The notes under the pieces: model-generated
Databases searched by the model: none
Told to the model about the DNA's origin: nothing
What the model saw: only the letters and a program-made list of their open reading frames with translations
Virus record (IMG/VR): IMGVR_UViG_3300025117_000219
Location: 1-24,783 of that record
DNA: 24,783 bases
Origin: a virus
Reading direction: 5' to 3' (one strand)
Program-made: the position numbers and the translations under genes
Part shown: piece after piece, positions 1 to 24,783 of the stretch
Layout: each line of letters opens with the position of its first letter
Numbering within the stretch: the first letter of the stretch is position 1

Positions 1-305
1 TGCCTGGCAATGTCCATGCGCCAGAATACCTCACGAATTGCCCAGTCCGGTACATCCTTGTGGAACAAGTCGCCCATTGAACACACGAACACGCGCCGCG
101 GCTTGCGCCAGCGCATTGGCTCGGACAACCGATCCGGGTGATACACCACATCGAAATTGTGCGGCGCTTCGGGATAGCCTACCCGTCCAGCAAGGCGCTT
201 GCTCATGCGCTCGGCGTAACACCTTGCACACCCGGCGCTGACTTTCGTGCAGCCCGTTACCGGATTCCAGACCTTCTCAGTCCATGAGATTTTAGAGTTT
301 CCCAT
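1..305 (-). CDS. DUF5131 (phage Gp37/Gp68 family) protein, 3' end outside window
   Basis: This is the first 101 codons of a gene that runs off the left edge. The ATG at 305 has a GAGAGG ribosome site five bases upstream. The N-terminus has the family signature: K-I-S-W-T near residue 5, WNPVTGC at 13-19, then Cys26 and Cys29, giving a C-x6-C-x2-C cluster, followed by Y-A-E-R-M. A PRRVFVCSMGDLFH-type stretch follows near residues 72-85. Phage Gp37/Gp68 proteins (PF07505, now DUF5131) keep this three-cysteine cluster, which resembles radical-SAM iron-sulfur sites, but the reaction is not known to me. It ends a row of tiny coupled genes (315-737). Family call is firm; function is open. Confidence 0.88.
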   Translation of the reverse strand, partial: MGNSKISWTEKVWNPVTGCTKVSAGCARCYAERMSKRLAGRVGYPEAPHNFDVVYHPDRLSEPMRWRKPRRVFVCSMGDLFHKDVPDWAIREVFWRMDIAR

Positions 306-314
306 TTTCGCCTC

Positions 315-407
315 TCACTCCCAACTCAGCAGAACAATGGCAATCAGGATCAGCGCCCCGACAAGCTCCAGGGCATAGCTGACAAGCAGAAACTTGACGG
401 CCTTCAC
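315..407 (-). CDS. 30-residue single-pass membrane protein
   Basis: A 30-codon ORF starts with GTG at 407, overlapping the TGA of the upstream gene by four bases (GTGA), and stops at 315, ten bases before the DUF5131 start. The peptide begins M-K-A-V-K-F-L-L, has a hydrophobic helix over roughly residues 5-28 interrupted by one Glu near residue 14, and ends S-W-E. The exact coupling and the continuous hydrophobic helix support a real gene. It follows another small membrane protein (404-565), so the two may work together. No family recognised. Confidence 0.6.
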   Translation of the reverse strand: MKAVKFLLVSYALELVGALILIAIVLLSWE

Positions 408-565
408 GCCTCACCCGCCTTATCTGCCACCACTACCGCGATGGCAATCAACAGCAACCCCACGAACAGCAACCAGGCAGGCAGCCCGGCGGCGGCGAGT
501 GTGCCGTATAACGGGAGTAACGCGACGGCGAGAATGCAAATCAACGCCAGGATGATCTTATCCAT
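404..565 (-). CDS. 53-residue two-helix membrane protein
   Basis: The start chosen is ATG 565 (M-D-K-I-I-L), which overlaps the upstream stop by eight bases and has a GGTGG-type site just upstream; a longer reading from 586 adds a non-hydrophobic stretch without support. Two hydrophobic helices are visible, residues about 3-26 and 29-48, separated by a short Gly-Leu-Pro turn, followed by an acidic tail (D-K-A-G-E-A). Hairpin membrane proteins of this size in phages include small holins and superinfection or inner-membrane effectors, but it sits in the early/accessory region rather than beside lysis genes. Function unknown. Confidence 0.65.
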   Translation of the reverse strand: MDKIILALICILAVALLPLYGTLAAAGLPAWLLFVGLLLIAIAVVVADKAGEA

Positions 566-737
566 TTTGCACCACCTCGCTTGCATCCACGATCACCCCG
601 TAGCATGGCCCCTTGCCTGGCGCGCGCTCATCCTTCAGCCTGCGCACCGTCAGGTTGATCTTTCCTTCTGCCGTCGCGCCAACGATGTAGGCAGGGCGGC
701 CGTTCCAGGTTACGTTTCGATCTGTGATTGTGTCCAT
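558..737 (-). CDS. Small phage protein of unknown function (59 aa)
   Basis: The ATG at 737 lies two bases after the TGA of the VRR-NUC gene; an upstream ATG at 752 would extend it by five residues but leaves the ribosome site touching the start codon. The protein looks like a small beta-barrel or SH3-like fold: a VTWNGRPAYIVG strand pair near residues 9-20, an INLTVRRLKDE segment near 27-37, then a Gly/Pro-rich turn and a final strand. It is soluble, with no cysteine motif. No confident family assignment. Confidence 0.7.
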   Translation of the reverse strand: MDTITDRNVTWNGRPAYIVGATAEGKINLTVRRLKDERAPGKGPCYGVIVDASEVVQNG

Positions 738-739
738 TC

Positions 740-1183
740 TCAATCTTCCCATCCCTCAATATCCATGTATTCTGCCAGCACGCCAATTGCATCCCGCGCG
801 CCCCAACAGGCAGTTGCAAGGTATCCCTGCTCAGTCAGTTTGTCAAGCCACCAGACCTGCTCATCTGATAGCGTCCCATCCTGGCGCTTGAGTTCGATTG
901 CCAGCCCGTGCCAGCTTTGGCGGGCAACCATCAAGAATATGTCGGGCACGCCGACCTTCATCCCTTCCGCCTTCATTTTTGTGATGGTGCGCCCGCGTGA
1001 CGCTTTCGATCCGCCCAGGCTGATACCGTTCAGCGTTGAGAACATGAGTTCGTCAAGCTCGCGGCATACGCACCAATTCCGCTTGGCCCAGGCAAATACT
1101 TTGGCCTGCTCTGAGTGTTCACTCGGAGCGGCGGCTGTGCGGTAAACGGCTTTGGGTTCGTCTCTGACGCTGCGTGGTGTCAA
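740..1183 (-). CDS. VRR-NUC domain nuclease
   Basis: A 147-aa stand-alone VRR-NUC (PD-(D/E)XK superfamily) protein. Visible elements are the early S-E-H-S-E-Q helix (residues 21-26), an N-G pair at 52-53, and the catalytic core G-V-P-D (Asp81) followed by E-L-K (Glu97, Lys99), then D-G-x-L-S-x-E-Q. Such nucleases often sit near SNF2 helicases in phages and are thought to cut branched DNA. I chose TTG at 1183 because GAGGAG lies nine bases upstream in a sequence nearly identical to the leader of the 1784 gene; a longer reading begins with TTG at 1204 but has no ribosome site. It follows the DUF7666-like gene and leads directly into the 737 gene. Confidence 0.88.
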
Positions 1184-1196
1184 CGTGATAATCTCC

Positions 1197-1784
1197 TCAT
1201 TCAATACCCAAAATATCCATCAGGTGTTTTGTCTGTGCGTCCCCGGCGGCACCCCTGGCGGCGTCCCTGGCGGCGGCCCCGGCGGCACCCCTGGCGGCGT
1301 CCCTGGCGGCGGCCCCGGCGGCACCCCTGGCGGCGTCCCAGGCGGCGTCCCTGGCGGCGGCCAACTCATCATTCGTAGCCTCGCCATTTGCAAAACGCTC
1401 GGCCACTTCCACCGCCCGCTTGCTGCGCTCATCGGTTAGCAAGTCCCAAATCTGGCGCACGCACCAGCAAGCGAACAGGCGGGCCGTCTTGTCGTTCCAG
1501 GTTTCGAGCTTGCGTACCAGGCGGATTTTCTCGAACACGATCTTGTCGTCGCCGTCAAGTTTTCCCCCCTTGGCTTCAACCTCGAAAATCTGCGCGTCCA
1601 GCCATCGCACAAGATGCGCGGCGTCGGTTACGTGGTAGCCAGTTTCACACATCTCTAAGCTATCCACTTTCGGAAGCCATTTACCCGGCTTCCACGTTCC
1701 ATCGGCGCGCTTTGTCGGCAGATAGGGCGTGTAATCGAAATGGCTGTACGGGCCGGTGTTGTTTTGAGTCAAAGTCTTGTACAT
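1197..1784 (-). CDS. DUF7666-like phage protein with alanine-rich repeat tail
   Basis: A 195-aa protein. The N-terminal half contains W-K-P-G-K-W (about 31-36), an M-C-E-T-G-Y-H motif (about 45-51) and [10 protein letters not shown], which together resemble the DUF7666 fold of phage and bacterial proteins (usually C-x-x-G-F/Y-H). The C-terminal part, about residues 140-182, is a low-complexity helix of A-A-R-D-A-A-R-G units encoded by a 36-bp tandem repeat. Family members often carry such alanine helices, and similar helices occur in Imm5-like immunity proteins. It is the first gene after a conserved leader (1785-1853), with GAGGAG eight bases before ATG 1784. Function unknown; repeat-length variation is likely. 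Confidence 0.75.
1241..1362. repeat. 36-bp tandem repeat inside the DUF7666-like gene
   Basis: Units at 1241-1276 and 1277-1312 are identical; the third (1313-1360) carries an extra 12-bp subunit and a single T-to-A change. The base module is a 12-bp GGCGGC-plus-CCCC/GTCCC-type block, so 36 bp is three modules. All lengths are multiples of three, so the frame is kept and the encoded alanine-rich helix only gets longer or shorter. The pattern fits slipped-strand expansion. It is not a CRISPR: there are no spacers. Confidence 0.95.
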
Positions 1785-1853
1785 GGTATTTTCTCCTCAT
1801 TCAATCTTACCCCAAAACAGCCCCCAATAACATTGCAGTTCCATGACAACTTT
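1785..1853 (-). promoter_or_regulatory. Conserved leader cassette, copy A
   Basis: Read on the minus strand this holds AAAGTTGTCA (1853-1844), six bases, TGCAATGTTA (1837-1828), sixteen bases, GGTAAGATT (811-803 in the 1800s), then GAGGAGA and the ATG at 1784. Copies B, C and D share the boxes and spacing. The upstream gene's TAA lies at the cassette edge (1854-1852). I read TAAGAT as a -10 element without a good -35, with the two boxes as an activator or operator site; this role is inference. Confidence 0.65.
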
Positions 1854-2154
1854 ACTTATTCCATTCATCAACTGCCGCGGCGCGCGACATTTCCCGCGGC
1901 CCCTTCCTGCCGCACTCTTGACACTCGACTCGGAAAAGCATACCGCCGGAAGCAGTCTCAAACACCTGCCGCAAGCTTCCGCAAGCGCATTCATTCGCGC
2001 CGTCCATCTCTGAGTTGCAGCGCGGGCAGCACCCGGCGCAACAATCGCCGCCGCTGAATGGTTCGGTGTGAACGTCATCACTGTCATCGGTGTCAAAGTT
2101 GCGGTGGCAGACGGTGCAATAATATTGGCCTTCTTCTGTGTAAGTGATAGTCAT
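1852..2154 (-). CDS. Cysteine-rich zinc protein, C-terminal half Lar-like
   Basis: A 100-aa protein with AAGGAG eight bases before its ATG. It carries several zinc-knuckle pairs: C-T-V-C near 13-16, C-C-A-G-C-C-P-R-C near 38-46, C-A-C near 57-59, and V-E-C-Q-E-C-G-R-K-G-P near 76-86, followed by S-R-A-A-A-V-D-E-W-N. That last segment is the typical end of Lar-type restriction-alleviation and related phage zinc proteins (C-x-x-C-G-x-x-G-P ... A-x-x-x-W-N). The N-terminal part is not typical of Lar. It sits just after the helicase/methyltransferase gene, consistent with a counter-restriction role, but this is only inferred from resemblance and position. Confidence 0.65.
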   Translation of the reverse strand: MTITYTEEGQYYCTVCHRNFDTDDSDDVHTEPFSGGDCCAGCCPRCNSEMDGANECACGSLRQVFETASGGMLFRVECQECGRKGPREMSRAAAVDEWNK

Positions 2155-2184
2155 TTTATTCTCCTTGACTCTCGTTGCAGTTTT

Positions 2185-2201
2185 GCCGCGATAATTGCGG
2201 C
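2185..2201 (-). promoter_or_regulatory. Small hairpin before the 2154 gene
   Basis: GCCGC (2185-2189) and GCGGC (2197-2201) form a five-bp stem with a seven-base loop in the 54-base gap after the TAG of the helicase/methyltransferase gene; the minus-strand transcript continues with AAAAC rather than a U run, so it is a weak terminator at best. It may instead influence the AAGGAG ribosome site 19 bases further on. Confidence 0.35.
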
Positions 2202-2208
2202 GGCAATG

Positions 2209-4515
2209 CTAGGGGGCAGATACATTCGGCTGCTCAAGCGCCATATCTTTCTGTTCTTGTGCCCAGGTGAACAGATCCACCCGATAGGTTGCTTCTGCCC
2301 GTTGCAGGTTCTTTACAGCGGTATTGAAGTAGCTTTCTTTCAGTTCAATCCCAATGGCAGAGCGGCCAAAACGAATGGCCTGGTATGCCTCGCTGCCAAT
2401 GCCCAGGAAGGGGGTTAGAACGGTTTCGCCGGGATTGCTGTACAGCTTGATGCAGCGTTCAATCGTGCCCAACTGAAGCGGGCAGATGTGCTTTTCGTCT
2501 CCCGTATCGCGGGCCTTTGTGAATTGCAGGGTATCGCTTTCCGAGATGCCCAGCCAGATACCATTGGCCCATTCGATCCAGGTTTCGTTATCCAATTCGC
2601 CATGCTCAACCGGGGTGATGGGCACGGCATTCTCTCCCGGTTTCTTGAAAATCAATACCTGGTCTACCAGGGCGGGGCGGCTGTCCGAGCTGTCCTTGCG
2701 GAGTTGCACGAACAGAAGCGCCTTGCTCTTAACCCGAATAGCCTGAGCCTGTGGGTTTTTCTGAACGAACGCCCTGCCGGTGAATGTCCAGCCAAGCGCC
2801 TCGTGCGCCCGGATAACCTCGCCCGGAAAATCCTTCACGCCAATATAACCGTCCCTGCTTGCCATTGCGGCAATGTCACTGGTATGGACGCAGCTCAGGC
2901 GGCCCGGTTTCGTAACCCGCAACAATTCACCAATGATGAATTTATAGTGCTCAAAGAACTCCGCGCTATCCCTTGAGTTCCCCAGGTCTCGTTCAGACGG
3001 GGAGTAGGTGAACAAATCAGCAAAGGGCGGGCTGTAAACCGTCAGATCAATTGAATTGTCGGCAATCTCTGCCAAGCGAATGCACGAATCGCCCAGCTTC
3101 GCCGTGAAGTGCACCCCCTTTACTTCCTGTTCCTGGTACACAGATTGGATGTTATCGTCGGTCATTTTCAGCTCTCCCTTTTCGTAGATTGTGATGTTTT
3201 CGATCAATTTGGCTCGCAGGCGCTTTGCCATTGCATCCTTGCGCATGACGTTTCGATAAATCTCGGATTCGATGTCAGATAAAATCAGGTAGACATCTAC
3301 CGCCGATTGCTGGCGATAGCGCCACTCACGGCGAATTGCCTGGTAGAATGCCTCCCAGCTATCATTCATCCCGAAAAATATCATCTTGTGGGCGTTCTGG
3401 AAGTTCATCCCGTATCCGCCGATTTTTATCTTGGTAATCAGAATGCGGAATTTGCCATCCTGAAAATCCTCAAAGGCCTGGGCTTTATCTTCTGGCTTGT
3501 CAGACCCCTTGACTTCGACCGCGCCAGACAAACTCTTTGCCAGAAGATTGCTTTCGTCATCCAGCCCACACCATATAATCCATTGTTCATCTGGGGCGCT
3601 GGCTAAGACTTCTTTGAGCATCTCGAAGCGCTGCTCGATGGTCATCTTGCGGATCTTGGTTCTATCTTCGATCCCATGCAGCCGGGTGAAAAATAGCTGA
3701 TCCGTAGGTGTATATTCCGCTTCAACGAACATCGGAGTAACGGTCAATTCTGGCAAAATAAAGCCATCATCATCATAGCCCAGGTCGCTCGGTTTCATCA
3801 TGGTCATGGCCCATGAAGCCAGCCATTGAAAGAATGCCTCTTCGGCGTGATGTTTCAGGCGCCATTCTGTACCGGCGGCGTTCGATCCCTTTCGATGATA
3901 AGACTTACCGTCAATATTATAGGTATGCTCTTTGTTGGCATTGACAAAAAAACGAGAGAGCATTTCCTGCTGGCTGCAAATTCCGAGAAACTCAGCATGA
4001 TTGCCGATCTCGGTATAGTCATTCGGGGCGGGCGTAGCGGTACAGCATAGGCGGTATGGAACATCCGAGCAAAGCTCAGTTAGCTTCTGGCGAGTCTTTC
4101 CGCTAATCGCCTTCAGGATGCTGCTTTCATCCAGCACCACAGCCCCGAAAGAACTGATATCGAGGTTGTCTACCATCTCATAATTGGTAATGAAAATCCT
4201 GCCATCATCAACTTCGCTTTGCTCTCTAACGTATTTGATTTGTATATCGAGCTTGGCGGCTTCCCGAACGGTCTGACGTGCCACAGAAAGCGGCGCAATA
4301 ATGAGCGTCATTTCATCCATCAAACGCGCCCATTCAAGCTGGCAGAACGTCTTACCGAGTCCAGTGTCCAAGAAAATCGCAGCACGCCCCCGGCGTACTG
4401 CCCACCGCACAACATCACGCTGGAATGGAAACAGGATCAGGTTTACTTCCCCCGGCTGCTTGCCATAATCTTTTACCTTTACTGCCTTTGATTGCAAGAA
4501 ATTCTTATAATCCAT
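2209..4515 (-). CDS. Fused SNF2-type helicase and DNA N4/N6 methyltransferase
   Basis: A 768-aa two-domain protein starting at ATG 4515, behind leader B. Residues 1-450 are a superfamily 2 helicase: a PFQRDVV Q-motif-like start (30-36), Walker A D-T-G-L-G-K-T (50-56), motif II D-E-S-S (129-132), T-A-T-P (159-162), and an arginine motif Q-A-I-R-R-E-W-R near 393-400. Residues 451-768 are a beta-class amino-methyltransferase: catalytic S-P-P-F (495-498) comes first, and the SAM-binding P-F-L-G-I-G-S (702-708) with I-G-I-E comes last. S-P-P-F is more common in N4-cytosine enzymes, but the base is unproven. Phages often carry these two as neighbours; here they are one frame, with an internal start at the joint. 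Likely roles are DNA modification against host restriction, or DNA remodelling. Confidence 0.9.
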   Translation of the reverse strand: MDYKNFLQSKAVKVKDYGKQPGEVNLILFPFQRDVVRWAVRRGRAAIFLDTGLGKTFCQLEWARLMDEMTLIIAPLSVARQTVREAAKLDIQIKYVREQSEVDDGRIFITNYEMVDNLDISSFGAVVLDESSILKAISGKTRQKLTELCSDVPYRLCCTATPAPNDYTEIGNHAEFLGICSQQEMLSRFFVNANKEHTYNIDGKSYHRKGSNAAGTEWRLKHHAEEAFFQWLASWAMTMMKPSDLGYDDDGFILPELTVTPMFVEAEYTPTDQLFFTRLHGIEDRTKIRKMTIEQRFEMLKEVLASAPDEQWIIWCGLDDESNLLAKSLSGAVEVKGSDKPEDKAQAFEDFQDGKFRILITKIKIGGYGMNFQNAHKMIFFGMNDSWEAFYQAIRREWRYRQQSAVDVYLILSDIESEIYRNVMRKDAMAKRLRAKLIENITIYEKGELKMTDDNIQSVYQEQEVKGVHFTAKLGDSCIRLAEIADNSIDLTVYSPPFADLFTYSPSERDLGNSRDSAEFFEHYKFIIGELLRVTKPGRLSCVHTSDIAAMASRDGYIGVKDFPGEVIRAHEALGWTFTGRAFVQKNPQAQAIRVKSKALLFVQLRKDSSDSRPALVDQVLIFKKPGENAVPITPVEHGELDNETWIEWANGIWLGISESDTLQFTKARDTGDEKHICPLQLGTIERCIKLYSNPGETVLTPFLGIGSEAYQAIRFGRSAIGIELKESYFNTAVKNLQRAEATYRVDLFTWAQEQKDMALEQPNVSAP
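3165..3178 (-). promoter_or_regulatory. Internal ribosome site and start at the helicase/methyltransferase joint
   Basis: Inside the fused gene, GGGAG (3178-3174) lies eight bases before an in-frame ATG at 3165 (M-T-D-D-N). Initiation here would give a separate 318-aa methyltransferase of normal family length. The site may be a relic of a gene fusion or still in use. Confidence 0.55.
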
Positions 4516-4583
4516 TTTATTTTCTCCTGACTTAATCTTACCAGACAATATTCCATGTAACATTGCAGTATCGTGACAACTTT
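4516..4583 (-). promoter_or_regulatory. Conserved leader cassette, copy B
   Basis: Minus-strand order: AAAGTTGTCA (4583-4574), six bases, TGCAATGTTA (4567-4558), fifteen bases, GGTAAGATT, then AGGAGA (4528-4523) and ATG 4515. The upstream gene's TAA (4584-4582) overlaps its edge. With copy A it also shares AAGT just outside the first box. It should drive the helicase/methyltransferase gene. Confidence 0.65.
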
Positions 4584-4776
4584 ACTTTGTGCCCATCCTC
4601 ATCCCGCACCCCGCCCGGTGCGTCAGGTACGCGGCGCGCTTCTCGTTGCTGTCCGGCGCGGCTGCCCAGGCCAGCAACAGGCGCGAGCAGGTGGGGCAGG
4701 CTTTGCGGATTGGCAAGCCGCTCATGCGCTTGTAATACTCCCGCCATGTTTCTCCGTCAATCGGCTGCTTAATCAT
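4582..4776 (-). CDS. Small zinc-binding-like protein (64 aa)
   Basis: The ATG at 4776 overlaps the previous gene's TGA by one base; a GTG one codon earlier is also possible. The sequence has W-R-E-Y-Y-K-R-M near the N-terminus, then C-P-T-C (27-30) and, about 25 residues later, H-R-A-G-C (53-57), a plausible C2HC zinc site. No membrane segment. The stop codon lies exactly at the start of leader B. Fourth in a row of coupled small genes following the DnaD/G39P-like pair, so it is probably co-transcribed with replication genes. Function unknown. Confidence 0.65.
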   Translation of the reverse strand: MIKQPIDGETWREYYKRMSGLPIRKACPTCSRLLLAWAAAPDSNEKRAAYLTHRAGCGMRMGTK

Positions 4777-4946
4777 CACGCCTCACAAGTGGCGTAGTGT
4801 TCGGCGCGCTCAAACATTCGGGCGGCGTTGCTTTCCATGCCGATTGCTTTGAATTGCTCACCGAGCCAGCGCCACGGGCGCGGATCGGTGCAATCTTTTT
4901 CCAGGTTGGTGCGTAGCTCAAATAGGGTATCGAGTATTGTTTTCAT
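4776..4946 (-). CDS. Small helical protein of unknown function (56 aa)
   Basis: ATG 4946 overlaps the preceding stop by four bases (ATGA), and its own TGA overlaps the next ATG by one base, so both ends are fixed by neighbours. The peptide opens M-K-T-I-L-D-T-L-F-E-L-R, has a W-R-W-L-G-E-Q-F centre and an A-A-R-M-F-E-R-A-E-H helix; it is amphipathic and soluble. Proteins with a similar look are common in phage early regions, but I do not recognise a named family. Confidence 0.72.
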   Translation of the reverse strand: MKTILDTLFELRTNLEKDCTDPRPWRWLGEQFKAIGMESNAARMFERAEHYATCEA

Positions 4947-5143
4947 CGTTTGCTATCCTTTTCGCATTTAGCGCAGAATACACGAGTGTAGGAAAGGCCA
5001 TCTAGGCTAACTTCTGGCCGCTCGATCATATCGCCGCCGCACTTATCACACCAAAAATAACATTCGTGCAATGGCACGCCGTAAATTTTGCGCTGAAGTT
5101 CCATTATTCTTAAGCGCAATTTATTTCTTTCTTCGACACTCAT
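4943..5143 (-). CDS. Zinc-ribbon protein (66 aa)
   Basis: ATG 5143 overlaps the G39P-like gene's TGA by four bases. An N-terminal helix (E-E-R-N-K-L-R-L-R-I-M-E-L-Q) precedes two cysteine pairs, C-D-K-C (32-35) and C-A-K-C (57-60), spaced as a zinc ribbon. Such small ribbons bind nucleic acid or partner proteins. Its place straight after the helicase loader suggests a part in early replication or transcription, but nothing shows this directly. Confidence 0.75.
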   Translation of the reverse strand: MSVEERNKLRLRIMELQRKIYGVPLHECYFWCDKCGGDMIERPEVSLDGLSYTRVFCAKCEKDSKR

Positions 5144-5727
5144 CGTTTGCCATCTCCTAGCATTCTTTTCGCAATGTCGCCGGCTGTCATCGCGCCGGCT
5201 TTGCGGGCTTCGAGGTAGTCACGGATCTGGGGCAGTTCCATCTCGCTTGAGACGGCTTGCCTGAGCGCACCTTCCCACGCCTTGAAAAAGTGCGCCCGAT
5301 CTGCCATCAAATTCTCGTTGCTCGGAAAGTCACGCGGCCAGCCCAATTGACGGGCCACCTGCTCGACAAGCGGGTGCCGCCACGCGTAGTATTCCACCGT
5401 CATCAGCCAGTTACCATCGGCGTCGGCCTCGCCGGTTAGTCGGCGGCGCTCCCCGTCCCATGCCCGGCAAATGTCTTGCCACGCCTCCGCTGCCGTTGGG
5501 ATATTTGCGGCGACCATGCGCAGCTCTGCCACCGCCCCGCGGATCTCTGCAATGGACGGGAAGAATTTACTTGTCGCCACTACCTTGACAATGCCCGCTT
5601 GCAGCTCATCGGGCGGGATGTCTGCCAGCATCCCGGAATAGGCGCGGATAGTATCGGGCGTCAGCTTGAAATTGGGGTAGCTTGCGGCCAGGGCGGTGAT
5701 AACCTGGGCGTGCGTTAGACTGGGCAC
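5140..5727 (-). CDS. Replicative helicase loader/inhibitor, G39P-like
   Basis: A 195-aa protein with a GTG start at 5727 and GAGGAG eight bases upstream; it overlaps the DnaD-like gene by 13 bases. The N-terminal 75 residues match the helical domain of phage helicase loaders such as SPP1 G39P (PF11417): V-I-T-A-L-A-A-S-Y-P-N-F, a middle helix, and K-F-F-P-S-I-A-E-I-R at about 54-63. The rest is helical and Trp-rich (W-Q-D-I, Y-Y-A-W, F-F-K-A-W-E). In SPP1-type phages this protein carries the hexameric helicase to the initiator at the origin. Gene order initiator then loader fits. It is longer than G39P, so only the N-terminal domain is assigned. Confidence 0.62.
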   Translation of the reverse strand: MPSLTHAQVITALAASYPNFKLTPDTIRAYSGMLADIPPDELQAGIVKVVATSKFFPSIAEIRGAVAELRMVAANIPTAAEAWQDICRAWDGERRRLTGEADADGNWLMTVEYYAWRHPLVEQVARQLGWPRDFPSNENLMADRAHFFKAWEGALRQAVSSEMELPQIRDYLEARKAGAMTAGDIAKRMLGDGKR

Positions 5728-6446
5728 GGTATATTCTCCTCTTCGCAGTATTGGCGGATTGCGGCATAACCGGCGGGTTCGTTTACGGTGGGCTTGCGCC
5801 CGTTGCCATTCTTGCCATTGCCGCGCGGCGCAAACTCTTTGCCGTCTTTGCGATTCCTCAGGCAGGCTTCAACGTATGCCCAAGATCGTTTATTCTGTGT
5901 CGCCGCCACGTCAAAGGCCCATGCAATCCATTCGGGCGGGTAGTCCTTCTCTGCCGCTTTCAACTTTTCGGCAATCGTGGTGGTGAGTGTGCCGATTGCC
6001 TGTTCGTAAAGTTTGAAGGAATTGGGGCGGGGTGGCGGCTTCTCCTCCTCATATTCTTTTAACTCTGTATCTGTCTCTGATTCTGGTGTCACATTTCGTG
6101 ACGGATTTTCCTCCCTCTCTGCCGCTTTTCGTTTGCGGTATTCCCTGGCTCGTTCTTTGTCTGGGCTTGCTGCCTGCCGTTCTGCAAAGGCCGGGATGAA
6201 CCATCCTGGCTCACTCAGTGTCACTACCCCGATTTGCGACAAGGCTCGTAAATCCTTCGTCAGCCGCCCCTCATCGGCCCGAAGTCTCCACGCCATAGCG
6301 CTTACGGGTGGTAGTAACCCGCCTTTGTCGTGCTCTTTGGCAATCAGCAATATCTCAATCCAGCGCCGCCAAAGATAGTCTGGGAGCGGCCCTATCTTTG
6401 GGTCGTCTAGTATTTCGATGTAGAGCTTGAGCCAATAATTTGACAT
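5715..6446 (-). CDS. DnaD-like replication initiator (replisome organizer)
   Basis: A 243-aa protein. Residues 1-100 look like a winged-helix domain (Y-W-L-K-L-Y-I-E-I-L-D-D-P-K-I, then a helix pair and L-S-Q-I-G-V-V-T-L). A charged linker with many Glu/Arg/Pro residues (about 100-140) follows. Residues about 143-203 fit the DnaD domain (PF07261): F-K-L-Y-E-Q-A-I-G at the start and W-A-Y-V-E-A-C-L-R-N-R-K-D-G at the end, where the family has Y-x-Y-I-x-x-I-L-x-x-W. Such proteins open the phage origin and recruit the helicase with the loader encoded next. The ATG at 6446 has only a weak ribosome site. A GTCAC dyad lies just upstream and another inside the gene, so self-regulation or an internal origin is possible. 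Confidence 0.8.
   Translation of the reverse strand: MSNYWLKLYIEILDDPKIGPLPDYLWRRWIEILLIAKEHDKGGLLPPVSAMAWRLRADEGRLTKDLRALSQIGVVTLSEPGWFIPAFAERQAASPDKERAREYRKRKAAEREENPSRNVTPESETDTELKEYEEEKPPPRPNSFKLYEQAIGTLTTTIAEKLKAAEKDYPPEWIAWAFDVAATQNKRSWAYVEACLRNRKDGKEFAPRGNGKNGNGRKPTVNEPAGYAAIRQYCEEENIPCPV
6088..6102. promoter_or_regulatory. GTCAC dyad inside the initiator gene
   Basis: Fifteen bases, GTCACATTTCGTGAC, nearly match the palindrome upstream of the same gene (6471-6485): outer half-sites are identical and only the centre differs. It lies in the linker-coding part of the DnaD-like gene, the position where lambda-type initiators have origin iterons. Two copies only, so the role is inferred. 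Confidence 0.4.
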
Positions 6447-6470
6447 TTGTCACATTGTCCGTTTACGTTT

Positions 6471-6485
6471 GTCACGAAACGTGAC
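6471..6485. promoter_or_regulatory. GTCACG dyad upstream of the initiator gene
   Basis: A perfect inverted repeat, GTCACG-AAA-CGTGAC, lies 25 bases before the DnaD-like ATG, with another GTCAC half-site at 6449-6453 next to the start. Together they fill the 40-base gap after the 6735 gene. Fits an operator or initiator binding site. Confidence 0.5.
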
Positions 6486-6486
6486 G

Positions 6487-6735
6487 TTATACATTCAAAC
6501 TTCCGTCAGCATTCTGCGTGACGGTGCGCAGGGTGTCAACGTTGTGACTGAGCCAGTCCCACATGATTTCGGCCTCATCATTCGCCAGCAGCGTGCGGTT
6601 GTCAAAATATAACTTCGGGTAGATTGGCCCGGCGTCCGGGAATTGTTGGGCGATATCTCCGCCCGGCTCGAAGCTCCAGACGGTGCCGCTTTCGGCGTCT
6701 ACGATCCGATGTTCAGATACTTTTACGAGTTTCAT
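6487..6735 (-). CDS. Small phage protein of unknown function (82 aa)
   Basis: ATG 6735 is preceded by AGGAG in a leader nearly identical to that of the 7068 gene (ATAGGAGCGCA in both). The protein has a short beta-rich N-terminus (V-K-V-S-E-H-R-I-V-D-A-E-S-G-T-V-W-S-F), an acidic middle and a W-D-W-L helix near residue 60. Soluble, no cysteines, no membrane segment. It is the last gene before the GTCAC dyad and the replication genes. No family recognised. Confidence 0.75.
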   Translation of the reverse strand: MKLVKVSEHRIVDAESGTVWSFEPGGDIAQQFPDAGPIYPKLYFDNRTLLANDEAEIMWDWLSHNVDTLRTVTQNADGSLNV

Positions 6736-6744
6736 GGTGCGCTC

Positions 6745-7068
6745 CTATCTCTCTGCCGTTACGATAACCGTAACGCTATAAGCGTGCGGATTGTATACAA
6801 CGATGTGCCGGTAATCTACCAGGATTTCGATTGCATAGGGCGATTGGTCACAGGGGGCAAACATGATGTCTGGCGCTTCGGTTGCCAGGCCATTGCCGTC
6901 TACCGTGAAGCAGTTGACGAACGCTGGCAGCGCGCCGAGATTGTGATCGAGCTGCGCACTCTGTCCGGGGTCAATGATGATCATGCCAGACGTAAAGTTT
7001 GCCGGGGCAGCAATCATCCCCGTTGAAAAAAGTAGGACTAACAGGCTGAAAAGTAAACGTTGTTTCAT
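6745..7068 (-). CDS. Secreted or periplasmic small protein with signal peptide
   Basis: ATG 7068 (M-K-Q-R-L-L-F-S-L-L) gives 107 aa and has AGGAG nine bases upstream. A GTG at 7155 in the same frame would add 29 polar residues ahead of the signal sequence, so I reject it. Residues 1-22 form a classic signal peptide (basic start, L-L-V-L-L-F core, cleavage near A-A-P-A). The mature part is beta-rich: I-I-I-D-P-G-Q-S-A-Q, V-N-C-F-T-V-D-G-N-G and a C-terminal Y-S-V-T-V-I-V-T strand, with two cysteines that could form a disulfide. A phage-encoded secreted protein among early genes suggests an effect on the host envelope or a lysogenic conversion trait. No family recognised. Confidence 0.72.
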   Translation of the reverse strand: MKQRLLFSLLVLLFSTGMIAAPANFTSGMIIIDPGQSAQLDHNLGALPAFVNCFTVDGNGLATEAPDIMFAPCDQSPYAIEILVDYRHIVVYNPHAYSVTVIVTAER

Positions 7069-7194
7069 GGCTTGCGCTCCTATCCTGTTCTGATTTGTGC
7101 CGGTTACACTGTCCGGCATTCGGCGTCCCTTTTCCCGTGAGCGTGATGGGGTCACTCGCCGCTCATCTTACAGACAATCCTAAAAGACTATCTC

Positions 7195-7416
7195 TCACTT
7201 GTTGACTGGCTGGCGAATGTTGCCGATACCCGCGCCTTGACGGTTACGGTAGCTTACGGAAGCATTCACGCCAGTTTCACCGCCGATGCTTTTGATTGTA
7301 AGGTACGCGTATCCGGTTGGGCGTCTAGCTAATTCTTTCGTAGCCCCATTGTTCGAAGTGTTCTGGCACAGTATGGGGTGTCTCGCTCCAACCAGATAAA
7401 TAAAAAGAACCCGTGC
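7195..7416 (-). other. Open frame without a standard start codon
   Basis: Seventy-three codons are open in the third minus-strand frame, from just after a TAA (7419-7417) to a TGA at 7197-7195. The translation reads like protein towards its end (for example Y-A-Y-L-T-I-K-S-I-G-G-E near the middle) but has no ATG or TTG; the only GTG is late. It overlaps the end of the 7325-7576 gene in the +1 frame. It may be the displaced 3' end of a broken gene, a frameshift extension of the 7576 gene, or chance. The 7077-7194 stretch beyond it holds nothing else I can support. Confidence 0.3.
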
Positions 7417-7576
7417 TTATCTCAGGCGGCTTTCGTGGCGATAAGATGATTTTAGTCGTGTGTTTGGCAAACACATAACGAAAACCACCTGAGATAAAAA
7501 CAGGTTCTCTATTTATCTTATCGCCATTGTAAGGTTCAGTCAGGCTGCCACCTCTGACATAATCATTATACATCAT
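7325..7576 (-). CDS. AT-richer small ORF of unknown function (83 aa)
   Basis: The start chosen is ATG 7576, which overlaps the upstream gene's TGA (ATGA); a second ATG follows directly. The translation starts M-M-Y-N-D-Y-V-R-G-G and ends F-E-Q-W-G-Y-E-R-I-S. Codons such as ATA, AGA and TTA are more frequent than in neighbours and the GC content is visibly lower, which suggests a different source. A long inverted repeat (7395-7517) covers about half the gene, so its sequence may be shaped by RNA or DNA structure rather than protein. Could be a real small protein or a spurious ORF in a mobile or structural element. Confidence 0.45.
   Translation of the reverse strand: MMYNDYVRGGSLTEPYNGDKINREPVFISGGFRYVFAKHTTKIILSPRKPPEISTGSFYLSGWSETPHTVPEHFEQWGYERIS
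7395..7517 (-). repeat. Long imperfect inverted repeat (possible structured RNA)
   Basis: Arm 7395-7436 pairs with arm 7478-7517: GATAAATA, GAACC, TTATCTCAGG, GG and TTTCGT match exactly. Three of the differing positions, and one of two adjacent mismatches, become G-U pairs in the minus-strand transcript, but A-C mismatches in the plus-strand one. Between the arms, GTGTTTG/CAAACAC forms a small inner hairpin (7460-7474), and GGCGATAAGAT (7437-7447) can pair instead with 7515-7525, an alternative fold. Confidence 0.7.
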
Positions 7577-7848
7577 TCCGCCGATTTTGCAAGCGGATTC
7601 GGCGGCCATTCTGCAATGATGCGCACGTCATAGCCGTCAGTCGTTTCGATCACCGGGCAGCAGGCGTTGACAATGCGAAGGATTGAGCGATAGCGTCCGG
7701 GTGTCATCCTTGGATAGGGCCACTTCCCACCGGGGGAACGGGGCGCACCCATGCAAGGCTCGCCAGGGCCGCAATAGTCGCGGATGTTCACGATGGTTCC
7801 GCATGCGCTTGACGTGGTAATCTCAATTCGTGCGCTTCGATTGTTCAT
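7573..7848 (-). CDS. Small cysteine-containing protein of unknown function (91 aa)
   Basis: ATG 7848 overlaps the TGA of a tiny upstream ORF by four bases, and its own TGA overlaps the next ATG. The protein has beta-type segments (S-A-R-I-E-I-T-T-S-S; Y-D-V-R-I-I-A-E-W), a Pro/Gly-rich loop in the middle (C-G-P-G-E-P-C-M-G) and five cysteines (C-C near residue 64), but no regular zinc spacing. No membrane helix or signal peptide. I do not recognise the family. Confidence 0.65.
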   Translation of the reverse strand: MNNRSARIEITTSSACGTIVNIRDYCGPGEPCMGAPRSPGGKWPYPRMTPGRYRSILRIVNACCPVIETTDGYDVRIIAEWPPNPLAKSAE

Positions 7849-7922
7849 TGCATCCTCTCTCTCATCTCATCTCCCGCCGCCCGGATTGGCCTAACCTGTA
7901 GCCGGGCGGCGGGGGGTGTCAT
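7845..7922 (-). CDS. Tiny ORF filling the gap (25 codons)
   Basis: The ATG at 7922 directly follows the TAA of the upstream gene, and the TGA overlaps the next gene's ATG by four bases. The peptide starts M-T-P-P-A-A-R-L and ends D-E-M-R-E-R-M-Q. It lacks its own ribosome site, so it would need coupled translation, and it covers a 12-bp GC hairpin. Its end resembles the tiny ORF at 11576-11647. It may be a coupling peptide or only a by-product of the conserved GAGATGAGATGA ribosome-site region. Confidence 0.35.
   Translation of the reverse strand: MTPPAARLQVRPIRAAGDEMRERMQ
7873..7913 (-). promoter_or_regulatory. GC-rich hairpin before the 7848 gene
   Basis: CCCGCCGCCCGG (7873-7884) and CCGGGCGGCGGG (7902-7913) form a perfect 12-bp stem with a 17-base loop between the 8294 and 7848 genes. 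No U run follows in the transcript; a GAGATGAGATGA tract does, close to the next start. This fits a translation or RNA-stability element better than a terminator. Confidence 0.6.
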
Positions 7923-8294
7923 TTACACCTTGCGCAGCGTTACGGTGGGCTCGCCCACCTTGCGGAATGCGGCAATCTCAGGGTGCGCCACTGCAAAGCC
8001 GTCCAGGCCCTTGTTATCCCACGTGACGCGCGCCTTGTTGTAGACGGCCATCAAGTAATCACCCTTGACGGTTGCGCCGAAATTGGTTACATCGGCTTTG
8101 ACTTCGGCGGTAAGCTCAGCAATCCCGCCATTCAGGGCGTCCAGGGCCGTGCTTTCTTCGGCGGCAATGTCTGCAAGGGCCTGCTGGATTTCGGGCGTCA
8201 TGATGCTCTTGCGCAACTCATCGAAGTGAAGGCGCATGACATCGGCCTGGGCCTGCATTTCTGATAATCGGTCTAACTTTTGCTTGGTATCCAT
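7923..8294 (-). CDS. Phage early-region protein with coiled coil (123 aa)
   Basis: ATG 8294 has GAGGAG six bases upstream; the ATG at 8300 touches that site, so it is less likely. Residues 1-65 are an amphipathic, Glu/Ala-rich helix (D-R-L-S-E-M-Q-A-Q; A-D-I-A-A-E-E-S-T-A-L-D). The C-terminal part has V-K-G-D-Y-L-M-A-V-Y, then R-V-T-W-D-N-K-G-L-D-G-F-A-V-A-H-P-E-I and a final V-T-L-R-K-V. This T-W-D-x-x-x-L-D-G-Y/F-A pattern is common in phage proteins next to recombination genes and recalls the Gam-like nuclease-inhibitor layout, but I would not assign that function. Confidence 0.72.
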   Translation of the reverse strand: MDTKQKLDRLSEMQAQADVMRLHFDELRKSIMTPEIQQALADIAAEESTALDALNGGIAELTAEVKADVTNFGATVKGDYLMAVYNKARVTWDNKGLDGFAVAHPEIAAFRKVGEPTVTLRKV

Positions 8295-8323
8295 TTTCAT
8301 CTCCTCGTTTCAGATCCACCCGC

Positions 8324-8548
8324 CTATTTATGGCGGTTGATCCTGCGCGACTTGGCGGCGATTTTGCGGCGCTTCTTACTCTCGCCTTGCCCGGTATTTT
8401 TCGTAAAGCCACGATGACGGGAAGTGTTGTCGCGGTGCTGCGGGGTTGGTTCGTGCCCAATATTGGAATTGCTCAACTTTCCATAGGCGTCTTGCGCATT
8501 CTTGAGAAAGTTCTCAACTGCATCGTGAATGAGTTTCGCTGGGTTCAT
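8324..8548 (-). CDS. Small basic protein of unknown function (74 aa)
   Basis: The start chosen is ATG 8548 (M-N-P-A-K-L-I-H-D-A-V-E-N-F), with GGAGAG a few bases upstream; in-frame ATGs at 8560 and 8605 would add residues encoded by the hairpin region. The first 30 residues look helical; the C-terminus is strongly basic (S-K-K-R-R-K, K-S-R-R, then N-R-H-K), suited to binding nucleic acid. The stop lies in a small GGCGG hairpin (8320-8336) ahead of the next gene. No family recognised. Confidence 0.6.
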   Translation of the reverse strand: MNPAKLIHDAVENFLKNAQDAYGKLSNSNIGHEPTPQHRDNTSRHRGFTKNTGQGESKKRRKIAAKSRRINRHK

Positions 8549-8572
8549 TTTTCTCTCCATTCGATTTGTTAT

Positions 8573-8648
8573 CCACCCGCCGCCAGTCCCGGTGTCATCC
8601 GGCATTTTGCCTACAGGTGAGTGTTAGGTGCATCCTGGCGGCGGGTGG
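8573..8648 (-). promoter_or_regulatory. Long-loop inverted repeat before the 8548 gene
   Basis: CCACCCGCCGCCAG (8573-8586) and its exact complement at 8635-8648 form a 14-bp perfect stem around 48 bases, filling the gap between the 9818 and 8548 genes. The end of the stem, GGCGGGTGGAT, recurs near 8308-8324 before the 8294 gene. No U run, so not an ordinary terminator. Confidence 0.6.
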
Positions 8649-8657
8649 TTGGGTTAC

Positions 8658-9818
8658 TTACACAATCGGCTGTACGCCGTTCTGCTCTGCCAGGTGCGTG
8701 CTGTAACGAATGAGCAAATCCAGGGCGTCACGCTTCTGGGTAATGTCTGCCCGCTGTTCGTCGGTAGTCTGCGCATCCTTGATAGCAGCCTCGCACTTGA
8801 TGAGCATTCCGCGCAGGAACGGGAGATCAATGTCGCCAAAGCGCTGCCCGTCTTTCGATTGCATGTTCATCGCTGCTTCAACGGCGGCATTGTCAAACTC
8901 TGCAACCGGGGCGGGCTGTTCGACTTCTGGCTCTGCGTCAGCGCCAGTCGGTTCGTCGGGTTCGGTTTCGTCATTCCCAGACGGCAGGGCGGGAAGGTTG
9001 CTAAAGTCGGTGCGGGCGGATAGGGCAGCAACCCCCGGCATGATGCTATCCAGCAGCCGGAATTGCGCACCTGCCCAATCGGGGCGAATTTCAATGTGCA
9101 AAAGATAATGCTCTTCCATGTGCTTGCGCCCGCCATACGATACGCTGATGCTCTCAAGCTGGCGAACGATCACCATCGGCACCATTGGCAGGGTTGTACC
9201 GGCGTTCTCCGCAATGTGCTTTATTCCGGCAAGCTGCTCAGAAATGCGGGCGATGTTGTAGATCGAATGGGTGATGATCTGGACATAGTTCATGCGTCCA
9301 AGTTCGGGGATAAGAATGTTCAGGCGCCCGGTCTGCTTGGCATAAACCGGCACATCTTCGCCGGTCTTTTGGTTTTTGTAGCTGTACACCGGCACGTTCG
9401 GATCGAATGGTAAATACTCGTTACCATTTTCGTCAAGGTGGCCGGTTGGCTCCGTTGGCTTTCCGTTCCGGTCAACCTTCACCTCCCCGGTCTTGTTGTT
9501 GCACAGGTACAGCCACTTGACACCATCGGACTTGCCCAGCAGCCCGGTCTTGTTGTACACCTCGAAGTTGGCATCCCAGCAGCGGGCAACGTCATTGAAG
9601 GGCAGCCGGAAGTTGATAGCAGTCGGCTTGTCGGTGTAAAACTTGATAAAATCATTGAAGGCGTCAACGGCATTCGGGCGGAAGTCGGGCCGGAAATAAC
9701 CAATCTCTTTCGGCCCCTTGCCAATCTTGGCGATCTCCGCTTTTGAAATTCCCAGGCGCAAGCGCCCGATTTCACTGAATGACGGCGGGCCGTCTGTTAG
9801 TCCAACAATCGGTGACAT
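8658..9818 (-). CDS. Gp3-like recombination directionality factor / metal-binding-like protein
   Basis: A 386-aa protein with AGGAG seven bases before ATG 9818. The opening S-E-I-G-R-L-R-L-G (15-23), the following G-Y-F-R-P-D, the A-I-N-F-R-L-P-F-N-D segment (about 68-77) and W-D-A-N-F-E-V-Y-N-K-T-G-L follow the layout of Gp3-like proteins (PF18897), often named phage hydrolase or metal-binding proteins; the phiC31 member controls excision by a serine integrase. A central domain ends near residue 270, followed by an acidic Pro/Glu linker and a C-terminal helical region (L-R-G-M-L-I-K-C-E-A-A). No integrase is in the window, so the excision role is inference; a role in DNA replication or repair is possible. 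Confidence 0.6.
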   Translation of the reverse strand: MSPIVGLTDGPPSFSEIGRLRLGISKAEIAKIGKGPKEIGYFRPDFRPNAVDAFNDFIKFYTDKPTAINFRLPFNDVARCWDANFEVYNKTGLLGKSDGVKWLYLCNNKTGEVKVDRNGKPTEPTGHLDENGNEYLPFDPNVPVYSYKNQKTGEDVPVYAKQTGRLNILIPELGRMNYVQIITHSIYNIARISEQLAGIKHIAENAGTTLPMVPMVIVRQLESISVSYGGRKHMEEHYLLHIEIRPDWAGAQFRLLDSIMPGVAALSARTDFSNLPALPSGNDETEPDEPTGADAEPEVEQPAPVAEFDNAAVEAAMNMQSKDGQRFGDIDLPFLRGMLIKCEAAIKDAQTTDEQRADITQKRDALDLLIRYSTHLAEQNGVQPIV

Positions 9819-9831
9819 ATTGTTTCTCCTC

Positions 9832-10125
9832 TCAGAAACCTAACTCTTTTATGATTTGTTCTGCCGTCTTATTCCGGTTTGGATTGGGGAATAGGTCGGG
9901 CAGGTTATTCTTTACTTCGCTGCGCTCGGCGAGGGCCTGCTGCCCCAACCGCTCGGCATAGGCCCGGCTCACGGTTGCGCCGCCCCAGGCGTCGCCACAG
10001 GTCGGGCAGCTTGCGTCCCACATGCGGTTATCGGCCTGGGTCTTGATAAGATCGCCATAGCAGCGGGCGCAAACCCGGCGGGAGATGAACTGATCTATTT
10101 CGCCGTCTTGGAAGGTTGCGGTCAT
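9832..10125 (-). CDS. Zinc-ribbon protein (97 aa)
   Basis: ATG 10125 overlaps the preceding TGA by four bases. Residues about 19-44 hold C-A-R-C-Y-G and C-P-T-C-G-D-A-W-G-G, two knuckles of a rubredoxin-like zinc ribbon, followed by a helix (R-A-Y-A-E-R-L-G-Q-Q-A-L-A-E) and a basic, Asn-rich tail (N-P-N-R-N-K-T). Its place just ahead of the Gp3-like gene suggests a shared DNA-related job, as zinc ribbons often act as nucleic-acid adaptors. Function unknown. Confidence 0.78.
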   Translation of the reverse strand: MTATFQDGEIDQFISRRVCARCYGDLIKTQADNRMWDASCPTCGDAWGGATVSRAYAERLGQQALAERSEVKNNLPDLFPNPNRNKTAEQIIKELGF

Positions 10126-10445
10126 GGTAAACCTTCTTCGGTCATCACATGGGCGGCTTCGTGCCGCTCATCCATTCCAGACATAAGCGCACCGAGTTCG
10201 TTCTGCCACTTCTGATAAATCTCGTAATACTTGTTTTCCAGGTCGGCGGCCACTTCCGCGGCGTCCTCGATCTCTGCCCAGGTGAAGGCGTTCTCGCCGT
10301 CCATCTTGCGGTCTACCAGGGTGGCATGATCTGCCCAGGCCTGTTCGTACTGCTCGCGGGCGGCAATGACGTAATCGGGGGCGAAGCGGTGCGTTGGTTT
10401 GTAGTCGTGAACGGTGGTGTACTCAATTCCGATTGTGTCAGTCAT
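10122..10445 (-). CDS. Acidic helical phage protein (107 aa)
   Basis: First gene after leader C, with AGGAG ten bases before ATG 10445. After a short beta start (I-G-I-E-Y-T-T-V-H-D-Y) the protein is mostly helical and aromatic/acidic: R-E-Q-Y-E-Q-A-W-A-D-H, a W-A-E-I-E-D-A-A-E-V-A-A-D-L helix, then Y-Y-E-I-Y-Q-K-W. No cysteines or membrane segment. It is coupled to the zinc-ribbon gene and probably starts a short operon that also holds the Gp3-like gene. No family recognised. Confidence 0.72.
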   Translation of the reverse strand: MTDTIGIEYTTVHDYKPTHRFAPDYVIAAREQYEQAWADHATLVDRKMDGENAFTWAEIEDAAEVAADLENKYYEIYQKWQNELGALMSGMDERHEAAHVMTEEGLP

Positions 10446-10514
10446 GGCTTTTTCTCCTAACCCAATCTTACCAGAAAACTATGCCATTTAACATTGCAGT
10501 TGCATATCAATCTT
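10446..10514 (-). promoter_or_regulatory. Conserved leader cassette, copy C
   Basis: TGCAATGTTA at 10498-10489, sixteen bases, GGTAAGATT, then TTAGGAGA and ATG 10445. The outer box is degenerate here (AAGATTGATA at 10514-10505 instead of AAAGTTGTCA) but keeps the six-base spacing, and the TGA of the 38-aa ORF lies within it. Confidence 0.6.
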
Positions 10515-10623
10515 CGCCGCGCTCATGCCTGCTGATCCTGCTGCTCAGGATCGCCGCACTCAGAACGCAGCCAGCGAAGATTATACCCAGGATTATTATA
10601 CCCAGGATTATAATGGCGGTCAT
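10507..10623 (-). CDS. 38-residue single-pass membrane protein
   Basis: ATG 10623 overlaps the upstream gene's TGA (ATGA); the TGA is at 10509-10507. The peptide starts M-T-A-I-I-I-L-G-I-I-I-L-G-I-I-F, a membrane helix over about residues 3-25, with a duplicated I-I-L-G-I unit visible in the DNA as CCCAGGATTAT repeated at 10577 and 10591. The tail is basic and charged (S-R-I-S-R-H-E-R-G-E-D), so the C-terminus should face the cytoplasm. Size, coupling and tail suggest a small phage membrane effector; function unknown. Confidence 0.65.
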   Translation of the reverse strand: MTAIIILGIIILGIIFAGCVLSAAILSSRISRHERGED

Positions 10624-10919
10624 TTCGTCTCTCCCGTTGCCTTTGCAATGGCGGCTACGGCGTGGTCATAAACTTCAGTCGGAGCTGTCCAGTCTGGGAC
10701 ATAGGGAAGGATTGCCGTCAGCGCGTCCAATAAATCGGGCGCTGCCGCAATCAGGCGAGAGTTGGCTTCTTGGTTCTGCGCATCCGATACCCTGGCAACG
10801 ATCTCCCAGGCGTCGGTGTCATCTTCGCCCGCCGTGATGTAGCGGTGCTTATGGTACAGGTGTGGGCCATCTTCGGCTTCAACTTTCCGGGGGCCGGGGG
10901 TGAATTTGTCGGTAGTCAT
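10620..10919 (-). CDS. Common phage protein of unknown function (99 aa)
   Basis: ATG 10919 overlaps the RHH gene's TGA by four bases; the in-frame start at 10937 is less likely. It has the pattern of a widespread phage protein type: F-T-P-G-P-R-K-V-E at the start, an A-W-E-I-V-A-R-V strand, then E-A-N-S-R-L-I-A-A-A-P-D-L-L-D-A-L, the most typical part. Family members occur in many phage early regions without a known role. Confidence 0.75.
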   Translation of the reverse strand: MTTDKFTPGPRKVEAEDGPHLYHKHRYITAGEDDTDAWEIVARVSDAQNQEANSRLIAAAPDLLDALTAILPYVPDWTAPTEVYDHAVAAIAKATGETK

Positions 10920-11182
10920 TTCGTCACCTTCTGCCATTCCGTTTCCATCTCCGCCCGGCTCGCTGGCGGGACGTTGGCAAGCGGCGCAGGCTCAAGTGGC
11001 ATAGGACCGGCAAACTCAAGGCCAATGCTTATAAAAATATTCACCATTCGCCCGGTTGGAATGTCGGCACGTTCGGCGCGCTCCAGAACGGCGGCGTAGG
11101 TGTCAACGGGGATGTCAATAGTCAACTTGTGGAACTTGTTGGCCCGGTGGGCCAGGGTGCGGGGGGTGGGTTTGGCGGTCAT
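10916..11182 (-). CDS. Ribbon-helix-helix (CopG/Arc-like) DNA-binding protein
   Basis: An 88-aa protein, ATG overlapping the upstream TGA. Residues about 17-55 match a ribbon-helix-helix fold: beta strand H-K-L-T-I-D-I-P-V, helix one D-T-Y-A-A-V-L-E-R-A-E-R-A, turn, and helix two R-M-V-N-I-F-I-S-I-G-L-E-F. Such proteins dimerise and bind short operator repeats. The basic N-terminus (P-R-T-L-A-H-R-A-N-K) and Pro-rich C-terminus flank the domain. It is the only clear DNA-binding regulator in the window, so it is a candidate for binding the repeated leader boxes or GTCAC dyads, though nothing links them directly. Confidence 0.7.
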   Translation of the reverse strand: MTAKPTPRTLAHRANKFHKLTIDIPVDTYAAVLERAERADIPTGRMVNIFISIGLEFAGPMPLEPAPLANVPPASRAEMETEWQKVTK

Positions 11183-11367
11183 TCCGGCTCCTCTTCACTC
11201 AGGCAAACTTCTACCAGATCGTTGGCGTCAAAGTTGGTGCGGTTGTTCGTTCGAAGGTTCAGGGCGCAAAAAAAGAAATGCCCGTTTGTCAACTTCTGGT
11301 ATAAATTGCCGCCGCGGGCGTGGAACATCTCGCCAGCTTTGACTTCTGAAAACTTGATGGTGGTCAT
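11179..11367 (-). CDS. Small phage protein of unknown function (62 aa)
   Basis: ATG 11367 overlaps the TGA of the 11579 gene by four bases and has AGGA eight bases upstream; the ATG at 11376 is less favoured. The sequence has F-S-E-V-K-A-G-E-M-F near the start and N-L-Y-Q-K-L-T, a pattern seen in small phage proteins with an SH3-like beta barrel, and ends with an acidic tail (S-E-E-E-P-E). Coupled on both sides. Function unknown. Confidence 0.72.
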   Translation of the reverse strand: MTTIKFSEVKAGEMFHARGGNLYQKLTNGHFFFCALNLRTNNRTNFDANDLVEVCLSEEEPE

Positions 11368-11579
11368 TTTGTCCATCCTGTAATTAACAGGTGTTTCATA
11401 TCGTACAGATGATTGCCGTCACAGCGCCCGCAAATCGGGCACGGCTTCGAGTAGGATAACGGCAGGCCCAACGCGCGCTTGGCTTGATTGATGCTGGCCT
11501 GGGTGACTTGATGACGGCCAGAATTTTCGTAGTCGTCAACGATCTGTAATAAGGCGTCGTGGAGTTCTTTTTCGTTCAT
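11364..11579 (-). CDS. Small protein with a C-P-I-C-G zinc-knuckle (71 aa)
   Basis: ATG 11579 overlaps the stop of a tiny ORF. The N-terminal half is helical (E-K-E-L-H-D-A-L-L-Q-I-V-D-D-Y), the C-terminal half carries C-P-I-C-G-R-C (47-53) followed by histidines (N-H-L-Y, M-K-H-L), a possible C3H or C2HC zinc site. Many phage early proteins combine a helix with such a knuckle. No named family. Confidence 0.72.
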   Translation of the reverse strand: MNEKELHDALLQIVDDYENSGRHQVTQASINQAKRALGLPLSYSKPCPICGRCDGNHLYDMKHLLITGWTK

Positions 11580-11647
11580 TCTCTCATCTCCTCTATCATC
11601 TCATCTCGTGTGCCCCTGGCTGCCGGGGTGCGCCGTGGCTCTCGCAC
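11576..11647 (-). CDS. Tiny ORF in the hairpin gap (23 codons from GTG)
   Basis: The frame ends with a TGA that overlaps the next ATG by four bases. A GTG at 11647 has GGAAGG eight bases upstream; the frame stays open for another 25 codons without a start, so the real start may differ. It is basic, then ends R-G-T-R-D-E-M-I-E-E-M-R-E, similar to the end of the 7845-7922 ORF. Could be a real small basic protein or the by-product of a conserved ribosome-site tract. Confidence 0.4.
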   Translation of the reverse strand: MREPRRTPAARGTRDEMIEEMRE

Positions 11648-11701
11648 CGTCTTGGCCTTCCGCTTGGTAGCGCCCTGGGCCAGCAGCGTGGGGCACGCGA
11701 G
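11605..11701 (-). promoter_or_regulatory. Imperfect inverted repeat between the 12003 and 11579 genes
   Basis: Arms 11605-11623 and 11683-11701 are complementary at 16 of 19 positions (CTCGTGTGCCCC in the left arm), with a 59-base GC-rich interior. It fills a 127-base gap, as at 7873 and 8573, and is followed by GAGATGAGATGA before the start. It also overlaps a coding-like frame, so the pairing may be partly chance. Confidence 0.45.
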
Positions 11702-11706
11702 GGGGG

Positions 11707-12003
11707 TTAGCTTGCCGGTATTGCGTCAATCGCAGTGTCAAACAATTTCCACAAGTCAACTTCTGACAGGCCGGGGTGACAGGTGCACATTGTCAGTGCG
11801 GCGCGCGGGATAACGACTGACGTCACAAAGCCTTCGGGGTTTTCGCGCATAATCTCGCGCATCGCCCGCGTAAAACACAGGGCCTTTTCGCAGGGGCAAA
11901 AGTGTTTGAGCGGCTTTGTGCGCCCGTTCATTTGTTTGGCGTAGGCTTCGCGCTCGAGCTGCGTTGACATCCATTCGTAACGGCGGTAGAGATTGCCGTT
12001 CAT
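11707..12003 (-). CDS. Phage protein of unknown function with cysteine/histidine cluster (98 aa)
   Basis: ATG 12003 overlaps the upstream stop by four bases. The middle has H-F-C-P-C-E-K-A-L-C (34-43), then a helix R-A-M-R-E-I-M, and later M-C-T-C-H-P-G-L (72-79), so a metal site is likely. The C-terminus is a helix (D-L-W-K-L-F-D-T-A-I-D-A-I). Soluble. Second gene behind leader D. No family recognised. Confidence 0.7.
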   Translation of the reverse strand: MNGNLYRRYEWMSTQLEREAYAKQMNGRTKPLKHFCPCEKALCFTRAMREIMRENPEGFVTSVVIPRAALTMCTCHPGLSEVDLWKLFDTAIDAIPAS

Positions 12004-12302
12004 TTCGCCCCTGCCAGATAAGCAAAGCGCCCGGTGTAATGAGTCGGGTGGTGGTGTGCGCTCAGGAAATAATCAACGCTGCGCACCATGCCGTGAATGG
12101 CGTTCTGAATGGCCTTGTGGTCAAACTTCCACACTGGAAGGTGAGAGAAAAGCCGCTCGCCGTCAACGTCTGCCACGATGCGGATATAGTCGCGGTCAAT
12201 TGCGCCGCTCTCGCTGGTGCAGGTGTCATACTCTACGCCAATAGCGACTGCGTGCTTCTTGCCGGTTGCATCTGTAATCTTGTCAGTCCATTTGGTTTCC
12301 AT
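12000..12302 (-). CDS. Phage protein of unknown function (100 aa)
   Basis: First gene after leader D, with AGGAGATGAGACAAA before ATG 12302. It has a beta-rich core (A-V-A-I-G-V-E-Y-D-T; Y-I-R-I-V-A-D-V-D-G-E-R-L-F) and a helix A-I-Q-N-A-I-H-G-M-V-R-S-V, then S-A-H-H-H-P-T-H near residue 81-88, which could bind metal. No membrane segment. No family recognised. Confidence 0.72.
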   Translation of the reverse strand: METKWTDKITDATGKKHAVAIGVEYDTCTSESGAIDRDYIRIVADVDGERLFSHLPVWKFDHKAIQNAIHGMVRSVDYFLSAHHHPTHYTGRFAYLAGAK

Positions 12303-12373
12303 TTTGTCTCATCTCCTGACTTAATATTACCAGAAAAGCACCCCGTTTAACATTGCAAATTCATGACAACTTT
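12303..12373 (-). promoter_or_regulatory. Conserved leader cassette, copy D
   Basis: AAAGTTGTCA (12373-12364), six bases, TGCAATGTTA (12357-12348; preceded by T, so TTGCAA), sixteen bases, GGTAATATT as the best -10 of the four copies, then AGGAGA and ATG 12302. The upstream 46-codon ORF ends exactly at its edge (TGA 12375-12373). Confidence 0.65.
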
Positions 12374-12513
12374 CAGCGGATGTTAACTGCCGCATTGAAG
12401 GCGCTGGCGATCTGTGTTATACTATCGACGTAGCCACGGCGACGGTCCAAAAAGCGGGCGAGCTTGATCTCCTCAAGCTCGCCCGCGTGCATTCCATATC
12501 GGGTAATTATCAT
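12373..12513 (-). CDS. Small ORF of 46 codons across a terminator-like stem
   Basis: From ATG 12513 (M-I-I-T-R-Y-G) or ATG 12492 (M-H-A-G) the frame runs to a TGA that touches leader D. The translation looks like a helical protein: G-E-L-E-E-I-K-L-A-R-F-L, then D-R-R-R-G-Y-V-D-S-I-T-Q-I-A-S-A-F. Neither start has a clear ribosome site; a CATAAT -10-like sequence nine bases before ATG 12513 would allow a nearly leaderless message. The strong stem at 12449-12486 lies inside. Either the gene is real and contains an attenuator, or the frame is fortuitous. Confidence 0.45.
   Translation of the reverse strand: MIITRYGMHAGELEEIKLARFLDRRRGYVDSITQIASAFNAAVNIR
12449..12486 (-). terminator. Intrinsic terminator-like stem with T-run
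   Basis: On the minus strand a perfect 14-bp stem (arms 12486-12473 and 12467-12454, GCGGGCGAGCTTGA with its complement), a five-base loop GGAGA, then TTTTT (12453-12449). This is a textbook rho-independent terminator for messages coming from the lysis and metallophosphoesterase genes, dividing them from the early genes that restart at leader D. It overlaps a plausible ORF. Confidence 0.75.
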
Positions 12514-12534
12514 TTTGTGTACATTATGATAATT
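12505..12534. promoter_or_regulatory. AT-rich operator-like dyad
   Basis: AATTATCAT (12505-12513) and ATGATAATT (12526-12534) form a perfect 9-bp inverted repeat with 12 bases between. It lies in the AT-rich gap after the 12873 gene and covers the ATG of the 46-codon ORF. Nearby TTACAC/GTGTAA (12549-12573) is a second short dyad. A regulator site is likely but unproven. Confidence 0.45.
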
Positions 12535-12600
12535 GAGACGCGGCTTATTTACACTTTGTTACATTCCGTGTAACCGAAACGCCCCCAGGTGGGATTGTCT

Positions 12601-12873
12601 CTACACGGGATGTTTGCGGCGCAGCACCCAATACCACCGGCGCAGGCCCGGCTTGTCCACCACCTGAAGCATCTGCCAGTGTTCGGGATCCGCCGCCGCA
12701 ATCCGCCGCATGTAGGGGATGGGCACGGTGATATGCTCCTCTCTGATAATGTCTTGAGAAGTGAAGTCGCCTTCTTGCACGACGGGGTAGGAATTGCTCA
12801 GCGTCTCGATCTCGGCCAGCATTTCGGCGCGGGTGGGTAGGGTGGGGGTAGGCTTCACATTTTTAGCGCCCAT
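12601..12873 (-). CDS. Small protein of unknown function (90 aa)
   Basis: ATG 12873 lies inside the end of the metallophosphoesterase gene (19-base overlap), with AAGGA upstream. The protein has a Pro/Thr-rich N-terminus, a helix T-R-A-E-M-L-A-E-I-E-T-L, a beta-type centre (E-E-H-I-T-V-P-I-P-Y), then H-W-Q-M-L-Q-V-V and a basic W-Y-W-V-L-R-R-K-H. It may be a partner of the phosphoesterase. No family recognised. Confidence 0.7.
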   Translation of the reverse strand: MGAKNVKPTPTLPTRAEMLAEIETLSNSYPVVQEGDFTSQDIIREEHITVPIPYMRRIAAADPEHWQMLQVVDKPGLRRWYWVLRRKHPV

Positions 12874-13700
12874 ATCTTTTTATCCTTCATTGGTTCATAG
12901 GGGATTTTGTGTACCGTGTACTCGTCTTTGCCTTCGCACAGGATCACCATTCCCCCGATGTCTGATAGCACGTTCTCCAGGCCGATGCGGTAGCCGTGTT
13001 CGGTAAGTGTTGTCCAGGCTCCCGTAAATATGGCACGGGCAGGATAGTTGTCAAAGCTGTCAGCGCAGGTGTGGTTGTGGCTTCTGATTACCACGTGCGG
13101 GGCCTTCTCGTTTCGCGATACGCGGTAATACCACAAGGTGAGGGCCGCCAGCTTGTTGGCGGCGTTTTTGCTTGTCCACGGCAGGCCGCCCATCGAAGCA
13201 TGGTGCGCAATGTCAAAGCGCACGCCAGCCGCCGCGCCACGGTAGTGCCACCAGCTTGCCGCCGCTTTACTCTCCCGCACGGTGATGTCAACATCGGCTG
13301 CCACGGCTTCCTCGAGCCAGCTTGACTTGCCCGTGTGCGCCGCCGTGCCGCGCATAAAATAGGCCGCGTCAAGGATGTCAAGCGCAGGCTCCAACGTTTC
13401 GATCACCATGCTCAAGATGGTAGCCTTGTTGATGGTGACAAGTTGGGTGCTGCGTTTTTTGGTATCGAGTTCCCCTAAGTCGCCATTGAACACACCTACG
13501 CGCCGGTAGCCTTTGGTTAGCTCATTCGCCTGCTGCCAAAAATCACGCCAGCAATCCCACAGCGCTCTTTGGGTCCTGCTGGCGTGATACGTGCCGCCGT
13601 CATCAAGGTTGATAACGGGCGGGCAGACTGCTACCGTGCAATTTATGTGGTGGTCATTGGTGACAATAAGGGCCGTTCTGTCACTGCCCTGTATAGTCAT
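12855..13700 (-). CDS. Calcineurin-like metallophosphoesterase
   Basis: A 281-aa protein with the metal-binding motifs of this superfamily in order: D-H-H (16-18), F-N-G-D-L-G-E (71-77, in place of G-D-x-x-D), R-G-T-A-A-H (117-122, where the usual G-N-H is altered), D-I-A-H-H-A (163-168) and R-S-H-N-H-T (206-211). Phages carry several such enzymes of unknown substrate: nucleases, nucleotide phosphatases and lipid or RNA repair enzymes. The R-G-T-x-x-H form is typical of phage members. It is read from its own candidate promoter, after the holin-like genes. Good family call, unknown substrate. Confidence 0.85.
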   Translation of the reverse strand: MTIQGSDRTALIVTNDHHINCTVAVCPPVINLDDGGTYHASRTQRALWDCWRDFWQQANELTKGYRRVGVFNGDLGELDTKKRSTQLVTINKATILSMVIETLEPALDILDAAYFMRGTAAHTGKSSWLEEAVAADVDITVRESKAAASWWHYRGAAAGVRFDIAHHASMGGLPWTSKNAANKLAALTLWYYRVSRNEKAPHVVIRSHNHTCADSFDNYPARAIFTGAWTTLTEHGYRIGLENVLSDIGGMVILCEGKDEYTVHKIPYEPMKDKKIWALKM

Positions 13701-13722
13701 AGTTTATGTATCTCCTATACTC

Positions 13723-13751
13723 ATTTTACACCCCAAATGAGCATGGCGCAA
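13723..13751 (-). promoter_or_regulatory. Candidate sigma-70 type promoter for the metallophosphoesterase gene
   Basis: On the minus strand TTGCGC (13751-13746), a 17-base spacer and TAAAAT (13728-13723) precede AGGAG and the ATG at 13700. The -35 matches consensus at three of six positions, the -10 at five of six. It lies in a 94-base gap after the 40-aa membrane protein; the gap holds no other gene I can support. Confidence 0.5.
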
Positions 13752-13794
13752 CAAAGTTTGGCAACTGTAAGGCAATTGTCACGGAACGGTAATA

Positions 13795-13917
13795 TTATCG
13801 TTTGTCATTCCTGACGCTCAACCATATTGCCAGCAGGCAGGCCAGGGCCACGCAGATGAGCGCGCCGATAATCATAAACTGCCCGAAGGACATCATCTCG
13901 CCTATAAAAGCTGTCAT
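13795..13917 (-). CDS. 40-residue single-pass membrane protein
   Basis: ATG 13917 overlaps the upstream gene's TGA by four bases; a longer reading from 14019 is an in-frame shadow of that gene. The peptide has a short N-terminus (M-T-A-F-I-G-E-M-M), one membrane helix over about residues 12-33 (M-I-I-G-A-L-I-C-V-A-L-A-C-L-L) and a basic end (V-R-N-D-K-R). With its two neighbours it forms three successive small membrane genes, the usual make-up of a phage holin or holin-accessory cassette. Confidence 0.7.
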   Translation of the reverse strand: MTAFIGEMMSFGQFMIIGALICVALACLLAIWLSVRNDKR

Positions 13918-14261
13918 TTGAAAAACACCTGTGCTTGTCCGGTGATGAGCTGCCAGACAAGAGCGATGATTGCCGAGCCTAATAGGATCGCCACGCTGCT
14001 CACAATGCGATTGGACCAAACAACGGGCTTCACCATATCCTCGAGCGCCTTGATGTCCTTTTCGTGGTCGTCTACCTTTTTGGCGGTGTCTTTGGCCAGG
14101 GCTTCGAGTTCGGTGTGCCCTACCAGATAGGCTTCCCGAAACTGGATTCGGTCATTCTCCTGCGTATCCATTCGGGATTGGATTTTGCACAGATCCGCTT
14201 GAATGCGGTCAAGCCGCTCGATGATAACTGCATTTTGTGCTGGCGATCCGTTTGGTGGCAT
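13914..14261 (-). CDS. Coiled-coil protein with C-terminal membrane anchor (holin-like)
   Basis: A 115-aa protein: residues 12-80 are a long charged helix with heptad character (I-I-E-R-L-D-R-I-Q-A-D-L; A-K-K-V-D-D-H-E-K-D-I), then a membrane helix at about 86-108 (V-A-I-L-L-G-S-A-I-I-A-L-V-W). This layout is that of XhlA/haemolysin-type holin accessory proteins. It sits between two other membrane genes and after the tail genes, where lysis genes are expected. No endolysin is adjacent, so the lysis role is inferred from shape and place. Confidence 0.7.
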   Translation of the reverse strand: MPPNGSPAQNAVIIERLDRIQADLCKIQSRMDTQENDRIQFREAYLVGHTELEALAKDTAKKVDDHEKDIKALEDMVKPVVWSNRIVSSVAILLGSAIIALVWQLITGQAQVFFK

Positions 14262-14265
14262 TTTG

Positions 14266-14595
14266 TCACATCCCTGCGAAGCGTAGTAGTAGCCCGATGA
14301 TTGCCAGGCCCAGGCCCAGGGCCGAGATAACCGTGGCGATGATAACTGACGTTTGAGACGCCTTGCCTTGCATCTCTGCCCGCGACTCTCTCAAAGAGCG
14401 GATGTCGTTATCTATCCGCTCTTTGAAGGCTTCAAATTCAACCTTCTTGGTAACATGATTCATGCCGTCAAGCTGCTTTTCGAGCGCCTGGTATGCGGTG
14501 GCGGTGGATTTGTGGATGGTGTCAATTTGCAAGTCAATATAATCCCGCAAGGTGACAAATTCGGCGGTGTGCGGTGGCGGTCTGGGCGGCGTCAT
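14266..14595 (-). CDS. Second coiled-coil, C-terminally anchored protein (holin-like)
   Basis: A 109-aa protein built like its neighbour: Pro-rich start, coiled coil over about residues 18-80 (A-Y-Q-A-L-E-K-Q-L-D; E-A-F-K-E-R-I-D-N-D-I-R-S-L), and a final membrane helix (I-I-A-T-V-I-S-A-L-G-L-G-L-A-I-I-G). It starts at ATG 14595 with GGA upstream and ends five bases before the 14261 start. The pair may be an old duplication or two partners of one membrane complex. Confidence 0.7.
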   Translation of the reverse strand: MTPPRPPPHTAEFVTLRDYIDLQIDTIHKSTATAYQALEKQLDGMNHVTKKVEFEAFKERIDNDIRSLRESRAEMQGKASQTSVIIATVISALGLGLAIIGLLLRFAGM

Positions 14596-14612
14596 TGTTT
14601 GTCCTATTCTCG

Positions 14613-14879
14613 TCAGCCGAGTGTGTCGGTTACGTTTGAGACTACCGCCGCGCTCAGGGCGGTGTCGAATGCACGGATGTAGGTTAGCACCTGGGCGGCG
14701 TCTTCTACGCTTATGCCAAGATGGGCAGGGAGAGCGCCGTCCAATTCCACCTTGTCCATGACTTTGCGGACGCGGTGTGAATCGGATACCATTCGAATGA
14801 GCGCATCCACGAGCGCCAGGGTGCGGTCGCCAAGCGGGGATGCGTTGGGTACTACGGTTATGTGATTTTTAGCTGCCAT
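14613..14879 (-). CDS. Small helical phage protein of unknown function (88 aa)
   Basis: ATG 14879 with GGAG eight bases upstream. The protein is mostly helical (T-L-A-L-V-D-A-L-I-R-M-V; H-L-G-I-S-V-E-D-A-A-Q-V-L-T-Y-I-R-A-F), soluble, without cysteines. It lies between the last receptor-type virion gene and the holin-like genes, so it might be a minor virion or lysis-region protein. No family recognised. Confidence 0.72.
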   Translation of the reverse strand: MAAKNHITVVPNASPLGDRTLALVDALIRMVSDSHRVRKVMDKVELDGALPAHLGISVEDAAQVLTYIRAFDTALSAAVVSNVTDTLG

Positions 14880-14893
14880 TGTGTTTGCTCCTT

Positions 14894-15634
14894 TTACGGC
14901 ATTGCCGTGTGAACTGCTAAAATTTGTGCGGCGGTGATGGTTGTATTGTAAAACGCAATCGAACTAACATACCAAGCGGCAGGAAAAATGAAAGCAGCGA
15001 CTCCGTTATTGTTAAGAGCCATTATGTACGTCTCTAATGTTGCAACTCCTGCACTTTGCACAAGGTTTTTCAGGAATAGTCCGTTCCGATATGATTTATT
15101 TCCAGCAAATCCTAGCGAGTGATTGCCATACCATCCAGTATTGACACTGTCGTCATTTGGACTGGCATTACATTCGCGCACATTCCCAAACGCGCCGGCG
15201 ACGCCCTGCGGCATTACGTAAAACGTATTTGCAATTGCTGAAACCCGCGACCCAAAAGGCATCCCGTTATTGACTATGTTTGACGTTGTCATTTTAACAA
15301 TAGCCGACCACGTAATATCAGTCGGTATGATGCCTGTTTTCAGATATGCCAAACCAGTCCCCTGCCACCCATTCGCCGCGTCCCACCCTGGCGCTACCCC
15401 CAACGTACAATCATACGTCCCATCTGCCAGCCCATTTCCGGGGGCCGCGTTGTTATCATAGGACGCTGCAAGAGACGCCGCACCTTTTGGCGTGTAGGCT
15501 GCGATGCAGTTTGCCGCCGCAATCCCGCCCGACAGATACCACGGCACGCCGCCCAAACTCCGCGGCCCGACGTTGCGCACGTTAGGGTTGGTGTAGATTA
15601 TGCCCTGGCCGGGGGTGTAGCGGGTGACTGTCAT
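14894..15634 (-). CDS. LamG-like virion protein, probable receptor-binding or tail decoration (246 aa)
   Basis: Beta-rich and Asn/Gly/Ala-rich. A V-R-N-V-G-P-R-S-L-G-G-V-P-W-Y-L-S-G-G linker-type start is followed by a domain with the strand pattern of concanavalin/LamG folds, ending A-A-W-Y-V-S-S-I-A-F-Y-N-T-T-I-T-A-A-Q-I, the usual LamG_3 end. It follows the other LamG-like gene with a seven-base gap. Its DNA is noticeably AT-richer than the tail genes upstream, as often seen for exchanged host-range genes. Exact binding partner unknown. Confidence 0.65.
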   Translation of the reverse strand: MTVTRYTPGQGIIYTNPNVRNVGPRSLGGVPWYLSGGIAAANCIAAYTPKGAASLAASYDNNAAPGNGLADGTYDCTLGVAPGWDAANGWQGTGLAYLKTGIIPTDITWSAIVKMTTSNIVNNGMPFGSRVSAIANTFYVMPQGVAGAFGNVRECNASPNDDSVNTGWYGNHSLGFAGNKSYRNGLFLKNLVQSAGVATLETYIMALNNNGVAAFIFPAAWYVSSIAFYNTTITAAQILAVHTAMP

Positions 15635-15641
15635 GGCTGTC

Positions 15642-16454
15642 CTACTTTCCTATCCAGGCGCGGGTCTGTTCATATTCCGTCATCATGGTCACGTCAAGCG
15701 CCGCCGATGCGCAAATAGAGATTTGTGACAGTCTTCCGTCAAGATAGCCCGCGCCGTCTGTCCGGGCGGCTTCGAGGGCGGCGCTGCTGTTGTAGATGCT
15801 GGCGGGCACGCCGGCGGCAAGCGGGGTGGGCGAGTTGTCAATGGCAATTGTCATGGTGGTAGACGGTACGAAGCGCGCCCAGATGTGATACCAGGTGGAA
15901 GCCGCAACCGTGCCGGTAGAAGTAACCGAAACGATGGTCGAGCCGTCCGTGGTGACATCGAATTGGATATTGTTGGCAGGCAAGCGGATCACCCGATACG
16001 ACTTCTGGTTAGGCAGCGCCGTCTGCCACTTCGAAACCAGGCCAATGCTGGCAGCGCCGCCAACTTCGGTGAAGTACACCCAAAACGAGATAGTCAAACC
16101 CTTGAAGCCAGCCGCAACACTTGTCTCGGTGCCCGTGATGTCAAACTGAGCATTGTCGGCAATGGATAGGTACTGGCTGCTCGCCGATGCAAAGCCAACG
16201 TAGGGGAATAGCCCCTGGCTGGCATGGGTTGGTGCGTTGAATGCGGGGAAGTGGAAGCCGCCGCCGCCCTGGTCGGTGACGAACACGCTTTGAGCGGTGA
16301 TGATTTGCGCAGAGCAAGGCCAATACGCACGCAAGGCCACTTGCTGCTGCTTGACTGACGCGGCGTGTACCATTGCGGCGTTGGGTTCGTAGCGCGGGAA
16401 AAAGTCGCCGCTGAGTAAGTCAACCTGCTGGTCGTTGCGAATTTGCACGGTCAT
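15642..16454 (-). CDS. LamG/concanavalin A-like virion protein (270 aa)
   Basis: ATG 16454 overlaps the previous TGA. The first 110 residues are a connector region with G-F-H-F-P-A-F-N and Y-V-G-F-A-S-A-S-S-Q-Y-L-S-I; residues about 115-262 match a LamG-type jelly roll: L-T-I-S-F-W-V-Y-F, S-T-W-Y-H-I-W-A-R-F and G-Y-L-D-G-R-L-S-Q-I, the usual core strands. Such domains bind sugars or attach to the tail tip. Being the last part of the tail operon, it likely sits on the tail tip with the 246-aa protein. Confidence 0.75.
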   Translation of the reverse strand: MTVQIRNDQQVDLLSGDFFPRYEPNAAMVHAASVKQQQVALRAYWPCSAQIITAQSVFVTDQGGGGFHFPAFNAPTHASQGLFPYVGFASASSQYLSIADNAQFDITGTETSVAAGFKGLTISFWVYFTEVGGAASIGLVSKWQTALPNQKSYRVIRLPANNIQFDVTTDGSTIVSVTSTGTVAASTWYHIWARFVPSTTMTIAIDNSPTPLAAGVPASIYNSSAALEAARTDGAGYLDGRLSQISICASAALDVTMMTEYEQTRAWIGK

Positions 16455-17620
16455 CTGACACCTACCCCGGCAAGGCCAAGCTGGGCAAGATACTGGCTCA
16501 ATTTTGATACACGCCCGCCGGTGATGCTCAGTCCGTTTGGCGCGGTGAAGGATATCGATTCGATGAAGATGTTTCGCGGGTCTTCGCTCAACGCCGCCGC
16601 CGAGCTTGTGCGCCCAATCATCAGGTCATTCACCATCAGCCACTTGCCGGGCAGCACGTCCCACGGGTCGATCTTGTAACCTACCGAGTCGGTCACTTCG
16701 GCATACTCCGAGCTTATCTGGTGGTAATACTCAATGGCAGTCGGCGCGGCGGCGTAGGTTGCCTTGCGGTTGGCATAAATGCCGAAAATGTAACGGTTGA
16801 AGGTCGCGTCACCTTTTGCCACCAGGCTTGTGATAATTGTCCAGGCGGTGCGGTCATTGTTCTCGTATACCGGAATGACGGTTGTATTGGTCGCAATCCC
16901 GCTGTAATCTGTAGAGTACAGCGCGGCGGGCTGGGCAGCCAGCACAAGCGGGATGCGGGTCGAGATGGTAGTCGTGCCTGACGCGGTATTGGCGTAGGGG
17001 TAGGTTTGCAGAAATGCATCGTAGCCCAGGCAGTCCAGCTTGAGCGAAGCCGCGCCGCCCGCGCCGATGTTCAGCGTTTGGGATACTTGCGGGATAGACA
17101 TTTCGGCAAGGTAAGTCTGCGTGATTTGATTGGCGCTGGCCAGGGTCGCGCCGCCAACGGAAAGTACCTTGCTTTGCACGCCGTAAAGCGTCTGGCTGCC
17201 CGTGTTGTTGTAGGTGGTCGAATTGGCCCGCACGCCCACCGCCGGGGGGCTGAAGGTCGTGTCCACGGTCGAGTAGACGGTGCGCGCCCGGTTGGCAATC
17301 TGCATGAGCGGGCCGATGGTGATAGATAGGCCGCCAATCGTTGCGCTGATATTATTCACAAAGCCGTTGAAGCGCACCTGCCCGGACGGGCTGTAAAGCG
17401 TGATGTCTTTGCCAATGCCGGTATCAAGCCAATCGTCCAGCGTGGCCTGGTCAACGTAGAGCGTGATGTTTGCCGACTTGTACCCGCCCATTGCGGCGAT
17501 AGTATGGCTCCAACTGGCTACCAGGTCGGTGATGTCTACCAGAGAGCCAGCGCCAGAGAACAAGCTGGGCGCGGCGTGGATGGTCAAGCCCGTGGCGCGC
17601 ATGTACGATGCGGTGGTCAT
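16451..17620 (-). CDS. Tail tip / baseplate hub-like protein (389 aa)
   Basis: It starts by ATGA overlap with the large upstream tail gene. N-terminal part: L-V-D-I-T-D-L-V-A-S-W-S-H-T-I, then Y-K-S-A-N-I-T-L and G-K-D-I-T-L-Y-S-P-S-G-Q-V-R-F-N-G-F-V, the strand order of hub proteins (gp27/Tal-like N-termini: definition of a small beta barrel followed by R-F-x-G-x-V). The C-terminal part has P-G-K-W-L-M-V-N-D-L and F-I-E-S-I-S-F-T-A-P. It is shorter than Tal proteins and has no visible peptidase. Its place between the Dit-like gene and the LamG genes supports a hub role. Confidence 0.6.
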   Translation of the reverse strand: MTTASYMRATGLTIHAAPSLFSGAGSLVDITDLVASWSHTIAAMGGYKSANITLYVDQATLDDWLDTGIGKDITLYSPSGQVRFNGFVNNISATIGGLSITIGPLMQIANRARTVYSTVDTTFSPPAVGVRANSTTYNNTGSQTLYGVQSKVLSVGGATLASANQITQTYLAEMSIPQVSQTLNIGAGGAASLKLDCLGYDAFLQTYPYANTASGTTTISTRIPLVLAAQPAALYSTDYSGIATNTTVIPVYENNDRTAWTIITSLVAKGDATFNRYIFGIYANRKATYAAAPTAIEYYHQISSEYAEVTDSVGYKIDPWDVLPGKWLMVNDLMIGRTSSAAALSEDPRNIFIESISFTAPNGLSITGGRVSKLSQYLAQLGLAGVGVR

Positions 17621-20202
17621 CTGTTACCCCGCATACTCAGGTAGCGTTGGATGCGCCAGGCTTCGAGGGCTTCGGTGTAGTCGCCGCGAGATTCGGTGTG
17701 CGTGGTTAGCGGGAATACAGAACTCAAGAACCAAACCCGCTGCGCCGCGTTGGCCTGAAGTGCGAACGGGTAACTCGCCGTTGCAATCCACGGTTCGCCA
17801 CTGTACCCGGTTGCCGTATCATATGAAAGCGCGCTGCGCCTATTCTTCGGGACGCTCGCAGAATCGGCGAGCAGATAATCTAATCCGTCCGCGGTATTGT
17901 ATCCGATTGCAAATTTCGAGCTTGACAAATCGAACGAGAACTCATCGGCAGGCATGGTTATGGCGTCAATAATATACAGGTCTGGTGTGGCGTCCGTCGC
18001 GGAGGCGTAAACCGTCAGGTAGACATATTCGCTGTTTGAATACAGCGGATCTCCGGCGATGCGGATAACGCCAAAGTCAAGGCACTGTAATTCAAGGTCT
18101 ACTTGCGGAACTGACACCACTTCGCTTGTCCAATATGCCACGCCGGTAGGGGCTGCGGTTGCCGCCCTGTAAGATAGGTGCGCCTGTAAGCCGAAAACGC
18201 CCGCGCCGGCATTGGCGTCATAAAGGCAGCGAATGAATAGGCGGAACACGCCGGAATATTGGGCCAGTAACGGTTGGCCAATGCGGATGCTTGTCCTGTA
18301 AAGCGGCGTGGCTGCAATAGCCCCAGGGCTATATAGCACGGCCCTTCCAGACGGGGCGCTCGGAAAGTCTGCGAACGTTGTATAGTTTGGCGCACCAGCC
18401 CCCGCAACCGCAACGGTAACATTGGCGGGGTTTTGTTCGTCAGCGAAATTCAGGTAGGCGGTAAAATCATCCCCGCGGCTAAGCGACCGCGAGCCGGAAA
18501 CAATTTTATCTATCGTGGTGTAGTTGCACGACCTTATTTTATACTTCATCAATGCGGCAATGTCGCCCGCCGGATTGGTGCTTTCAATTTCAATATAAGG
18601 CCATGTGACGGTATAAAAATCCTGGTCTATCTGAGTTGGCACTACCGCGCCGCCGCCAACCACGGTAAGGCGCGCCCGCACCCAATAACCCGTAACACCA
18701 TTGACCGCAACCGTACCCCACGGATATAGACTCGTTCCGATGCGGTCAAAGACGACCACGTTAATTCCCGTGGTGTCGAATACCGCCGCCGTTGATGTCC
18801 CATCGCTTGCGGTAATTGCGGCCCAGTTCGCTATACCGGAGTCGTAATACTCCCAGATAATCGTAAGCGCCGCCTGCGCCGTGCCGATGTCAAACACAAT
18901 CGAATTGAACGGCCCGGTATCCGCTGGCGTGGTATCAATGCCAAAGTAGATAATGTCACCTGCAAGGGGTGCGGCGGGGAAGAGCGGGAGCGGCTTTGCA
19001 CCGTGGATAAGATTGGCGCTGTACACGCCCGGCGCGTTGTCATAGATGAACACGTGGGAGAGCTGCGCCACGTTCTGCTTATTGGCGACGAATATCTCTT
19101 TGTCACAGGTCGGGGTGCTCACCCCTGCGTAGTGCTGGAGGGTGTAGGTAACGTGAAGGACGGGATAGCCGCTTGCGGTATCCCAACTGTTTGCGGTGCG
19201 GTAATTAGCCGATGCGTCATCTTGCCATTGGATTGCAAGATCGCTCCCCGCCGCCCATGCGGGCAGGGCAATAATCTCGTTTACGATTGGGATAAGTGAC
19301 GGGCTGTTATAGGTTGATCCCACAACGAATGCGGGCACAGCCCATGCCACGTTTGCAACTGTCAAAGCACGCCCTACGAAGTTGGCATAGGTGGTATAGG
19401 CCGCCGGGGTGACACTTGCCTCGCCATAGAATAAAGTCGGGCATGGCACACCCGCGATACTTGCGCTTGCCGTAAATGTGATATAGGCGCTGGTAACGGT
19501 TACGCCGGCTGGAATGTTCACATTTTTGAAACGAATGCCCGAATCGTAGGATGCTGGCGCACCGCTGCTACCGGCTGTAATCTGACCGACCAATGAGATT
19601 GTCGCCGCGTTATGTTCTACAACGGCGTCATCCGCGCTTGCCTCCGGCACGGCTTCAATCGCGTAACTCGTGCCCAAATCCTGGTATGCCGATAGCTCAA
19701 CGCAAGTCACCTGCCCAGGCTGTTTGTCTTGCCACGGCTCATGCTCAACCACCAGGATGAACTCGCCAAAGCTTGCTGCCAGGTCATTCATAAACGACGG
19801 GCTGAAGGGGTCGTCGTCTTGCGGCGTCTGGTAGCCCTTAATGGTGGCATAGCGCATGTTTGTCTCACAGGCCGCACGCGCTTCGATCCATACCGGCTCA
19901 GTCTGCCAGCGGCTTTTCCAGTAGCTTGCCGCCTTCTCGAGCAGGCGCCCAAGCTCTTGCGTGTTCCAAATCAGGTCATCTTGCGTGACGTCAGCAACCA
20001 TCATGGCAAACGTTTCAACCACATTGGCCCAACGCGAGTCAACCAACACCCGCCCGTCAGCCATTGCGGTATCGGCCCACGTGCCGCCGCTCTTGTACTG
20101 CAAGCGGGCGGGTGTCCAGCCGTTCTCCGGGTCAAGGCGGAATGCCCCGTTGATCAGGTCTATGGTGGTCGTGCCGTCAGTGATGTTGAGTACAGCGGTC
20201 AT
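17617..20202 (-). CDS. Large distal tail protein with DNRLRE-like domain (861 aa)
   Basis: It follows the tape measure gene by 12 bases, the usual place of the distal tail (Dit) protein. Residues 1-180 look like a Dit-type base (L-N-I-T-D-G-T-T-T-I-D-L-I; G-E-F-I-L-V-V-E-H-E-P-W near 148). Residues about 205-355 have the pattern of a DNRLRE-type jelly roll: V-T-V-T-S-A-Y-I-T-F, V-A-W-A-V-P-A-F, S-P-S-L-I-P-I-V-N-E-I and Y-P-V-L-H-V-T-Y. The remaining 500 residues are further beta modules. It is longer than a typical Dit, so it probably combines tail-tip ring and carbohydrate-binding modules. Exact domain edges uncertain. Confidence 0.65.
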   Translation of the reverse strand: MTAVLNITDGTTTIDLINGAFRLDPENGWTPARLQYKSGGTWADTAMADGRVLVDSRWANVVETFAMMVADVTQDDLIWNTQELGRLLEKAASYWKSRWQTEPVWIEARAACETNMRYATIKGYQTPQDDDPFSPSFMNDLAASFGEFILVVEHEPWQDKQPGQVTCVELSAYQDLGTSYAIEAVPEASADDAVVEHNAATISLVGQITAGSSGAPASYDSGIRFKNVNIPAGVTVTSAYITFTASASIAGVPCPTLFYGEASVTPAAYTTYANFVGRALTVANVAWAVPAFVVGSTYNSPSLIPIVNEIIALPAWAAGSDLAIQWQDDASANYRTANSWDTASGYPVLHVTYTLQHYAGVSTPTCDKEIFVANKQNVAQLSHVFIYDNAPGVYSANLIHGAKPLPLFPAAPLAGDIIYFGIDTTPADTGPFNSIVFDIGTAQAALTIIWEYYDSGIANWAAITASDGTSTAAVFDTTGINVVVFDRIGTSLYPWGTVAVNGVTGYWVRARLTVVGGGAVVPTQIDQDFYTVTWPYIEIESTNPAGDIAALMKYKIRSCNYTTIDKIVSGSRSLSRGDDFTAYLNFADEQNPANVTVAVAGAGAPNYTTFADFPSAPSGRAVLYSPGAIAATPLYRTSIRIGQPLLAQYSGVFRLFIRCLYDANAGAGVFGLQAHLSYRAATAAPTGVAYWTSEVVSVPQVDLELQCLDFGVIRIAGDPLYSNSEYVYLTVYASATDATPDLYIIDAITMPADEFSFDLSSSKFAIGYNTADGLDYLLADSASVPKNRRSALSYDTATGYSGEPWIATASYPFALQANAAQRVWFLSSVFPLTTHTESRGDYTEALEAWRIQRYLSMRGNR

Positions 20203-20214
20203 TCGTTGCGCTCC

Positions 20215-23200
20215 CTATGCAAACGCCCTGGCGAAGTAGCGGTCGAGCATCGACTCGAATTGCCCATAGTCGCCCGGCTGGCTGAAGTTGTTTGTCATAT
20301 TGACATTCATGCTTTTCGTCACTGCCCCGCCGATGATAGGCATGGCGGCCTTTGCGGGCGTGATGATCGCGTCCACCGCGCCGCGCATTGCCCGTGCGGG
20401 AATGTCCATCAAGTTACCAATCGTATTGCCCATCGTGTTCATCAAGTTTTGCGCGATGCCCGCAAACACAGCGGACGGGCTGCCAATCTCTAACTCGCCT
20501 TCCGCCGCGCCGATGAGCTGCTGCATGGCGGCGGTCATGGCGGCAAGCAGGGCGGGCATGTCGGCGTCAAGGCCCAATTGCACCCCGCCGAGAATGTCTG
20601 CCGCTTCCAGGCCGTTCTCTTTCAGGAAGTCCAGAAAGTCCATTTGCTGCTGAAGGAATGCGAGATCGGCCTGCGCCTTTTGGAACTCGGCAATCTCTTT
20701 TTGATATTCAAGATACTCGGCGGTAGTCGTGTTGCGCTGCTGCTCAAGCGCCAGCCATTCGGTGGCTTCGGTGATGTCAATGCCGCCTTGCTCAAGCAGA
20801 GCCATTTGCTCATTGATGCTTTCGATGCTATCGGCCATTGCCTGCGCTTCTTTGCCCATGCGCCCGGCGACTGCGCCGCCGAATGAGCCGATGCCTTTCC
20901 CGAGGCTTAAGTCACCTAACTTTGCAATCGCGTCGCCCAGGTCGCCAATGAAGTCGCCGTAAATGGGGCCGCCGATGATTGCGCCTTGTAATTCCTGAAG
21001 GCCGGCGATAACGCCGGGAAGCTCTGCCGAGATAGACGCCAGGCCAACCGCGAGCGGCGCGGGGCTTTGCCCGATCAGCGCCCAAAGCGCTTCGATGTCA
21101 AAATTGGCGACAATATCCGCAAGAGTTTGGAGAAATGCGATGACATTTGCCAGGGCAGTCTTTACGGTGTCAAGGCCCGTTATCAATCCATCCAGCGCCC
21201 CGGTGACAAATCCGGTGATAGGCGGGCCAATCGTATCGGCAAAGAACTCTCCCAAAGAGTCGAGGACGGGCTGCAGGGATGCCGTGATAAAATTCCAGAC
21301 ATCCGTCAGGGCGGGCAATAATACGCCCGTCCAGATTAGCGCAAGGGTATCAATGGCAATCCCCAAAACTCCTGTGAATATATCGGCCAATGCCTGGAAG
21401 ATGGGCAGGATATAGGTATCAACAAACTCCCAGATGTCGGTCATGGCGGGCAGTAAAGTGCCTGTAAAGAAATCAGAGACGGCCTGGATAGCAGTCGGGA
21501 TATTTGTCATAAACCAGACGGCGATATCTGCCAGGATGGGGACAAGATTGGCAACGATCCAATCTACCACGGTGGTGATGACGGGCAGCAAGACGTTTGT
21601 CCAGTAAGATGTCAGCACCCCAACGGCTACCGGCAAATTCTCGCCGAACCAAGTCGCTACTTCTGCCAGGATGGGCAGGATATTCTCACTGAACGCCGCC
21701 CACATTTCATCAAGGGCTGGCTTTAGCGTGTCATTCCACCACTCGCCAATCTGCCCGACGATGACGGGGATATTGGTCGCATACCAATCGGCCAACTCTG
21801 CCAGGGCGGGGAGGATGTTATCCATAAAATAGCCCCACATGGCGGCAAGGGCGGGTTGTAGGGTATCGCTCCAAAAATCTGACAGCGCGCCGAATGCGGG
21901 GACGAGTGTGTTAGTCCAGAAGTCTGATAACGTCTGGATTGCCAACGGGAGATTGGCAGACAGCCATCCCCAAAGTTCCATAAAGATGGGCATGAGCGTG
22001 CCCGTCCAAAATCCACTAAACGCGGTCATCATGATAGGAATGTTTTCTGTCAACCATCCCCACAGCGGCACAAGCGCCTCGTTCCAAAGCGTTACAAGAA
22101 CGTCTTTTACAACAATGATTGTATTGGCAATCTCTGGCGGGAATAGTCCCCGCATAGCCCCCGCAAAGTTGCCCGCCGCGAGTCGGTCAAAAGCGCCGGT
22201 CAATTCACCCCAAAAGCCGACAAACACATCCTTGATCGCAATGATTGTGTTTGCAATCTCTGGTGAGAATAGCCCGCGCATAGCGCCTTCGAAGTTGCCA
22301 ACTGCCAGGCGTCCGAACGCGGCAATCAATTCATCTATGAATGGGAGTACATAGGTCGTGATGAGCGGTAGAAAGTCGTCAGTGAAGATACCTATGAGTG
22401 TATCGAAGGCGGGTGCCATCTTATCCATTACAGATGTAGCAATGCCAAGCAGGGCAATACCGAGTGGCTCTAACGCCAATTGTGACTTATTCTGGAATAT
22501 CTTCCACTGCTCGCCAAAGTCGGCGGTACTGGCGGCGGTATCCATAATCTTGCCGTCAGCGCCTTCCAGGACAGCCAGCATCGTCTCAAGATTGAATGTG
22601 CCGTTCTGGATTGCCGTCACCATTGCCGGCCCGGCGCGGGTTCCAAAAGCTTCTATTGCCAGGTTCATTGCGTCGGTGGGTGTTGCCGCGCCTTCAATCT
22701 CAGTGATGAGATTCGCCAACCCTTCACGCGCCGGGATACCTTCTGCCGTGAAGTCTCTCAGGGCGGTACGCATTCCGAGAACGGCGGTGCTAGAGTTGAT
22801 ACCCGCGTCTTCCAGGGTGGTTATCAGGGCAATGCTTTCATCAAGGCTGAAGCCCATTGCCTGAAGTGCGGGCGTGGATGCCGTCAGGGTAGAGAGTAGG
22901 GCACTCATACCCATACCGCCCTCTTGCGCAGCCACGAACAATTCATCCAGCAGGCCCGCGCCCTCTTCGGTTGACACGTTCCACAGGCCCATCGCGTCGG
23001 CCAGGGCCGTGGCGTTCTGGCTGGCGTCTTCACCCATCATGCGGGACGCTTCGATAAGCGGGGTGGCCAGGTCGGTAAGCACTTCGCCGGTCGTCTCAAA
23101 GCGTTGGTTCAGGATGCTGATAGCCTCGGATACCGTGGCGGCGTCAACGGGCACGGATGCAAAGACGGTGCGAAAGTCCTCTTGCAGCAGGGCCAACTCT

Positions 23201-23496
23201 GCCCCGGTCGCGCCGGTGGCAATGGCAATGCCGTCAAAGGCTTCATCCATCAACTGCCCGTTATCCCAGACAGTCTCCCCGATTTGCACAAAGGCGTCAC
23301 CGATGGCGAGCACGGCGGACGCGCCCCATTCGACAATCTTCATGCCCAGGCCCATGAAGATACCGCTTACCAGGTCGCCTACCACGCCAGTGGCCTCGCC
23401 CATGTTATCCAGGCCGGACATATACGAGTTTAAGCCGCTCTGAAAGTTTTCGTCTTCCAGAACAGCCTCAAGGCCGATGCGTTCACCGTCTGCCAT
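20215..23496 (-). CDS. Tail tape measure protein (1093 aa)
   Basis: The largest gene. It has the TP901-type layout: a hydrophobic segment near residues 35-70, a conserved helical region near 80-330 (E-D-F-R-T-V-F-A-S-V; L-E-D-A-G-I-N-S-S-T-A-V-L-G-M-R-T-A-L near 230), long repeats rich in Trp and Pro (about 393-770), a Glu/Gln coiled coil (about 895-985) and a Gly/Met-rich end with a G-S-P-S-A-V-F motif. ATG 23496 overlaps the chaperone's second ORF by 14 bases. The protein sets tail length and is threaded through the tail tube; at about 0.15 nm per residue it predicts a tail near 160 nm. No lytic domain is visible. Confidence 0.93.
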   Translation of the reverse strand: MADGERIGLEAVLEDENFQSGLNSYMSGLDNMGEATGVVGDLVSGIFMGLGMKIVEWGASAVLAIGDAFVQIGETVWDNGQLMDEAFDGIAIATGATGAELALLQEDFRTVFASVPVDAATVSEAISILNQRFETTGEVLTDLATPLIEASRMMGEDASQNATALADAMGLWNVSTEEGAGLLDELFVAAQEGGMGMSALLSTLTASTPALQAMGFSLDESIALITTLEDAGINSSTAVLGMRTALRDFTAEGIPAREGLANLITEIEGAATPTDAMNLAIEAFGTRAGPAMVTAIQNGTFNLETMLAVLEGADGKIMDTAASTADFGEQWKIFQNKSQLALEPLGIALLGIATSVMDKMAPAFDTLIGIFTDDFLPLITTYVLPFIDELIAAFGRLAVGNFEGAMRGLFSPEIANTIIAIKDVFVGFWGELTGAFDRLAAGNFAGAMRGLFPPEIANTIIVVKDVLVTLWNEALVPLWGWLTENIPIMMTAFSGFWTGTLMPIFMELWGWLSANLPLAIQTLSDFWTNTLVPAFGALSDFWSDTLQPALAAMWGYFMDNILPALAELADWYATNIPVIVGQIGEWWNDTLKPALDEMWAAFSENILPILAEVATWFGENLPVAVGVLTSYWTNVLLPVITTVVDWIVANLVPILADIAVWFMTNIPTAIQAVSDFFTGTLLPAMTDIWEFVDTYILPIFQALADIFTGVLGIAIDTLALIWTGVLLPALTDVWNFITASLQPVLDSLGEFFADTIGPPITGFVTGALDGLITGLDTVKTALANVIAFLQTLADIVANFDIEALWALIGQSPAPLAVGLASISAELPGVIAGLQELQGAIIGGPIYGDFIGDLGDAIAKLGDLSLGKGIGSFGGAVAGRMGKEAQAMADSIESINEQMALLEQGGIDITEATEWLALEQQRNTTTAEYLEYQKEIAEFQKAQADLAFLQQQMDFLDFLKENGLEAADILGGVQLGLDADMPALLAAMTAAMQQLIGAAEGELEIGSPSAVFAGIAQNLMNTMGNTIGNLMDIPARAMRGAVDAIITPAKAAMPIIGGAVTKSMNVNMTNNFSQPGDYGQFESMLDRYFARAFA
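21190..22060 (-). repeat. Trp/Pro-rich repeats in the tape measure protein
   Basis: About residues 480-770 repeat variants of a unit such as F-W-T-x-T-L-x-P-A-L followed by W-x-W/Y-F-x-x-N-I-L-P-I-L-A-E-L-A-x-W, with N-I/L-P recurring every 20 or so residues (e.g. T-N-I-P near 580 and 680). Encoded in DNA by diverged copies, so the repeat is old. Adding or losing a unit would change tail length. Confidence 0.75.
22069..22320 (-). repeat. 126-bp direct duplication in the tape measure gene
   Basis: Two adjacent 42-residue copies: one near residues 393-434, one near 435-476, each with G-N-F-x-G-A-M-R-G-L-F and P-E-I-A-N-T-I-I. In DNA the copies lie at about 22195-22320 and 22069-22194. They are far more alike than the Trp repeats, so this is a recent duplication. 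Confidence 0.85.
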
Positions 23497-23722
23497 GTTT
23501 GTTCTTGGCCTCCAATCGCTTCCGCTCTTGTTCCTGCTTCCAGGCTTCGAAGCCCATCATTTTGCGCTTGGCTTGCAGATACGCCGCCATATACTCGGCG
23601 TCACTCGCCTCATTACATATGCCCAACACTGACGGCTTGACGTGCCACTCGTAGGCGGTATCTAACTCACTCAGCAGGGTCGAGTGCTGCCAGTGGCCCG
23701 GCAGTTGGGGCAGTTCCTTCAC
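23483..23722 (-). CDS. Second frame of the tail assembly chaperone (gpGT-like extension)
   Basis: The frame is open from 23776 to 23483 and overlaps both the end of the chaperone gene (which stops at 23667) and the start of the tape measure gene. The independent start would be GTG 23722. The protein is helical and charged (L-Q-A-K-R-K-M-M-G-F-E-A-W-K-Q-E-Q-E). In many tailed phages the second chaperone ORF is reached by frameshift from the first and joins the tape measure to the tail tube. Here the frame relation is +1 (or -2), with a C-C-C-G slip candidate (CCC at 23726-23724, then GGT). So this may be a fusion extension of the chaperone rather than a free gene. Confidence 0.72.
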   Translation of the reverse strand: MKELPQLPGHWQHSTLLSELDTAYEWHVKPSVLGICNEASDAEYMAAYLQAKRKMMGFEAWKQEQERKRLEAKNKHGRR

Positions 23723-24305
23723 CGGGCGCGGCTTGGCGCTTGGAGCCTGACGATAGCTTATGGCGAAACAAGTCCATCAAACGATCTACTTCGCCCTCGT
23801 CAATTCTGCCCTGACCGCTCAGCGCGGTAATGGCCTGGACAAAGCGCAGCGTATCCTCTGCCGTCTTGAGCACTTCCAAGCTGACATAATATTCCGTGCG
23901 GGCGTCCGGCTCGGTGGGCACCTTCACGCCCCAGCGCTCGTGGCGCGTCACCCAGGTTGGGTCAGCCATTGCATCCTGAATGTTAGGCACAAGGCCCTCC
24001 CAAATCAGGATACGGGTGGTAAGGCTGGCCTGCTCTGCTTGAAAGCGTTTCGCGGCGTCTTTGTGGGCCGCCCAGGCTGCCGCCTCTTCAGGGTTGGCGC
24101 GCTGTTCGATAGACTTTTCGTCATGCGTGTAGGTCTCTTTGACGCCGCCTGCCAATTCCACTTCGTAGGTGGGCACGTCCATCGGTTCGCCGCGTTCGAT
24201 GTACTCTTGTCGCTTCTGATAAATGGCGCGGCTGATCAAGTCAAAGCTCACCGCGGTGATTTTGAACTCTTTGCCGTCAACGGTGGTAAAGTAAGTCTTT
24301 GCCAT
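23667..24305 (-). CDS. Tail assembly chaperone (gpG-like)
   Basis: ATG 24305 (M-A-K-T-Y-F-T-T-V-D-G-K-E-F-K-I) gives 212 aa and has GGGAG nine bases upstream; the longer reading from 24383 covers an intergenic hairpin and is rejected. The sequence is helical in the middle, acidic near the end, and contains W-E-G-L-V-P-N-I and F-V-Q-A-I-T-A-L-S-G-Q-G-R-I-D-E. Position straight upstream of the tape measure, length and the overlapping second ORF are those of gpG/gpGT chaperones. Sequence similarity itself is weak, so context carries the call. Confidence 0.72.
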   Translation of the reverse strand: MAKTYFTTVDGKEFKITAVSFDLISRAIYQKRQEYIERGEPMDVPTYEVELAGGVKETYTHDEKSIEQRANPEEAAAWAAHKDAAKRFQAEQASLTTRILIWEGLVPNIQDAMADPTWVTRHERWGVKVPTEPDARTEYYVSLEVLKTAEDTLRFVQAITALSGQGRIDEGEVDRLMDLFRHKLSSGSKRQAAPGEGTAPTAGPLAALDPAE

Positions 24306-24321
24306 AACAATGCTCCCAGGG

Positions 24322-24375
24322 GCGGGGTGGTAATTGGTGGTGGGGAGCGCACCATTCACCCAACCACCACCCCGC
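24322..24375 (-). promoter_or_regulatory. Hairpin between the propeller-like gene and the chaperone gene
   Basis: GCGGGGTGGT (24322-24331, extending to 24337) pairs with 24360-24375 at 14 of 16 positions. The transcript has GGGAG and the chaperone start a few bases after it. As there is no T-run, it is probably not a terminator. It resembles the other hairpins placed before ribosome sites. Confidence 0.5.
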
Positions 24376-24398
24376 ATGTGCAACTTACCGCGCTCCCG

Positions 24399-24782
24399 TT
24401 AGTCGCGGTGGACTTTGATCGTTACCGATGCGCCGGCGTTGTTCAAGCCGACTACGAAGGCCAGGTGCTCGTTGGCGGCCCAGATAGCGGTCAAGCCGAC
24501 ATTGGTCGGGGTGTCAACGGGCGCCCATGAGTAGCCGCCGTTGATGGTGTGGTAGATTGTGCCCACCGGGGCGGCTGTATCGGAGAGCAGCCAGCCAACG
24601 TTGTCGTTGACAAACTGGACATCCGTCACGTCACCCACGCCGCTGCCCGCAAACGTGGTAATCTGCGTGTAGGTCGTGCCGTCGTCATCGGTGTACCACA
24701 GCTTGCCGGCGTCATCACCCACCCAGAAGCGGTTCTGGTCAAGGCGGCAGCAGCACAAGTTACCGGCTGCACCCGCGGCAAT
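24399..24782 (-). CDS. Beta-propeller-like (BNR/Ycf48-type) virion protein, 5' end outside window
   Basis: The frame is open to the window edge; the TTG at 24758 is only an internal codon, so the start lies beyond 24783. Visible are repeating units of F/L-x-V-G-D-D-A-G-K-L-W-Y-T-D-D-D-G-T-T-Y and T-I-Y-H-T-I-N-G-G-Y-S-W-A-P, the S/T-x-D/N-G-G-x-x-W motif of BNR/Asp-box blades found in Ycf48-like propellers and sialidases. Phage versions sit on virions or act as host-surface binders. As it precedes the tail chaperone, it may be a tail tube or neck decoration. Only about two blades are seen. Confidence 0.7.
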   Translation of the reverse strand: MAAGAAGNLCCCRLDQNRFWVGDDAGKLWYTDDDGTTYTQITTFAGSGVGDVTDVQFVNDNVGWLLSDTAAPVGTIYHTINGGYSWAPVDTPTNVGLTAIWAANEHLAFVVGLNNAGASVTIKVHRD

Positions 24783-24783
24783 G

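Follow-up and report, generated by a model that had tools for sequence, protein, structure and literature searches.

A promoter-linked RNA module with two crossing folds, probably an on/off switch for phage genes, in a group of uncultured phages

The DNA analysed here (the window) spans 24,783 bp and is the IMG/VR virus contig IMGVR_UViG_3300025117_000219, whose main genes lie on the minus strand. Among these, the gene at 2209–4563 (minus strand) encodes a helicase and an N6/N4 DNA methyltransferase fused into one 784-aa protein; in Gordonia and Mycobacterium phages the helicase and the methyltransferase are separate adjoining genes. Another gene (1197–1784, minus strand) carries a 12-bp tandem repeat that is translated into a collagen-like Gly-rich stretch. 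Four genes are preceded by an element of about 75 nt (minus strand; 1782–1857, 4513–4587, 10443–10518 and 12302–12377; 67–90% identity), which is also found in the relatives L014 and L015, contains TTGTCATG..TGCAATGTTA and ends in a ribosome-binding site. This repeated element is probably a phage promoter or operator. GC skew changes sign in 5500–10500 although the main genes there are all on the minus strand, and a replication origin may lie near the RNA module described below and a DnaD-like gene.

The stretch at 7195–7576 has a GC content of 46.6%, against 55.5% for the whole window. A sequence-only reading had described it as an AT-richer insert; the composition stands, but the stretch is better read as a self-contained module that extends from a −35 box to a U-run. 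On the minus strand, its parts would follow one another in this order. A sigma-70-type promoter, the only such site in 6600–8700, comprises a −35 box TTGCAA (7587–7592) and a −10 box TATAAT (7565–7570) that together match at 10 of 12 positions and are separated by a 16-base spacer; the −35 box is identical in L015, and TATAAT also stands upstream of each of the four elements described below (L015, L017, L021a and L021b). Transcription would start near 7557–7560. Next come a small 5′ hairpin, P0 (GTCAG/CTGAC, 7539–7558), recognised from its sequence and its counterparts in relatives, the 5′ strand of helix P1 (GGCGATAAGAT, 7515–7525), the 5′ arm of P2 (7478–7507) and, inside the P2 loop, the hairpin P3 (TGTGTTT-GCC-AAACACA, 7459–7475), supported by sequence and comparison. 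The 3′ strand of P1, assigned by comparison (ATCTTATCGCC, 7437–7447), lies immediately 5′ of the P2 3′ arm (7407–7436); both P2 arms were delimited by folding and comparison. The module closes with a U-run, TTTTTATTTAT (7396–7406), the putative termination site. On the same strand, a Shine-Dalgarno-like TTGGAG (7386–7391) is found 3′ of the U-run, and L021a has TTGGAG at the corresponding position, followed by an ATG. The window has no ordinary start codon behind its TTGGAG: the first codon of frame B (59 codons, 7198–7374, minus strand) after this site would be ATA. We found zero relatives of frame B, which is possibly a former or present downstream gene and may be decayed, start-lost or oddly started.

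Several features named in the sequence-only reading were recovered. The inverted repeat with arms at 7395–7436 and 7478–7517 is present and pairs over about 40 bp, the 7-bp inner hairpin (P3) is exact, and so is the second pairing of 7437–7447 with 7515–7525 (P1), which spans 11 bp, or 12 if the next base is included, and is also conserved in relatives. Folding of the minus strand over 7385–7535 gave −62.8 kcal/mol (z −9.2; 0 of 200 shuffles as stable), and folding of the plus strand −51.1 kcal/mol (z −6.6). The overlapping ORF (7325–7609) was indeed atypical in codon use, with a score of −0.08 per codon, whereas the 17 window ORFs on which the scoring was trained range from +0.10 to +0.58, and the reported 73-codon frame without a start exists at 7195–7416.

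Relatives were gathered through the helicase-methyltransferase gene (2209–4563). One contig, IMGVR_UViG_3300009285_000636, is 99.9% identical to the window and the same at 7195–7576, and thus adds nothing. In L015 (IMGVR_UViG_3300002097_000378) the helicase is 96% identical in amino acids to that of the window, and the block from TTGCAA to the U-run, a module of about 200 bp, shares 74% nucleotide identity with its counterpart. The genes that flank it upstream (159 aa) and downstream (251 aa) encode different proteins from those of the window. L015 and the window agree exactly in the promoter hexamers and the start region and differ at about half of the 16 positions in the spacer, a footprint that would be expected of a used promoter. 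P0 is present at the same place as GTCGG/CCGGC. In P1, GCGATAAGAT/ATCTTATCGC of the window becomes GCGGGAAGCG/CGCTTCCCGC in L015, with four double changes, six identical pairs and no break; in P2 the changes mostly keep G-U or A-U pairs, one mismatch being common to both and one new. In L015, two in-frame stops interrupt the frame homologous to the ORF over the hairpin, yet the pairing persists, and therefore the structure is kept and the protein is not. This is the opposite of what the sequence-only reading had named as evidence against an RNA, namely relatives that keep the protein and lose the pairing.

A covariance search, which that reading had proposed, extended the family. The model (R1) was built from P2 and P3 of the window and L015, with P1 left out, and was searched against 426 kb of loci. 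It matched L021:4758–4873 (L021a; E 1.4e-8) and L017:12387–12508 (E 5e-7), in phages whose helicases are 60–62% identical to that of the window. Each match has TATAAT upstream, a loop hairpin of other sequence at the position of P3 and a U-run downstream; the −35 box of L017 is poor. Counterparts of P0 are CTGCG/CGCAG in L017 and AGAC/GTCT in L021a. Across the four members, 90 of 96 P2 cells are paired and 13 of 24 pairs show double changes, numbers that 0 of 5000 shuffles reached; when the register was slid, pairing fell to about half. With a counting tool applied to 15 MAFFT-aligned P2 pairs, 98.3% were paired and 6 had double changes (0 of 500 shuffles). Because MAFFT misaligned the 5′ part of the full-length sense RNAs, the pairs of P1 and upper P2 were counted on a hand alignment. 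P1 recurs at the same relative position in L021a (CTGGCGGC/GCCGCCAG, 8 bp, p 0.003) and in L017 (TTGGCGG/CCGCCAA, 7 bp, p 0.027), and since it was outside the R1 model, its recurrence is an independent test. A four-member model scored its own members at 99–134 bits on the sense strands and 16–29 bits on the antisense strands. The G-U bias claimed for the minus strand held in the window, where four arm differences are U-G on that strand and A-C on the plus strand, but was only moderate across the homologues (10 cells G-U in sense versus 4 G-U only in antisense). By this comparison, four phages carry homologous modules, and P1 and P2 are both kept with compensatory changes even though they cross.

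An architecture descriptor (promoter, P1, P2, and P1′ within a few bases of P2′) run on 426–454 kb of loci matched only the four homologues and one more element, L021:8179–8314 (L021b). This element has a perfect TTGACA-16-TATAAT promoter and a P1 of about 21 bp, and it precedes the helicase gene, whose ribosome-binding site is held in the P2 foot. Looser helix and −10 settings gave a few weak extra matches with a 6-base P1, and L017 was displaced by an overlapping hairpin. As background, Markov sequence amounting to 0.93 million strand-bases gave 3 hits when the descriptor was run without its promoter. L021b shares the architecture and has no detectable sequence similarity to the other elements; for this reason, and because it was picked by the descriptor, we treat it as weaker evidence. 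Separately, L021:6591–6701 (minus strand) holds an inverted repeat whose 21-bp arms match perfectly around a 69-nt loop, together with another complementarity of 11 bp. It has no promoter, adjoins the end of a 490-aa gene and is possibly a terminator or another RNA.

The module fits no catalogued RNA family: searches of Rfam 15 gave zero matches at the gathering threshold, and at E up to 10 only low, chance-like ones (animal microRNA precursors and similar). A tRNA/tmRNA search found none. As a test for a retron msr-msd, we looked for a reverse transcriptase and found none among the scanned window proteins, which included part of the small ORFs, or, by Pfam, among the genes next downstream of the elements in L015, L017 and L021. 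Other copies, which the sequence-only reading had suggested seeking by blastn, did not turn up in phage and plasmid collections, and the element was absent from five cultured relatives identified by helicase or DnaD (Gordonia, Mycobacterium, Rhodococcus and Parageobacillus phages and a Rhodoplanes plasmid). The family, four homologues and one look-alike, was found only within this narrow phage group, the collection scans being exact-core scans. With the two-arm core TTATCTCAGG..CCTGAGATAA, viral contigs gave seven matches beyond the near-identical contig, all from one unrelated family that shares a 10-mer pair by chance and forms no long hairpin. In genome contigs, a core pattern matched only one Treponema sequence; this reads as the protein PPEITTGSYGD, which resembles a family 9 glycoside hydrolase motif, and the match was judged to be chance.

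Taken together, these comparisons indicate that the stretch at 7195–7576 is a small structured minus-strand RNA, neither a broken gene nor a mobile element, and that the module appears to be made from its own promoter by a group of uncultured phages, usually just 5′ of a gene. We are highly confident in the comparative part, namely a conserved, promoter-linked, two-fold RNA, which is common to the attenuator and small-RNA readings discussed below. The structured regulatory RNA that the sequence-only reading had listed among its alternatives is thereby supported, its competing pairing (P1) being conserved.

The order of strands (P1-5′, P2-5′, P1-3′, P2-3′) makes the two helices cross. Upstream of the P2 5′ arm the linker measures 6–17 nt, and P1′ and P2′ are separated by 0–5 nt. 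A nucleotide spans about 6 Angstrom and a base pair about 2.8 Angstrom; the first linker would therefore be too short to span P1 together with the 30-bp P2, so that coexistence of both helices at full length should be excluded by geometry. On this geometric argument, two mutually exclusive folds, as expected of an attenuator, are both conserved. Two incompatible folds, each preserved by evolution, suggest that the module is probably an on/off switch for phage genes. We modelled growing transcripts by equilibrium folding of prefixes. P1 entered the best structure once its 3′ strand existed in the window, L015, L017 and L021b, and was only transiently and partly favoured in L021a; P2 replaced P1 after about 4–28 nt of its 3′ arm. 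The succession of P1 first and then P2 was thus predicted in four of the five elements, and an early P1 followed by a late P2 and U-run is the order that would be expected of an attenuator. A U-run lies 3′ of P2 in all five elements (the window, L015, L017, L021a and L021b), in the first four as a U-rich tail 3′ of the hairpin; that of the window is interrupted by an A. A simple terminator scan, which considers only loops of 3–8 nt, reported none in the module because the P2 loop is large. A gene start was found just 3′ of the element, within about 30 nt, in L015, L017, L021a and L021b; the gene encodes a DnaD-like initiator (PF07261) in L017 and a helicase in L021b.

On balance, these sequence and folding results lean towards a promoter-linked attenuator of the next gene, placed at genes of the replication module. 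As the polymerase advances, P1 would close first and hold the P2 5′ arm inside its closed loop. Emergence of the P2 3′ arm would then let P2, the stronger rod, form and displace P1; with the U-run, it would end transcription. If instead P1 persisted, whether because a factor binds, because of polymerase speed or because the polymerase is modified, transcription would continue past the U-run and the following gene would be expressed. Short frames occur in the window, L015 and L017, and none is common to all members, so that attenuation controlled by a leader peptide is not supported. Several points speak against an attenuator: only four homologues are available, the window has no ordinary start codon behind the element, its U-run is interrupted and the terminator scan reported none, P1 is only partly favoured in L021a, the −35 box of L017 is poor, and the downstream genes differ, which also fits an RNA acting in trans.

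Such a trans-acting RNA is the main rival. The module could yield an independent phage small RNA about 165 nt long, transcribed from the module's own promoter, ended at the U-run and acting as an antisense, a double-stranded decoy or a protein-binding rod, with P1 as a folding guide and the next gene expressed independently. The self-contained block from promoter to U-run between unrelated genes, the lack of an intact gene start behind the element in the window and the preservation of a very long rod while its sequence changes all agree with this. However, distant members have not kept the same arm sequences, a point against a fixed antisense target, the P2 foot of L021b covers the ribosome-binding site of the helicase gene, and four of the five elements have a gene start close behind them. 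Since those gene starts are joined by the P1-then-P2 order, we prefer the attenuator and regard the terminated, trans-acting RNA as unlikely, if still to be taken seriously.

We consider it improbable that the repeat is a DNA-level signal, that is, a cruciform or single-strand hairpin used in replication as an origin or primosome site. DnaD-like and helicase-loader genes lie 1 kb downstream and the cumulative GC skew has its minimum near 6.5 kb, as such a signal might predict, but the same-strand promoter is conserved, the covariance models favour the sense strand, G-U pairs are in excess there (10 versus 4), and L021 has two elements before two different genes.

A coding origin is very improbable. 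The ORF at 7325–7609, perhaps frameshifted into the following frame, did look coding at first sight, its start overlapping the stop of the upstream ORF (ATGA, 7573–7576) and the arm differences falling mostly in third codon positions; against this, its codon score lies below those of all 17 scored window ORFs, protein relatives were not found, and L015 breaks the frame with two stops while its pairing survives with compensatory change, so the decayed gene proposed for the ORF over the hairpin was rejected. Equally improbable is a small mobile element or palindromic repeat (MITE, REP or Rickettsia-palindrome-like), a further suggestion of the sequence-only reading: the long imperfect palindrome, AT-richer than its surroundings, would suit one, but the contig holds a single copy where MITE or REP elements call for several at unrelated sites, scans with the core patterns gave no copies elsewhere except in the near-identical contig and L015, homologues occur only in related phages and no target duplication was seen at the ends.

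The favoured attenuator resembles transcription attenuators and riboswitch expression platforms in its promoter, its two-fold leader, its hairpin with a U-run and, in four of the five elements, the gene start just behind. In usual attenuators the antiterminator and terminator share a strand, whereas P1 and P2 have hardly any bases in common and would exclude each other by crossing; P2, at about 30 bp, is also much longer than usual terminators, and neither a ligand pocket nor a leader peptide was found that all members share. The lambda pR′-tR′ leader (6S RNA of lambda) and other promoter-terminator pairs are opened by phage antitermination. The module is like pR′-tR′ in having a constitutive-looking promoter, a leader of 150–200 nt and a putative terminator before phage genes, and differs from it in its replication-region genes, its two-fold architecture and its unrelated sequence; no antiterminator protein was identified. 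Pseudoknot leaders such as SAM-II riboswitches likewise contain helices that cross, and, as proposed for the module, their transcription may end within the leader and so release a small RNA; a SAM-II leader has been predicted to terminate and give a small RNA (PMC9373788). The SAM-II helices are short and coexist around the ligand, whereas the crossing helix of the module is a 30-bp rod, for which full coexistence should be geometrically excluded, and the module has no Rfam match.

Gene callers would annotate a small hypothetical protein at this locus, which the RNA reading, if true, would correct. More tentatively, the module may represent a new class of phage RNA switch whose helices have almost no bases in common and exclude each other solely by crossing, in a knot-like manner, so that the early helix locks the 5′ arm in a closed loop and delays a very long terminator; it could be an interchangeable promoter-leader cassette placed before replication-region genes, an arrangement that would have been reached twice, with unrelated sequence, in L021. 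If true, this would be a portable RNA control cassette whose logic lies in folding order and topology rather than in competition for one strand. It would also offer a clean natural system for co-transcriptional folding and a new RNA family to seek in phage genomes.
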